This document shows, one piece after another, positions 1 through 64,000 of a stretch of DNA of 64,000 nt. The stretch spans positions 44,840-108,839 of the forward strand of contig NZ_JARUQS010000003.1 in assembly GCF_029767755.1 (NCBI RefSeq), given 5' to 3'. The notes under the pieces are model-generated. The model was not told the DNA's origin. It worked only from the letters and a program-made list of their open reading frames with translations, and searched no databases. Source of the stretch: Thiomicrorhabdus sp. zzn3 (lineage in GTDB: Bacteria > Pseudomonadota > Gammaproteobacteria > Thiomicrospirales > Thiomicrospiraceae). Each line of letters begins with the position of its first letter. Position 1 is the stretch's first letter. The position numbers and the translations under genes are program-made.

Positions 1-45
1 GGGCGTTTTAGTACCAAAGACACTTAATATGGTGTCAGGTAAAGC

Positions 46-3000
46 TTATGATTGAGCGGCTTGGCGCTCACGCTCTTCCTGCTGTTTCACACCGCCGTGC
101 CACTGCCAAATATAGTACAGCAACGGAATCACCAGCAATGTCAACAAGGTTGAAGAGAGCGTACCGAAAATCAACGATACCGCCAGACCTCCAAATACCG
201 GATCGGTAATCATAATCATCGAGCCGAACATGATCGCCAATGCGGTCAGCAGAATTGGACGAAAACGCACCTTACCAGCCTCAATTACCGCATCTTTCAG
301 TGACTGACCTTCACGACGATATTCCAAAATAAAGTCGATCAGCAACAGGGAGTTACGCACCACAATCCCCGCCAGGGCAATCACCCCGATCATCGAGGTT
401 GCAGTAAACGCCTGGCCGGTCAGCCAGTGGCCCGGGAACACACCGATCATGGTCAGAGGAATCGCACCCATGACGATCACCGGCATCATGAACGACTTAT
501 AGTACCCAACTAGAATCAAGTAGATAAAGATAAGCGCTACAATGAACGCCGACCCCATGTCTCGGAAAACATCCAAAGTTAGACGCATTTCTCCACCCCA
601 CAGCAAGGTGTAATCCATCACATCTTTGGGTTGCGCCTGTACAAAACCTAGGTTCGCGGTATGGAATGTCACTCCGGAGTTTGGCAGCGTTACGCCATCG
701 AGCATTTTATCCAGAGACAATACCGCATAGACCGGGCTGGACTGCAGCAGTTCACCACCGACCATCACCATCTGATGCTGATCTCGATCCATAATCGGTT
801 TGGCATGCGTCACTTCTTCAATATTAGCCACAGCAGACAGGGGAACCGCTTCGCCGGAACGCGACTGCACACGCAGTGACAGCAACTGCTCAGCCACCGT
901 ACGTTCTGAACGAGGTAGACGCACTAAGATGTTGACAGATTCACGCACATTATCCAAGTGCATATAACCCAACTCGTAACCGTTAATGTAGTCACGCAAC
1001 ATCTTCGCCACCTGAGCCGGTGCTACGCCGAGCAGATTGGCCTGCTCCCGATCGATATTGATCTCATAACTCCGCACATCGGCTGTGACTGTATCATCGA
1101 CGTTAATCATGCCGTAAATGCCATCAAAGGCCTGATCCACTTCCAGGGCTGCTTCACGTAACTTGTCATAATCGGGCCCGTACAGCTCGGCCATGATCTG
1201 CGTCATCACCGGAGGCCCCGGAGGCGTTTCGTACAACTTGATCTTCGCTTCCGGGAAGGATTTACGAATCGCATCCAACTTTTCATCCAGCAAAATAGCA
1301 ATATCGTGGGAAGACTCGTCACGATCATGCTTATTGACCAAATTCACCCGGATCTGTGCAAAGTTAGGCCCTTGCTTAATCAAGTCACCGCGTACCAAAG
1401 CCGCAAAATCGATCGGGGCCGGACGCCCAAGATAAACACTGTAGTCGGTCACATGAATCGTATTAGCAATCTCAGCACCGACATAACGAACGACGCGATC
1501 GGTCGCTTCGAGCGCCGAATCTTCCGGCATGTCAATCTGCACCAACAAGGTACTGGTATTGTCATACGGCAACATTTTCACTTCCACACCCGCCGGATGC
1601 AGAGGGTTATTCATACCGTCATCACGGATAAACTGCAAAGCGGGCTGCAACATCGCTGCGAATAACGCCATCAACACCACAAACAGGAATACGTTGCGCT
1701 TGGTACGGCTTTCGATCAACGGATTGATCGACTTCACATACAGCCTCTGCATCCAGTCTTCTTTATGTACATGATGCGCTTCCAAACTTTCGCGAGCCTG
1801 CATCTCTTTAATCGCTTTAGGACCTAACCAGCGATAGGCCACATAAGGCACCAGAATATAGGCAATCACCAGCGAGGCAATCATCGCTACCGGCACATTA
1901 AACGGAATCGGCGCCATAAACGGCCCCATCATACCGGTTACGAACAACATCGGAATAAAAGCCAGAATCACCGCCAGAGTGGCCACATTAGTCGGGTTGC
2001 CGATTTCATTGGTGGCTTTCACCATGAGGTCATCGAACTTTTCAGGATCAAACCCTTCATGGATATGCCGGTGAATATTTTCTATGACCACGATCGCTGC
2101 GTCCACCAGCAGCCCCAACGAAAGAATCAACGCAAACAGGGTGATGCGGTTAATCGTCTGATCGGCAATCAAACCAACAAACAGCACCACAAACAAAATC
2201 AACGGTACGGTTAAGGTTACAATCCCCGCTTCACGCCAGCCGAGGAAGATCACCAGAATCACCACCACCGAAAGGACGGCAATACCCAAGTGCTCCATCA
2301 GCAGATTAACCGCGGCATTCGCCTTTTCACCGTCATTACGCGTCACCACCACATCCACATTGGCCGGCAACACACTGGCTTTCAAAAAGTCGAGCTTCGT
2401 CAGTACCGAATTAGCCACTTCTACCGCATTGGTTCCCGGCTTTTTCGCAATGGAAATGGTGACCGCAGGTTGCTCACCGTGAGCAGCAATCGGCCCTTGC
2501 GGGCCAAATCCAATACGCGTATAGGAGTCCGCTTCGCTCGGGCCGTCTTCGATGGTTGCAATGTCACGCAGATAGATCGGACGCCCCATATCGGCACCGA
2601 TAATGATGTCACCGACCTCTTTGGCATTCCCTAAATAGCCGTTAACACGCACCAATTGATTCTTATTGTTGTTAACCAGTGAACCCACCGGCATAGAGAC
2701 GTTACTGCCTTTCAGCATGTCACTGACCTGTTCCAGAGTCAGGCCTGCCAAAGCAATTTTCTGCGCATCCAACCAGACATTGATCGCACGACGCTCACCG
2801 CCAACCACTTCGGTAAAGGAGACACCTGGCACATTGCGCAGATTTTCAACCAACTTTAAGGAAAGATCGCGCAGATCATAACCTGACAGCTCACTGGAGG
2901 TCAGCGCCAACGTCATAATCGGCACGTCATCCACATTGATCGGACGAATCAGCGGCTGTTGCGTATCCGGCGGCATCTTGTCCATATTCTGCATCAGCTG

Positions 3001-3372
3001 GTTATAGAGTTTTACCAGACTGTCGACCTGGTTTTCTCCCACCTCAAACTGAACCGTCACCACACCGAAATCGTTGGCCGCAAATCCAAAAGTGTGATCT
3101 ACTCCCGGCAACGCATTCATAATCGCTTCCAGTGGCTTGACCACCATATTGGACACTTCTTCAGGCGTCGCACCGCCTTTAGGCACGATAATATTGGCCG
3201 CCGGCACCACAATCTGGGGGTTATATTCACGAGGCGTAATCAGATAAGCCATGATCCCTGCCAACATGACAGCGATCATGATCATCATCGTAATTTTGGA
3301 GTGAATAAACCCTTTTGCCAGCTTACCGGCAATATTAAGCTGTTTGTCTGAATCGTGTTGTGTACCAGCCAT
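46..3372 (-). CDS. RND-family efflux pump inner-membrane permease
   Basis: A 1108-residue proton-driven RND permease, the inner-membrane motor of a tripartite pump. A first membrane helix lies at about residues 29-46. Helices 2-6 follow a large periplasmic loop, and a second loop precedes the C-terminal helix block. Helix 4 carries the relay motif LLVDAAIVVIEN: one Asp followed by two Ala, as in heavy-metal (CusA-like) pumps, rather than the Asp pair of AcrB. The helix-10 motif reads ALAGIVVRNSLLLIDF, with Arg where AcrB has its key Lys. The ATG follows a GGGAG ribosome site and starts 3 bases after the adaptor stop, so it is the last gene of a channel-adaptor-permease operon. Substrate is unknown: the relay motifs are mixed and no metal-binding Met or His cluster stood out. 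Confidence 0.93.
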   Translation of the reverse strand: MAGTQHDSDKQLNIAGKLAKGFIHSKITMMIMIAVMLAGIMAYLITPREYNPQIVVPAANIIVPKGGATPEEVSNMVVKPLEAIMNALPGVDHTFGFAANDFGVVTVQFEVGENQVDSLVKLYNQLMQNMDKMPPDTQQPLIRPINVDDVPIMTLALTSSELSGYDLRDLSLKLVENLRNVPGVSFTEVVGGERRAINVWLDAQKIALAGLTLEQVSDMLKGSNVSMPVGSLVNNNKNQLVRVNGYLGNAKEVGDIIIGADMGRPIYLRDIATIEDGPSEADSYTRIGFGPQGPIAAHGEQPAVTISIAKKPGTNAVEVANSVLTKLDFLKASVLPANVDVVVTRNDGEKANAAVNLLMEHLGIAVLSVVVILVIFLGWREAGIVTLTVPLILFVVLFVGLIADQTINRITLFALILSLGLLVDAAIVVIENIHRHIHEGFDPEKFDDLMVKATNEIGNPTNVATLAVILAFIPMLFVTGMMGPFMAPIPFNVPVAMIASLVIAYILVPYVAYRWLGPKAIKEMQARESLEAHHVHKEDWMQRLYVKSINPLIESRTKRNVFLFVVLMALFAAMLQPALQFIRDDGMNNPLHPAGVEVKMLPYDNTSTLLVQIDMPEDSALEATDRVVRYVGAEIANTIHVTDYSVYLGRPAPIDFAALVRGDLIKQGPNFAQIRVNLVNKHDRDESSHDIAILLDEKLDAIRKSFPEAKIKLYETPPGPPVMTQIMAELYGPDYDKLREAALEVDQAFDGIYGMINVDDTVTADVRSYEINIDREQANLLGVAPAQVAKMLRDYINGYELGYMHLDNVRESVNILVRLPRSERTVAEQLLSLRVQSRSGEAVPLSAVANIEEVTHAKPIMDRDQHQMVMVGGELLQSSPVYAVLSLDKMLDGVTLPNSGVTFHTANLGFVQAQPKDVMDYTLLWGGEMRLTLDVFRDMGSAFIVALIFIYLILVGYYKSFMMPVIVMGAIPLTMIGVFPGHWLTGQAFTATSMIGVIALAGIVVRNSLLLIDFILEYRREGQSLKDAVIEAGKVRFRPILLTALAIMFGSMIMITDPVFGGLAVSLIFGTLSSTLLTLLVIPLLYYIWQWHGGVKQQEERERQAAQS

Positions 3373-3375
3373 CGC

Positions 3376-4470
3376 TTACGCTCCCTGGTTTGCTTGATTG
3401 GACGCCTTGACCAAATCGCCGTTAAGCAGACTCTGGTTGTTGTCCACTACGATCTTTTCACCCAAATCCAGGCCGGCTTGGATTTCGACCTGACCGTTGA
3501 GTTTCATACCGGTACGTACCATGGTGAAATACGCCTTGCCATCACGCACCACAAACACACCCTCAATACCGGCTCGCGTCACCAAAGCGGACTCAGGAAT
3601 CATGACAGTTTGACGCTCACCGCGGGTAAAGCTGACACGGGCAAAGGTACCTGTATTCACGCCTGAAATGGAAGGCAGGCTTAACTTGACCGTATGCGTA
3701 CGTGTTTTAGGGTTAGCCGCCCCCACCAGGGTATAAATCGTCCCGGTTACGGGCTTTTCCTGGCCGTCAATCAATACTGTAGCCTCGTCTCCTGGATGCA
3801 GAGCGGCGTACAAATCACCTGCAACTTCGGTTTGCACGCTGATGCTTTGCAGGTTTTCAATCACCACCACTGGTTGCCCAGGAGAAGCCAAGGCACCCGC
3901 TTCAGCCATTTTCTGCACCACGATGCCGTCAAATGGCGCTTTTACGTTGGCATAGTTCAGCTGCGATTTAGCCTGATCCAAAGCGGATTTGGCCGCGGAC
4001 AGGTTTTCTTGCGCCACACTATATTGCAAACGAATCTTGTCATATTGCTGCTTGGAGACTGAATCTTCCTTATACAACTTAGTAAAACGGTCGTAATCCA
4101 ACTTGGCGTCATCCAATGCCGCAATCGCTTGCTGATAAGCTGAATTGGCCTGGGCGATCTGGCTCTTAATATCGGTGGAATCGATGCGGAACAGAATCTC
4201 ACCACGCTTAACCTGCTGTCCCTCTTTGACGTTCAGATCCTTGATATAACCGATCAGACGCGATGCGATCTGCGCTTTCTGATCTGAGACCACCGTTCCA
4301 GGGACAACCGACTTCATCGGCACACTGCCCAATTGCACCGTAGTTAAAGTGGCTTCAATCGTCTGATGCGATTCCTGCTTGGCCACATGCTCATCCTGCT
4401 CACCACACCCAGTCAGCGCCAAGGCTGACGCCAGAACGGAAAGGGTTAATACTTGATAGAACTGTTTCAT
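3376..4470 (-). CDS. RND efflux periplasmic adaptor (membrane fusion lipoprotein)
   Basis: A 364-residue adaptor linking the RND permease to the outer-membrane channel. The ATG at 4470 follows GAGG and gives a lipoprotein signal ending in ALTGC, so the mature protein is probably lipid-anchored. A split lipoyl barrel (about 65-100 and 180-215) brackets a coiled-coil hairpin rich in Ala, Gln and Lys (about 105-175), followed by beta-barrel and membrane-proximal domains. It sits between the channel and permease genes in one minus-strand operon. An in-frame TTG four codons upstream is less likely because the ribosome site fits the ATG. Confidence 0.93.
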   Translation of the reverse strand: MKQFYQVLTLSVLASALALTGCGEQDEHVAKQESHQTIEATLTTVQLGSVPMKSVVPGTVVSDQKAQIASRLIGYIKDLNVKEGQQVKRGEILFRIDSTDIKSQIAQANSAYQQAIAALDDAKLDYDRFTKLYKEDSVSKQQYDKIRLQYSVAQENLSAAKSALDQAKSQLNYANVKAPFDGIVVQKMAEAGALASPGQPVVVIENLQSISVQTEVAGDLYAALHPGDEATVLIDGQEKPVTGTIYTLVGAANPKTRTHTVKLSLPSISGVNTGTFARVSFTRGERQTVMIPESALVTRAGIEGVFVVRDGKAYFTMVRTGMKLNGQVEIQAGLDLGEKIVVDNNQSLLNGDLVKASNQANQGA

Positions 4471-4518
4471 TTCTAACCTCAAACACTCATATAAATTCTG
4501 TCATTTGGGCCTTTTAAC

Positions 4519-4526
4519 CAGGCCTG
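4519..4526. repeat. CAGGCCTG palindrome, intergenic
   Basis: One of 30 copies of this octamer. It lies 10 bases beyond the channel-gene stop and upstream of the adaptor start, in the context ACCAGGCCTGTTCAA. Confidence 0.85.
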
Positions 4527-4536
4527 TTCAATTTAA

Positions 4537-5949
4537 TTAAAGCAATTCCAACTGCATGGTACCGGTCTGCAAACGCAGGGTCGCCGTCTGGATATTTTTT
4601 TCGTAAGTCGCTGCAACCACTTCGGCACGCGCCTTATCCAACAGAGCCTGGCTAGCCAGGACTTCCGTCATCGTCGCCACCCCGTTTTTATAACGTTTCA
4701 AAACCAAGCGCTGCGCTTCTTCCGCCTGCTCAACCGCCAGCTGATTCACATGCACCTGTTTTTTCGCCACATCCAGATTATTCCAGGCAGTAATCAAATT
4801 CAGACGCACCTGGTTTTCTTGCGAGCGCAACTGATACTCTTCTGCTTTGGCCGCTGCATTGGCTTTATCCACGCCGCTTGAGGTGACCCCAAAATCGGTA
4901 ATTTTCCAGGAAACCACTCCGGCAACGGTATAGGAGGCGTTATTGAAACCGACCTGATCGTCATTCCAATCCTGGCGCGCCATCACATTAAAACTCGGGT
5001 ACAAACCGGCCTTACTCGCCCCTACGGCGGCGTAACTGGAGTTCACCTGATAGCGCTTCGCTTCCAATTGAGGGTTTTTCGCCAGCGCCATGGCGATCAT
5101 GTCATCCAGATTATCGGCCGGCATCTCCATATCCACACGCTTACCGATGTCTAATGTTTGCACCGAATCCATCGCCATCAGCATCTTCAAGCTTTCCAGG
5201 GCGACTTTTTCCTGATTCTGAGCTTTTTCCAAGGCCATGCGCGCATTGGACTGGTTGACCTTGGCACTCAGCAACTCAGAACGCACCAATACGCCCTGCT
5301 CAACCAGATTCGCGGTGGTTTTCACATAAGAGTCGGCGGCCAAGACCGCTTTTTGCGCCACTTCAATATAAGCGCGCGCGGTATGCACCGCTTCATAAGC
5401 CTTATAAACATTAAACGTCAGCATTTGACGCACCGCTTCATCACCATGTTGCGCAGCGTCAATCATCGATTTGGCTTGCTTTTGATAGCTGCTGATTTTT
5501 CCGCCGTTATACACCGGAATCAACATTTCCAAACGGGTATTGAAATCCGTACGGGCATCAGGATGATTCAAATCATCTGGCACGACATTAAGCAAGTTTG
5601 GATTAGTTGAATCGAACTCGGCAAATCCAAAATCTGCAAACGAGGCGTCACGCTGCTGTAACTTCATCCCAAATACATTTAGAGGATTGTCCGAATTGGA
5701 GGCGGTAAAGGAGGCGGTAATCTGTGGCAAGCGACTGCTAGACGCTTCCTGGTAGGCCGATTTAGCCTGCTCGATTCTAAAGGCACTGACCGCCGTTTCC
5801 GGATTTTGATTCAAGGTCAGTTCAACACAACGTTTAAACTCTAAGGTTTCCGCCGCTGCACTTTGAGCAAATCCAGCTATCGGCAGTGCAACCGCCAAAG
5901 CCATTGCCAGGCGCTTTAGTTTCCATCCCTTTTCATACTGTTGTTTCAT
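4537..5949 (-). CDS. TolC-family outer-membrane efflux channel protein
   Basis: A 470-residue outer-membrane factor. The signal peptide ends near AQSAAA (about residue 34). The rest holds two long alpha-helical repeats with many Gln, Ala and Lys (about 40-250 and 265-465), typical of the TolC/OEP fold that trimerises into a channel-tunnel. The ATG at 5949 has GGAG seven bases upstream; an upstream in-frame TTG at 5967 is a poor alternative. It is the first gene of the operon, 66 bases before the adaptor, so it is probably the dedicated exit duct for this pump. Whether it also serves other exporters cannot be told from here. Confidence 0.93.
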   Translation of the reverse strand: MKQQYEKGWKLKRLAMALAVALPIAGFAQSAAAETLEFKRCVELTLNQNPETAVSAFRIEQAKSAYQEASSSRLPQITASFTASNSDNPLNVFGMKLQQRDASFADFGFAEFDSTNPNLLNVVPDDLNHPDARTDFNTRLEMLIPVYNGGKISSYQKQAKSMIDAAQHGDEAVRQMLTFNVYKAYEAVHTARAYIEVAQKAVLAADSYVKTTANLVEQGVLVRSELLSAKVNQSNARMALEKAQNQEKVALESLKMLMAMDSVQTLDIGKRVDMEMPADNLDDMIAMALAKNPQLEAKRYQVNSSYAAVGASKAGLYPSFNVMARQDWNDDQVGFNNASYTVAGVVSWKITDFGVTSSGVDKANAAAKAEEYQLRSQENQVRLNLITAWNNLDVAKKQVHVNQLAVEQAEEAQRLVLKRYKNGVATMTEVLASQALLDKARAEVVAATYEKNIQTATLRLQTGTMQLELL

Positions 5950-6029
5950 AATGACTCCGCTTGCCAAATATTTAAACCGAATTAGTTTGTGAAACTCGCA
6001 CCTTAATCATTCTTTGTTTACCCTTCCAC

Positions 6030-6058
6030 GAAAAAGGGTGTCTACAACACCCTTTTTC
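6030..6058 (-). terminator. Stem-loop terminator
   Basis: A perfect 12-base-pair hairpin, GAAAAAGGGTGT paired with its complement around a 5-base loop. It lies 155 bases past the hydrolase stop on the minus strand and upstream of the efflux operon. The A/T tract is inside the stem, so it could work on either strand. Confidence 0.7.
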
Positions 6059-6212
6059 TTCGTTGCCGCTGTGCAACATCGAAATTCGCATCTTTGCCCG
6101 GAACCGAGATAAGCAAACTTACTCAACCTTAGCGAGTTTCACGCCATAACTCAAGCTTATTAACATATAAGAATTTCATAATATTATAGAGAAACAAAAA
6201 TATAAGTAAATC

Positions 6213-6857
6213 CTAATATTGAGAGAGTAGAATTTTTTTCAGCCACACCAGCTCGCCATGCATAAAATGGCTGGCACCGGCGCGACAGTACAAACTCGGC
6301 GAGTGTAATCTAGACATCACCCAATCCATCATCTCCTTAACATCAACCACTTCATCTTCCAAACCAATGACCACCTCCCATGGAACCGTCACCTCAGCAA
6401 TATTGGAAAAATCATAAAGCCCCACCGGAGGCGCCACAATTAACAACCTGTCTGCCGCCAACTTGGTTTGCGCAGAAAGGGTGACATAGCCCCCGAAGGA
6501 AAATCCGGCCAACACCAACTCTTCAAACTCTAACGATTGTCTGGCCCAATGCACGACCGCCCGCAAATCATCCTGCTCACCTTGCCCCTGATCATATTCG
6601 CCTTCACTTTGACCCACGCCACGGAAGTTATAAGCCAGTGTGGTATAACCTTGAGCTTGCAGCGTACGCTCAATGGTTGTCACCACCTTATTATTCATCG
6701 TGCCGCCAAACTGTGGATGCGGATGACTGATCACCACCAGGCCTGCCGAGTTTGCTTTTTCATTTTGCCCACTTTTCCTCAGCTGGGACTCCGTCAGACG
6801 AACCTCTATCAACCCGGCCGGGCCTTCTATGGTCAAAACTTGACTATTTTTACGCAT
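6213..6857 (-). CDS. Alpha/beta hydrolase (COG2945-type)
   Basis: A 214-residue cytoplasmic alpha/beta hydrolase. It begins with a beta segment and the motif HPHPQFGGTMNN, characteristic of this small family. The nucleophile elbow is GFSFGG (Ser near 97), the acid is probably in GLEDEVVD (near 168), and the catalytic His is in GASHFMHG near the C-terminus. Length fits the family (200-220). The start at ATG 6857 is preceded by an in-frame GTG, so either is possible. It is divergent from pdxB. The natural substrate is unknown; some relatives act as esterases. Confidence 0.85.
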   Translation of the reverse strand: MRKNSQVLTIEGPAGLIEVRLTESQLRKSGQNEKANSAGLVVISHPHPQFGGTMNNKVVTTIERTLQAQGYTTLAYNFRGVGQSEGEYDQGQGEQDDLRAVVHWARQSLEFEELVLAGFSFGGYVTLSAQTKLAADRLLIVAPPVGLYDFSNIAEVTVPWEVVIGLEDEVVDVKEMMDWVMSRLHSPSLYCRAGASHFMHGELVWLKKILLSQY

Positions 6858-6995
6858 CACAATGACTCTTTTGTTAAATCTATAGGAAAATTAAACACAT
6901 TGTATAAACCAATTTCATAGCGTCTTATTTCACCGCCACAGAAAAGAAACAGACTTATATATAATGTGTCTTATTTTAGTTAATAGGCTACCAGA

Positions 6996-8141
6996 ATGAA
7001 AAACCGCTCCACTGCTCATAAAAAAATCGTGATTGATGATGCCGTGCCCTACGCAGAGTCCATGTTTTCACCATTGGGAGAAGTGGTTTTAATACCCGGA
7101 CGCAACATTACCCCCGATAGCGTACGGAATGCCGATGCACTTATTGTCCGTTCTCGAACCCAAGTCAACCAAGCACTACTTGAAAACAGCGCCATTTCCT
7201 TTGTCGGTAGCACCGTAGTGGGCTTGGATCATATTGATCAGGCCTGGTTAAAACAAAACAACATCCATTTTTATTCCGCACAGGGCTGCAACGCCAATTC
7301 GGTCGCGGAATTTGTCATCACCAGCCTGCTAGAACTTGCAGAAGACAAAGGCTTTGACCTGAGCCAAAAAACCCTAGGCATTATCGGAGTAGGCCATGTC
7401 GGCTCTTTAGTGCACCACAAGGCGGAACAGTTAGGCATTCAATGTCTACTCAATGATCCGCCAAAAGTGGAACGCCATCCAGAAATGGCAGACCAATATG
7501 TGAGCTTGGATCAGGCACTGCAAGCAGACATCATTACTGTACACACCCCGCTGACACAAACAGGGAAGCACCCGACACACCACCTGATCAGCGCGGAAAA
7601 ATTACAGCAAATTCGTCCGCAGCAAATTTTGGTCAATGCCGCTCGCGGCGGAATTATTGACGAACAAGCCTGGATTAATACCCAGACTTTAGCCAACATT
7701 ATCGACTGTTGGGAAAATGAACCCTTTATCAACCCGCAATTGTATTCACTGGCTTATTTGGCGACACCCCACATTGCCGGGCATTCCCTGGACGCCAAGG
7801 TTGATGGTGGGCGCATGGTTTATGAACAGCTATGCCGATTCTGGGACGAGCCAATTACAGACAACTGGCAACAACAACTTCCTCCACCTCCTGAACCGAT
7901 CACTCCACCATTAAACAGCTCTGTGCAAACCCGGTTATTTAATACCCTAATACAGACCCATAATCCAAGAGTAGACGACCGGGCGATTCGGGATGCGGAA
8001 ATAGAAAATCTCTATAATAAATACGAATCCTATCGTAGAAATTACCCAATATATTATGAGTGGAAACGTCATAAATTTTACAAAACTGGCGATAAAAAAT
8101 TTAACAACCTATTAATTTCATTAGGTTTTACCCCCATCTAA
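6996..8141 (+). CDS. pdxB: Erythronate-4-phosphate dehydrogenase
   Basis: A 381-residue NAD-dependent D-2-hydroxyacid dehydrogenase for the second step of the DXP-dependent pyridoxal phosphate pathway. The Rossmann motif GIIGVGHVGSLV is near residues 124-135. The catalytic Arg is in NAARGGIIDE, with the Glu and His of the family in ENEP and TPHIAGHS. The C-terminal extension (about 285-381) matches PdxB-type dimerisation tails rather than simple hydroxyacid dehydrogenases. A TATAAT box at 6960-6965 sits about 30 bases before the ATG and is a plausible promoter. The last 50 codons are more AT-rich than the rest. Confidence 0.93.
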   Translation: MKNRSTAHKKIVIDDAVPYAESMFSPLGEVVLIPGRNITPDSVRNADALIVRSRTQVNQALLENSAISFVGSTVVGLDHIDQAWLKQNNIHFYSAQGCNANSVAEFVITSLLELAEDKGFDLSQKTLGIIGVGHVGSLVHHKAEQLGIQCLLNDPPKVERHPEMADQYVSLDQALQADIITVHTPLTQTGKHPTHHLISAEKLQQIRPQQILVNAARGGIIDEQAWINTQTLANIIDCWENEPFINPQLYSLAYLATPHIAGHSLDAKVDGGRMVYEQLCRFWDEPITDNWQQQLPPPPEPITPPLNSSVQTRLFNTLIQTHNPRVDDRAIRDAEIENLYNKYESYRRNYPIYYEWKRHKFYKTGDKKFNNLLISLGFTPI

Positions 8142-8242
8142 ACGCCCCATATTAGAGTATTAGCATTTCTTAATAAAATTAAGTTATTCGGGAACAAAAA
8201 AATTAGTATTTTCTTTTATACCCCTAAGGAGTAATCTACATA

Positions 8243-8253
8243 CCCGACTTAGT
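8243..8253 (+). promoter_or_regulatory. Shared leader word CCCGACTTAGT
   Basis: This 11-mer lies 41 bases before the DUF302 lipoprotein start. The identical 11-mer lies about 50 bases before the next gene, the FadL-type porin (9262-9272). Both leaders are AT-rich. A shared regulator or leader element is possible; function is inferred only from the repetition. Confidence 0.35.
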
Positions 8254-8293
8254 TGAAGACTCAACACACCAATAAAAAACGGAGTACAAATCA

Positions 8294-8863
8294 ATGAAAT
8301 TCGCAAGCGCAATTAAAGCAGCCCTACTGGCTACCGCCCTAACAACTCTGTCAGGTTGCGGAACCATGAACGCCATCGGAAACTTGGAAGATGGTGCCGG
8401 CGAAACCTTTATGGACATTTGGGACAAATGGGTTGATGCTGAAGGGGATATCGCTGAAGCGACCATGTGGCAAGTAAAAGTAGAAGAAGGCGTTGAACTG
8501 GCTGACGTCATTGATGCGATCAACAACGTGGGGATTAACCGCAACATTAAAAACGTGGGAGAACTTCCACTTTCTGAAGAACTAAAAGCGCGTGGAATCG
8601 AGTCTGGCGTGGTTCACGTTATGTCTTTCTGTAACCCAGAAACAGCACGCAAGATGATTGACTTCTCACCTGCGATGGGCGGCTTCCTACCATGTCGCGT
8701 AAATATCATCGAGAAGGAAGATGGTCTATACATCTACACCATGAACATGGATATGGCCATCAAAATGGGTCGCAAAATGCCTCCAGAGTTAAAAGAAGCC
8801 ACCATGCAAGTTCGTGACACTATGTGGGAAATGCTACAAAAAGGTTCAAAAGGCGAATTCTAA
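8294..8863 (+). CDS. DUF302-family lipoprotein
   Basis: A 189-residue predicted lipoprotein. The signal ends in LTTLSGC (Cys near 22). The region from about residue 70 to 180 matches the DUF302 pattern, including the VVHVMSFCNPETARKM core, a second Cys in FLPCRVNI and a TMNMDMAIKMGRKMPP segment. DUF302 proteins are often found near sulfur or redox genes, but no biochemical role is established. The ATG follows CGGAG. It is monocistronic, with a terminator directly after it. Confidence 0.85.
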   Translation: MKFASAIKAALLATALTTLSGCGTMNAIGNLEDGAGETFMDIWDKWVDAEGDIAEATMWQVKVEEGVELADVIDAINNVGINRNIKNVGELPLSEELKARGIESGVVHVMSFCNPETARKMIDFSPAMGGFLPCRVNIIEKEDGLYIYTMNMDMAIKMGRKMPPELKEATMQVRDTMWEMLQKGSKGEF

Positions 8864-8889
8864 GCCCAGAACACTTGAAGCCTAACCTT

Positions 8890-8918
8890 AAAAGCCGCTA
8901 TCGATTAGCGGCTTTTTT
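8890..8918 (+). terminator. Rho-independent terminator
   Basis: Hairpin AAAAGCCGCTA / TAGCGGCTTTT with a 5-base loop and a run of six T, 27 bases after the DUF302 gene. Confidence 0.92.
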
Positions 8919-9322
8919 AGTTTCTGCCCACCATATCCTCCTCACCCTCCTCTTTACTCCTATAAGCAATACAACTTAAAACAAAACTCACACACCCCAT
9001 CTAAATTCGCACTTCCCGCCTTGAACTAAATTTTCTTTTACCATCATAAACATTAACTAATATTAGCAAATCCTTAAAACCAAAAAATCAGAAAAAATGG
9101 CAATATTTCCTTTATATTTCAAATAGTTAAAGAATATCATTTTAAACTTAAATTATTGGTCCATTAGGTGTATTTATTACGCACTTAAATAATCAATCCT
9201 ACTGATAGCTAATAAAAATCTTTTAATTGTTCTCGCTAAAAAAATTAATGCATAGTAGGTTCCCGACTTAGTAAGGAGCCCTGCTCCGCAACATAACGAA
9301 AACAACAAAAGAGAGTAAACTC
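8919..9322. other. AT-rich intergenic leader without genes
   Basis: About 400 bases of low-GC sequence before the FadL-type gene. It contains no open reading frame with a credible ribosome site. Visible elements are the CCCGACTTAGT word (9262-9272), a small GGAGC/GCTCC hairpin near 9276-9288, and a GAGAG ribosome site before the next ATG. The length suggests a complex promoter or a long 5' leader. Confidence 0.6.
9262..9272 (+). promoter_or_regulatory. Shared leader word CCCGACTTAGT (second copy)
   Basis: Identical to 8243-8253, here 50 bases before the porin start codon. See that entry. Confidence 0.35.
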
Positions 9323-10606
9323 ATGAAAAAAACCAAATTAGCTCTAGCCATTGCAACTTCAGCTATGATTTCCACGCCCGTATTAGCAACAAACGGTGAC
9401 GTACTGATTGGACTTGGTGCTCAAGCACGCGCTCTGGGCGGCACCGGTACAGCTGCATTTTTTGGATCTGAAAACGCGCTAACCAACCCTGCCCTATTAG
9501 GTAAATCACAAGGGACTGAGTTTGCGATCGGCGGAACTATCTTTAAACCGAATGTTAAGGTGTCAGCAAACACACAAACAGCTGTTTATTCAGCCCTAGG
9601 CATGGGAACAGATGCTCCCGTTTCACAAACGAGCGACAATGACACCAACATCATTCCTGAAGTTTCCCTGTCAACACGTATTAACGATAACTGGACTTTT
9701 GGCTTAGGCATTTTTGGTTCAGCTGGTATGGGGGTTGATTACCGAGATACTGATGAACTGTTCAACGGATACAGCAACCTACAAATCATGAAGTTTGCTC
9801 CTAGCTTGGCCTATAACGATGGAAACTTTGGTATCGGGTTTGCTCCGGTAATTCAATACGGTGCTCTGGACATCAACTTTTATGCAGATACGGACTTCGA
9901 TATGAGCGCAGAAAATATCGGTAATGGAATGTCCACAGATCTAGGTTACGGCTATAACTTAGGTGCTTATTTTGATATTACTAAAGAGTTAACCGTTGCT
10001 GCAGCTTACCAATCAGCAGTTTCCATGAAATATAAGGATCAAATCTCAGTTGCCGCTAATGCATTTGGTCTAACAATGAGCGATAAACTTGAACAACCTG
10101 CTGAAATCAAAATTGGTGCAGCATACTCAACTGGAAACTGGATGTTCACAGCCGATGCCAAACAAATCAGATGGTCTGAAGCTGAGGGCTATAAAGACTT
10201 CAACTGGGAAGATCAAAATGTCTTTGGCATCGGTGCAAAATACACAGGCAATGGTTACTGGGTAGGCGCTGGCTATAACGTAGGTTCAGATCCAATCGAT
10301 AAAATTAATGATGGGTCTTTTGACGGCCAAGCGGTTGACATGTTCAACAATCACTTCTTCCCAGGTGTGGTAGACCGCCACTTTACACTAGGTGGTGGAT
10401 ACAAAATCACTCAAAACATGGCGCTAGACGCAGCTGTTGTATATGCTCCAGAAGTTAAGAAGACAGTTGACACTTCTACTATCTCTAGTGGGTTTGCAAC
10501 AGCTTACTCAATGGGAATGGGTGGAGGAGCTGTCGCAGCTTCTTCAGAACATGAAGTCACTCACTCACAAATTGGTTATACATTATCTCTACGCATGAAC
10601 TTCTAA
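9323..10606 (+). CDS. FadL/OmpP1/TodX-family outer-membrane transporter
   Basis: A 427-residue outer-membrane beta-barrel. The signal peptide ends at PVLA-TNG (about residue 22). The mature N-terminus, with GLGAQARALGGTGTA followed by ENALTNPALLG, is the hallmark of the FadL hatch region. The rest alternates short polar turns and amphipathic strands and ends in an aromatic strand (SLRMNF). The family moves long-chain fatty acids or other hydrophobic compounds across the outer membrane; the substrate here is unknown. Single gene with its own terminator. Confidence 0.9.
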   Translation: MKKTKLALAIATSAMISTPVLATNGDVLIGLGAQARALGGTGTAAFFGSENALTNPALLGKSQGTEFAIGGTIFKPNVKVSANTQTAVYSALGMGTDAPVSQTSDNDTNIIPEVSLSTRINDNWTFGLGIFGSAGMGVDYRDTDELFNGYSNLQIMKFAPSLAYNDGNFGIGFAPVIQYGALDINFYADTDFDMSAENIGNGMSTDLGYGYNLGAYFDITKELTVAAAYQSAVSMKYKDQISVAANAFGLTMSDKLEQPAEIKIGAAYSTGNWMFTADAKQIRWSEAEGYKDFNWEDQNVFGIGAKYTGNGYWVGAGYNVGSDPIDKINDGSFDGQAVDMFNNHFFPGVVDRHFTLGGGYKITQNMALDAAVVYAPEVKKTVDTSTISSGFATAYSMGMGGGAVAASSEHEVTHSQIGYTLSLRMNF

Positions 10607-10629
10607 TCTTAATTTAAAAGTTCGTCATT

Positions 10630-10656
10630 AAAAAGCCGCTTTTAAGCGGCTTTTTT
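10630..10656 (+). terminator. Rho-independent terminator
   Basis: Hairpin AAAAAGCCGCTT / AAGCGGCTTTTT followed by T residues, 23 bases after the FadL-type gene. It shares the AAGCCGCT stem with the terminator at 8890. Confidence 0.92.
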
Positions 10657-10694
10657 GTTTTAGAAACACCCGTTTTTATCGCTTAAGGACTGAG

Positions 10695-10702
10695 CAGGCC
10701 TG
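10695..10702. repeat. CAGGCCTG palindrome, intergenic
   Basis: Copy in context TGAGCAGGCCTGTTCAAAA, downstream of the porin terminator and about 95 bases before the SDR gene. Confidence 0.85.
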
Positions 10703-10795
10703 TTCAAAATAAATTCATTTATTTTTTACTTTACGCCTCTTTTTTGTTTCACTGTTTTTGTGCATACTATGCGAAAAATTTGAGGCGATATTGCA

Positions 10796-11632
10796 ATGGC
10801 GAACGTTTTGATTATCGGCTGCGGCGGAATTGGCTGCGAACTGGCTCTCACACTGAAAGAACAAGGGCATCACGTCTACGGATTGCGCCGTGATATCAGT
10901 GAAATCCCCGAAGGGATTGAGCCGATTGAAGCCGACTTGTCTCACACCAGCCTACCCTTCCCGGAAAATCTGGATTATGTGTTCTATACGGCCTCCGCCG
11001 GCAAACATAAAGATGTCGCTTACTACCAAGCCTATGTCTCCGGCGTTAAACACAGCCTGCACAATCTTGAAGGGCAGAACCTTAAACGGCTGTTCTTTAT
11101 CTCTAGCTCTTCCGTATTTGGACAAAATGAAGGTGAATGGGTCACCGAAGAGAGTCCGGTATCTGGCAACAATTTCTCGACCAAACGCTTACTGGAAGGA
11201 GAAGAGTTGATCAATCAATCTCCCTTTCCTAGCACGATCGTCCGCTTTGGTGGCATTTACGGACCGGGACGCACTCATTTAATTGATTTGGTGCAACAGG
11301 GCAAAGCTCACTGCATGGAAGATGTCTACAGCAACCGTATTCACTCGGCTGACTGCGTCGGCATGCTGTCGCACCTAATGAATCTGGATATGCAATCCCC
11401 AGAAAAAGTGGACTCGCTGTATATTGGGGTTGATGATCAACCGACTCCTTCCTGCGAGGTTTACGAATGGCTGGCCGAACAACTTAACGCCGGCTATATT
11501 GAGCATTTAGAACCGACCGAGAACAGTCGCTTAATGCGCAGTAACAAACGGCTCTCCAATGCCAAAATCCGCGCTACCGGCTACAATTTTCAATACCCAT
11601 CCTATCAAGACGGCTATATCGAACTCATTTAA
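10796..11632 (+). CDS. NAD-dependent epimerase/dehydratase-like SDR protein
   Basis: A 278-residue extended short-chain dehydrogenase. The N-terminal nucleotide motif IIGCGGIGCELA is at residues 5-16, a Ser triplet is in FFISSSSVFG, and the downstream GGIYGPGR motif is typical of UDP-sugar epimerase-like proteins (YeeZ group). The canonical catalytic YxxxK is not obvious: the expected region reads NNFSTKRLLEGE, with Phe-Ser in place of Tyr, so the enzyme may be atypical or act only in binding. A GAGG ribosome site precedes the ATG. Substrate unknown. Confidence 0.82.
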   Translation: MANVLIIGCGGIGCELALTLKEQGHHVYGLRRDISEIPEGIEPIEADLSHTSLPFPENLDYVFYTASAGKHKDVAYYQAYVSGVKHSLHNLEGQNLKRLFFISSSSVFGQNEGEWVTEESPVSGNNFSTKRLLEGEELINQSPFPSTIVRFGGIYGPGRTHLIDLVQQGKAHCMEDVYSNRIHSADCVGMLSHLMNLDMQSPEKVDSLYIGVDDQPTPSCEVYEWLAEQLNAGYIEHLEPTENSRLMRSNKRLSNAKIRATGYNFQYPSYQDGYIELI

Positions 11633-11642
11633 CGTGTTCTGA

Positions 11643-11664
11643 CGCCATTCAAAATAGAATGGCG
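11643..11664. terminator. Stem-loop between convergent genes
   Basis: Hairpin CGCCATTC / GAATGGCG with a 6-base loop, 10 bases after the SDR stop. No T run follows on either strand. A degenerate palindrome copy, CAGGCCTA, lies at 11686-11693, directly after the fxsA stop. Confidence 0.5.
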
Positions 11665-11694
11665 CATCGTCCAATACACCTTGAACAGGCCTAT

Positions 11695-12192
11695 TCACTC
11701 TTTACTGTCTTTTTTAGGCTCTTCAAACTCCCCGTCAATCACGTTCCGGTGTTGCAGACGTGATGCCGGTTTTTCTTCTGCTTCGCGCCACTCACCTTCA
11801 AAATAATCGCCACGTGAATTCTGATAACGGTAATGCCCGCGCATCTGCAACCCTTTCAAGCTTTGACGAATCATCGTTTGACGCACCCAGGGGATCAAAA
11901 ACAACAATCCCAACGCATCGGTCATTAACCCGGGCACCAATAACAGCACACCGCCCAGAAAGATAAACACCCCTTCCATCATCGCGGTTTGCGGCGCCTC
12001 CCCTTGTGTCATCGCCAGCTGAGCGTCCTGCAGCACCTTCACCCCCTGACTTCTCATCAGCCACACCCCAATCACGGCCGTGGCGACAGTCAACAGCACC
12101 GTCGGCAAAGCGCCAATAACGCCACCCACCTGGATTAACAAATACAGCTCAAGCAGCGGAATTAAAATAAAAAACAGCAGAAAAACCTTCAT
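11695..12192 (-). CDS. fxsA: FxsA-family membrane protein
   Basis: A 165-residue inner-membrane protein of the FxsA family. Three to four hydrophobic segments lie in residues 3-25, 27-45 and 75-105, including the conserved GGVLLLVPGLMTDALG motif. A charged cytoplasmic tail with basic and acidic residues makes up the last 50 residues. E. coli FxsA over-expression relieves F-plasmid exclusion of phage T7; the normal role is unclear. The ATG follows GGAG. It is convergent with the SDR gene and divergent from dsbD. Confidence 0.9.
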   Translation of the reverse strand: MKVFLLFFILIPLLELYLLIQVGGVIGALPTVLLTVATAVIGVWLMRSQGVKVLQDAQLAMTQGEAPQTAMMEGVFIFLGGVLLLVPGLMTDALGLLFLIPWVRQTMIRQSLKGLQMRGHYRYQNSRGDYFEGEWREAEEKPASRLQHRNVIDGEFEEPKKDSKE

Positions 12193-12360
12193 GACAACTC
12201 CATATTGAGGACACCATTATTTACATACTCACCCAGACTAAAACTTCATAATAGATTCAGACTTATTCGGTGGCCGAAGCAGATAAAAGTAAGATAGAAT
12301 CTCTTGATTGGCTGAAATAGAAAACTTTACACCTAGTGTTCAGCTCTGCACCAAACACTA

Positions 12361-12377
12361 TTGTAAACACGTTACAA
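12361..12377. promoter_or_regulatory. Possible operator palindrome before dsbD
   Basis: TTGTAA-N5-TTACAA, a perfect 6+6 dyad 75 bases upstream of the dsbD ATG, in a 260-base divergent region with fxsA. It looks like a dimeric repressor or activator site. The regulator is unknown. Confidence 0.4.
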
Positions 12378-12452
12378 AGGTTATGGGGCTTTTCGCGGCA
12401 CTTTCAAGTTCGCTAGCCGCCCCTTACAAAACGATCCGAGGAGATCACAAAG

Positions 12453-14663
12453 ATGAGATGGACTCAGAACCCCCTGTTTAAATGGATCATTAGCTCACTG
12501 ATACTGTTGACTGCGACAGGCATGGTGAAAGCCAATGATCTTTTGGATGTGGATGATGCGTTTCAATTGCAGGACGCCAAAGTCGTTGACGGTAAAATCC
12601 TTGTAGAATGGAAAATTGCCGACGACTACAAACTCTACAAAGACAAAATTTCGGTCACCTCTGAAGACCTCTCTCTTGGCGACACCCAATACTCAAAAGC
12701 CAAACAGACTGACGATCCGCTGTTTGGTAAAACCGAAGTCTATGTCCATCAAGCCACCCTGAAAATTCCTTATCAAAGCAGTGCAAGTCGCGGCAAGCTG
12801 ACCGTCAAGTACCAAGGATGTGCGGATAAAATCGGGGTTTGCTATCCTCCGCAAACCCGCACACTCCCTGTTGACCTTCCGGCACCGGCTGCCGCCTCAA
12901 CCGACAGCGGAAACGGTTTCGGTTCATTGAATGCGCTGAATGACATTCTCACCGCCAACAACAGTGAACCCGAACTGCTGGATGCAGAAGATGCATTCCG
13001 CTTCTCTTCAAGCATTGAAAATGGTCAAATCGTCGCGCGCTGGGCAATTGCCGACGACTATCACCTCTACCAAGACAAGATCAAAACCAAAGTCGTCAAC
13101 GGTGAAGCAACCTTAGGTGAGTTGCAATTACCGGCAGCAGAGACCATTGACGATCCTCTGTTTGGCAAAACCGCGGTCTATCACGGTCAACTTGAAGCAA
13201 TCCAGCCGGTTACAGAGATTAATAAGCAAGCCACTATCGAATTTGAATTCCAGGGGTGCTCCGCCTCCGCCGGTGTTTGCTACCCACCGATGCGCAAAAC
13301 CATTGAGATTCAAGCCGATCAAATTTCTGTGATCGACACCTCACCAGCGGCCGTTGTGGGACAACCGGCGCAATCCGAAACCGATCAGATTGCCGACACC
13401 CTGAAAAACAGCAGCGTGTGGATTGTGATTGCGACTTTCTTTGTCTTTGGTCTGCTTCTGGCCTTTACCCCTTGCGTCTTCCCGATGATTCCGATTCTGT
13501 CGAGCATCATTGTCGGTCAGGGCGAACAACTGACCACCCGCCGAGCTTTTGTCATGTCGCTGGTCTATGTGCTGGCGATGTCGGTGACCTACACAGTCGC
13601 GGGTGTCTTAGCGGGTGTCTTTGGTGAAAACCTGCAAGCCGCTTTCCAAAACCCATGGATTCTTGGAACGTTCAGCGTCATCTTTATTCTGTTGGCACTG
13701 TCGATGTTCGGCTTCTACGAACTGCAACTGCCGAGCAGCCTGCAATCCAAACTCACCAACCTGTCCAATAAGCAACAAGGCGGCACTCTCACCGGTGTCG
13801 CGGTCATGGGCTTTTTGTCCGCCCTGATCGTCGGCCCTTGCGTGGCACCGCCACTGGCTGGTGCATTGATTTACATCGGCCAAACCGGGGATGCCCTGCT
13901 CGGCGGAACCGCACTGTTCGCCATGAGCATGGGGATGGGACTGCCATTATTGTTACTCGGCACCTCCGCTGGAAAACTGCTGCCGCGTGCCGGTGGCTGG
14001 ATGGAAAGCGTCAAAGCGGTATTCGGTGTCATGCTCATTGGTGTGGCCATCTGGATGGCTGAGCGCATTCTGCCTGCGGAAGTCACTCTACTGGCATGGG
14101 CACTGTTGTTTATCATTTCTGCGGTCTATATGGGCGCGTTTGAAAGTGTGGCCGACAAATCAGGCTGGTTCAAACTGTTTAAAGGACTCGGCTTGGCGTT
14201 GGCACTTTATGGTGCAATGATTCTAGTCGGCCTGCTTGGCGGTAGCCAATCCCTGTTCCAGCCTCTAAAAGTCTTCCAAGGAGGTGGTTCAGGTCAGGTT
14301 GAAGCCACTCACCTTGAGTTTAAAAGCATTAAAACCGTGGAAGACCTTCAGACCGAACTCAGTAAAGGTCAGCCAGTTATGCTCGATTTCTACGCCGACT
14401 GGTGCGTGAGCTGTAAAGAGATGGAAGCCCTGACTTTTACCGATAAGAAGGTACAGGCTTCATTAAAAGGCGTCACGCTGCTGCAGGCGGATGTCACGGC
14501 CAATGACGAAACGGATAAGGCCTTGATGAAACAGTTCGGCATCATTGGACCACCGGCTATTCTGTTCTTCAACGCACAAGGCGAAGAACAAAAAGCACAG
14601 CGAGTGGTCGGATTTAAAGACGCAGAGAGCTTTAATCAAAACATTCAACAAGCTTTAAAATAA
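12453..14663 (+). CDS. dsbD: Thiol:disulfide interchange protein DsbD with duplicated N-terminal domain
   Basis: A 736-residue transmembrane reductant conduit that passes electrons from cytoplasmic thioredoxin to periplasmic partners. After a signal peptide (about 1-27) there are two tandem copies of the immunoglobulin-like nDsbD domain. Each begins LLD-DAF, contains DDPLFGKT, and ends with a Cys pair before YPP (Cys123/Cys130 and Cys269/Cys276). The eight-helix membrane domain (about 320-590) carries FTPC (Cys341) and VGPC (Cys463). The C-terminal thioredoxin domain has WCVSC (Cys651/Cys654). E. coli DsbD has one N-terminal domain and about 565 residues, so this protein is longer by one domain. 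The ATG follows GAGGAG. Confidence 0.95.
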   Translation: MRWTQNPLFKWIISSLILLTATGMVKANDLLDVDDAFQLQDAKVVDGKILVEWKIADDYKLYKDKISVTSEDLSLGDTQYSKAKQTDDPLFGKTEVYVHQATLKIPYQSSASRGKLTVKYQGCADKIGVCYPPQTRTLPVDLPAPAAASTDSGNGFGSLNALNDILTANNSEPELLDAEDAFRFSSSIENGQIVARWAIADDYHLYQDKIKTKVVNGEATLGELQLPAAETIDDPLFGKTAVYHGQLEAIQPVTEINKQATIEFEFQGCSASAGVCYPPMRKTIEIQADQISVIDTSPAAVVGQPAQSETDQIADTLKNSSVWIVIATFFVFGLLLAFTPCVFPMIPILSSIIVGQGEQLTTRRAFVMSLVYVLAMSVTYTVAGVLAGVFGENLQAAFQNPWILGTFSVIFILLALSMFGFYELQLPSSLQSKLTNLSNKQQGGTLTGVAVMGFLSALIVGPCVAPPLAGALIYIGQTGDALLGGTALFAMSMGMGLPLLLLGTSAGKLLPRAGGWMESVKAVFGVMLIGVAIWMAERILPAEVTLLAWALLFIISAVYMGAFESVADKSGWFKLFKGLGLALALYGAMILVGLLGGSQSLFQPLKVFQGGGSGQVEATHLEFKSIKTVEDLQTELSKGQPVMLDFYADWCVSCKEMEALTFTDKKVQASLKGVTLLQADVTANDETDKALMKQFGIIGPPAILFFNAQGEEQKAQRVVGFKDAESFNQNIQQALK

Positions 14664-14674
14664 ATCAGCATAAC

Positions 14675-14700
14675 CAGGCCTGCCAAACTCAGCAGGCCTG
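14675..14700. repeat. Paired CAGGCCTG palindromes forming a hairpin
   Basis: Two copies (14675-14682, 14693-14700) start 11 bases after the dsbD stop. CAGGCCTGC pairs with GCAGGCCTG around a loop of about 8 bases. No T run follows, so termination is possible but not shown. The rest of the 235-base gap to aroQ holds a TATAAT box at 14851-14856. Confidence 0.7.
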
Positions 14701-14850
14701 TTCACCTATTTCCCCCTAAACCTTATCTCACCATTAGCAAACTCAATCGTTTCATTAAGTTCATAGCAGAACGCGGCATTTCATGTATTTTTTTTAGACT
14801 TTTACAGCGATTTAACCGTGTTATTCATAGAGTTATAGCAGTAGTTACGT

Positions 14851-14856
14851 TATAAT
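14851..14856 (+). promoter_or_regulatory. Probable -10 box of the aroQ promoter
   Basis: A perfect TATAAT lies 43 bases before the aroQ ATG; no good -35 hexamer stands at 16-18 bases. The implied transcript start (about 14862) is only 10 bases from a TTG at 14872, which argues for the ATG at 14899. Confidence 0.5.
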
Positions 14857-14898
14857 CCATTCAATCTTTCTTTGAGTGAATCACGATTGGATAAAATC

Positions 14899-15336
14899 AT
14901 GGCAAGCATTCTGGTGATAAACGGGCCAAATCTCAATATGCTCGGTAGACGCGAACCGGAAATTTACGGTCGCCAGACATTGGGCGATATCATTGAAGAC
15001 TTGGAATTGCTCGCAGATGAATTCAGCGTTCGCCTCCTGAGTTTTCAAAGCAATGCGGAACACGAAATTGTACAACGCATTCATCAAGCCATGGATGATG
15101 GTACCGAATTTATTATTATCAACCCGGCCGCATTCACTCACACCAGTGTCGCCATTCGTGACGCACTGGCCACAGTCGCCATCCCGTTTATTGAAGTGCA
15201 TCTGTCAAACATTCATAAACGCGAACCCTTCCGCAGCCACTCTTACTTTTCTGATCTGGCTGAAGGCGTTATCGCAGGCCTGGGTGCCAAGGGCTATGAG
15301 TTGGCCCTGCAAGCGGCTGTCGAAAGAATCAAATAA
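14899..15336 (+). CDS. aroQ: Type II 3-dehydroquinate dehydratase
   Basis: A 145-residue dodecameric dehydratase, step 3 of the shikimate pathway. It begins with the conserved [21 protein letters not shown] region, with the active-site Arg and Tyr, then [44 protein letters not shown] (His base) and a final GYELAL. Start chosen at ATG 14899, because family members begin just before [10 protein letters not shown]; a TTG nine codons earlier is too close to the -10 box. It precedes accB-accC, a common gammaproteobacterial arrangement. Confidence 0.96.
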
Positions 15337-15411
15337 CAGCAAATAGTTTTAAACATTCAACCCCAAAGCCTGATAACAAAACAAACAAGGCGCATAATCA
15401 AAGGAAGTCAC

Positions 15412-15870
15412 ATGGATATTCGCTCGATTCGTAAACTGATTGAAATTGTGGAACAGTCAGACATCGCTGAAATTGAAATTAAAGAAGGTGAGCACAACAT
15501 TCGCATCACCCGCAGCAAAGAGCCGATCATGATGGCGGCCCCTGCGCCAGCCGCAGCCCCTGTTCAATTTGAAGCACCGGCTGCGGCCGCTCAAGCGGCG
15601 CCTACTGCGGCAGCGGAAGCACCGGCAGAAATCAGTGGTCACCAGGTGACCTCGCCGATGGTGGGAACGTTCTACTCAGCGCCATCTCCAGATGCAGATG
15701 CATTTGTTAAGGTGGGCGATCAAGTGGCTGTAGGCGACACCCTGTGCATTATCGAAGCGATGAAAATCATGAACCCGATCGAAGCGGATAAAGCAGGAAC
15801 CATCAAACAAATTCTTGGCGTCAACGGAGAACCGGTTCAATTTGGTCAACCGCTTTTCGTGATTGAATAA
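15412..15870 (+). CDS. accB: Biotin carboxyl carrier protein of acetyl-CoA carboxylase
   Basis: A 152-residue carrier that shuttles carboxylated biotin between AccC and the carboxyltransferase in fatty-acid synthesis. A short N-terminal domain (1-35) is followed by an Ala/Pro-rich linker (about 43-78). The biotinyl domain starts at about residue 80 and carries the biotinylated Lys in EAMKIMN and a [14 protein letters not shown] end. AAGGAAG precedes the ATG by 5 bases. It is co-transcribed with accC, 12 bases away. Confidence 0.97.
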
Positions 15871-15882
15871 GGGTAGTTGAGC

Positions 15883-17232
15883 ATGATTGAAAAAATTCTA
15901 ATTGCAAACCGTGGTGAAATTGCTCTGCGCGTACTGCGCGCCTGTAAAGAAATGGGCATTAAAACCGTGGCCGTGCATTCTACCGCTGACGCTGACCTAA
16001 AACATGTTTTATTGGCAGACGAATCTGTCTGTATCGGTCCGGCTCCGTCTTCGGAAAGTTATCTGAACGTTCCTGCAATTATTGCGGCCGCGGAAGTAAC
16101 GGACGCCGAAGCGATTCACCCGGGCTATGGTTTTTTATCTGAAAACGCCGATTTTGCCGAGCGTGTTGAAGAAAGTGGGTTCACCTTCATCGGCCCTAAA
16201 GCCGACACCATCCGCATTATGGGTGACAAAGTCTCAGCCATCCGTGCGATGAAAGCCGCCGGCGTTCCGACTGTTCCCGGTTCAGGCGGTCCGTTAGGTG
16301 ACGATGCCGAAGAAAACATGCGCATTGCGCGTGAAATCGGCTATCCGGTGATCATTAAAGCGGCCGGCGGTGGCGGCGGACGCGGTATGCGTGTAGTGCA
16401 TACCGAAGCCAACCTGCTAAAATCGATTCAACTGACAAAATCGGAAGCGGGCAGTTTCTTCGGTAACTCCGAAGTGTATATGGAAAAGTTCCTCGAGAAC
16501 CCCCGCCATATCGAAATTCAAGTGCTGTCTGACGGCCAAGGTAACGCCATTCACTTAGGTGAGCGTGACTGTTCGATGCAACGTCGCCACCAAAAAGTGG
16601 TAGAAGAAGCCCCCGCGCCAGGCATCACCGCTGAACAGCGTGCCCAAATCGGTGCGGCATGTGTCAATGCTTGCCTGGAAATCAACTACCGTGGCGCCGG
16701 AACCTTCGAGTTCCTGTACGAAGACGGCCATTTTTATTTCATCGAAATGAACACCCGTCTGCAAGTTGAGCACCCTGTTACCGAAATGGTCACCGGCATT
16801 GACCTGGTGAAAGCGCAGATCGAAATTGCCATGGGTCAACCGCTAAACATTAAACAAGAAGATGTCGTGATTCGCGGCCACGCCATGGAGTGCCGTATCA
16901 ACGCTGAAAACCCAGCGCGCAACTTCATGCCTTCTCCAGGGAAGCTTGAGCGCCTGCATTTGCCAGGTGGTTTAGGGGTGCGTTGGGACTCGCACATCTA
17001 CACCGGCTATGAGATTCCGCCGCATTACGACTCCATGATCGGCAAGTTGATTACCTACGGTAATGATCGTGATACTGCGATTGCACGTATGGACGTCGCC
17101 CTGCAGGAAATGGTGATCAAAGGAATCGATACCAACATCCACCTGCAGCGTGAAATCATGAACGACCACGGCTTCTGTGAAGGTGGCATGAACATCCACT
17201 ACCTGGAGCACCGTCTGGAACACTTAGTGTAA
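15883..17232 (+). CDS. accC: Biotin carboxylase subunit of acetyl-CoA carboxylase
   Basis: A 449-residue ATP-grasp enzyme that carboxylates the biotin of AccB with bicarbonate and ATP. It shows [13 protein letters not shown] at the start, the Gly-rich loop [21 protein letters not shown], the catalytic [14 protein letters not shown] region and a C-terminal biotin-carboxylase domain. Length equals E. coli AccC. The ATG at 15883 fits the family start; an in-frame TTG two codons earlier is not needed. It is followed by two hairpins. Confidence 0.97.
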
Positions 17233-17248
17233 TTCAGACCGGAATCAT

Positions 17249-17281
17249 TGAGTTTTGGTATTAACCAATACCATAAACTCA
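17249..17281. other. Long hairpin after accC
   Basis: TGAGTTT-T-GGTATT pairs with AATACC-AT-AAACTCA around a short loop, with one bulge. It lies 16 bases after the accC stop and just before the true terminator, and could protect the 3' end of the transcript. Confidence 0.5.
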
Positions 17282-17295
17282 ATAAACACTTTTAA

Positions 17296-17326
17296 AACCT
17301 CTTGCGGTCACCGCAAGGGGTTTTTT
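17296..17326 (+). terminator. Rho-independent terminator of accBC
   Basis: Hairpin AACCTCTTGCGG / CCGCAAGGGGTT with a 3-base loop and six T residues. Confidence 0.9.
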
Positions 17327-17405
17327 GCTTTTAGCCAATCGATTGGCAAATCGAATTTAATGGCAAAAGGCGGCAAACAGCCAAAGCCTTTTGCAAGGAG
17401 TGAAT

Positions 17406-18290
17406 ATGGCCTGGATCCAAATCAATACTGTAGTAGAAGAAGCTCTTGCAGAACCGCTTTCCGACGCTTTCATGGAAATCGGCGCCTGCTCGGTGACGTT
17501 TGAAGATGCCAAAGATCAACCGATTTTCGAACCGGAGCTTGGTACCACACCGATCTGGGCCAAAACCAAAGTCATCGGATTATTTGATGCCGAAACCGAT
17601 GCCAAACAAGTGATTGAAAACCTAACCGGCCTGGTGCCCCAAGTTTCAAGCGAACAATATAAGGTAGAGCAGCTGGAAGACAAGGACTGGATTCGCGCCT
17701 GGATGGATCAGTTCCAGCCGATGCAGTTCGGCGAACGCCTATGGATTGTGCCGAGCTGGTGCGAAGCGCCGCAAGCGGACGCCGTCAACCTGATGTTAGA
17801 CCCGGGCATGGCATTTGGCACCGGCACCCACCCGACCACGTCACTCTGCTTGACCTGGCTGGACCGGCACGCCCCGATCGACCTTAATGTCATTGACTAC
17901 GGCTGTGGTTCCGGGATTCTCGCGTTGGCGGCGCAAAAACTTGGGGCTCGCCGTGTCATGGGCACCGACATTGACCCTCAGGCGATTATCGCCAGTGAGC
18001 AAAATGCCCAACGCAACCAGGCTGACATCGCCTTTTCGCTCGTCCAGGATTTTAACTCCGAACCGGCCGATCTGTTGGTTGCAAATATTCTGGCTGGTCC
18101 GTTGAAAGAGCTGGCGCCGGAATTCGAACGTTTAGTCAAACCGGGCGGCACACTGGTGCTTTCAGGACTCTTGGAAACCCAAGCCGCAGAACTGCAAGCC
18201 CACTACCGAACTCTGGGCTTTGAATTGAATACGCTGCAAACCAAGGAAGAATGGGCTTTGTTGGCAGGCACCAAATCTGCCCTGGTTTAA
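17406..18290 (+). CDS. prmA: Ribosomal protein L11 methyltransferase
   Basis: A 294-residue SAM-dependent enzyme that trimethylates ribosomal protein L11. The N-terminal substrate domain is about residues 1-90. The linker DKDWIRAWMDQFQP precedes the methyltransferase domain with MAFGTGTHPTT, the SAM loop DYGCGSGIL, and VANILAGPL. The ATG at 17406 has AAGGAG at 17395-17400 and gives a length within one residue of E. coli PrmA. In many gammaproteobacteria prmA, dusB and fis are consecutive, as here. Confidence 0.96.
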   Translation: MAWIQINTVVEEALAEPLSDAFMEIGACSVTFEDAKDQPIFEPELGTTPIWAKTKVIGLFDAETDAKQVIENLTGLVPQVSSEQYKVEQLEDKDWIRAWMDQFQPMQFGERLWIVPSWCEAPQADAVNLMLDPGMAFGTGTHPTTSLCLTWLDRHAPIDLNVIDYGCGSGILALAAQKLGARRVMGTDIDPQAIIASEQNAQRNQADIAFSLVQDFNSEPADLLVANILAGPLKELAPEFERLVKPGGTLVLSGLLETQAAELQAHYRTLGFELNTLQTKEEWALLAGTKSALV

Positions 18291-18302
18291 AACCTTTTTA
18301 AC

Positions 18303-18310
18303 CAGGCCTG
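18303..18310. repeat. CAGGCCTG palindrome, intergenic
   Basis: Copy in context TTAACCAGGCCTGATGAAA, 13 bases after the prmA stop and 33 bases before the dusB ATG. Confidence 0.85.
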
Positions 18311-18343
18311 ATGAAAATAATATGACTTTTATCGGTTGACACT

Positions 18344-19324
18344 ATGCTGCAAATCGGCCCTTATCAATTTAAACATAATCTCGTCCTTGCTCCGATGGCC
18401 GGCATCACCGATGCCGTCTATCGTCGTCTATGTCGAGAAAATGGGGCGGATTACACCCTGGCGGAAATGGTGGCATCGCAAAAACAGCTCTGGGAATCGA
18501 AAAAGTCCTCCACCCGCCGTGCCGATCCGAATGACCCGGAACCAAGAGCGGTGCAGCTTTTAGGCACCGATCCCCAAGAACTGGCTGACGCCGCACGCTG
18601 GCAGGTAGAACATGGGGCGCAGATTATTGATTTGAATATGGGATGCCCGGCCAAGAAAGTATGCAGTGTCGCTGCCGGCTCTGCGTTAATGGGGCAACCA
18701 CAAACGGTGGCTAATATTTTTTCCGCGTTAGTCGATGCGGTAGACGTTCCGGTGACGGTCAAAATTCGCACCGGTTTGGATAACAATCAACGTAACGCCT
18801 TGGACATAGCCCTGCTTGCGGAGGAACATGGACTGCAAGCCGTGACCATTCATGGTCGTACCCGCGCAGATAAATTTAATGGCCAGGCGGAATACGACAC
18901 CATCCGCGCCGTGAAACAAGCCGTTTCCATCCCGGTGATTGCAAATGGCGACATTAACACCCCCGAAAAGGCTCAATTTGTATTAGAATATACCGCGGCT
19001 GATGGCATAATGATCGGACGTGCCTCGCAAGGCTATCCGTGGATATTTCGTGAAATAAATCATTACCTTGTAACCGGGAAGCGGTTAGCTCCGCCTTCGG
19101 AAGACGTCTTTTATGCCACCATGAAAAGCCACCTTCACGGCTTGCATCAATTGTACGGGGAAACACTGGGCGTCCGAATCGCACGCAAACACATCGGATG
19201 GTACAGTCAGCATCTTAACAACGGCCCTACGTTACGCAAAGCCTTTAACCGACTCGACCAACCAGAAGAACAACTCAGGTTGATTGAGCAATATTTTGAA
19301 AGTGCCGGCAAAGCAATGAACTAA
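18344..19324 (+). CDS. dusB: tRNA-dihydrouridine synthase B
   Basis: A 326-residue flavoenzyme that reduces uridine to dihydrouridine in tRNA. The TIM barrel starts with LAPMAGITDAVYRR, carries the catalytic Cys in NMGCPAKKVC and FMN-binding segments VKIRTG, TIHGRTR and IANGDI, then a C-terminal tRNA-binding helical domain (from about 245). It is 90 bases upstream of fis, the typical bicistronic arrangement. Confidence 0.96.
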   Translation: MLQIGPYQFKHNLVLAPMAGITDAVYRRLCRENGADYTLAEMVASQKQLWESKKSSTRRADPNDPEPRAVQLLGTDPQELADAARWQVEHGAQIIDLNMGCPAKKVCSVAAGSALMGQPQTVANIFSALVDAVDVPVTVKIRTGLDNNQRNALDIALLAEEHGLQAVTIHGRTRADKFNGQAEYDTIRAVKQAVSIPVIANGDINTPEKAQFVLEYTAADGIMIGRASQGYPWIFREINHYLVTGKRLAPPSEDVFYATMKSHLHGLHQLYGETLGVRIARKHIGWYSQHLNNGPTLRKAFNRLDQPEEQLRLIEQYFESAGKAMN

Positions 19325-19414
19325 CCCTTCGCCGCTCTCTTTCACATGAATAAGATAAACCACTTTGCGGCCGTGACAACTTCAGCCGCTGCAAATTAAA
19401 GTACGACACAAACA

Positions 19415-19648
19415 ATGCCACAGCACTCGCTCAGTAAACAAGTAACGCTCACCCTGGAACACTACTTTGATACCCTTCAGGAAGAGACGCCTAGTGACCT
19501 TTACGAAATGGTCATTCAACAGGTGGAAAAACCCCTGATTGAATTTGTGCTGGCGAAAACCGACCGCAACCAATCCCAGAGCGCACAAATTCTTGGCATT
19601 AACCGCAATACCCTGCGCAAGAAGATGCAAAAGTACGACTTAATATAG
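19415..19648 (+). CDS. fis: Fis-family DNA-binding protein
   Basis: A 77-residue homologue of the nucleoid-associated factor Fis. The C-terminal helix-turn-helix [19 protein letters not shown] is close to the Fis/NtrC type. The N-terminus is shorter than in E. coli Fis (98 residues), which lacks the beta-hairpin arm needed for Hin/Gin inversion; this shorter form is common outside the enteric bacteria. It follows dusB in one transcript. Confidence 0.94.
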
Positions 19649-19654
19649 AATTTT

Positions 19655-19690
19655 CAGCTCCTGTTGACGGCCATTGGCCGACAGGAGTTG
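19655..19690 (+). terminator. Hairpin after fis
   Basis: CAGCTCCTGT pairs with ACAGGAGTTG, with an inner GGCC/GGCC stem around ATT. The T run is weak (TTGTTCTC). It may end the dusB-fis transcript or act as a leader hairpin for purH, 38 bases downstream. Confidence 0.6.
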
Positions 19691-19728
19691 TTCTCAACTT
19701 TGCTTTTACTGTTTTGGAGAAAACAACC

Positions 19729-21294
19729 ATGATGAAACCTGTTCGTCGCGCCCTGATCAGCGTATCGGATAAAACCGGCATTCTTGAGTTCGCCCAATCT
19801 TTGGCGGCCATGGATGTTGCCATTCTTTCTACAGGCGGAACCTATAAAGTTCTGTCCGAAGCCGGACTGCCTGTGACCGAAGTATCGGAATATACCGGCT
19901 TCCCGGAAATGATGGACGGCCGTGTTAAAACTCTGCACCCAAAAATTCACGGTGGTTTGTTGGGACGTCGCGGCAAAGATGACGACGTCATGGCACAGCA
20001 CGGTATCGATCCAATCGACATGGTGGTTGTTAACCTTTACCCATTTGAAGCTACGGTTGCCAAAGCGGGCTGTACCCTGGAAGACGCGATTGAAAACATC
20101 GATATCGGCGGACCGACCATGCTGCGTTCTGCGGCCAAGAACCACAACGATGTGGCGGTTGTGACCGATCCTGCCGACTACAGCCGCGTCCTGGAAGAGA
20201 TGCAGGCCAACAATGCTCAGCTATCCCATGCGACCCGTTTTGATTTGGCGATCAAAACCTTTGAACAGACGGCTCGCTACGACGGTGCAATCTCCAACTA
20301 CTTCGGAACCCTGTTCTCGCAAGATGAAAACGACACCTTCCCGCGCACTTTCAACACACAATTTGTGAAAAAGCAGTCGATGCGTTACGGTGAAAACCCG
20401 CATCAATCCGCGGCTTTCTACACTGAACGCAACCCAAGCGAAGCGTCGATCTCAACGGCGGAACAGTTCCAAGGGAAAGAACTGTCGTTTAACAACATTG
20501 CCGACACCGACGCGGCTCTGGAACTGGTCAAAACCTTTGACGAAACGGCCTGCGTCATCGTCAAGCACGCAAATCCTTGCGGAGTGGCAGTAGGCGCCAG
20601 CCAATTTGAAGCTTATGACCGCGCCTACCAAACCGATCCAACCTCAGCGTTTGGTGGCATCATTGCCTTTAACCGCGAACTGGACGGAGAAACCGCCAAA
20701 GCGATCGTTGAACGTCAGTTTGTGGAAGTGATTATTGCGCCAACCGTTTCTGAAGAGGCCAAAGCCGCGGTGGCCGCCAAGCAGAACGTCCGTCTGTTGG
20801 CCTGTGGTGAATTGGGCGAGCCACAAAAAGCCTTTGACTTCAAACGCGTGGTCGGCGGCTTGCTGGTTCAGGATCGTGACCTAGGCATGGTCACTGAAGC
20901 CGACCTGAAAGTCGTAAGCAAACGCGCGCCAACCGAAAAAGAGATGGCCGACCTGATGTTTGCCTGGAAAGTAGCCAAGTTTGTTAAATCCAACGCCATT
21001 GTCTATGTTAAAAACGGTATGACCATCGGTGTGGGTGCTGGTCAAATGAGCCGTGTTTATTCCGCAAAAATTGCCGGCATTAAAGCGGCCGACGAAGGTC
21101 TGGAAGTGCCCGGTTCTGTGATGGCGTCCGATGCTTTCTTCCCGTTCCGTGACGGTATTGACGCAGCGGCTGAAGCCGGAATTACTGCGGTCATTCATCC
21201 TGGCGGTTCTATGCGCGATCAGGAAGTGATTGATGCCGCAGACGAACACGGCATTGCGATGGTGTTTACCGGAATGCGCCACTTCCGCCACTAA
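19729..21294 (+). CDS. purH: Bifunctional AICAR transformylase / IMP cyclohydrolase
   Basis: A 521-residue bifunctional enzyme for the last two steps of IMP synthesis. The N-terminal MGS-like IMP cyclohydrolase domain (about 1-195) begins [17 protein letters not shown]. The AICAR transformylase domain includes [23 protein letters not shown] and a final FFPFRDGID and [11 protein letters not shown]. The ATG at 19729 has TGGAGA 8 bases before it; a TTG five codons earlier overlaps that ribosome site and is rejected. It is paired with purD. Confidence 0.97.
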
Positions 21295-21408
21295 AAATGG
21301 CTTATTTGCTCAATCTCGGCACGGGTTAATCCGCTTCCGATGCTCACGTACTTTGAGTACGCTTCGGTTCGTTTAACCGCCTTGACCTTGAGCAAAGCGC
21401 ACATTTTT
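21293..21408. repeat. Long nested stem-loop repeat between purH and purD (copy A)
   Basis: A 116-base imperfect inverted repeat begins at the purH stop. Paired arms include AAAAATG/CATTTTT, TTTGCTCAA/TTGAGCAAA, GGTTAA/TTAACC and the tip CGTACT-TTG-AGTACG. The reverse complement shares words in the same order (TCAAGGC, GTAC-GTAC, GAGC, TTAAC, GAGATTG) with 52868-52941, so this is a dispersed element. Confidence 0.75.
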
Positions 21409-21435
21409 AAACCAATTTAAAAAGAGATTGTTTGT

Positions 21436-22725
21436 ATGAATGTATTAGTTATTGGTAGCGGTGGGCGTGAGCACGCTCTGTCATGGAAAGCGGCACAGTC
21501 GCCAAAGGTATCTAAGGTATTTGTTGCGCCGGGAAATGCCGGAACCGCCTTGGAACCGAATCTGGAAAACGTGGACATCGCGGTTGAAGACTTAGCAGGC
21601 CTGGTCAAATTTGCACAAGACAACGCGATTGAACTGGCGATTGTCGGGCCGGAAGTCCCCTTGGTGCTTGGTGTGGTAGACGCTTTTAAAGAAGCGGGAC
21701 TGAAATGTTTCGGCCCAACGGCCGGCGCCGCTCAATTGGAAGGTTCCAAAGCGTTTTCCAAGGACTTCCTAGCTAAGCACCATATTCCGACGGCCGCTTA
21801 CGGCGTATTTACCGAAATCGATCCGGCGATTGACTATATCGAAAAAATGGGCGCGCCGATTGTGGTCAAAGCCGATGGCTTGGCCGCCGGTAAAGGCGTT
21901 ATCCTCGCCGATAGCAACGAACAAGCGATTGCGGCGGTGAAAGACATGTTGGCCGGCAACAAATTCGGTGATGCCGGTGCCCGCGTGGTCATTGAAGAGT
22001 TCCTAGTCGGTGAAGAAGCCAGCTTTATTGTGATGGCAGATGGTAAAAACATACTGCCCATGGCGACTTCTCAAGATCACAAAGCACGCAACAACGGTGA
22101 TACCGGACCAAACACTGGCGGCATGGGCGCTTACACCCCTGCCCCGGTAGTGACGCCAGAAATTCACGAACGTGCCATGCAAGAGGTGATTATCCCGACA
22201 ATTGAAGGCATGGCGAAAGACGGCCTTCCTTACACGGGCTTTTTATATGCCGGTTTGATGATCGCAGCCGACGGCTCGCCAAAAGTATTGGAATTCAACT
22301 GCCGCTTTGGGGATCCAGAAACGCAGCCGATTATGATGCGCTTGCAGTCTGATCTTGTAGAACTGTGCCTGGCGGCAATCGACGGCAAACTTGACACGGT
22401 CAGTGCCGAATGGGATCAACGTGCGGCCTTGGGTGTCGTCATGGCCGCTGGCGGTTATCCTGACGATTACCGCAAGGGCGACGTGATTTCCGGGCTCGAT
22501 AGCGCCAATGCCGATGACCTGAAAGTATTCCATGCCGGAACCAAACTCAACGCGCAAGGAGAAGTCGTCACCTCCGGTGGACGCGTACTGTGTGTCACCG
22601 CACTGGGCGACACTGTCACCGCGGCACAAAAACGCGCTTATGAAGGTGTTCAGGCCATTTCTTGGGATGAAGTTTACTACCGTACCGATATCGGTCACCG
22701 TGCAGTGAGCCGCGAGCAAAGTTAA
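21436..22725 (+). CDS. purD: Phosphoribosylamine-glycine ligase (GAR synthetase)
   Basis: A 429-residue ATP-grasp ligase joining phosphoribosylamine and glycine in purine synthesis. It begins MNVLVIGSGGREHAL. ATP-grasp landmarks are VVKADGLAAGKGV, GEEASFIVMADG, GPNTGGMGAY and EFNCRFGDPETQ. Length equals E. coli PurD. AAAGAGA precedes the ATG. It is downstream of purH across a large hairpin and ends at a strong terminator. One CAGGCCTG lies inside it (21596-21603). Confidence 0.97.
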   Translation: MNVLVIGSGGREHALSWKAAQSPKVSKVFVAPGNAGTALEPNLENVDIAVEDLAGLVKFAQDNAIELAIVGPEVPLVLGVVDAFKEAGLKCFGPTAGAAQLEGSKAFSKDFLAKHHIPTAAYGVFTEIDPAIDYIEKMGAPIVVKADGLAAGKGVILADSNEQAIAAVKDMLAGNKFGDAGARVVIEEFLVGEEASFIVMADGKNILPMATSQDHKARNNGDTGPNTGGMGAYTPAPVVTPEIHERAMQEVIIPTIEGMAKDGLPYTGFLYAGLMIAADGSPKVLEFNCRFGDPETQPIMMRLQSDLVELCLAAIDGKLDTVSAEWDQRAALGVVMAAGGYPDDYRKGDVISGLDSANADDLKVFHAGTKLNAQGEVVTSGGRVLCVTALGDTVTAAQKRAYEGVQAISWDEVYYRTDIGHRAVSREQS

Positions 22726-22748
22726 CCTCTGCTACCTATTTGCCATGC

Positions 22749-22787
22749 AAAAGCGCTTAAGGTCTGCACCTTAAGCGCTTTTTTTTT
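22749..22787 (+). terminator. Strong rho-independent terminator of purHD
   Basis: Perfect 15-base-pair stem AAAAGCGCTTAAGGT with a 4-base loop and nine T residues. Confidence 0.95.
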
Positions 22788-22855
22788 AGATGGAATTTAG
22801 GTATATTCAGAAAGCGACAATCCTATTACAACAATATAAGAGAGTGAACCCCCTC

Positions 22856-23131
22856 ATGACAGAGCTGGAATTTGAATCGGTACACAATTACTACGAACGT
22901 CTGGTGTTCAATGAAATATCGGAAAAGTATCAAAGACGAGAACTGGATGCCGATCAATTGGCCGATGTTGCCTGCGTTGCACTCAATATGATCCCCCCGC
23001 GCTATATCCGTCACGCCATTGACATGTCATTTTACTCCTATGGGAATGAGCATGAAGAGATGGAAAAAAAAGCCAAAGAGGCCGTTGCCAAGGCCTATGA
23101 TGAAATTAAAAAACTGGATGGCGTCAAGTAA
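22856..23131 (+). CDS. ComFB-family small protein
   Basis: A 91-residue protein resembling the late-competence ComFB family: VHNYYERLVFNEI at the start, CVALNMIPPRYI in the middle and a Lys/Glu/Ala helix at the end. The Cys residues of the zinc-type ComFB proteins are mostly absent (one Cys remains). ATG 22856 follows AAGAGAG. An in-frame ATG at 22790 lies at the end of the purD terminator and is rejected. A TATATT-like box at 22802 could be its promoter. Some ComFB-type proteins are reported to bind cyclic dinucleotides; role here unknown. Confidence 0.75.
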   Translation: MTELEFESVHNYYERLVFNEISEKYQRRELDADQLADVACVALNMIPPRYIRHAIDMSFYSYGNEHEEMEKKAKEAVAKAYDEIKKLDGVK

Positions 23132-23210
23132 CTTTAATCATTCCCTTCACCAGTCCAGCGAACATTCCTATCACAGTAGCTCAAACTTCGCAGCTGTCTG
23201 TTTTCCGGAC

Positions 23211-23247
23211 ACAAAAACGCCCTCTTTGAAATCATCCAAAGAGGGCG
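23211..23247 (-). terminator. Rho-independent terminator of clpB
   Basis: On the minus strand, an 11-base-pair stem (CGCCCTCTTTG / CAAAGAGGGCG) is followed by five T residues, 47 bases past the clpB stop. Confidence 0.9.
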
Positions 23248-23293
23248 AAGACAGATCAAATTATTTATTCAGTGTCATTCCACTGAGCAATGT

Positions 23294-25855
23294 TCAAGAA
23301 AAGGCGATATCCCCATTTTGCAGAACGATATGAATCGTTGAGCCTGGCGCAAACTCACCTTTAAGAAGTCGTTGTGCCAATGGGTTCTCAATACGCTGCT
23401 GAATCGCTCGTTTCAGCGGACGCGCGCCATAAACAGGGTCAAACCCGGCTTCACCCAATAGATCCAGCGCCTCATCGCTGACCGCCAACTGCATGTCGTT
23501 GGCTGCCAGACGTTTGCGCAGGTTCTGTAGCTGAATGCCGGTAATCGCACGAATCTGTTCACGACCCAACGGATGAAAGACCACGATTTCATCGATACGG
23601 TTAATGAATTCGGGACGGAAATGGCCGCCAACCACCTCCATGACATCCGCTTTCATCGCTTCGTAGTTTTCTTCACCCGACTTCTCCTGGATAATCTGCG
23701 ATCCCAGGTTGGAAGTCATGACAATCACCGTATTCTTAAAGTCCACCGTACGTCCCTGACCGTCCGTCAAGCGTCCGTCATCCAATACCTGTAATAGAAT
23801 GTTGAACACATCCGGATGCGCCTTTTCCACCTCATCCAGCAGAATCACCGAATAGGGTTTGCGGCGTACCGCTTCGGTCAGATACCCCCCTTGTTCGTAC
23901 CCCACATAACCTGGAGGCGCACCGATTAGACGCGCCACGGAGTGCTTCTCCATAAATTCGGACATATCCAGACGCACAATCGCCTCTTCGGTATCAAACA
24001 GGAAGTCCGCCAACGCTTTGGTCAGCTCGGTTTTACCCACTCCTGTAGGCCCCAGGAACAGGAACGAACCATTCGGGCGGTTCGGATCGGCCAGACCGGC
24101 ACGCGAACGGCGAATCGCATCCGAAACGGCGCCAACCGCTTCTTTTTGGCCCACGACGCGTTTCTGCAACGCCTCTTCCATACGCAGCAGTTTTTCACGC
24201 TCGCCTTCGAGCATGCGCGATACTGGAATCCCGGTCCAGCGCGCCACCACTTCGGCAATCTCTTCATCCGACACCTTGTTACGCAGCAGATGCAGCTGGC
24301 CGTCTTCCGACTCCGCCTGTTCAGCCGCCTTGATTTTGGCTTCAAGATCCGGAATGGTGCCATATTGCAGCTCCGACATCTTCGCTAGGTCACCCTCACG
24401 GCGCGCGGCTTCCATTTCAATACGCGCCTGATCGAGCGCTTCCTTGTATTGCTGCGTTCCCTGCAAAGAGGCCTTGTCTTTTTTCCAGATCTCTTCGAGG
24501 TCGGCGTACTCTTTTTCCAGCTCATCAATCTGCGCCTGCAAGTCTTCTAGACGTTTTTTAGAGGCCGCATCCTTCTCTTTTTTCAACGCTTCGCGTTCGA
24601 TCTTGAGCTGAATCAAACGGCGATCCAAGCGGTCCATCTCTTCCGGTTTGGAATCGATTTCCATACGAATACGAGACGCGGCTTCATCAATCAAATCAAT
24701 CGCCTTGTCCGGCAATTGACGGTCGGTAATGTAACGCTGCGACAACTGCACCGCGGCGACAATCGCCGGATCGGTAATCTCGACCCCGTGATGCACCTCG
24801 TAACGCTCTTTTAACCCCCGCAGAATGGCCACTGTATCCTCTTCAGTCGGTTCGTCCACCAATACTTTCTGGAAACGTCGTTCCAGAGCGGCGTCTTTTT
24901 CGATGTATTCACGATACTCATCCAAAGTGGTGGCGCCTAAGCAGTGCAGCTCGCCACGAGCCAGGGCCGGCTTGAGCATATTACCCGCATCCATTGCCCC
25001 ATCCGATTTCCCGGCACCCACCATGGTATGAATTTCATCGATAAACAGAATGATCTGCCCTTCATTCTTAGCCAGGTCATTCAACACGGCTTTCAAACGC
25101 TCCTCAAACTCCCCGCGGTATTTGGCACCGGCGAGCAATGAACCTAAGTCCAGTGACAACACCCTTTTGTTGCGCAGTCCTTCGGGCACTTCACCGTTGA
25201 CAATACGCTGCGCCAACCCTTCCACAATAGCGGTTTTACCGACACCCGGTTCACCGATCAAAACGGGGTTGTTTTTGGTACGGCGCTGCAAGACCTGAAT
25301 CGCACGGCGAATCTCATCGTCACGCCCGATCACGGGATCCAACTTGCCGGATTCGGCCCGTTCAGTCAGATCAATCGTATATTTTTGCAGCGCCTGGCGC
25401 GTCTCTTCGGCATTCTGATTCATGACATTTTCACCCCCGCGTACTTTTTGAATCGCTTCTTCCAGTGTTTGTTTCTTCGCTCCCGCCTGTTTTAACAGAT
25501 CGGCTACAGTATCATTTGCATCCAGCGCCGCCACAAAGAACAGTTCACTGGCAATATAAGCATCACCGCGTTGCTGCGCGGCCTTATCCATTAAATTCAG
25601 TACCTGGGCCGACTTTTGCGACAGTTGCACGTCGCCAGCCGCCCCGCTCACTTTAGGCAGGCCTGCTAATTTAGTTTGCACCGCTTCACGTAAACGACTG
25701 ACATTCACTTGTGCCAGCTGCAGCAAAGAGGCCTGCTCCTCGAGCAGAACGGACAGAATATGCACCGGTTCAATAAACTGGTTATCCTGCCCCAGTGCCA
25801 GAGACTGTGCTTTTTGTAAAACTGACTGAAACTGAGTCGTAAATTTGTCGATCAT
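23294..25855 (-). CDS. clpB: ATP-dependent disaggregase ClpB
   Basis: An 853-residue Hsp100 that, with DnaK, rescues aggregated proteins. The N-domain with two repeats is at about 1-145. AAA1 carries Walker [10 protein letters not shown] (near 202-210) and Walker [11 protein letters not shown] coiled-coil M-domain rich in Glu, Lys and Arg spans about 405-525. AAA2 carries GPTGVGKTE and ILLDEVEKA. It ends with the C-terminal D2-small domain. Length is close to E. coli ClpB (857). The ATG follows GGGAGAG. A heat-shock-type promoter lies just upstream. Confidence 0.98.
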
Positions 25856-25888
25856 GCCGCTCTCCCAATAAATCTTTAATTAGCTTAA

Positions 25889-25918
25889 ATATAAGGACGG
25901 AGGCGAGGCTTTCAAGGG
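25889..25918 (-). promoter_or_regulatory. Sigma-32-type heat-shock promoter of clpB
   Basis: On the minus strand CCCTTGAAA is followed after 13 bases by CCTTATAT, close to the RpoH consensus (CTTGAAA, 13-17 bases, CCCCATnT). It ends about 34 bases before the clpB ATG. Confidence 0.75.
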
Positions 25919-25942
25919 AAATTTGCACATTTGTTGCAGAAA

Positions 25943-25956
25943 TTGACGCAGGTCAA
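25943..25956. promoter_or_regulatory. FNR/Anr-like dyad
   Basis: TTGAC-N4-GTCAA, one base per half-site from the FNR consensus TTGAT-N4-ATCAA. It lies in the clpB/ElyC-type divergent region, 84 bases before the plus-strand gene and just upstream of the clpB promoter. Function not shown. Confidence 0.4.
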
Positions 25957-26039
25957 AGTTTTTACTTAAATAGAGACTTAATTTACGTAATCAGCAACGA
26001 TTCTACTTATTTCCTGTTTGCCTAGCGGAGCCCGATTCC

Positions 26040-26852
26040 ATGAATGATCTGTTTTTTGTGTTTTCCAAAATCGCTTGGACCCTACTCAGTCCCGGCAACC
26101 TCTTGCTGATCTTGTTTATTGTGGGAACGCTTTACCTGCTGTTCGATTATCGGACTGCCGCCAAACGCATTCTTCTGCCGACAGCACTGCTCTCTTTTCT
26201 AGTTATGGCTTTTCCGTTTGGGGATTATCTGATCCGACCGCTCGAAGAACGTTTCAGTCAACCCGAGGAACTTCCGGAATCGGTTGACGGCATTCTGGTG
26301 TTAGGCGGTGGAGAGGACTTGCAGCGTTCGTTAAGCTGGCAGTCGGCGGAGCTTGGCTTGGCTGGGGATCGTTATATTGGCGCCGCAAAATTGGCCAAGC
26401 GATACCCCAAGGTACCCGTCATTTTCACCGGCGGCAGCGGTTCGGTGCAATTGCAAAACAGCGCCAAGGAGAGCGATTTGGCAAGCGAACTGCTGACAAC
26501 GGTGGGCATTGCCCCAAATCGATTGATTCTGGAGTCCGACTCTCGCAACACCTATGAGAACTTTATTAACACCCTGCCACTGCTACCAAAAGGAGACGGT
26601 CGTTACCTGCTGGTGACGTCGGCGTATCATATGCCGCGTGCCGTAGGGATTGCCCGCAATCTCGAAATCAATGTCATCCCCTATCCGGTCGACTACCGTT
26701 CCAATAGTTCTGAATACCGCCATTGGGATTTTGACCTGTTTGACCACCTGAAATCGCTGGAGCCGGCAGTCAAAGAGTGGATTGGACTGAGCGTCTATCT
26801 GCTCACTGGAAAAACCGATCGCTGGTTTCCTTCACCGGATGACGATCGTTAG
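26040..26852 (+). CDS. YdcF/ElyC-family (DUF218) envelope protein
   Basis: A 270-residue inner-membrane protein. Two N-terminal helices (about 5-32 and 42-62) anchor a DUF218 domain with GILVLGGG, IFTGGSGS, ESDSRNTYEN and VTSAYHMPRA motifs. This arrangement matches E. coli ElyC, which affects peptidoglycan and enterobacterial common antigen synthesis at low temperature. It is transcribed divergently from clpB. A smaller periplasmic SanA role is an alternative reading. Confidence 0.85.
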   Translation: MNDLFFVFSKIAWTLLSPGNLLLILFIVGTLYLLFDYRTAAKRILLPTALLSFLVMAFPFGDYLIRPLEERFSQPEELPESVDGILVLGGGEDLQRSLSWQSAELGLAGDRYIGAAKLAKRYPKVPVIFTGGSGSVQLQNSAKESDLASELLTTVGIAPNRLILESDSRNTYENFINTLPLLPKGDGRYLLVTSAYHMPRAVGIARNLEINVIPYPVDYRSNSSEYRHWDFDLFDHLKSLEPAVKEWIGLSVYLLTGKTDRWFPSPDDDR

Positions 26853-26868
26853 CCGCTGAACAGACATC

Positions 26869-26918
26869 AAAAACTGAACAGACCCGGTTGGAACGATCTC
26901 ACCAGGCCTGTTCAGTTT
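26869..26918. terminator. Stem-loop between convergent genes, containing CAGGCCTG
   Basis: AAACTGAACAG pairs perfectly with CTGTTCAGTTT across a 26-base loop, between the ElyC-type stop (26852) and the hemN stop (26938). The 3' arm includes the CAGGCCTG copy at 26903-26910. It is probably a shared transcription end. Confidence 0.65.
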
Positions 26919-26937
26919 GGAAATGGATTAAAAAGTT

Positions 26938-28320
26938 TTAAATGACTTTGGAGAAGCGGTTTTCGGTGCCCGCCTTCAAATAGGCATCAAACACCATGCA
27001 AATATTGCGTATCAGCAGACGCCCCTTAGCGGTGACATAAATATCCTCGTCCGTCAGGGTGATCAATCCGTCTTCCACCATCGGTTTCAGGTTCTGCAGT
27101 TCCTTGGCAAAATACTCCGCAAAGCGGATATTCCACTGCCGGTCCAATTTGGCAAAATTCAGATGGAAGTGGCTGATCAAACGGGTAATGACGTCACGGC
27201 GCAGTTCGTCATCTTCGGTGAGCTGTACACCTCTAAACACCGCCAAATGGCCGGCATCGATCGCCTCGTAGTATTCCTGCAAACTCTTGCGATTTTGCGC
27301 ATAGGTATTGTTGATCAATGAGATCGAGGTCGCGCCCATGCCGACCAGATCGCAATCCGCATGGGTGGAATAGCCTTGAAAATTGCGGTACAGGGTTTCA
27401 TTGCGCTGCGCCACCGCCAGTTCGTCGTCCGGTTTGGCAAAGTGATCCATGCCGATATAGACATAGCCCGCTTCCAGCAGGCGTTCGGTCGCGGCATGCA
27501 GAATCGCCAGTTTTTCATCTGCCGACGGCATATCCGCCTCATTCATTTTTTTCTGTGTCGGGAACAGGCTTGGCATGTGCGCATAGTTGAAGATCGAAAA
27601 TCGATCCGGTTCGGCTTCCAGCACCCGGTCCAGTGTTTTAATAAAGCCCGCCTCGGTCTGGAACGGCAGCCCGTAAATCAGGTCGACATTGACCGACAGA
27701 AAGCCCGCCTCGCGCGCGCCTTCCAACACCTCAAAAGTTTCCGCCTGACTCTGGATACGATTAACCGCTTTTTGCACCTTTTCGTCGAAATCCTGCACTC
27801 CCAAGCTCATGCGGTTAAAGCCAAGCTCACGCAGTAGCTTGACCGATTCGCGATTGGCTTCGCGCGGGTCGATTTCGATAGAGTATTCGCCGGAATCGTC
27901 GTCATACAGGTTGAAATGCTGGCGTGTCTTATCCATCAACTGGCGCATTTCATCATTATTGATAAACGTCGGCGTGCCGCCGCCCCAGTGCAACTGTTCC
28001 ACATTGCGATTCGGATCGAACAGCTTGGACTGCATTTCGATCTCTTTGAACAAGCGCTCCAAGTAAGGCGTGGTTTTAGAACGGTCCCGCGTCCACACTT
28101 TGTTACAGGCGCAGAAAAAGCACACCGTGTCGCAGAACGGGATATGAAAATACAATGACAAACCGCGCCCTGATTCGTTACTGCGTGCTGCGGCCGCTTC
28201 ATAATCCGCCAAACCGAACGATTCGTCAAACTGAAGAGCCGTCGGATAGGAGGTATAACGCGGCCCGGTCTGGTTGTAGCGCTTAATCAAAGCTTCATCA
28301 AACTGTATTTTCTGTTCCAT
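26938..28320 (-). CDS. hemN: Oxygen-independent coproporphyrinogen III oxidase
   Basis: A 460-residue radical-SAM enzyme that decarboxylates coproporphyrinogen III without oxygen in haem synthesis. The motif CDTVCFFCACN supplies the CxxxCxxC ligands plus the extra Cys of HemN proper, as opposed to HemW. Other signs are the N-terminal YNQTGPRYTSYPTA, HWGGGTPTF and a C-terminal HemN domain. ATG 28320 gives a length close to the 457 of E. coli; a TTG six codons upstream is possible. Confidence 0.95.
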   Translation of the reverse strand: MEQKIQFDEALIKRYNQTGPRYTSYPTALQFDESFGLADYEAAAARSNESGRGLSLYFHIPFCDTVCFFCACNKVWTRDRSKTTPYLERLFKEIEMQSKLFDPNRNVEQLHWGGGTPTFINNDEMRQLMDKTRQHFNLYDDDSGEYSIEIDPREANRESVKLLRELGFNRMSLGVQDFDEKVQKAVNRIQSQAETFEVLEGAREAGFLSVNVDLIYGLPFQTEAGFIKTLDRVLEAEPDRFSIFNYAHMPSLFPTQKKMNEADMPSADEKLAILHAATERLLEAGYVYIGMDHFAKPDDELAVAQRNETLYRNFQGYSTHADCDLVGMGATSISLINNTYAQNRKSLQEYYEAIDAGHLAVFRGVQLTEDDELRRDVITRLISHFHLNFAKLDRQWNIRFAEYFAKELQNLKPMVEDGLITLTDEDIYVTAKGRLLIRNICMVFDAYLKAGTENRFSKVI

Positions 28321-28444
28321 CGATCCAATTTCCGTCAAATCATCAAATTATTGCAAGCGGCTAAGGATACCTTACCTTTCACAGCGACAAGTTATTCTGC
28401 CTCAAGAGAAGGCGTGAAAATGATTACGATCTTCAACGTCTCGG

Positions 28445-30670
28445 TTAGGGCATGATGATGGACCAAGCCTGATGGATTTTGGCATTACGTTCAAAATCCT
28501 TAGGCATGGTTTTCTGGGTGATATCGGTAATGCGAATCCCCGGAAACGCCTGTTCCAAAGCGGTTTTATCGAGTTTGAATTTACGCAGGTTATTCGAAAA
28601 TATCAGCTCCCCACCCGGTTTCAGCAATAACAGGGTCTTGCTGATCAGATCAACGTGATCGCGCTGAATATCAAGCGTCCCTTCCATGCGCTTGGAGGTG
28701 GAAAAAGATGGCGGGTCCAAAAAGACCACATCCACCTGCCCTTTCTGGCTTTTTGCCGCCGTGTCCAGCCATTCCAGCACATTGGCCTGCAAAAGTTTGT
28801 GCTTGTCTTCGTCCAAACGGTTGGCCATCAGATTGTGTTTGGCCCACCACAGATAGGTCTTGGACATATCGACGCTCAGACTGGTACGTGCACCCTGCGC
28901 CGCCGCTTGCGCGGTGGCACTGGCCGTATAACAGAACAGGTTGACCAAACGCTTGCCGCGTGCCTGTTTCGCCACATAAGCGCGGACGTCACGGTGATCT
29001 AAAAACAGGCCTGTATCCAGGTAATCGGTAAAGTTAACGCGCAGACGCACGCCGTTTTCCATAATGGTAAAAAATTGTTTGCTCTCGTCCAGGCGTTCAT
29101 ACTGAGAGGCGCCTTTCTGGCGCTCGCGCACCTTGAAGACAATCTGCTCAACGGGTACATGAAATACCAGTGGCAAGGCCGCCATCGCTTCATACAGGCG
29201 CTTACGCGCTTTCTGGCGATCGACCGACTTCGGTGGCGCATACTCATTCACCACCAGCCAATTGCCGTCGTCCAACGTCTGATAAAAATCAATCGCCAGC
29301 GCGTATTCCGGCATGTCCGCATCATAGACGCGGTAGGCGAACACCTCTTCTTTTTGAGCCCACTTGCGCAAGCCCTTCAAGTTCTTGCGCACCCGGTTGG
29401 CAAACATCTGCGCGCCTTCGCTCTCCGCCAGTTCCGGCATGGTGTTGTGAATTTCCTGTGCCAAGTGCAAACCGCCCTTGATCGCCGGCTGACGGTGGAA
29501 CTCCTTGACGATATCGAAGCGCAACAGTTTACATTCCAGCGCACCGTTGAAGAAACTGTGGCTACGCTTAGCTTTCAGCCCCAAATACATGCCCAGCTCG
29601 GCATTACAGGTCAGAATCGCCGCCTGCCAGCCGTCAAACTCGTTTTTCAGGTAATTGCCCAGCTCCACATACAGCGCTTTGACCTCTTCGACCTCCCCCA
29701 AACGTTCGCCGTATGGCGGGTTGGAGATGACCAAGCCCGGTTTCCAGTCTCCCCACCGGCGCCCCTGTTCCACCGTCATCTGTTTGATCTCGATGGCGTC
29801 GTCATAGCCGGCGTTGGCAATCGCTTCGTAGGCAATATCCAGCGACTTGTGCGACGCGTCCGAACCGTAAATTTCCGGCAGGTTGCGTAGTCCTTCGGCT
29901 TCGCGCTGTTCCGCTTCGTCCAATAAACGTTGCCATAAAACTTCATCGTGCTGCTTCCAGGTCAGAAACGCCATCTGATTGGCCTTGTCCAAACCGGGCG
30001 CCAAATCCGACGCCATCATCGCCGCTTCCACCATAAAGGTTCCGGAACCGCACATCGGATCGTAGAGAGTGCCGCCCTGCTTGGCGATTTCCGGCCAACC
30101 GGCGCGCATCAATAGCGCCGCGGCGACGTTTTCCTTCAAAGGTGCCTTTACCTGCTGGCCTTCGCGGTAACCGCGCTGATGCAGACTGTGTCCGGTCAGG
30201 TCAATACTCAGGGTCAGTTGATTGCGGTTAATGTGGCCATGGACGCGCAGGTCTGGATCGAACGTATCGACCTGAGGACGCTGCTGAAAAGTCTCGCGAA
30301 AATAATCGACAATGCCGTCTTTGATTTTCAGGGCGCCATAGTGGCTGTGTTCAATGCCGAGTCCTTTTCCGGAAAAGGAAACCGCAAAGCTACCGTCGGC
30401 GTCCATATGACGCTTCCAGTCTACACGAGCAATCGTCGGTGTCAGCGCTTCCTGGTTATCCAGTTTGGTTTCCAGCACGGTAACATAAATGCGGTTAGCC
30501 AGACGAGACCATAAACAAGCGCGATAGGCCACTTCCAGTGATCCTTCAAAACTCACGCCACGCGGTTGCGCCTTGACACTTTGCGCGCCAAAACTCATTA
30601 ACTCTTCACGCAACAGTTCACTCAACCCACCCGGTGCGGTGGCAAAACACTTCAACATAGCCCTATCCAT
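28445..30670 (-). CDS. rlmKL: Fused 23S rRNA m2G2445/m7G2069 methyltransferase
   Basis: A 741-residue fusion of RlmL (N-terminal) and RlmK (C-terminal). A THUMP domain covers about 45-160. The RlmL methyltransferase domain has DPMCGSGTFMVEA and the catalytic NPPYGERLG. The RlmK half carries LVNLFCYTASATA, FLDPPSFSTSKRM and a final NFRKFK-like segment (NNLRKFKL). E. coli RlmKL is 702 residues. The ATG is at 30670; a second ATG four codons later is also possible. Confidence 0.95.
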   Translation of the reverse strand: MDRAMLKCFATAPGGLSELLREELMSFGAQSVKAQPRGVSFEGSLEVAYRACLWSRLANRIYVTVLETKLDNQEALTPTIARVDWKRHMDADGSFAVSFSGKGLGIEHSHYGALKIKDGIVDYFRETFQQRPQVDTFDPDLRVHGHINRNQLTLSIDLTGHSLHQRGYREGQQVKAPLKENVAAALLMRAGWPEIAKQGGTLYDPMCGSGTFMVEAAMMASDLAPGLDKANQMAFLTWKQHDEVLWQRLLDEAEQREAEGLRNLPEIYGSDASHKSLDIAYEAIANAGYDDAIEIKQMTVEQGRRWGDWKPGLVISNPPYGERLGEVEEVKALYVELGNYLKNEFDGWQAAILTCNAELGMYLGLKAKRSHSFFNGALECKLLRFDIVKEFHRQPAIKGGLHLAQEIHNTMPELAESEGAQMFANRVRKNLKGLRKWAQKEEVFAYRVYDADMPEYALAIDFYQTLDDGNWLVVNEYAPPKSVDRQKARKRLYEAMAALPLVFHVPVEQIVFKVRERQKGASQYERLDESKQFFTIMENGVRLRVNFTDYLDTGLFLDHRDVRAYVAKQARGKRLVNLFCYTASATAQAAAQGARTSLSVDMSKTYLWWAKHNLMANRLDEDKHKLLQANVLEWLDTAAKSQKGQVDVVFLDPPSFSTSKRMEGTLDIQRDHVDLISKTLLLLKPGGELIFSNNLRKFKLDKTALEQAFPGIRITDITQKTMPKDFERNAKIHQAWSIIMP

Positions 30671-30757
30671 TTCAGCAATCGCAACGCGAGTCCGCTGCCT
30701 ATACGTTTTATTACACTCTATTAAGTGCTCATTTTACTGTTTTTCATGATTGGCCAA

Positions 30758-30787
30758 CTGACTTTCTCTTCCAAGTTTCGGTAGAAT
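30758..30787 (+). promoter_or_regulatory. Probable promoter of the MltB-type gene
   Basis: CTGACT and TAGAAT (30782-30787) are 18 bases apart. The implied start near 30795 makes the ATG at 30830 the natural start rather than the TTG at 30797. Confidence 0.45.
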
Positions 30788-30829
30788 AGGCAGTAATTGA
30801 ATTCACTACAACGCAGTGGTAATAGACTT

Positions 30830-32074
30830 ATGACACGCGGACTGCAGTTTTTAAAATGGTGCTCACTGTGGCTGATCTCAACATTATCGTTGAACGCCCA
30901 AGCGTCTAATGACGCCGATTTTCAGGCCTGGATACAGCAATTCAAACAGCAGGCCGTAGAGCAAGGCATCTCCCAAAATACCCTGGACAGCGCCTTTAAA
31001 AACGTCACCCTCAACCAAAAAGTGCTCGAACTGGATCGCCGCCAACCTGAATTTACCCGCACTTTCTGGCAGTACTTTGATGCCACCGTCACCCAATGGC
31101 GCATCGTCAAAGGCAAACACCTCTATCAAAAGCACCGCGCCCTGCTTGACAAAGTGACACGGAAATATGGCGTTCCCGGCCGTTATCTGGTGGCTTTTTG
31201 GGGAATGGAAACCAATTTCGGCGGCTATACCGGTAATATCCCGATCATTGAATCCCTGGCGACGCTGGCGTTTGATCCGCGACGCAGTGAATTTTTCAGC
31301 AAAGAATTGATTGAAGCACTGAAGATTCTCGACCAGGGACACGTTAAAGTCGGACAGATGAAAGGCTCTTGGGCTGGCGCCATGGGACAGTGCCAATTTA
31401 TGCCCTCCAACTACAACCGTTACGCCGTTGACGGGGACGGCGACGGTAAAAAAGATCTGTGGAATAGCTTGGAAGATGTTTTCTTCTCCGCTGGACATTT
31501 CCTCGCCGAACTCGGTTGGCAGAAACTGGAAAACTGGGGGCGCGAAGTGGCTCTGCCGAACGGTTTCGATTACGCCTTGGCCGATAACCGCACCGCTCGA
31601 CCGTTGTCCGAGTGGGCAAAAATGGGGTTAAAACTGGCCGATGGCCGCCCGCTGCCAATTGAAGACATGCAGGCGCGTCTGCTGCTGCCAAGCGACTACC
31701 GCGGTCCGGCTTTCCTGGTATTTGATAATTTCCGCGTCATCAAACGCTGGAACAACTCGAATAATTATGCCCTGGCGGTCGGGCATCTGGCGGATCGTAT
31801 TATCGGTCGTTCGGAATTATCCAAAGAGCGTCCCGACGACGATGAAGCCTTAAGCAAAACGCAGATGAAAACCATTCAGGAACGGCTGAACGCGCTTGGC
31901 TATGACGCCGGTCCGGTCGATGGCATTGCCGGCAGCCGAACTCGTAGCGCTTTGCGTGAATTTCAGGTAGATCAAAAACTGCCAGCAGACGGCTACCCGT
32001 CTATGCACATGCTTAATACCCTGCTCAAAGTGGAAAAGAAAAACGCATCGCCACCTGCAATGGCAGAAGGTTAA
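30830..32074 (+). CDS. MltB-family lytic murein transglycosylase
   Basis: A 414-residue periplasmic enzyme that cleaves peptidoglycan glycan strands to 1,6-anhydro ends. The signal peptide ends near LNAQAS (about 26). The SLT_2 domain includes the catalytic Glu in AFWGMETNFGGYTGN and the GSWAGAMGQCQFMPSNY motif, then a calcium-loop-like DGDGDGKKDLW. A C-terminal peptidoglycan-binding domain (about 340-400) reads IQERLNALGYDAGPVDG. No lipobox, so soluble, unlike E. coli MltB itself. Confidence 0.92.
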   Translation: MTRGLQFLKWCSLWLISTLSLNAQASNDADFQAWIQQFKQQAVEQGISQNTLDSAFKNVTLNQKVLELDRRQPEFTRTFWQYFDATVTQWRIVKGKHLYQKHRALLDKVTRKYGVPGRYLVAFWGMETNFGGYTGNIPIIESLATLAFDPRRSEFFSKELIEALKILDQGHVKVGQMKGSWAGAMGQCQFMPSNYNRYAVDGDGDGKKDLWNSLEDVFFSAGHFLAELGWQKLENWGREVALPNGFDYALADNRTARPLSEWAKMGLKLADGRPLPIEDMQARLLLPSDYRGPAFLVFDNFRVIKRWNNSNNYALAVGHLADRIIGRSELSKERPDDDEALSKTQMKTIQERLNALGYDAGPVDGIAGSRTRSALREFQVDQKLPADGYPSMHMLNTLLKVEKKNASPPAMAEG

Positions 32075-32089
32075 GGGAGTGCAAAAAAT

Positions 32090-32260
32090 ATGGACGAAAA
32101 AACAAGCAGGCCTGCTCAAAAGCACGCAATACTGCCGGAACCCCAAAAAGACTCCTCCGCGTGGCTGTTCTGGAAACTGCAGTGCCAGCTGGCCAAGATG
32201 ACCCTGCGCCTGCAACATCTACGAATTGTGAAAGCTAACCGCGACCAGCAAAGCGATTAA
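32090..32260 (+). CDS. Small protein, 56 residues, unknown function
   Basis: An ATG 16 bases after the transglycosylase stop is preceded by AAGGGAGTG at good spacing, and the frame runs 56 codons to TAA. The product has a charged N-terminus (MDEKTSRPAQKH), a short central hydrophobic/aromatic stretch (SAWLFWKLQCQLAK) and a basic helical tail (MTLRLQHLRIVKANRD). A CAGGCCTG copy (32107-32114) makes up codons 6-9. It is probably co-transcribed with the transglycosylase. I do not recognise it; coding status rests on the ribosome site and spacing only. Confidence 0.55.
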   Translation: MDEKTSRPAQKHAILPEPQKDSSAWLFWKLQCQLAKMTLRLQHLRIVKANRDQQSD

Positions 32261-32361
32261 CCCCCTCTTTTTTCTTTACGCCTCCCTATCCTATAGGTTG
32301 TCCTTTTGCGCAAACCATTTGGCAAATACCAAAACCGCCGCTATACTAAGCGCCTTAATTC

Positions 32362-32450
32362 ACATTGTCGGAGTGCCTAGACGAGGCTGAGATCGCGAAA
32401 GCGGGATCCGTAGAACCTGATCTGGATAATACCAGCGAAGGGAACAATCA
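32362..32450 (+). ncRNA. TPP riboswitch (THI element)
   Basis: Conserved cores are present: GAGGCTGAGATC (near 32383-32394) and GAACCTGATCTGGATAATAC (32413-32432), with CCAGCGAAGGGAA following. The outer P1 stem pairs ATTGT (32364-32368) with ACAAT (32444-32448). It controls the thiC operon by binding thiamin pyrophosphate. Confidence 0.95.
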
Positions 32451-32562
32451 GAACTGTTGTGAATGGATACGTGCTTTTCTTATCTAGAGAAAGTACTGCA
32501 AAATGCAGAGACTGCTAAAACCGGGTTTACCTTTTTACGTTTTTCTTTGTCTCGCATCATTG

Positions 32563-32590
32563 AAAAACGGAACAGGCCTGTTCGGTTTTT
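32563..32590 (+). terminator. Hairpin in the thiC leader with a CAGGCCTG core
   Basis: AAAAACGGAACAGG is followed by CCTGTTCGGTTTTT, complementary except for one G-G pair, with the T run in the 3' arm. It lies between the riboswitch and thiC (start 32672), so it may be the regulated terminator. A small CTGCA-AAA-TGCAG hairpin (32496-32508) lies between them. Confidence 0.6.
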
Positions 32591-32659
32591 ATTCGATCCA
32601 TAGCAACCGCTCTTTCTCTACGAAAGTCTATTGCGCTTCGCCTTAATTCAATTTTTTGA

Positions 32660-34633
<1,974 letters not shown>

Positions 34634-34634
34634 G

Positions 34635-35720
34635 ATGAGCCATTTACGCATCGGCATTTTAGGGGCCGGACTGATCGGCCGTCTGATGGCACTGCAATTA
34701 AGCTCCGATTATGAAGTCACCCTGTTTGACAGCGATGAACAAGCGGCAACGCAGAGTCCGGCCTATCTGGCCGCGGCCATGCTCGCTCCTGTCGCCGAAT
34801 CGGTAGAAACTTCGCCGACACTCATGCAGATGGGCCAGCGCAGTTTGCAACTGTGGCCGGAACTGTTGGCGCAACTCGATGAGCCGGTGTTTTTTCAGCA
34901 GGCCGGGTCGCTGATTTTGGCCTTTGAACAGGACTCGGCTCACCTTGTGGATTTTGCACGTCATCTCAAAGGCGATGAGGGCGAAGACTTTGTGCGCATC
35001 AATGCGGCGCGTCTGGCCGAACTGGAACCAGAGTTGGCGGCGCAATCCAAGCCGTTCAAACACCGGCTCTTTCTGCCGCACGAAGGTCAGCTCGACAACC
35101 GCCAGCTGTTGGCGGCTTTGGCGAGCACACTCAATGCACGCGGCGTGATCTGGCATGCACACACACCGGCAGAAATCCGCGAGGATCGGGTCTGGTCTAA
35201 TGCAAAGCCATACGATTTCGATCGCATTATCGACTGTCGGGGTCTGGGCGCCAAAGCGCAGATTCCGGCCGGCCAGCGTTTACGCGGAGTTCGCGGCGAA
35301 GTCTTGCGCCTGTACGCGCCCGATGTCACTTTGAACAGGCCTGTGCGTTTAATGCATCCGCGTTATCCGCTCTATATTGCGCCCAAAGAAAACCACCATT
35401 TTGTGGTCGGCGCAACCCAGATCGAATCGGAGGACACGCGCCAACCGACGGTGCGTTCCGCTTTGGAACTGCTGTCGGCCTGTTTCAGCGTGCATAAAGG
35501 ATTCGCCGAAGCGGAAATTATCCAGTTTGCCTCCGGTTTGCGCCCGGCTTTAGCGGACAACGAACCAAGGATTTGGGTGAAAGATCATCTGATCCAAATC
35601 AACGGCCTGTTTCGCCACGGCTACCTGCTGGCACCGGTGATAGTCGAGCAATGCGTTGCGCTGGTCAACGGTAAAGCCGAAGACCTGCCTAACTATCCGA
35701 ACTTAATCGAAAAACTTTAA
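34635..35720 (+). CDS. thiO: Glycine oxidase ThiO (FAD-dependent oxidoreductase)
   Basis: A 361-residue DAO-family flavoenzyme that makes dehydroglycine for the thiazole moiety. The N-terminal FAD motif is IGILGAGLIGRLMA (residues 5-18); other conserved points are FRGEVLRLYAP-like RGVRGEVLRLY, HPRYPLYIAPK and a C-terminal INGLFRHGYLLAP. The ATG overlaps the thiC end: TGA, one base, ATG. ThiO replaces the anaerobic ThiH route, which suits a respiring organism. Confidence 0.92.
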   Translation: MSHLRIGILGAGLIGRLMALQLSSDYEVTLFDSDEQAATQSPAYLAAAMLAPVAESVETSPTLMQMGQRSLQLWPELLAQLDEPVFFQQAGSLILAFEQDSAHLVDFARHLKGDEGEDFVRINAARLAELEPELAAQSKPFKHRLFLPHEGQLDNRQLLAALASTLNARGVIWHAHTPAEIREDRVWSNAKPYDFDRIIDCRGLGAKAQIPAGQRLRGVRGEVLRLYAPDVTLNRPVRLMHPRYPLYIAPKENHHFVVGATQIESEDTRQPTVRSALELLSACFSVHKGFAEAEIIQFASGLRPALADNEPRIWVKDHLIQINGLFRHGYLLAPVIVEQCVALVNGKAEDLPNYPNLIEKL

Positions 35721-35779
35721 TTAAGGATTAATTAGCCAAGGCCCGAAATTTTAGAAGTTTTATGTGCATATCCTTAAGG

Positions 35780-35798
35780 ACGCTTTAAAAGCGTTTTT
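35780..35798 (+). terminator. Possible terminator after thiO
   Basis: ACGCT-TTAAA-AGCGT followed by TTTT, 60 bases past thiO. It is a short stem, so it may be a weak attenuator within the thi operon rather than a full stop. Confidence 0.45.
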
Positions 35799-35813
35799 AA
35801 AATTTAAATTTTT

Positions 35814-35899
35814 TTCGGTTACTTTTTTGCGTGGCCAAAAAAGTAACCGAAAAAAGGCCACCCTGCTAAACGTTTTAGAGGGGCTTATTCCGAAATGCC
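35814..35899. repeat. Dispersed repeat, short copy (TTACTTTTTT hairpin element)
   Basis: Begins with a long hairpin (TTCGGTTACTTTTTT / AAAAAAGTAACCGAA), then GGCCACCCTGCTAAA, a small CTAAA-CG-TTTTAG hairpin and GGGGCTTATTCCGAAATGCC. The same blocks in the same order occur at 53552-53743. It separates thiO from thiS. Confidence 0.8.
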
Positions 35900-35947
35900 G
35901 TGCAAACTTGTAAAAGTGCTTCGTATCTGTCTAAGTTAGAAAACAAT

Positions 35948-36151
35948 ATGAACATCACCCTCCATATCAACGACAACCCAATCGACGTGCCGCAAAACAG
36001 CACTTTGCTGGACGCAGTCACGGCATTCGGAGCACTACCTCCGTTTGCCCTTTTGTTGAACCAGAACTTTATCCCGGCCTCCGAACATGCCAGCACTGCC
36101 GTGCAGGAGAATGACCGCATCGAAATCATTTCCGCCATTCAGGGCGGGTGA
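35948..36151 (+). CDS. thiS: Thiamin thiazole sulfur carrier protein
   Basis: A 67-residue ubiquitin-like carrier whose C-terminal thiocarboxylate donates sulfur to the thiazole. The beta-grasp pattern begins MNITLHINDNPIDVP and ends IEIISAIQGG with the required Gly-Gly. Start chosen at ATG 35948; the frame extends 48 bases upstream but that would add a non-family tail. It is followed by thiG 23 bases later. Confidence 0.93.
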   Translation: MNITLHINDNPIDVPQNSTLLDAVTAFGALPPFALLLNQNFIPASEHASTAVQENDRIEIISAIQGG

Positions 36152-36174
36152 CCAGAGTTAATTAGGAAACGAAC

Positions 36175-36978
36175 ATGTCGAACACAAAACCTTTAAATAT
36201 CTACGGCACCGAGCTTAACAGCCGTTTACTGATCGGCAGCGCCCTCTACCCGTCACCACAAGTGATGCAGGACTCGATCAGGCACTCCGGCGCGCAGGTA
36301 GTCACCTTATCCCTCAGTCGCCAAAACCCGCAAGCCAATGGTGGTGCCTCGTTTTGGGAGATGATCCAATCACTTGGGCTGCATCTGCTGCCGAACACCG
36401 CCGGTTGCCATTCAACCCAAGAAGCGGTCAATATGGCGAAAATGAGTCGCGAATTGTTCCAAACCGACTGGATCAAACTCGAACTGGTCGGCGACGATTA
36501 CAATCTGCAGCCCGATCCTATTGAACTGGTCAAAGCTACCGAAATTCTGTTAAACGACGGTTTTAAGGTCCTTCCCTATTGCACGGATGACCTGGTGATC
36601 GCACGTCACCTGGTCGAACTGGGGTGCAAAGTCATTATGCCGTGGGGATCGCCGATTGGCACCGGCAAAGGACTGTTGAACCCTTATGCTTTGCAGGCCA
36701 TCCGCGACCGCTTCCCGGAGATTACCCTGATTGTCGATTCCGGGATTGGCAAACCGTCGCACGCGATTCAGGCGATGGAGATGGGCGTGGATGCGATTCT
36801 GCTGAACACGGCCGTCGCCCACGCCCACGAACCGGTGAAGATGGCGCAGGCCTTCGCCAAAGCGATTGAGGCAGGACGTTTGGCGCATGAAGCCGGTCCG
36901 ATGAACGAACGATCTACCGCAATCCCGAGCACCCCCACCCTGGACCAGCCTTTCTGGCATCAAATCAATTACGGATAA
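36175..36978 (+). CDS. thiG: Thiazole synthase
   Basis: A 267-residue TIM-barrel enzyme that assembles the thiazole phosphate from DXP, dehydroglycine and ThiS thiocarboxylate. The Schiff-base Lys is in [10 protein letters not shown]; phosphate loops are [12 protein letters not shown] and [18 protein letters not shown] precedes the ATG. It is fully in line with thiS and thiDE. Confidence 0.96.
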
Positions 36979-36982
36979 CACG

Positions 36983-38491
36983 ATGATCAATGAAACAAAG
37001 CGCCCTATTCTATGGACCATAGCCGGTTCGGATTGCAGCGGCGGTGCCGGGATTCAAGCAGACATCAAAACCGGCCATGCACTCGGCATGGAAGTCTGCA
37101 CGCTGATCACCGCCAACACGGTACAAAATTCGCAGTGTCTGCTCAGTATCAATCCGACGCCGGTGTCGGTTTTGCAGCGACAGCTGGAAGTGTTACTCGA
37201 AGACAAACCGCCGATTGCAATCAAAATCGGTCTGCTTGCGAATAATGCCCAGCTGGACTGGCTCACGCAAACCCTGCAAACACTAAGGCAGCAGCTTCCG
37301 GAATTGATCGTGGTATGCGATCCGGTGATGAAAGCCAGTGTCGGCCAAAGCCTGATGGCCGAATCTCTAGCCAGTCTGATGTATGAAGAGTTGATTCAAT
37401 TAGTCGACGTCATTACCCCTAACCATTGTGAAGCCGCGGGGCTGGCCAACGATTTCAGTGAAACCGCAAAGCCGTCAGAATGGGCCTCGGCAATACTAGA
37501 AAAAGGTTGCCCAGCCCTCCTCATCAGTGGCGGCCACGGCGACTCCGAACACACGGTCACCGACAAACTTTTCTGGAAAGAACAGTCTTTCTTCTTAAGC
37601 TCTCCAAAAGCTCAAACCGGCTACGGGCACGGCAGCGGCTGCACCTTATCCACCGCTCTGGCCTGCTTCATGGCGCAAGGGTATTTACCCCGCGATGCCT
37701 TTATTCAGGCCCAAGCCTTTATGAACAAAGCGTTTGCACTCTGCCCGCAAGAACCTGACTATTACGGCGCGCTCATACAACCCAGCTGGCCGGTAGAAAA
37801 ACAGTTTTATCCACAGGTTATTCTCAATCCGGCATTAAACGCCATTGCAGAACAGGGGTTTCCAACTCTAGGCATAGAGCAGCTAGGCCTCTACCCGGTA
37901 GTTAACTCCGTCGAATGGCTGGCAAAACTGATGCCTTTAGGGTTAAAAATCATCCAATTGCGTTTGAAAAACCAAACTGAAACGGAATTGCGCGATTCCA
38001 TTCAACAGGCAGTGGCGTTAGCCAAACACCACCCGCAATGCCGCCTGTTTATCAATGATTACTGGCAACTGGCAATCGAGTACGGCGCTTATGGTGTCCA
38101 CCTGGGGCAGGAAGACCTACAATCCTTGTCGGCAGAAGAGCTTAAGTACCTTCAGCAATCCGGCCTTCGTCTGGGTATCAGCACGCACGGCGCTTACGAG
38201 TTTATGCTCGCGCAACAGGTCAACCCCAGTTACCTGGCGATCGGCGCAATCTTCCCAACACGCACCAAAGATATGAGTGGGCAAATCCAAGGAGTAGACA
38301 ATTTACACCAGATCCTGAAATTAAGAAACGACGCCACACTTCCGATTGTGGCGATTGGTGGTATCACCCACGACAATGCCGCCGAAGTGATCGCCACCGG
38401 CGTCAACAGTATCGCCGTCGTCACCGCGATTACCGAAGCGAAAAACTATCAGGCCTCTGTAGATACTTTTAAAACCATGCTGCAGGTTTAA
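36983..38491 (+). CDS. thiDE: Fused HMP-P kinase / thiamin phosphate synthase (ThiD-ThiE)
   Basis: A 502-residue fusion. The ThiD part (about 1-270) phosphorylates HMP-P: it starts ILWTIAGSDCSGGAGIQAD, with a GYGHGSGCTLSTALA substrate loop. The ThiE part (about 300-500) joins HMP-PP and thiazole phosphate: LYPVVNSVEWLAKL, KIIQLRLKNQ, INDYWQLAIEYGAYGVHLGQED and VAIGGI. The gene starts 4 bases after thiG. Order within the fusion (ThiD first) is found in several gammaproteobacteria. It ends the thiamin operon. Confidence 0.95.
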   Translation: MINETKRPILWTIAGSDCSGGAGIQADIKTGHALGMEVCTLITANTVQNSQCLLSINPTPVSVLQRQLEVLLEDKPPIAIKIGLLANNAQLDWLTQTLQTLRQQLPELIVVCDPVMKASVGQSLMAESLASLMYEELIQLVDVITPNHCEAAGLANDFSETAKPSEWASAILEKGCPALLISGGHGDSEHTVTDKLFWKEQSFFLSSPKAQTGYGHGSGCTLSTALACFMAQGYLPRDAFIQAQAFMNKAFALCPQEPDYYGALIQPSWPVEKQFYPQVILNPALNAIAEQGFPTLGIEQLGLYPVVNSVEWLAKLMPLGLKIIQLRLKNQTETELRDSIQQAVALAKHHPQCRLFINDYWQLAIEYGAYGVHLGQEDLQSLSAEELKYLQQSGLRLGISTHGAYEFMLAQQVNPSYLAIGAIFPTRTKDMSGQIQGVDNLHQILKLRNDATLPIVAIGGITHDNAAEVIATGVNSIAVVTAITEAKNYQASVDTFKTMLQV

Positions 38492-38618
38492 CGGACACTG
38501 AACCACTATCAATTCGGCGGCATCCATTTAACAATGCAAACATAGCGTAATACGGCCTTTGTTATAATTAATGAAAGAGCCATCAAAACGCTATTCGCGT
38601 TTGACTACGGAGGCTGCC

Positions 38619-40181
38619 ATGAAATGGCTGCTCAACACCTTTATTTTTGCCTGCACGCTATCGGTCCAGGTTGCATCAGCGCAGATGCCATCAAAAGTTG
38701 AGACGGTGGCTTCTCAAGCATCTTCTGCGTGGCAACCAAAAATGGTGGAACAACTTCTGCAAGCCATCGAGCATGCCGATGAGGAAGGCCTCAATCCAGA
38801 CAATCCCCGCTATCATAGAATTCAAATAGAAGCTTTAAAAGACGCTGACACCTTAACGCCCGATAACGCAGCACAATTAAACCAAGCGTTCATGTCTCTG
38901 GCGCATGATCTTTTTTATGGCTTTGCTTACGAGAGTGAAGCCAACTCGATTTACTATGAAAACGGCAAAAAGTCGCTAAATCTGTCTTCCATCCTAAACA
39001 CGGCTCTGCAACAGGCTAATATCCAAGATACCCTAAACCAGCTCATAGCGCGCCATCCCTATTATCAAAACCTCAAAAAAGCGCTGACACATTACCGCAA
39101 CCTCGCAGAACAAGGAGGCTGGAATACGGAACCGGAAAGTTATCAAGACTTGAATCAGGTACGCCAACGCTTAATGATTACGGGCGACTATCCGAGTACA
39201 CCCCCTGAAGAATGCCAAGACTCCTCTACGGCATCTAACGAAGCCATAGAGAGTTGGTGCTGGGAACTCTCCCCCGAAGATGACTTGGAACTGGAAAAGG
39301 CGATTAAACATTTCCAACGGCGTCACCATTTGACGGTGGACGGCATTGTCGGCAAACGCACCCGAAACGCTCTAGCTGAAAGTATCGAGCAGAAAATCGC
39401 TCTGATCAAAATCAACCTTGAACGCTGGCGCTGGTATCACGCATTGCCTGAACGCTATGTAATGGTGAACATTCCGGGCTATTGCCTGAAGTTAGTACAG
39501 AAAAACCGTCCGGATTTAAATATGAAAGTGGTCGTCGGCCAAGAAAAACGCCCCACACCGATGATGGAAGACAGCATGCGCTATCTCGTACTTAACCCCT
39601 ATTGGCGCATTCCCAAAACCATTTTGGTTGAAGACATTCTCCCGAAACTTAAAAAGGATCCTGAATATTTAAAGCGAAATAAAATCTCTCTCTTTCGGCA
39701 GACGGATGCAGATGAACGCCATTTATTAAATCCGGATTCAGTGGATTGGCAATCGCAAACGCAAAAAAGCGTGCTGGCCTACAAATTCCGCCAAGAGCCG
39801 GGGGAACTTAATCCACTGGGCACCATCAAGTTTATGTTCCCGAACAGTGAGGATATCTACATTCATGACACGTCGGCTCAGCATCTTTTTAAATACAGAT
39901 CACTGATGTACAGTTCAGGGTGTATCCGCGCAGAAAAACCCTATCAGCTTGCCCATCAAATCTTAGACTACGAAGACGCTGAGATCAGCCTACCAAACCT
40001 GAGTGAGCGAATCGTAACTGGGCAACGTGAGGTCATTTGGCTCACACAGCCTGTGCCCGTTTTCCTTACCTATCAAACGGCTTGGGCAGATAAAAACGGC
40101 GAACTCCATCTTCACAAAGACATTTATCAATACGATGATAAGCTGCTGTCACTCTTAAATAAACTTGAAAAACCGCGTTAA
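38619..40181 (+). CDS. L,D-transpeptidase (YcbB/LdtD type)
   Basis: A 520-residue periplasmic cross-linking enzyme making 3-3 peptidoglycan bonds. The signal peptide ends at ASAQ (about 22). A peptidoglycan-binding domain is at about 225-275 (AIKHFQRRHHLTVDGIVG). The YkuD domain carries HDTSAQHLF and the catalytic SSGCIRAEK. An N-terminal scaffold domain as in YcbB precedes. ATG 38619 follows GGAGG; an upstream in-frame ATG at 38571 lacks a ribosome site. The next gene resembles ycbK, the E. coli neighbour of ycbB. Confidence 0.9.
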   Translation: MKWLLNTFIFACTLSVQVASAQMPSKVETVASQASSAWQPKMVEQLLQAIEHADEEGLNPDNPRYHRIQIEALKDADTLTPDNAAQLNQAFMSLAHDLFYGFAYESEANSIYYENGKKSLNLSSILNTALQQANIQDTLNQLIARHPYYQNLKKALTHYRNLAEQGGWNTEPESYQDLNQVRQRLMITGDYPSTPPEECQDSSTASNEAIESWCWELSPEDDLELEKAIKHFQRRHHLTVDGIVGKRTRNALAESIEQKIALIKINLERWRWYHALPERYVMVNIPGYCLKLVQKNRPDLNMKVVVGQEKRPTPMMEDSMRYLVLNPYWRIPKTILVEDILPKLKKDPEYLKRNKISLFRQTDADERHLLNPDSVDWQSQTQKSVLAYKFRQEPGELNPLGTIKFMFPNSEDIYIHDTSAQHLFKYRSLMYSSGCIRAEKPYQLAHQILDYEDAEISLPNLSERIVTGQREVIWLTQPVPVFLTYQTAWADKNGELHLHKDIYQYDDKLLSLLNKLEKPR

Positions 40182-40220
40182 GATGACTATGTTAAAAGTG
40201 AACGTACAAAGGGTGAAAAT

Positions 40221-40787
40221 ATGAAAATGTCCTGGAATCCACCTTCAACAATGAATCGCAGAAGCTTCCTGAAACTCGGAGCGGCGGGAACCATGGCGGC
40301 GACCATGACACCAACATCCGTCTTTGCGAACTCGATTGAAGAACGTCACCGTTCAATTTCACTTTATAACCTACATACCGGCGAATCCATTCGCACCACC
40401 TACTGGGAAGAAGGCATCTACCATGCCGAAGCTTTGCAGGAATTGAACCATCTGTTACGTGATCACCGAACCAATGAGATGCATGTAATTGACAGCGAGC
40501 TTTTCGACCTGCTGCACCGAATTCACCAACATAGTGGGAAAAAACAGCCGTTTCACGTGATCTCCGGCTACCGTTCTCCCAAAACCAACGCCATGCTCAA
40601 CCGAACCACGAATGGCGTGGCGAAAAAAAGTCTACATATGGAAGGTAAAGCGATTGACATCCGCTTGCCTGGTTTTGAACTTCAAAACCTCAGAAAAATC
40701 GCTATGAAAGAACAAGTGGGGGGCGTGGGCTTTTATCCGAAATCTAACTTTGTTCATGTAGATACCGGTCGGGTACGCTACTGGTAA
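40221..40787 (+). CDS. YcbK/MepK-type (DUF882) murein endopeptidase, Tat-exported
   Basis: A 188-residue M15-like metallopeptidase. A twin-arginine signal reads MNRRSFLKLGAAGT, ending at VFA near residue 36. The zinc-binding set is in GYRSPKTNAML, SLHMEGKAIDIRLPG and FVHVDTGR (His and Asp). E. coli YcbK (MepK) cuts the 3-3 cross-links that YcbB makes, and the two genes are adjacent here as well, which supports the assignment. The ATG at 40221 has GGGTG; an internal ATG at 40251 would also keep the Tat signal. Confidence 0.9.
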   Translation: MKMSWNPPSTMNRRSFLKLGAAGTMAATMTPTSVFANSIEERHRSISLYNLHTGESIRTTYWEEGIYHAEALQELNHLLRDHRTNEMHVIDSELFDLLHRIHQHSGKKQPFHVISGYRSPKTNAMLNRTTNGVAKKSLHMEGKAIDIRLPGFELQNLRKIAMKEQVGGVGFYPKSNFVHVDTGRVRYW

Positions 40788-40842
40788 CCTATAGAAATAG
40801 GGAGAACAGCGTCAGATTCAATCCTCTTTGAAAGGAATTGCC

Positions 40843-41478
40843 ATGACTTCCGAAACATCTGAAGTAAAAGTATGGGACTTGGCTGTTCGCATTTTTCACT
40901 GGTCTTTGGCAAGCTTATTCTTCTTCTCTTATTTCACCGGCGATGATGACAGTACCCTGCATGTCTATTCGGGTTATGCCATTATAGGCTTGATCGCTTT
41001 TCGAGCGATCTGGGGAATCATCGGAACGCGTTATGCCCGCTTTAACAACTTCATTTATGGTCTTGATAAGACCAAAGAATACACACTTTCTTTATTAAAG
41101 TTCCACCCTAAGCATTACATTGGGCATAACCCGCTCGGTGGCTGGATGATCTTCGCTTTGCTGATTTCCCTGAGTCTAACATCGTGGAGTGGTTTAGAGG
41201 CCTATGGTTCCAAAGGCTATGGTCCTTTAGCCACCAGCACAGAGTTAAACCGCCAGCAATCCTTTATCTCCAATGCTTTTGCGGATGACGATGAAGCGCA
41301 TGATGCAGAAAGGCATGAGCATGATGGTGACGAATTCTGGGAAGAGGTGCATGAATTTTTTGCTAACTTTACCCTCTTCCTGGTGATCGTTCACCTCGCA
41401 GGCGTGCTTGTATCCAGTCTGTTACACGGAGAAAATCTCATTCAAGCCATGATCACCGGTAGGAAAAAACAACCCTAG
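40843..41478 (+). CDS. Cytochrome b561-type membrane protein
   Basis: A 211-residue four-helix membrane cytochrome b. Likely haem-ligand His residues lie in the first helix (RIFHWSL), the second (LHVYSGY) and the last (IVHLAGVLVSSLLHG). Between helices 3 and 4 is a charged insert of about 30 residues rich in Asp, Glu and His (DDDEAHDAERHEHDGDEF). ATG 40843 follows AAAGGAA. The family transfers electrons in membranes, often for small c-type partners; none lies beside it. Confidence 0.85.
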   Translation: MTSETSEVKVWDLAVRIFHWSLASLFFFSYFTGDDDSTLHVYSGYAIIGLIAFRAIWGIIGTRYARFNNFIYGLDKTKEYTLSLLKFHPKHYIGHNPLGGWMIFALLISLSLTSWSGLEAYGSKGYGPLATSTELNRQQSFISNAFADDDEAHDAERHEHDGDEFWEEVHEFFANFTLFLVIVHLAGVLVSSLLHGENLIQAMITGRKKQP

Positions 41479-41508
41479 GGCTAGCGCGTTTTTTCCCTCC
41501 AATTAGGC

Positions 41509-42417
41509 TTAGGCGACCGCATTCCCCAATCGTTGGCGATAGCGCTGTGCCATCTCCGGATCGTTTGGCGCCAACATATTCACCACGCTGACAATCATTT
41601 CGCGTGCAGCCCCTTCCTTGTACTCGGGGTTCTGATCGAAAATCGCAAACAGGCTTTCCAACGCGCCAGCATAATCGTATTCGGAAACCAAACAGATCGC
41701 CAAGTCAAAGTAAGCATCAAAATCCAGTGGATCCTGATCCAATCTGGCGAGTAATGCCGTTTTGCCATCCGTGTTATTGGCTAACTCCTTAAAGGTAATA
41801 TTACCGATCAAGGCTCGACCGGTTTCGCTCTCTTTGTCTTTATCCGGCAATCGGTTAAACAGCGATTTTGCCTGTTCTAACTCGCCAATATCCAGCATGA
41901 CCTGCACCATATCCATCGCCACTCGCGTATTGCTCGGATCTTTTTGAATCGCCTCGGTCAACAGGGTAATCGCTCCCGCAATATCTCCGGCCAGATGTTT
42001 CTCTCGCGCCTGCTCACGCATGTCGTCCGATTCACGGTAGACACCAAAATCTCTCAACATGGCCGTTAACTCATCCAGTTGCATCAGCCCTTCTTCCGTG
42101 CGCACCACTTCGGTATCTTTAAACACTTTTAGCGTAGGAAGATTCGTCACAGCGTACTGTTCAGTGAGTTCGGGCTGTTCATCAATATCGACTTTAGCAA
42201 AAATAAACTGCCCTGCGAACTCATGAGCTAACTCAGTCAGCGAGTTTTCCAGTGCAATACACGGCCCGGAGTACACCCCCATAAACTCGACCACAACCGG
42301 AAGTTTATAGGAGTTCATCAACACCAGGTCATTGAAATTTTTAGCATTTACCTCAAAAACATAAGCGTTTGCTTGGCTCACCGTTTTACCCTTACCTTTC
42401 TTTATATGAGCGCCCAT
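41509..42417 (-). CDS. cnoX: Thioredoxin-like chaperedoxin CnoX (YbbN)
   Basis: A 302-residue two-domain protein. The thioredoxin domain (about 20-125) has the active site SGPC, so only the second Cys remains, as in E. coli CnoX (SQHC). A TPR domain (about 130-300) ends YRQRLGNAVA. E. coli CnoX protects proteins from chlorine stress and cooperates with GroEL and DnaK. Whether this protein does the same is an inference from the matching layout. No operon partner; it is convergent with the b561 gene. Confidence 0.88.
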   Translation of the reverse strand: MGAHIKKGKGKTVSQANAYVFEVNAKNFNDLVLMNSYKLPVVVEFMGVYSGPCIALENSLTELAHEFAGQFIFAKVDIDEQPELTEQYAVTNLPTLKVFKDTEVVRTEEGLMQLDELTAMLRDFGVYRESDDMREQAREKHLAGDIAGAITLLTEAIQKDPSNTRVAMDMVQVMLDIGELEQAKSLFNRLPDKDKESETGRALIGNITFKELANNTDGKTALLARLDQDPLDFDAYFDLAICLVSEYDYAGALESLFAIFDQNPEYKEGAAREMIVSVVNMLAPNDPEMAQRYRQRLGNAVA

Positions 42418-42511
42418 TATATAGGCCGCCTAAAAACAGATAATAACGATTTGTTAGTGTGTGAATAAGCATTCGTTAATGTTTGCAGTCATCACCGAAC
42501 ACGTTGAATCT

Positions 42512-43555
42512 TCATGCAGTTAAGCTATCGACCGTTAAAAACGTCACACTGACAACATAGATCAGCAAGAGCGCCACACTTTCCAGACCAATATTACCCG
42601 GGCCGTGACGCTGCCGGTAAATCAATCCCATCAACAGAATACCGGTCATCACCAAAGAGATGGACAGCCAGAAAACTTCTGTACTGGAAATAGCCGAATA
42701 GATCGAGCCGGAGGTATAGGCAATATCGGAAACGGAGATAAACAGGGTATCAAACGCATTGCCGCCGATAATATCCCCCACCGCCAAATTCAATGCCCCC
42801 ATTCGCACTGCGGTCACCGCCACGACCAGCTCCGGAATGGAAGTCGACACCGCGGTAAACACGCCACCGACAATACCATGCGACAGACCGGATTTATCGA
42901 TCAAAGGGACGGCCAGCTCGGCTAACGCCCATCCTGATCCGGCCACAATCGCTGAATAGCCGATAAATCGCAGCCACAACCTTAGTAAATGTTTTTTACC
43001 TTTATTTTTATGCTCTGCAGGTTCTTTAGGGGTATCCCGGGTTTTTCTCGGTAACCACATAGGCATTTCATGCGTTTTTGCCAGAAGCTGAATACCAAAA
43101 ATGTACACGCCGAACAGCATCAGCGTCGCCGGATGAATCGTAAACCAGGTAAATTCAGGTATGGCCATCGCTAGCACATGAATACCGAGCAGAGTGATTA
43201 AAAATGCCGACATAAACAGATTTTCCGCAGAAGCCGCGGCATGTTCCAGGTTGGCTCGGCGGTAGGCAATATCGGCGATCGCCAGAAAAGTTGTTTGTGC
43301 AGCAATTCCCCCTAAGCCATTACTCACCGCCAGTTCAGGATAACCGGAAGCGGCCGCGGAAACGGAGGTGGTAATACCGGATAGAGACGTCGAAGCACCA
43401 ATAAACAAGGCCCCCATAAGCGCTTCGCCAATTCCGGTTTCGTGAGCCAAGTCACGAGCTGTATGCGTCATCTTGATCCCAAACCACGCGATGACCGCTG
43501 CAACGCAGGCAAACAAAAGAGATAAAACAGGCAGTGACCATTCTAGTGGGTTCAT
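42512..43555 (-). CDS. Ca2+/Na+ exchanger-family membrane protein
   Basis: A 347-residue inner-membrane CaCA-family transporter with about ten helices in two inverted halves. The alpha-1 repeat reads GEALMGALFIGASTSLSG and alpha-2 GGVFTAVSTSIPELVV plus DIIGGNAFDTLF. Both halves are separated by a charged loop (KEPAEHKNKGKKH). The alpha-1 repeat has TSLSG where classical exchangers have TSLPE, so a key Glu is missing there while SIPE is kept in alpha-2. Ion specificity may therefore be changed. ATG 43555 follows GGAG; a TTG eight codons upstream is less likely. Confidence 0.87.
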   Translation of the reverse strand: MNPLEWSLPVLSLLFACVAAVIAWFGIKMTHTARDLAHETGIGEALMGALFIGASTSLSGITTSVSAAASGYPELAVSNGLGGIAAQTTFLAIADIAYRRANLEHAAASAENLFMSAFLITLLGIHVLAMAIPEFTWFTIHPATLMLFGVYIFGIQLLAKTHEMPMWLPRKTRDTPKEPAEHKNKGKKHLLRLWLRFIGYSAIVAGSGWALAELAVPLIDKSGLSHGIVGGVFTAVSTSIPELVVAVTAVRMGALNLAVGDIIGGNAFDTLFISVSDIAYTSGSIYSAISSTEVFWLSISLVMTGILLMGLIYRQRHGPGNIGLESVALLLIYVVSVTFLTVDSLTA

Positions 43556-43651
43556 CAAACGAACTCCGAATAGAGACAAGTGATTGACTTAAATTCTAAC
43601 AGACCGCAAACACATGCAAAGTAAAACCCCATTAGCAGGGTAACCAGGCTC

Positions 43652-43693
43652 CAAAATAAAAAAACCAGCCTCAAGTCGCTTTTGGCTGGTTTT
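43652..43693 (-). terminator. Rho-independent terminator of ileS-lspA
   Basis: On the minus strand AAAACCAGCC/GGCTGGTTTT is followed by a T-rich run (TTTTTTTATTTT), 24 bases past the lspA stop. Confidence 0.88.
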
Positions 43694-43716
43694 AAAACAA
43701 AAAGGTCCGCTTGAGC

Positions 43717-44238
43717 TTACGCGTTTTCAGCTGACTTTTTCTGCCTTTTTTCCGCTCGCGGCTTGAGAATCAATTCACTTAAAATAAGCAGGCCTGCTCC
43801 GATGCTGATGGCAATGTCCGCAACATTAAAAGTCGCGTAATGCCACAGCCCGATATAGAAATCGATAAAATCGGTCACGCGGCCTTCCAAGACCCGGTCG
43901 ATCACGTTACCGATGGCACCGCCCAAAACCAGATTGATGCCCACGGTTTCCGTATTGATTCGATTCGGCAACTTCTTCAGCCAAAACCAAAGAATAGCAC
44001 TGACTCCCACTGCCAGAGCGGTAAAGAACCAACGCTGCCACCCGCCCATATCGGCCAGGAAGCTAAACGCCGCACCGTGGTTATAAGCCAGTGTCCAGTT
44101 CAGGTGTGGCAGCACCGCCACCGGTTCACCCAATGCCAGTACACTGACGGCCCACACTTTCGTCAGCTGGTCGATAACAATCACCAGCAACGCCAGCCAC
44201 AGCGTTTTGATCGCGGTTGAATTTGTTTCTTTCATCAT
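43717..44238 (-). CDS. lspA: Lipoprotein signal peptidase
   Basis: A 173-residue aspartyl protease of the inner membrane that removes lipoprotein signal peptides after diacylglyceryl transfer. Four helices; the catalytic Asp pair is in GAIGNVIDRV and FNVADIAIS. Start is the ATG-ATG pair 7 bases after the ileS stop (translational coupling); the frame extends upstream into ileS but that would be a shadow. It has a Lys/Arg-rich tail. A CAGGCCTG copy lies inside at 43789. Confidence 0.95.
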   Translation of the reverse strand: MMKETNSTAIKTLWLALLVIVIDQLTKVWAVSVLALGEPVAVLPHLNWTLAYNHGAAFSFLADMGGWQRWFFTALAVGVSAILWFWLKKLPNRINTETVGINLVLGGAIGNVIDRVLEGRVTDFIDFYIGLWHYATFNVADIAISIGAGLLILSELILKPRAEKRQKKSAENA

Positions 44239-44245
44239 TTCGGTT

Positions 44246-47074
44246 CTATGCGTAATGGCGGGTTTCACCGTCACCGGCCACGTTGTCAACGCAACGCTGG
44301 CACAACTCTGGGTGCTCGGCATTCTGCCCGACCTCTTCACGGTGATGCCAGCAGCGAGCACACTTCGGTTTTTCCGTCGCACCGGCCTCAATCCACAGAC
44401 CAGCCATTTCCGATTCCACCGCCTGGTCGGATTTTTCGCTCAACGGTTTCACAACGGCATAAGAAGTAATCAGAACAAAACGCAATTCATCTTCCAACGC
44501 GGCAATCGCATCCAGCAAACCGTCTTCACAATACAAGGTCACTTCGGCGGTCAGTGAGCCTTTAATCACCTTGTCATTACGCAGCTGCTCCAACTGTTTA
44601 GACACCGCCGAACGCACTTCCATCATCTGCGCCCAGTATGCCGAATTCATCTGTGTTGATTCATCCAACTCGGTTAAGCCTTGATGCCATTCCGCCATAA
44701 ACACAGTAGGCGTACGCTCGCCCGGCAAGGCCTTCCAGATTTCTTCGGCGGTAAAGCTCAGAATCGGTGCCATCCAACGGGTTAAGGCTTCCACAATATG
44801 GTACAAGGCCGTCTGCGCCGAACGACGAGGCAGACCATCCGCTTGGCAGGTGTACTGGCGGTCTTTGATCACATCCAGATAGAATGAGCCCAGCTCCACC
44901 GAACAGAAATGGGTCACCGCCTGTGAAATTGCGTGGAAATTATAGGATTCATAGGATTCGACAATCTCTTTCTGCAATTTAGCGGCATGGCCGATCGCCC
45001 ATTTATCCAATGGCAACAAGTCATCATAGGTCACCGCATCGGTGGCTGGATTAAAGCCGTTGATATTAGCCAACAGGAAACGCGCGGTGTTACGGATACG
45101 GCGGTAGGCGTCCGCGGTACGGCTGATGATTTCGTCGGACACCGTCATCTCATAACGGTAATCCGCTTGCGCAATCCAGAGACGCAAAATGTCGGCACCA
45201 TACTTGTTGGCAATCTCTTGCGGAGAGACCACATTACCTTTGGATTTGGACATCTTCTTACCGTCTTTATCGACGGTGAAGCCGTGAGTCAATACCTGCT
45301 TGTACGGCGCCTTGTCACCGGTGGCCAGTGCGGTCAACAGCGAAGACTGGAACCAGCCGCGGTGCTGGTCGGAACCTTCCAGATACAGATCCGCCGGTGA
45401 ATGCAACTCGTCGCGCTGATCCAATACCGTATAGTGCGAAATCCCCGAATCGAACCAGACATCCAGAATGTCGGTGACCTGTTCGTAGTCGTCAGCCTCG
45501 TCACCCAATAGGCTCTTCGGATCCAGGTCGTACCACGCGTCGATCGAATTCTGTTCGACCCGTTTCGCAACCTCTTCCATCAATTCAACGGTTCGCGGAT
45601 GCATCTCACCGGTTACCTTATGAACGAAAATCGTGATCGGCACCCCCCAGAAACGCTGACGCGAGATACACCAATCCGGACGTCCGTCAACCATGCCTTC
45701 GATGCGGTTTTGCCCCCACTCAGGAATCCACTGTACCTGCTTGATTTCATCCAGTGCTTTTTGGCGCAACCCCCCTTCAGTCATGGAGATGAACCACTGT
45801 GGCGTGGCACGGAAGATCAACGGCGTTTTGGTACGCCAGCAGTGCGGATAGCTGTGCTCGATCACTTCGATGTGCACCAGCGCTTTATGCTCCTTAAGCA
45901 CTTCGATCACATGATCGTCCACTTTTAAGACATTTTCACCTTCAAACAGCGGGGTTCCGGCCACATAGTTACCCGCGCCGTCCACCGGACAATCCACTTC
46001 CAGGTCGTACTTCAAACCAACCTGGAAATCCTCCACCCCGTGACCCGGCGCGGTGTGTACGCAGCCGGTACCGGCTTCGGTGGTAACGTGATCTCCCAGA
46101 ATCAACGGCACAATGCGATCATAAAACGGATGCTGCAAGCGGATCAGATCAAACTGATCTCCGCGCCCGTAGGCGATCACGCGATAATGTTCAAAGCCCC
46201 ACTTGTCCATGGAATCTTTAATCATCGCTTCCGCCAAAAAGAGACGCTCGGGACCGTGCTCACCGTCAACCTGCACCACGGCGTATTCCAGCTCAGGGTT
46301 GATCGATACCGCTTGGTTGGCCGGCAAGGTCCAAGGCGTGGTCGTCCAGATCACCACCGATAGTGGGCCTTCACCGGTATGATCTTCCACATGATGACAA
46401 CGCTGGAAGAAGGCCTCTTCGTCGACGACTTTGAAACGCACATCAATCGACTTGGAACGTTTGTTTTCGTATTCCACTTCCGCTTCCGCCAAGGCTGAGC
46501 GTCCCCCCACTGACCAATAGACCGGCTTGGTGCCTTTGATCAAGTGGCCGTTTTCAATGATCTTCGCCAGCGCGCGAATTTCATTGGCTTCAAATGTAAA
46601 ATCTTTGGTCAGATACGGATTTTTCCAATCGGCCATTACCCCCAAACGCTGAAAATCGGCCATCTGTCCATCAACTTGCTTCTGAGCGTAATCTCGACAG
46701 GCCTGTCTGAAATCGGTCGCATTGATCTTCTGCCCAACCTTGCCTTTTTTCTTCTCAACATTCAGTTCAATCGGCAAACCGTGACAGTCCCAGCCCGGCA
46801 CAAACGGCGCATCAAACCCGCTCAAACCTTTGGATTTGACGATCATATCCTTGAGCACCTTATTCACCGCATGACCGATGTGAATGTGACCGTTGGCATA
46901 CGGAGGCCCGTCGTGCAAAATGAATTTCGGACGCCCGGCCATGTGTTCACGCACGGTTTCGTACAGCGACTGCTGCTGCCACTCGTCCACCTGCTTAGGT
47001 TCACGATTCGGCAAATTACCGCGCATTGGAAAGTCGGTTTCGGGAAGATTCAAGGTCGATTTATAGTCTGTCAT
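44246..47074 (-). CDS. ileS: Isoleucyl-tRNA synthetase
   Basis: A 942-residue class I synthetase. HIGH motif in [16 protein letters not shown], editing CP1 domain (about 200-400), KMSKS in [13 protein letters not shown] and a C-terminal zinc finger [12 protein letters not shown] plus [11 protein letters not shown] 47074 matches E. coli IleS, which starts [13 protein letters not shown]; a GTG 18 bases upstream is also in frame. Operon order ribF-ileS-lspA is as in E. coli. Confidence 0.97.
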
Positions 47075-47211
47075 GCTTTCGCTCACATTCACTCTCTCGG
47101 TTCACTGTTCAACGCGTCTTATGCGCGCAGTGAAAATTCAAAACGGTTAAATCATCTTTCAGCAGGTAGGACAATTTTGACACTACCTCCACATTGAATG
47201 CAAAGTCTGTT

Positions 47212-48153
47212 TCAATGCGTTTTAAAATACGTTCTCGCCTCTTCGGCGTCTTTTTCAATCTGTTTAATCAAACTGGGCAGGCCGTCAAATTTCATTTCAG
47301 GGCGAATATAGTGTTCCAAGCGCACATCCACATGCCGCCCGTAGAGATCGCCATGCCAATCAAACAAATGCACTTCGATCGATGGCCGATGGCCATTCAC
47401 CGTCGGCCTCACTCCAACATTGGCCACTCCCGGCCACGGATTTTCGGCTATGCCATCCACTGTCACCGCAAACACGCCACTGACCGGCATCTGCAATCTT
47501 TTGGGATTCAGGTTCAGGGTTGGAAACCCAATCTGGCGTCCTAATTTCTGCCCATGAATCACGCGGCCATTAAAGGTAAAAGGCGCCCCCAATAAGGCCT
47601 CGGCCTCCTGCAAATCGGGTTTGGCCAAGGCGGCACGAATCCGCGTGCTGCTGACGCGCGCTCCAGCCACAGTGAATGTGGGGCGATCACTCACACTAAA
47701 CCCTTTCCATTTCCCCTGCTGCTGCAGATAGGCGTAATTGCCCAAGCGCTGTTTACCAAAGCGGAAATCGTCCCCGACCACCAAGTGTTTGACACTCAAT
47801 TTACCCAGCAAAATGTCATTCACAAACTGCTCGGCGGTCAACTCGGCAAACTCACGGTCAAAGCGCATACAAAGCACATAATCGATCTCCGTATGCTGCA
47901 ACGCCTGCAGTTTTTCACGCAAGTTCATCAACCTCACCGGTGCCTTTTGCGGGGCAAAAAACTCAATTGGCAGAGGCTCAAACAGCATCACCATGCTCGG
48001 CAGGCCACGATCATGCGCTTGAGAGACCACGGCATTAAGAATCTGCTGGTGCCCCATATGCACACCATCGAAATTACCAATGGTCAACACACAACCTTGC
48101 GCCAGCCGTGTCTTGATCGATTCCAAATTGTGCAAGCCACGAATCAAACGCAT
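47212..48153 (-). CDS. ribF: Bifunctional riboflavin kinase / FAD synthetase
   Basis: A 313-residue enzyme that makes FMN and then FAD. The adenylyltransferase part (about 1-180) has GNFDGVHMGHQQI and a VSSTRIRAALA motif. The kinase part (about 185-310) reads GRVIHGQKLGRQIGFPTLNL and ends HYIRPEMKFDGL. ileS follows after 137 bases on the minus strand. Confidence 0.96.
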   Translation of the reverse strand: MRLIRGLHNLESIKTRLAQGCVLTIGNFDGVHMGHQQILNAVVSQAHDRGLPSMVMLFEPLPIEFFAPQKAPVRLMNLREKLQALQHTEIDYVLCMRFDREFAELTAEQFVNDILLGKLSVKHLVVGDDFRFGKQRLGNYAYLQQQGKWKGFSVSDRPTFTVAGARVSSTRIRAALAKPDLQEAEALLGAPFTFNGRVIHGQKLGRQIGFPTLNLNPKRLQMPVSGVFAVTVDGIAENPWPGVANVGVRPTVNGHRPSIEVHLFDWHGDLYGRHVDVRLEHYIRPEMKFDGLPSLIKQIEKDAEEARTYFKTH

Positions 48154-48299
48154 GTTTCAGAAAACTTCCGCTTCTTTTTCAAGGGGCTGTTAACCCTAAA
48201 TAAACAGGTCAAAACAAGCCGCAAATTATAACGTAATTTAGCACCATACACCTGTTTAACTTTATGTCTCCATTTAAAAAACTACACCAATAAACCGAC

Positions 48300-48307
48300 C
48301 AGGCCTG
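48300..48307. repeat. CAGGCCTG palindrome, intergenic
   Basis: Context GACCAGGCCTGATCGGTTT. It begins 7 bases past the murJ stop on the minus strand, between murJ and ribF. Confidence 0.85.
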
Positions 48308-48313
48308 ATCGGT

Positions 48314-49852
48314 TTAACCGCGTGTTTTTTTAAGCACACGCACCGGATTCATTCCGGTAGCCATTAACGCCAAGCCATACAGAACCACCGCACCAAATAC
48401 CAACCCGGCCAACCATCCGATACGTTGCCAGACATCAAAAACCAACCACTCACTCAATGCTGGCGATAGCCATAGCAGAAACGCCGCCAAAACCGTATTC
48501 GCCAGCATCACCTGCAAGGCCAGTTTGCCCCAACCCGCCAACGGCGTAAACACCTGCTGCTTGCGCAAATACCAATAAAGCAGTCCGGCGTTGACAAAGG
48601 CGGAGATCGTCGTCGCCGCCGCCAGGCCAACATGAGCAAAGGGTCCGATCAAAATCAGATTCATCACCGTATTCACCACCAGCGCGACCACGGCCACCTT
48701 AACCGGCGTTTTCATGTCCTTACGCGAATAAAACGCCGGTGCCAGAATTTTCACCAGAATAAAGCCCAGCAGACCGAAGGAATAGGCCATCAAGCTGGCG
48801 CCGGACATAGCGACATCGTGATCGGTAAACGCGCCGTAATGAAACAGCGAAACGATCAACGGTTGCGCCAATAACAGCAAGCCCAACGTGGCCGGCAACC
48901 CAATAATCAGAACCAGACGCAACGCGGAATCCAAATCTTGCTGAAACCCGTGCCAGTTTTCATTCGCCGCCTTTTTGGAGAGCCCTGGTAACACCACCGT
49001 TGCCAATGCCACCCCGAACACCCCTAACGGGAACTCCATTAAGCGATCTGAATAGTAGAGCCAGGAAACCGAACCGGTCACCAGAAACGACGCCAACACC
49101 GTGTCAATCAGCAGGTTAATCTGCGCCACCGACACCCCAAACAAGGCCGGTAGCATTAACCGTTTGACTTCTCCCACCCCGGGATCGGACTCACGCGATG
49201 GGTGAGGTAACAGCCCCAATTTGTACAAAAACGGCAGATGAAACAGCAACTGCACGACTCCGGCCACCAGGACCCCCCACGCCAATGCCATCACCGGCAC
49301 TTCCAGCAGGGGCGAGACCCAAACCGCGAAGCTAATGAGTACCAGATTCAAGAACACCGGGGTAAAGGCCGGCACCGCAAAGCGGTTATAGGTATTCATA
49401 ATCGCCGACGACAGCGCCACCAAGGAGATCAGCATCAGATACGGAAAGGTGATGGAGAGCATGTCGGAAGCAAGGGCAAATTTCTCCGGCTCATCCAAAA
49501 AACCGGGGGCAAACACCAGCATCCACAATGAAGAACCAAACACCCCGAACGCCGTCAGCAGAAGTAAAATCCCGCCCAGACGGAAGCTGATTGCATTCAC
49601 CAGATGCTTGACCGCCTGCTGCCCGCGTTTCTCTTTGGCTTCCGCCAGCACGGGTACAAACGCCTGGGAAAAGGCACCTTCGGCAAACAGACGGCGGAAA
49701 AAGTTCGGAATTTTAAACGCGACAAAAAACGCGTCCGCGCCCATGCTTGCCCCAAAGTAGCGGGCAATAATCACATCGCGCACAAAACCTAAAATGCGCG
49801 AAATCATGGTCATGCCGCCCACCGTAGCCGTGGCTTTAATAATGCGTTTCAA
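48314..49852 (-). CDS. murJ: Lipid II flippase MurJ
   Basis: A 512-residue, 14-helix MOP-family flippase that moves lipid II to the periplasm. Signature pieces are MTMISRILGFVRDVIIARYF, FFVAFKIPNFFRRLFAEG, AFSQAFVPVLAE and KILAPAFYSRKD. The start is TTG at 49852: the residues before MTMISR then number 13, near the 12 of E. coli MurJ, while the ATG at the MTM would cut off the first segment. GGAAG and GGAC lie upstream. Order murJ-ribF-ileS-lspA matches E. coli-type neighbours. Confidence 0.95.
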   Translation of the reverse strand: MKRIIKATATVGGMTMISRILGFVRDVIIARYFGASMGADAFFVAFKIPNFFRRLFAEGAFSQAFVPVLAEAKEKRGQQAVKHLVNAISFRLGGILLLLTAFGVFGSSLWMLVFAPGFLDEPEKFALASDMLSITFPYLMLISLVALSSAIMNTYNRFAVPAFTPVFLNLVLISFAVWVSPLLEVPVMALAWGVLVAGVVQLLFHLPFLYKLGLLPHPSRESDPGVGEVKRLMLPALFGVSVAQINLLIDTVLASFLVTGSVSWLYYSDRLMEFPLGVFGVALATVVLPGLSKKAANENWHGFQQDLDSALRLVLIIGLPATLGLLLLAQPLIVSLFHYGAFTDHDVAMSGASLMAYSFGLLGFILVKILAPAFYSRKDMKTPVKVAVVALVVNTVMNLILIGPFAHVGLAAATTISAFVNAGLLYWYLRKQQVFTPLAGWGKLALQVMLANTVLAAFLLWLSPALSEWLVFDVWQRIGWLAGLVFGAVVLYGLALMATGMNPVRVLKKTRG

Positions 49853-49976
49853 GTCCGTTTTCTTCCGTCGTTTACGTCTCTAGGCGTTACCGCCGTTTAA
49901 ATTGCCTCAATTGTACCAAAGCCGACCGGCCGCATGCTTGAATGCAACTTATTTTCATCGACCCATATAAATCAAA

Positions 49977-49984
49977 CAGGCCTG
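49977..49984. repeat. CAGGCCTG palindrome in a divergent region
   Basis: Context CAAACAGGCCTGTTCCGTTT, between the divergent murJ and acetolactate-synthase-like starts. This copy is upstream of both genes rather than downstream, an exception to the usual placement. Confidence 0.85.
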
Positions 49985-50107
49985 TTCCGTTTTATGTGGC
50001 TGATTAAGCAATGATTACGGCAGAGATTTACGCCTTTTCAAGTCCCCTGCAATATGCCAAGATGATTACCATGCACAGCATTCGGCATTCATCACAAAGG
50101 AGCGGCT

Positions 50108-51739
50108 ATGAAAGCAGCGCAACTGTTTGTTCACTGTCTGGAAAATGAAGGCGTCGAGTATATTTTTGGCATTCCGGGAGAAGAAAATCTCGACCTGATG
50201 GACGCCCTGCTGGACAGTAAGATCCAGTTTATCCTTACCCGCCATGAACAGGGCGCCGCCTTTATGGCCGATGTTTATGGACGCTTAACCGGCCGCGCCG
50301 GCGTCTGTCTGTCCACCCTGGGACCGGGGGCCACCAATCTGGTCACCGGCGTCGCCGACGCCAATATGGATCGCGCTCCGGTCGTGGCGATTGCCGGCCA
50401 AGCAGAGACTAACCGCCTGCATAAAGAGAGCCATCAGGTACTGGATCTGGTCAACCTGTTTGAACCGATCACCAAATACAGCACGCAAATTCTGACGCCC
50501 GACATCATTCCGGAAGTGATTCGCAAGGCATTCAAAGTGGCACAAAGCGAAAAACCCGGTTGCTGTTTTATCGATTTTCCGGAAAACCTCGCGGCCATGG
50601 AAGTAGACAAACGTCCGCTTAAACAACAAAGTCCGCTGCCGCCGCAGCCCAATGCGTTTAAAGTTCAGCAGGCAGCGGACATCATCAGCGAAGCCGAATA
50701 CCCGATTATTATCGCCGGCAACGGCGTGGTGCGCTCCCAGGCTAGCGAAGCGCTGGAAGAATTTGCCTCCAAACTCAATATTCCGGTAGCCACCACTTTT
50801 ATGGCCAAAGGCGTGCTTTCCTGCGCGCACGAACTGTCACTCGGCACCGTCGGCTTGCAAGCGCACGACTATATTTCCTGCGGCATCGACCGTGCCGACG
50901 TGGTGATCTGTGTCGGCTACGACATTGTGGAATACCATCCGCATCTGTGGAATCACAACCCCGACTGCAAACTCATTCACATTGACAGTCAAGCGGCTGA
51001 AGTGGACGAACACTACATTGTTGAAGCCGGACTGATCGCGGATATCGGTGAATCTCTCAACCAGATTGCGGCGATCAGCAAACGCCACCAGAGCGCCAAT
51101 TATCAATCCTTAAAGTCCCACATCGACGCCCATCTCTCGGCGCACCAGGACGACAGCAGTTTTCCGTTAAAACCGCAGAAAATCCTGCACGACCTGCGCA
51201 CGGCGCTTCAGCCGGAAGACATTGTAATCTCCGATGTCGGCGCGCATAAAATGTGGGTGGCTCGCCTCTATCAAACACTGGCGCCCAATACCTGTATTAT
51301 TTCCAACGGCTTCGCCTCGATGGGAATTGCCCTGCCCGGGGCGATTGCTGCCAAGCTTGCCAAGCCCGCTCAAACCGCCGTGGCAGTCAGCGGTGACGCC
51401 GGATTTTTAATGAACCTGCAGGAGCTGGAAACGGCAGTACGCCTGAACATTCCATTGATTATTCTGATCTGGAACGACTCTGAATACGGCCTGATCAAAT
51501 GGAAACAGATGAATCAGTTTGGACGTGAAAGCCACATTCGCTTCACCAACCCGGACTTCATCAAACTCGCCGATGCGTTCGGAGCCAAAGGCTACCGTAT
51601 TGAATCGGCCGATGCGCTGCTGCCGACATTGCAACAGGCGATAAAAGATAATTGTGTCGTATTAATCGATTGCCCGGTGGACTACTCGGAGAACCTCAAA
51701 CTCACCGAAGAGCTCGGACAGCTGGTGTGCCCGACTTAA
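50108..51739 (+). CDS. Acetolactate synthase-like TPP enzyme (large subunit type)
   Basis: A 543-residue TPP-dependent enzyme. The N-terminal TPP-pyrimidine domain has GIPGEENLDLMDAL and the activating Glu in TRHEQGAAFMADVYGR. The PP domain has GDAGFLMNLQELETA and WNDSEYGLIKWKQ. It resembles stand-alone or catabolic acetolactate synthases (AlsS-like) rather than the ilvI/ilvB-ilvH pairs, because no regulatory subunit gene follows. AAAGGAGCGGCT precedes the ATG. Which ketoacid it condenses is not decided by the sequence. Confidence 0.82.
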   Translation: MKAAQLFVHCLENEGVEYIFGIPGEENLDLMDALLDSKIQFILTRHEQGAAFMADVYGRLTGRAGVCLSTLGPGATNLVTGVADANMDRAPVVAIAGQAETNRLHKESHQVLDLVNLFEPITKYSTQILTPDIIPEVIRKAFKVAQSEKPGCCFIDFPENLAAMEVDKRPLKQQSPLPPQPNAFKVQQAADIISEAEYPIIIAGNGVVRSQASEALEEFASKLNIPVATTFMAKGVLSCAHELSLGTVGLQAHDYISCGIDRADVVICVGYDIVEYHPHLWNHNPDCKLIHIDSQAAEVDEHYIVEAGLIADIGESLNQIAAISKRHQSANYQSLKSHIDAHLSAHQDDSSFPLKPQKILHDLRTALQPEDIVISDVGAHKMWVARLYQTLAPNTCIISNGFASMGIALPGAIAAKLAKPAQTAVAVSGDAGFLMNLQELETAVRLNIPLIILIWNDSEYGLIKWKQMNQFGRESHIRFTNPDFIKLADAFGAKGYRIESADALLPTLQQAIKDNCVVLIDCPVDYSENLKLTEELGQLVCPT

Positions 51740-51766
51740 AAGAGCGGATGACCGTCTGAAACGCAA

Positions 51767-51774
51767 CAGGCCTG
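51767..51774. repeat. CAGGCCTG palindrome between convergent genes
   Basis: Context GCAACAGGCCTGCTTAAAACG, 28 bases past the acetolactate-synthase-like stop and 2 bases past the DUF3817 stop on the other strand. Confidence 0.85.
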
Positions 51775-51775
51775 C

Positions 51776-52057
51776 TTAAAACGTTGCGTCTTTAAGCACT
51801 TTTGCTTTATAGATAAAGGTGCCAAACGGAATCAGTGAGGCTAAAAAGCCAATAAAGCCTTTCATTTCGGAAACATGGCCTTTGAAGACATGGTAAAACA
51901 GTACAGCATTAAAGGCCAAAAACAATCCCCCATGCGCACGCCCCACCCAGCTTACCGCTTCGGGCATACCGTATTGGTACTTCAACGGCATTGCTACACA
52001 CAACAGCAATAATAACGAACTGCCTTCCAACAGCGCCATAAAACGTAAAAATGCCAT
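51776..52057 (-). CDS. DUF3817-family membrane protein
   Basis: A 93-residue inner-membrane protein with three hydrophobic segments (about 5-27, 40-62, 68-88) and the conserved ALLEGSSLLLLL, WVGRAHGGLF and ASLIPFGTF motifs of DUF3817. Function unknown. Start at ATG 52057 with AAGGA; an in-frame ATG at 52087 would add ten polar residues outside the family. It is convergent with the acetolactate-synthase-like gene. Confidence 0.85.
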   Translation of the reverse strand: MAFLRFMALLEGSSLLLLLCVAMPLKYQYGMPEAVSWVGRAHGGLFLAFNAVLFYHVFKGHVSEMKGFIGFLASLIPFGTFIYKAKVLKDATF

Positions 52058-52117
52058 TCCATTTCCTTTTTTATGAGTCCTTTGCATGCGTGGGACTCTT
52101 TATTAAACGCCAGATAC

Positions 52118-52147
52118 AAAAAAACCGGAATTCAATCCGGTTTTTTT
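52118..52147 (-). terminator. Bidirectional-type terminator after rpsT
   Basis: AAAAAAACCGG / CCGGTTTTTTT around an 8-base loop, 128 bases past the rpsT stop. A/T runs on both sides. Confidence 0.85.
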
Positions 52148-52274
52148 CTGAATTTTATTCGCTATTTCGTCTCTAAACCTGTTCGATTCGCGGCGGAAAA
52201 TGTGAGTTTACAATTTGTAAACGTCCATTTTCCAACAAAGAAGCATACGGTTTAGGAACGAAATCGCAATAAAA

Positions 52275-52538
52275 TTAAGCCATCGCTTTGATGCGAGCGT
52301 TGATACGGCTCTTAGTACGCGCAGCTTTGTTTTTAGTAATGATGCCCTTGCGTGCCATACCGTCCAACTTAGATTGCGCTGCACGGAACAACTCGTTTGC
52401 TTTCGCTTGATCGCCACCATCGATTTCAGCCAATACTTTCTTGATTGAGGTACGCATTGCTGAACGCAGTGCGGCGTTATGCTGGCGGTGTTTCTCGGCT
52501 TGGCGTGCGCGCTTTGCAGCTTGTGCTGAATTTGCCAT
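52275..52538 (-). CDS. rpsT: 30S ribosomal protein S20
   Basis: An 87-residue basic helical protein of the small subunit. It begins MANSAQAAKRARQAEKHR and has TSIKKVLAEI and IITKNKAARTKSRINARIKA, typical of S20 (E. coli 87 residues). GGAGAAT precedes the ATG. It is a single gene with a long 3' tail to its terminator. Confidence 0.97.
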   Translation of the reverse strand: MANSAQAAKRARQAEKHRQHNAALRSAMRTSIKKVLAEIDGGDQAKANELFRAAQSKLDGMARKGIITKNKAARTKSRINARIKAMA

Positions 52539-52735
52539 GGTATATTCTCCAATTGTTTTTACGTGTTAACGATCCGTAGACCTATGGAATTCCAAATCAT
52601 TAACAATTAACACAACATTGCCCTATGCGTACACAGTGACAATGACGATTTACCCTGTTCTCTACGGGAAGGCGGAATTATCCACAATTTCAAGCCCTTG
52701 GTCAAGAATAGTTTTACCCGTCACATTATTCCAAT

Positions 52736-52870
52736 CAAAACGTTCGCAGAGTTTGGAACGTCAATTTTCAGCAAGCCTGATCACAAATTGAAAAGTAAGG
52801 CTTGTTATTCAAAATCAAGGCAAGTTTCGGGGACGAGACTTGTCAGCATATTCATAAATCGAACGTTTTG
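52736..52870. repeat. 135-base segment bounded by 11-base inverted repeats
   Basis: CAAAACGTTCG at the left end and CGAACGTTTTG at the right end are exact inverted copies. Inside are smaller hairpins (CAAGTTTC / GAGACTTG; AAGCCT / AAGGCTT). It has the size and ends of a MITE-like element, but no target-site duplication was evident and only one copy is present here. Confidence 0.4.
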
Positions 52871-52941
52871 CTTGAGTTCAAGGCACTTTGGTGCGACGTG
52901 TACACTCGAGTACACGAGCCAAAACTTAACGCAGAGATTGG
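52868..52941. repeat. Stem-loop repeat (copy B of the 21293 family)
   Basis: The tip is CGTGTAC-ACTCGA-GTACACG with outer TTTGG / CCAAA. Words TTGCT, TCAAGGC, GTAC-GTAC, GAGC, TTAAC and GAGATTG appear in the same order as in the reverse complement of 21293-21408. It lies just past rlmH on the minus strand and could act in termination. Confidence 0.65.
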
Positions 52942-52955
52942 ATAAAAAACCGCTT

Positions 52956-53426
52956 TTATTCGCGATGGTAGGGGTGGTTGTTGATCACCGACCACGCCCG
53001 ATAAACCTGCTCGGCGACCAAGATACGCACCATGGGATGTGGCAGGGTGAGTTTAGAAAGGCCCCACTTCCATTGCGCCTGCTGTAAAATCGACGCATCC
53101 AATCCATCCGGGCCGCCGACAATCAAGGCAATGTCCTGACCACTGCCGAGCCACTCTTCCATTTTATCGGCCAACTGAACCGTCGTGACCTGCTGACCAT
53201 GCTGATCCAGCACAACCAGGCGCGCACCTTTAGGTACGGCCGCCAGAATCCGCTTGGCTTCTTCGGCTTTGTTCTGTTCAACCGAACTGGTTTTGCCACG
53301 TTGCGCCATCGGCAGTTCGATCAAGTTCAAACTGCACGCTTTAGGCAGGCGCTTGGCGTATTCGGCATAGCCTTCCTGCACCCACTTGGGCATCTTCTGA
53401 CCGACGGTAATAAAGTGAATAATCAA
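52956..53426 (-). CDS. rlmH: 23S rRNA pseudouridine-1915 N3-methyltransferase
   Basis: A 156-residue SPOUT-family enzyme acting on the assembled 70S ribosome. Conserved pieces are VGQKMPKWVQEGYAEY, VVLDQHGQQ, LIVGGPDGLD and the C-terminal YRAWSVINNHPYHRE, the last near-identical to E. coli. The start appears to be TTG at 53426, with GGAAG 8 bases upstream: the length then matches E. coli RlmH (155). No ATG is available nearby. It follows rsfS across a repeat-filled gap. Confidence 0.95.
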   Translation of the reverse strand: MIIHFITVGQKMPKWVQEGYAEYAKRLPKACSLNLIELPMAQRGKTSSVEQNKAEEAKRILAAVPKGARLVVLDQHGQQVTTVQLADKMEEWLGSGQDIALIVGGPDGLDASILQQAQWKWGLSKLTLPHPMVRILVAEQVYRAWSVINNHPYHRE

Positions 53427-53551
53427 AACAGGCTTCCAAATTCTAATACTGAGCTTAAGCCGTCAATACAAAATGATTAACGGACTGACACACTTATTTT
53501 AAAGGTCGCTCTTAATATTCTTTTTCATATTCAAAAACACATGTAGCGCCC

Positions 53552-53743
53552 TTGTTACTTTTTTGGTGGCCCAAAAAAGTAACCAAAAAAAGCCACCCTG
53601 CTAAAAGGTTCTATGACGCTAGGCTTGTGCGCTCAAGGTTGCGAACTTGCACGCAAACGTGCTTCGAACAACGCAGCCTTTTAAACGCGCCCTTCGCCAA
53701 CCGCCAGAACGAACCTTTTAGAAGGGGATTATTACGAAATACC
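53552..53743. repeat. Dispersed repeat, long copy (TTACTTTTTT hairpin element)
   Basis: Shares both ends with 35814-35899: the TTACTTTTTT/AAAAAAGTAA hairpin, CCACCCTGCTAAA, and TTTTAGA-GGGG-TTATT-CGAAAT. In between it carries about 105 extra bases with their own hairpins (AAAAGGTTC / GAACCTTTT and GCACG-CAAA-CGTGC). The remaining 120 bases toward rlmH show nothing notable. Confidence 0.8.
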
Positions 53744-53753
53744 GAAAGCAGTC

Positions 53754-54098
53754 TTACTCTTCCGAATTAGCCGTGGATTTAATATCCCACAGTTTTTCCA
53801 GCGCATAATGCGCGCGTGCCGCTTCGGTCATGACGTGAACAATCGCATCGCCCAAATCAACCAACACCCAATCCGGCTGTGGCCCGGCTTCGACCCCTAG
53901 CGGAGGAAACCCGGCGTCTTTAAACGCCTGAGCAACCGCGTTTCCGGTTGAGCGCACATGCGTGGTTGAAGTACCCGTCGCCACCACCATCAAATCGGCA
54001 AAGCTGCTCACGCCGGCCACATCAATGACCTGAATGTCACGCGCCTTGCTGTCTTCCAGAGTTTCGACAATTAAATTTTGTTTCTCTTCCAGTTCCAT
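53754..54098 (-). CDS. rsfS: Ribosomal silencing factor RsfS
   Basis: A 114-residue Iojap-family protein that binds L14 and blocks subunit joining in starvation. Signature: VIDVAGVSSFADLMVVATGTSTTHVRS (central) and WVLVDLGDAIVHVM near the C-terminus. It follows nadD by 88 bases, as in E. coli (ybeB). Confidence 0.96.
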   Translation of the reverse strand: MELEEKQNLIVETLEDSKARDIQVIDVAGVSSFADLMVVATGTSTTHVRSTGNAVAQAFKDAGFPPLGVEAGPQPDWVLVDLGDAIVHVMTEAARAHYALEKLWDIKSTANSEE

Positions 54099-54186
54099 AA
54101 AGTCGTTTTCTTTCCTTGTTATGAGTTAATCCAGGCGACAGGTTTTCCGTTTTGAGGAGGCCTGGACTTTTGTTAACGGATATTTT

Positions 54187-54819
54187 TCACTCATCTCGAT
54201 AAAGATGATGCTTCTCGATATAACGTATTACTTTCGCCGGCATCAAATAATCCACCGGCCACCCTTGCTGCAGATAACTGCGAACCGCCGTCGAACTCAA
54301 ATCCAGTTGCGTCACCGGCACATCCACAATCTGCCCGCTTGGCTGAGTAAACCGTTTAACATGGTGCGCACTCAAAATCTGCCCCGCTTCACAATACAAC
54401 GGTACCGCCTCTCCCGGACGATGCGTCACCGCAATATTGGCCAGTTCTAAAATGCGTTGCCACTGATGCCAGGTATGAAACTTGGCAAAGGCATCACTGC
54501 CCATAATCAGTACCAGCCCTTTATCCGGAAATCGCTGTTTGAGTTCGGCAAGGGTCTCCACCATATAGGAGGGACCGCCACGGTCGATTTCAATCGTATC
54601 CAGACAAAAGCGCGGTTGCGGCGCAATCGCCAGCTCAATCATCTCGCAGCGCTGCTGTGCCGATACCGTCGGCTGACCGCGATGCACCGGCTGATAGCAA
54701 GGGACAAAACGCACCTGCTCCAGGTTCAAACGCTCCATCACTTCCAACGCCGGGCGCAGATGGCCGAAATGAATCGGATCAAAGGTGCCGCCGTTAATGC
54801 CGATGAGTTGCAGAGCCAT
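54187..54819 (-). CDS. nadD: Nicotinate-nucleotide adenylyltransferase
   Basis: A 210-residue nucleotidyl transferase that makes deamido-NAD from nicotinate mononucleotide. The (T/H)xGH motif is in GGTFDPIHFGHLRPA (residues 10-24). Other landmarks are LIMGSDAFAKFHTWHQW and the C-terminal STAVRSYLQQG. It is 18 bases downstream of proA. Confidence 0.95.
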   Translation of the reverse strand: MALQLIGINGGTFDPIHFGHLRPALEVMERLNLEQVRFVPCYQPVHRGQPTVSAQQRCEMIELAIAPQPRFCLDTIEIDRGGPSYMVETLAELKQRFPDKGLVLIMGSDAFAKFHTWHQWQRILELANIAVTHRPGEAVPLYCEAGQILSAHHVKRFTQPSGQIVDVPVTQLDLSSTAVRSYLQQGWPVDYLMPAKVIRYIEKHHLYRDE

Positions 54820-54837
54820 GCGCCGTGATATTTCCCG

Positions 54838-56097
54838 TTACTCGCGGATGGTGCCGTCGCCCAACACAATGTATTTCTGCGAGGTCAGTCCTTCCAGGCC
54901 GACCGGACCGCGGGCATGGAACTTGTCGGTACTGATACCGATTTCCGCACCCAGGCCGTATTCAAAGCCGTCCGCAAACCGCGTAGAGGCGTTCACCATC
55001 ACCGAACTGGAATCCACCTCGGCCAAAAAACGACGTGAAGTGGTAAAGTTTTCGGTAATGATCGCTTCGGTATGCCCCGAACTGTATTGCGCAATATGGT
55101 CCATCGCTGCATCCACATCTTTCACCACACGGATCGACAGTACCGGTGCCAGATACTCGGTTCCCCAATCCTCTTCACTCGCCGCTTGCGCGTCGATAAT
55201 CGCACAGGTTTTTTCACAGCCGCGTAGTTCAACCCCCTTTTCGCCATACTGGCGCGCCAGTTCCGGCAAGACCTTTTCCGCCTGCGATTCCGCCACCAGC
55301 AGAGTTTCCATGGCATTACACACCCCATAGCGATGGGTTTTGGCGTTGACCGCCACGCGGATCGCCTTGTCGTAATCGGCGTCGTCATCGATATAGACGT
55401 GGCAAATGCCGTCCAAGTGCTTGATCACCGGCACGCGTGCGTCAGCGCTGATGCGCTCAATCAAGCCTTTTCCACCGCGCGGAATGATCACATCCACATA
55501 GTCCGGCATGGCGATCATCTCTCCGACGGCGGCACGGTCGGTGGTCGCCACCACCTGAACCGCCGCTTCCGGCAGGCCTGCCGATTTCAATCCCTGTTGA
55601 ATACATTCTGCCAACGCGCGGTTGGAGTGCGCCGCTTCCGAACCGCCGCGCAGAATGGCCGCATTGCCGGATTTCAAACACAACGCCGCGGCATCCACCG
55701 TCACATTCGGGCGCGATTCGTAAATGATTCCCACTACGCCAAGCGGCACACGCATCTTGCCGACCTGAATACCGGACGGACGATAGCTCATATCGCTGAT
55801 CTCGCCCACCGGGTCTTGTAAAGCCGCAATTTGACGCAGTCCTTCGGCCATGCCTGCCAGCACTTTGTCGGACAGGGTCAGGCGGTCCAACATGGCGGCA
55901 TCTAAACCGTTATTTTTACCGTTTTCCAAATCTTTGGCGTTTTCCGCTTGCAACTGTTCCGCCGACGCTTCGATCGCTTCGGCCATCGCCAACAGAGCAC
56001 GGTTTTTCTGTGCCGTATTCGCGCGCACCAACTCTCTGGCGGCGGCGCGTGCCTGTTGACCTAACGTCTGCATATAACTTTTTACATCGGTGTTCAT
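54838..56097 (-). CDS. proA: Gamma-glutamyl phosphate reductase
   Basis: A 419-residue NADPH-dependent enzyme, second step of proline synthesis. Catalytic Cys in [12 protein letters not shown]; also [33 protein letters not shown], and [16 protein letters not shown] near the end. It lies between holA and nadD, a place where E. coli has no proA. Similar length to E. coli ProA (417). Confidence 0.97.
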
Positions 56098-56139
56098 GCG
56101 TGTGTTCCCAATCTTTTCAATGTGTTATTTAATCTCATG

Positions 56140-57171
56140 TTAAGCGGCAACCTTGCCAACCAGTGCCGACAAGCCCAACCAAATTTCTTCGTCACTCAGT
56201 TTCGGCTGAATCCCTTTGATCAGGCGGTCGATCTGCAGCGCCTCTTTTAACAGTTCCTGCCAGGCCTGTGGATTATGGCGCTGCAAAGCGGCGCGCACTT
56301 CGTTCTGGCGCGACGACCAGATACGCAACTGCTTGAACGCCTGTGCCTGCGGCATGGATTGCGTCATCTGCGCCAACTCGGCCAAGGTGCGAATCTCTTT
56401 GGCGAGCAACCATAAGATCACCGGTGCCTCCAACCCTTCCTGACGCAAACGGTTCAGCATCTGCTGCGCCTGTTTACGATTGCCGAGCAACATCTCCGTC
56501 GCCAATGCAAACAGCTGATAGTGCGCCTGATCCACCACACTTTCGGCGATGATCTGCGCACTGATCACAGAGCCTTGCGGATAAAGCAGGCTCAGCTTAA
56601 TCAACTCCTGATCGGCGGCGAGCAGATTACCCTCGACCCGTTCCGCCAGCAGTGCCGCGGCTTCGTTATCCAACTGAATGCCGTATTCACCGGCTTTCTG
56701 CTGGCACCAACCCGGCAGAGCCTGCGTCGGAACCGGTTTGCCCTGCACCACCAGGCCGGCTGACTCTATGGAGGCAACCCATTTAGATTTCACCTGACGA
56801 CTGTCGAGCTTTTCACACTCAATCATCACAATCACTTCCGGCGGCAAGGCCGCAGCCGCTTGATTGCACCAGGCCTGAATGAATTTGGTGCCTTCCGTTC
56901 CGGGGGATCCTTTGGGCATGGACACCATCACCACCCGCTGCTCGGAAAACAGCGAACCTGCCTGAGTTTCCATCTGCAAGCTTTGCCAGTCAAAGCCGCT
57001 GTCAATTTCGTAGCGGTCGCCGAACAGATACCCTTGCGCCTGCAGATGGCGACGCAGGCCGTCGGTGCAATCTCGTAAAAACAGCGGTTCTTCACCGTAA
57101 AACAGGTAGATCGGCTTAAGTTCCACCGAATTCTGTTTTAACTGGTTCAAAAACGCGCTGGCTAAAATCAC
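56140..57171 (-). CDS. holA: DNA polymerase III delta subunit
   Basis: A 343-residue clamp-loader subunit that opens the beta clamp. It begins ILASAFLNQL and has YLFYGEEPLFLRDCTDGLRR near 24-43, then the AAA-like and collar domains with QALPGWCQQKA and LLWLLAKEIR-like (VILWLLAKEIRTLA). The start is GTG at 57171, overlapping the lptE stop by 4 bases (GTGA), a sign of coupled translation. Confidence 0.93.
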   Translation of the reverse strand: MILASAFLNQLKQNSVELKPIYLFYGEEPLFLRDCTDGLRRHLQAQGYLFGDRYEIDSGFDWQSLQMETQAGSLFSEQRVVMVSMPKGSPGTEGTKFIQAWCNQAAAALPPEVIVMIECEKLDSRQVKSKWVASIESAGLVVQGKPVPTQALPGWCQQKAGEYGIQLDNEAAALLAERVEGNLLAADQELIKLSLLYPQGSVISAQIIAESVVDQAHYQLFALATEMLLGNRKQAQQMLNRLRQEGLEAPVILWLLAKEIRTLAELAQMTQSMPQAQAFKQLRIWSSRQNEVRAALQRHNPQAWQELLKEALQIDRLIKGIQPKLSDEEIWLGLSALVGKVAA

Positions 57172-57785
57172 TCAGACTCCCCGCCTGGATTTTTGGTTGA
57201 TTTCGGTTCGACCGCCGGTTGCGACGGTGTTCGCGTCAACAAGGCGCGGTTAATCCGATCGATCACCTGCATTGCCACCTCTTGCGCCATCTGCTGTCGA
57301 ATCTCTTCAAGCTCGCGGTTGGACGCCAACAAAGCGGTATTGTCGATATGGTGATCGCGATAGGCACTGACCTGTGTGTCCAGCAACACGGTTTCGCTCG
57401 CCACCTCCTGGACCCGGAAACGCTGCTTCAACGTCAGCAACAAGGAGGCGACATCACCGGTGCCGGTATAAGCGGTACGCGACTGATGCACGGCGGTTTT
57501 TTCAAACACCACTTCAAGCTCGGCATTCGCCAAGGAGTCGGCGATGGTCACCCCCTGCGACTGCAACTGGCGGATGAACGCCTGTTGAATATTGCCGTCA
57601 ACTTGCGCCAGCTGCGTCAGCTTGACGCTCTTAAACTGCGCTTCAGCCTGCATTCCATAACCGCGCAGATGAAAGCCGCAGCCCTGCAACAGCGCCAACG
57701 CCAAGACCAATACAAGCGCATAGACTGACGTCTTAAGACGCAGAGAAGAGGTGTGCAAAACTGAACAGGCCTGGTCGCGCATCAT
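57168..57785 (-). CDS. lptE: LPS-assembly lipoprotein LptE
   Basis: A 205-residue outer-membrane lipoprotein, the plug of the LptD translocon. The lipobox is ALLQGC (Cys near 36), followed by GFHLRGYG, the classical LptE opening. Start is one of two adjacent ATG codons. leuS lies 30 bases upstream and holA overlaps downstream. A CAGGCCTG copy (57766-57773) falls in the first codons. Confidence 0.94.
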   Translation of the reverse strand: MMRDQACSVLHTSSLRLKTSVYALVLVLALALLQGCGFHLRGYGMQAEAQFKSVKLTQLAQVDGNIQQAFIRQLQSQGVTIADSLANAELEVVFEKTAVHQSRTAYTGTGDVASLLLTLKQRFRVQEVASETVLLDTQVSAYRDHHIDNTALLASNRELEEIRQQMAQEVAMQVIDRINRALLTRTPSQPAVEPKSTKNPGGESE

Positions 57786-57815
57786 AGTGCCAATTACCTT
57801 TGATTAATCTTTTGA

Positions 57816-60455
<2,640 letters not shown>

Positions 60456-60618
60456 CTATTTGTTGTTTCGCCTGGACTTAACAGCGGCTTTACTCTGATA
60501 ATAACGCGCTTAAAACCGCCACTGAACCAAGCATGTTTAACCGTTTGCAAACGGCTTGATAATTTTAATAAATAAGTTCAGTATTATAGTAGATATGGAC
60601 AGTTTCGAGGGAAAAATA

Positions 60619-61011
60619 ATGAGCCAATCAAAAATGTTACACGCTTACCGTACACTGTTAAATTACGCCAAACAGAAAACCATCGCAGCAGAAACTGCAA
60701 CCTGGTCTCTGCTCGGTAAAGCGGTGGAAAAAGCGCAACAGGCGGATCACGATTTAGCTGAACTGTCTGAAAAAGAGTTCAAGCAGGTTCAGGAGGATTT
60801 GCATGCGGATCTGATGCAGACCGCCGAATACCTGGCGGACATGGAAAAAGGCATTGATGAGTTCCTGGAAATGGATCTGCCGGTGCTGGAACAGATCCTG
60901 ATCGACAAGGCGTTGAGCCTGGCCGATCCAACGGAGATTACCGTACTCAGACTGCGTTTGGCGGCGGCGATGGATGAAAACCATCCGATGTTTGAGCCAC
61001 ACAAACAATGA
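60619..61011 (+). CDS. YbeL-like (DUF1451 N-terminal) protein
   Basis: A 130-residue acidic helical protein. The N-terminal 70 residues (YRTLLNYAKQK, then ELSEKEFKQVQEDLHADL) resemble E. coli YbeL, whose gene also neighbours leuS. The C-terminal zinc ribbon of YbeL is absent: no Cys is visible, and the end is DPTEITVLRLRLAAAMDENHP. ATG 60619 follows GAGGG; an AT-rich promoter region (TATTATAGT near 60582) precedes it. Role unknown. Confidence 0.65.
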   Translation: MSQSKMLHAYRTLLNYAKQKTIAAETATWSLLGKAVEKAQQADHDLAELSEKEFKQVQEDLHADLMQTAEYLADMEKGIDEFLEMDLPVLEQILIDKALSLADPTEITVLRLRLAAAMDENHPMFEPHKQ

Positions 61012-61050
61012 GCGACATGACTCAAGAACGCAATTCGAAACACCTCAAAC

Positions 61051-61076
61051 CAAACTGAGCAGGCCTGCTCAGTTTG
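61051..61076. terminator. Perfect 26-base palindrome with CAGGCCTG core
   Basis: The arm CAAACTGAGCAGG is followed directly by its exact complement, with the octamer at 61060-61067. It overlaps the lnt stop codon (61069-61071) and lies 40 bases past the YbeL-like stop. It is probably a shared end for convergent genes, and is the most symmetric copy of the motif. Confidence 0.7.
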
Positions 61077-62649
61077 CCTGCCTCTCCGATTCATCTGTCT
61101 GCTTGGCGAGCTTGCCCAAACGCCCGGTCAGGAAATAACGCTTGGCAAAAACAAATCCGAACACCGCGAACAGCATCAATACAATCGGCTGCTGTTGCCA
61201 CTTTGCAAAGAAGGTCATCCCTTCGTATGGCTGGATTTCACCACGCAAGACCCCCTGTTGATAAGGGGGAATCTGCGCCTTAAGCTGTCCATTCACATCC
61301 ACAATCATGGTATGCCCGGTATTGGTACTGCGTGCTATTTCACGCCCCAGCTCTAATGCTCGCATGCGTACTTCCTGAACCTGCTGTGCCGGTTCAAACG
61401 TGTGGGCAAACCAGGCATCGTTACTCACCGTCACCAGATATTTTGCTTCCGGCAAATAACGCGCCTGTTCTTCGCCAAACGACATCTCATAACAGACGCT
61501 CAAGCCGGCAGGCTGGCCTGCCAGTTTCAACGGAGGTTGATTTTCGGGGCCGGCGGTAAAACTGGAAAATGGAATATCAAATAGTTCGCTTAAAAAATCA
61601 AACAGCGCATGAAACGGAAAAAATTCACTAAACGGGACCAAATGTGTCTTGTAATAGCGCTCTTCAGGGTGACGCAGATTCACCAGCGCATTGTAATAGT
61701 GATCCTGCCCTTCCTCATCGGTGGAACCGGCAATTACCCCGACCAAAATATCGGTATTAAGCAGTTTGGCGTCTTTAATAAACGTATACAACGCCCCTTT
61801 TTCCACCACATCGTAATAGGTCGGAATCGCCGTTTCCGGCCATACCACGAGATCGGCATCCATGTTCTGCTTGGTCATGGAGACATAGGCTTCCAGGGTG
61901 GGATAAAACTCTTTCTTTTGCCATTTTTTCTCTTGAGGTACATTACCCTGCACCAGAGCGACATCAATCGGCTCTCCGGCGGGCTGAACCCACTCAATTT
62001 TTTGCAACAGTCCACCAAACGACCAAACCAAGCAAAGCAGCAGACTCGGCCCCAACCATGAACGCTGCTGAACAAACCATAACAGCAATCCGGCACTGAT
62101 CGCGACCATCCAACTGACGCCCAGCACACCCAACAGCGGTGCATAGCCCGCTAGCCAAGTATCCACATGAGTTAAACCGATTTGTAAAAATGGAAAACCG
62201 CCGAACAGGGTGCCACGCAACAGTTCCGTTAACACCCAGATGGCCGGGAAGAGCACAAACAACATCAGGCCTGTCCGGTTTTCATCTTTGAAGTAGTGGG
62301 CCAGAAACCCGGCCAATCCCACATAGAGCGATAGAAACAGAACGAATATAAAGGTCGCCAATGCCGACAGAACCAGATGCACGCCGGAATAGAAATACAT
62401 ACTGGAAAACAGCCAACTGACCCCAACACCGAACAAGCCTAACCCAAACCAGAGCCCTAGCTTAAATCCGTCCCAACGCGACTCGGATTGCAGCCAGAGC
62501 CAAAACAGACCCGCTAGCGTCAGCAAAATCAATGGCGAAAAATCAAATGGCGCAAACGCCAAGACAGACACCGCCCCGAGAATCAGGGCGGCGAGGTGCA
62601 TTTTTCCGGGCACAAGCGAAGTGAGCGCTTTGAAAACCTTCGTCTTCAA
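61069..62649 (-). CDS. lnt: Apolipoprotein N-acyltransferase
   Basis: A 526-residue inner-membrane enzyme adding the third acyl chain to lipoproteins. The eight-helix N-terminal part has VLAFAPFDFSPLI and WLFSSMYFY. The nitrilase domain has catalytic Glu in VVWPETAIP, Lys in the QEKKWQKKEF region, and Cys in LSVCYEMSFGEE. The start may be TTG at 62649, directly after the corC stop; an ATG at 62601 would remove the first 16 residues. E. coli Lnt has a comparable N-terminal stretch, so the TTG is preferred. Confidence 0.93.
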   Translation of the reverse strand: MKTKVFKALTSLVPGKMHLAALILGAVSVLAFAPFDFSPLILLTLAGLFWLWLQSESRWDGFKLGLWFGLGLFGVGVSWLFSSMYFYSGVHLVLSALATFIFVLFLSLYVGLAGFLAHYFKDENRTGLMLFVLFPAIWVLTELLRGTLFGGFPFLQIGLTHVDTWLAGYAPLLGVLGVSWMVAISAGLLLWFVQQRSWLGPSLLLCLVWSFGGLLQKIEWVQPAGEPIDVALVQGNVPQEKKWQKKEFYPTLEAYVSMTKQNMDADLVVWPETAIPTYYDVVEKGALYTFIKDAKLLNTDILVGVIAGSTDEEGQDHYYNALVNLRHPEERYYKTHLVPFSEFFPFHALFDFLSELFDIPFSSFTAGPENQPPLKLAGQPAGLSVCYEMSFGEEQARYLPEAKYLVTVSNDAWFAHTFEPAQQVQEVRMRALELGREIARSTNTGHTMIVDVNGQLKAQIPPYQQGVLRGEIQPYEGMTFFAKWQQQPIVLMLFAVFGFVFAKRYFLTGRLGKLAKQTDESERQAN

Positions 62650-63516
62650 TTACACCGCCTCCAGCTCGGCTAACTCGCTGGATGCCTCCAACGGCTTCAC
62701 TTGGAAGAGCTCCGCACGGCGTTCCGTCGCCTTTAGGACTTTGAAGTGAAGGCCGTAGAGTTCAATCTCTTCGCCTTCCACAGGAACATGCCCCAACTCC
62801 AGTGCCAAAAGCCCACCAATGGTTTCGCTTTTTTCCATTGGCAATTCAACATGGAAAAAGGCGTTGAATTCATCCAGTGAAGTAATGGCTTGCACCGTAA
62901 AAGCCCCACCGACATGTTTTTGAATGGTGCTGTCTTCTTCCACATCGTGCTCGTCAGCAATGTCACCCACAATCTGCTCCAGCACATCTTCAATGGTGAC
63001 CAGGCCGGCCAACTCACCATACTCGTCTACCACCAATGCCATATGATTACGGCTGGCCTTAAAATCATGCAGCAGCATATTCAGGCGTTTACTTTCCGGT
63101 ACAAACGTCGGTTGGCGATAAATAGCTTCTAACTCCTCTTTAGAAGTCAGCTCGCCTTTTACCACGGCACGAAATACGTCTTTTGCCAACAGCACCCCGA
63201 CAATCCGGCCACCTTGAGAGCCTTCGATCACCGGATAACGTGAGTGGGATGTGGTGAGCATATTCTCTAAAATCACTTCCAGAGATTCGGACGCATCCAC
63301 CACCTCGATTTGCATCCTTGGAATCATAATGTCGCGCACACGCGCTTCCGACACATTAAGAACCCCTTCAATCATGACCTGCGCATCGGAATCGATGACG
63401 CCCTGACTCTGGGCCTCTTTAATCATCTCCAAGAGATCTTCCCGGCTCTCCGGTTCGCCTGAAAATATTTTACCCAGGCGCTCTAACCACGAAGAGCCGC
63501 TACTACTGTCACTCAT
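62650..63516 (-). CDS. corC: CorC/YbeX-type CBS-domain protein
   Basis: A 288-residue cytoplasmic protein. An N-terminal acidic helix (REDLLEMIKEAQSQGVIDSDAQ) is followed by two CBS domains (about 65-185; VRDIMIPRMQIEVVDA, YGELAGLVTIEDVLEQIVGD) and a C-terminal transporter-associated domain (about 200-280). Earlier work tied CorC to magnesium/cobalt efflux; YbeX is also linked to ribosome metabolism. It is in the ybeY-corC-lnt operon as in E. coli. Confidence 0.94.
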   Translation of the reverse strand: MSDSSSGSSWLERLGKIFSGEPESREDLLEMIKEAQSQGVIDSDAQVMIEGVLNVSEARVRDIMIPRMQIEVVDASESLEVILENMLTTSHSRYPVIEGSQGGRIVGVLLAKDVFRAVVKGELTSKEELEAIYRQPTFVPESKRLNMLLHDFKASRNHMALVVDEYGELAGLVTIEDVLEQIVGDIADEHDVEEDSTIQKHVGGAFTVQAITSLDEFNAFFHVELPMEKSETIGGLLALELGHVPVEGEEIELYGLHFKVLKATERRAELFQVKPLEASSELAELEAV

Positions 63517-63589
63517 TAGTTGTTGTTACCTATATTGAAAAAATTCATTTTAAAGCCGCACGGTTCTGCAATCACAAAAACAGACCGGC

Positions 63590-64000
63590 TCAATTTTCAT
63601 CGTTACGATAAGGGTTTTCGTATCCCAAGCCTTCGAGAATTTCGACTTCAAGCGCTTCCATCTCTTCGGCCTCGTCATCTTCTATATGGTCATAGCCTTG
63701 CAAATGCAAGGTGCCATGGACAATCATGTGCGCCCAGTGTTCTTCGAGCGTTTTTCCCTGTTCTTGCGCCTCTTTTTCAACCACTTCAGCGCAAATGACC
63801 AAATCCCCCAAATAAGGCAAGGCCTCGCCTAAATCGAGCAGGCCTGGTGGGTTTTCAAATTCAAACGAAAGCACGTTGGTGGGTTTGTCTTTGCCTCGGT
63901 AATCACGATTCAGCGTTTGGCTTTCTTCGGCATCGACAATACGAATCGTCAACTCATTGGCTTCGCCGGCGGCTTCACCCACCAATGCGGCTTGAACCCA
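63590..64000 (-). CDS. ybeY: Endoribonuclease YbeY (5' end beyond window)
   Basis: The C-terminal 136 residues of the single-strand-specific endoribonuclease for 16S rRNA 3' maturation and 70S quality control. The zinc motif is [11 protein letters not shown], and the family segment [16 protein letters not shown] is present. The frame remains open to the window edge (W-V-Q-A-A-L before VGEAAG), so about 15-20 N-terminal residues are missing. A CAGGCCTG copy is at 63839. Confidence 0.95.

Follow-up and report, generated by a model that had tools for sequence, protein, structure and literature searches.

A dispersed bacterial repeat with a putative triplex-pseudoknot core

Telomerase RNA and SAM-II are H-type pseudoknots with a major-groove triple helix. 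Among dispersed DNA repeats, the intrastrand-triplex repeats known as BoxC, PIT or TM(ECO) are G/C-rich, number 23 copies in E. coli K-12 MG1655 and are always intergenic, according to the main text of Holder et al. (2015, PMC4666352); ITxF is a database of such repeats (same source). They are described there as folding in vitro, with no triplex in vivo by DMS footprinting and with mobility genes not found, so that the role of triplex DNA in living bacteria is open so far (PMC4666352). The TM(ECO)/BoxC consensus is given as CCCTCNCCC-N3-6-GGGNGAGGG-N3-GGGNGAGGG (PMC4666352).

The window analyzed here, a stretch of 64,000 nucleotides from Thiomicrorhabdus sp. zzn3 (contig NZ_JARUQS010000003.1, positions 44,840 to 108,839), carries two copies of one repeat family, a short one at 35814-35899 and a long one at 53552-53743. 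Both were found where an initial annotation of the sequence had placed them, with the motifs it had described as shared. The sequence CCACCCTGCTAAA matches exactly at 35858-35870 and 53593-53605; with up to two mismatches there are four matches in the window against 1.5 expected by chance, a number reached in 5 of 100 shuffles. For AAAAAAGTAACC with at most one mismatch, four matches were found against 0.5 by chance, all of them inside the two hairpins. Folded as single-stranded DNA, both copies were much more stable than their shuffles: the short copy (35812-35900) gave z values of -4.8 and -4.9 on the two strands and the long copy (53545-53736) gave -4.0 and -4.5.

On the strand read in the initial annotation, a full copy consists, in order, of an upstream hairpin (H0), a hairpin GTTACTTT...AAAGTAAC (H1), a purine tract that begins CCAAA, a short stretch, ACCC and a second hairpin (H2) with CCCT...AGGGG as its closing ends. 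It is probably the opposite, minus strand that carries the functional reading. The extra bases of the long copy, earlier put at about 105 with symmetric arms of their own, proved to be the interior of the long hairpin H2 (about 106 bases; arms 53596-53611 and 53711-53726, 94% complementary), the tip of which is a variant of the AACTCG...CTCAnACA type. The short copy is a repeat of the same type without this interior, only a stub of H2 being left, and deletion between the hairpin arms is the simplest origin for it. The long copy extends further upstream than the start earlier given for it, through H0. At the H0 place the copy on contig C1 of the same genome has GGACATT...AATGCCC, with the mismatch at the same position as in the long copy (by eye). 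Coordinates are collected in Table 1.

Table 1. Elements of the two window copies and the spacer that holds the short one
Feature	Position	Strand	Basis
Short copy, triplex stem hairpin GTTACTTTTTTG-CGTGGC-CAAAAAAGTAAC	35818-35847	-	sequence; perfect arms
Short copy, third-strand tract GAAAAAA (minus strand TTTTTTC)	35849-35855	-	sequence
Short copy, pseudoknot strand GTGGCC, in and beside hairpin loop	35831-35836	-	complement of 35856-35861; family test
Short copy, pseudoknot partner GGCCAC	35856-35861	-	sequence; family test
Short copy, second-hairpin stub CCCTGCTAAA-CG-TTTTAGAGGGG	35861-35883	-	comparison with long copy
Long copy, upstream hairpin H0, GGTCGCT...AGCGCCC	53504-53551	-	by eye; arms 53504-53510/53545-53551
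Long copy, triplex stem hairpin GTTACTTTTTTGG-TGGC-CCAAAAAAGTAAC	53554-53583	-	sequence
Long copy, third-strand tract AAAAAAA (minus strand T7), obeys triplet code	53585-53591	-	sequence; family tests
Long copy, pseudoknot strand GTGGC, in and beside loop	53566-53570	-	sequence; family test
Long copy, pseudoknot partner GCCAC	53592-53596	-	sequence; family test
Long copy, second hairpin H2 (rod), closed by CCCT...AGGGG	53596-53727	-	sequence, folding; covariation in 18 copies
thiO-thiS spacer bearing insertion, 227 bp	35721-35947	.	comparison of 17 genus loci

The purine tract behind H1 is a mirror image of the H1 3′ arm and follows that arm as it varies between copies. Mutual information between the third strand and the stem in register was 0.86, 0.68, 0.39, 0.44 and 0.51 bits at levels 4-8, each value above all 500 shuffles; shifting the register by one base cost almost nothing at level 7 (0.435 vs 0.444 bits). 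Treated as a direct repeat, the tract gave no more than 0.24 bits; this reading exceeded the shuffles at two positions and was nevertheless rejected. On the minus strand the correspondence reads T.AT, C.GC, G.TA and T.CG, with a pyrimidine third strand in parallel orientation, which is the set of the 1992 PNAS four-triplet paper, presumably that of Yoon et al. All four triplets stand in the title of that paper (reference 32 of PMC10609763), and G over T-A in the title of Griffin and Dervan 1989 (reference 31 of PMC10609763). A purine-motif triplex on the plus strand was rejected as well: it fits A and G and is not known to fit the C and A found at inversions.

Written for the plus strand, level 4 of the wider set had A facing T-A in 109 of 114 cases, G facing C-G in 48 of 49 and C facing A-T in 6 of 7, while G-C was faced by A in 9 of 15 and by G in 6 of 15. 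At level 2, C faced A-T in 6 of 6, and levels 1 and 2 together gave G over C-G in 3 of 3. Among 118 distinct combinations, 103 of 174 non-T-A cells obeyed the code; shuffles gave a mean of 59.8 and a maximum of 79 (2000 shuffles). In the window's own family all 13 non-T-A cells at levels 1-5 obeyed it (4 C-G, 7 A-T, 2 G-C), which, coming from related copies, stand for fewer than 13 events, copy counts overall not being counts of independent events. A was found at 158 of 167 T-A cells of this family, levels 6-7 being less clean. Exceptions to the code do occur. G-C took A only about half of the time (besides level 4, in 7 of 19 cases at level 5 and 10 of 29 at level 8), A-T took T at level 5 (2/2) and G or A, never C, at level 8 (4/4), and at level 7 no more than 5 of 16 C-G cells took G; overlap with the stem top and the pseudoknot occurs at the upper levels. 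Readings entered the triplet-code and pseudoknot counts if two or more of the first three third-strand bases were A, as in 185 of 214 for the wider code set; this filter removes wrong-strand readings of the palindrome and partly fixes the first three positions, and tests at level 4 and above are independent of it. Stem and third strand thus appear, from sequence comparison, to change together pair by pair, largely under a pyrimidine-motif triplex code.

The loop of H1 can pair with the bases that follow the third strand, over four or more contiguous positions in 130 of 196 distinct copies, against a mean of 33.7 and a maximum of 50 when the partners were shuffled, and over five or more in 68 of 196 (shuffle mean 8.9, maximum 19; 500 shuffles in each case); the other 66 copies have fewer than four. 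The 5′ hairpin GTTACTTT...AAAGTAAC is, on these counts, the core of a predicted H-type pseudoknot with a third strand. Covariation was also seen in H2, where 23 of 25 predicted pairs have two-sided changes among 18 family copies (24 of 31 with H1 included).

In the short copy, flanking TTTTTTCG/CGAAAAAA lengthen the stem arms to a perfect hairpin of 20 bp. Its third strand departs from the code at the first base, where G faces a T-A pair. Because this strand has an alternative pairing with the flanking T tract upstream (TTTTTTC, in TTTTTTCG), a triplex is doubtful here, and the short copy looks like a decayed one in which hairpin and pseudoknot could still form.

Mismatch counts and folding energies bear on whether the fold acts in DNA or in RNA. 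H2 has 12 G.T and 13 A.C mismatches in 450 cells of the window's family and 27 vs 34 over 171 copies. H1 has 1 vs 8, the direction expected of a minus-strand RNA, and H0 has 18 vs 6, the direction of the plus strand (flank control 30 vs 50); folding energy favours the minus strand for H2 and the plus strand for H0 and H1. Although these strand tests disagree, selection of the fold in DNA seems likelier than selection mainly in RNA, because H2 lacks an excess of G.U, and a selected RNA should favour G.U on one strand. That the fold acts as RNA, a minus-strand transcript forming a telomerase- or SAM-II-like triple-helix pseudoknot and spread as cargo, is unlikely in our estimate, although it deserves serious weight. 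RNA permits the pyrimidine and not the purine motif according to the main text of PMC4666352, the H1 mismatches favour minus-strand G.U 8 to 1, and for H2 the minus strand has the better folding energy, by 1.9 kcal (sem 0.64). Besides the balance in H2 on both strands, this reading has against it that copies show no more than a slight orientation bias with respect to the genes beside them (left 72 vs 48, right 43 vs 57), that no linked gene was seen among the 140 neighbouring proteins scanned, and that Rfam offers no match to them: at gathering scores the window has TPP at 32359-32460 only, and ten loci searched at E up to 5 gave seven matches, none overlapping a copy.

The description of the element as a dispersed non-coding repeat was borne out well beyond the window. 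Its genome carries four copies, C3:80655-80739 (short), C3:98379-98594 (long), C1:1257574-1257752 and C2:127309-127477, the last two lying outside the window and the C2 copy being one that obeys the triplet code. Relatives of the long copy were found by blastn in 15 of 95 related genomes and matches to an exact pattern in 20 of 95, the own genome included in both, with 39 matches in genome G015; the reversed pattern gave three matches in all. One of the twenty, G094, looks like chance. A species-wide search returned at least 119 stretches, and among the matches listed were Proteobacteria, Bacteroidota, Firmicutes, Fusobacteria and Saccharibacteria, which bears out the likeness to hairpins of other proteobacteria proposed in the initial annotation. 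In 15 of these loci chosen across phyla, at least four pseudoknot bases were present in 11, including Propionigenium, Saccharibacteria, Parabacteroides, Mucilaginibacter and Oscillospiraceae. Pseudoknot, third strand and reach across phyla are additions to the initial annotation.

A looser pattern matched in 25 of 27 genomes drawn from the species-wide matches, with 0-5 matches per genome for the reversed control (L151 left out). Counts were highest in G117 (222; an Oscillospiraceae bin of 1.9 Mb), G119 (151; a Selenomonadales bin), G118 (43) and G099 (38); all pattern counts are of matches rather than proven copies, and the window's own short copy matches on both strands. In G117 (L384-L403) many matches lie near contig ends, within larger composite repeats that blur their boundaries. 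At L034 (G011) a copy is apparently interrupted by another long inverted-repeat insert (TATACCCAAATTACTTGGAAGTGC...). Eight IMG/VR loci (L175, L179, L182, L183, L186, L195, L201, L209) were dropped as chance matches of one prophage family, because the motif in L201 reads as coding frame beneath a plasmid match with the annotation bamE, and L201 aligns with each of the other seven over the stretch that was compared. These eight are excluded from the G.T/A.C mismatch, orientation and ORF, wider triplet-code and pseudoknot counts and still included in the mutual-information and folding-energy sets.

Copies are mostly intergenic, 6 of 150 lying inside a long ORF. The 140 neighbouring proteins scanned, from 234 listed ORFs of which some are listed twice, fall into 124 Pfam families, none of them found in more than three proteins, and no linked gene was seen among them. 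The long copy had no match in plasmid or phage collections; eight plasmid records match a Xanthomonas copy over 45-49 bases and one record matches a Pseudomonas copy.

The short copy lies in the thi operon of the window. NCBIfam backs the names thiO, thiS, thiC, rlmH and rsfS. The thiG query had no NCBIfam match and is presumably thiG, judging by gene order. This gene is present in 30 of 32 genomes of the genus, with thiS directly upstream in 17 of the 30 loci. The gap between thiS and the ORF upstream, called thiO from its C-terminus in most of the 17 loci (a few tails are unrecognisable), is 227 bp here, 140 bp in the sister genome G020 and -20 to 55 bp in the other 15. Because of this difference from the 15 loci we regard the thiO-thiS copy as an insertion on sequence grounds, in accord with the initial view that it splits an otherwise tight operon. 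In G020 the long copy is likewise not at the same place, since its best relative there is some 580 bp away from rsfS and oriented the opposite way relative to it; from this and the thiO-thiS spacers it follows that copy positions are not conserved.

That the repeat serves the thi operon as a conserved cis-regulatory or terminator element is extremely improbable. This reading would account for the place of the short copy between thiO and thiS and for a terminator-like match on its minus strand (a second lies just upstream on the plus strand; two were found vs 0.5 expected), but the copy is missing from the same place in 16 other thiS-thiG loci, and copies elsewhere stand beside unrelated genes. 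We consider a conserved thi element refuted, while local effects on thiS expression are possible.

Other features were seen around these loci. A TPP riboswitch (Rfam RF00059, 78.8 bits) lies upstream of thiC. The thiO-thiS gap of G020 (L214) holds a different inverted repeat, TTCACCACAGAGGCACAGAG...CTCTGTGGTGAA, a sign that repeats land in this gap recurrently. Near thi loci and beside G015 copies there is also a recurring 12-bp palindrome, ACCAGGCCTGGT, in this or a closely similar form (G008, G014, G015, G030; e.g. L223, L228, L240, L232).

The suggestion that the repeat is a mobile element was supported for one lineage. Each of the 39 G015 copies is embedded in a unit, at least about 393 bp long, that is bounded by terminal repeats (TGTAAAA...), some of which are eroded. 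An initial scan showed exact target repeats of 6-9 bp at 13 of the 39 and none at 12; under stricter criteria 12 of 39 have exact 7-bp duplications (8 of the 15 whose ends are well kept), where mismatched ends as a control give 0.5 on average and 4 at most. G033 has an IS481-family element; its ends agree with the G015 terminal repeats at 20-21 of 27 positions, and each of the two copies read is flanked by a 7-bp duplication. On this evidence the core in the G015 lineage is cargo, travelling in an IS481-type MITE. In some G015 copies (e.g. L287, L303, L317, L321) another repeat end, TGTCCAACTT-TTGGGGTCACTTCA, replaces the usual left terminal repeat.

To extend this to the whole family, as a plain IS481-type MITE family with incidental internal structure, is improbable, the G015 copies and the G033 ends being its evidence. 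A pattern search for G015-type terminal repeats gave no match in the window's genome, G003, G014, G027, G011 or G020, so that for the window's genome the earlier suggestion did not find this kind of backing. In G119 (L364-L383) 20 aligned copies start sharply at GTTAC, always after T or C, and their flanks have nothing in common; the 13 checked showed no duplication exceeding 5 bases. Coordinated changes of stem, third strand and pseudoknot would moreover not be expected of incidental sequence. The 3′ end of the G119 copies lies near GGCCGGATTTACG.

Slightly less probable again is the view of the repeat as REP-type, with a Y1 (RAYT/IS200) transposase moving it. The repeat is palindromic, dispersed and mostly intergenic, and Y1_Tnp is present in 56 of the 95 related genomes; against this, Y1 transposase (PF01797) had no match in the window's genome, in G099 (38 pattern matches) or G103 (13), or in G117 and G119, both metagenome bins of which the completeness is not given.

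Taken jointly, the observations are probably best read as a dispersed, non-autonomous repeat with a triplex-pseudoknot core that folds in single-stranded DNA and is kept for a trans-acting factor. On the minus strand the core would run from a 5′ pseudoknot strand through a pyrimidine-rich third strand to the hairpin GGTTACTTT...AAAGTAAC, with the other pseudoknot strand in its loop. The third strand would sit in the major groove of the hairpin stem, reading it base by base, and beside this core, in the window's bacterial family, stand the long hairpin H2 and often the further hairpin H0. Rather than mainly in RNA, the fold may form in DNA that is single-stranded, in replication or under the force of supercoiling. 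The element itself is likely non-autonomous and probably selfish, and its fold may be kept because a putative trans-acting factor recognises it while the repeat is copied.

A co-change of stem and third strand under a known triplet code, inversions included, would be an evolutionary signal that the three-stranded form matters, and the code yields exact predictions for the bench in an element class with no Rfam match in the copies tested. We put forward only tentatively, as possible, the stronger proposal that a phylum-spanning family keeps the complete three-stranded code and the pseudoknot in DNA, the folded strand serving as the handle of an undescribed trans-acting copying system. If true, such a coded DNA fold across phyla would amount to proof, from evolution, of selection on triplex DNA in living bacteria.

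A HEARO/IscB or TnpB guide RNA was considered as an identity and rejected, with no Rfam match in the window or the ten loci and no linked gene. Open-licence literature, judged by title or the start of the abstract, held no account of the repeat sequence or of triplex-pseudoknot repeats. Among mobile elements, IS481-family MITEs resemble the G015 copies only (terminal repeats, and 7-bp duplications as in the G033 IS481 element), whereas the window's genome has no such ends and the G119 copies look different. REP/REPIN sequences with RAYT are similarly dispersed and palindromic; the present repeat differs in its ordered asymmetric anatomy and in the lack of a Y1 transposase match in several copy-bearing genomes. 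The likeness to H-type triple-helix pseudoknots is one of topology: on the minus strand the third strand would come between the two 5′ strands of the pseudoknot and occupy the second stem's major groove. Unlike the telomerase, SAM-II and SAM-V pseudoknots, the repeat is dispersed, its stem sequence varies freely, no linked gene was seen and there is no clear sign of selection at the RNA level.

The three tandem tracts able to form base triplets, stem of 6-15 nt and loops of 1-6 nt of an intrastrand triplex are all found here, the loops being 6 and 4 nt in the window (by eye) and longer in some copies outside it. The TM(ECO)/BoxC consensus does not describe the window copies, which are A/T-rich with GTTAC ends, and neither pseudoknot nor GTTAC occurs in the main text of PMC4666352; the search settings of that paper would probably have caught some members, unnamed. 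As in BoxC/PIT/TM, the copies are dispersed, have three tracts in a row (Y-R-R, or Y-Y-R when read on the opposite strand) and no linked genes, and small deletions leave hairpins. Features that set the present repeat apart from BoxC/PIT/TM are its A/T-rich composition, a covarying pseudoknot, the presence of H2 and often of H0, a four-letter code that is largely obeyed, inversions included, and carriage by a MITE in one lineage. The family is accordingly best placed as a variant of the intrastrand-triplex kind of repeat, with BoxC/PIT/TM as its closest described relatives.
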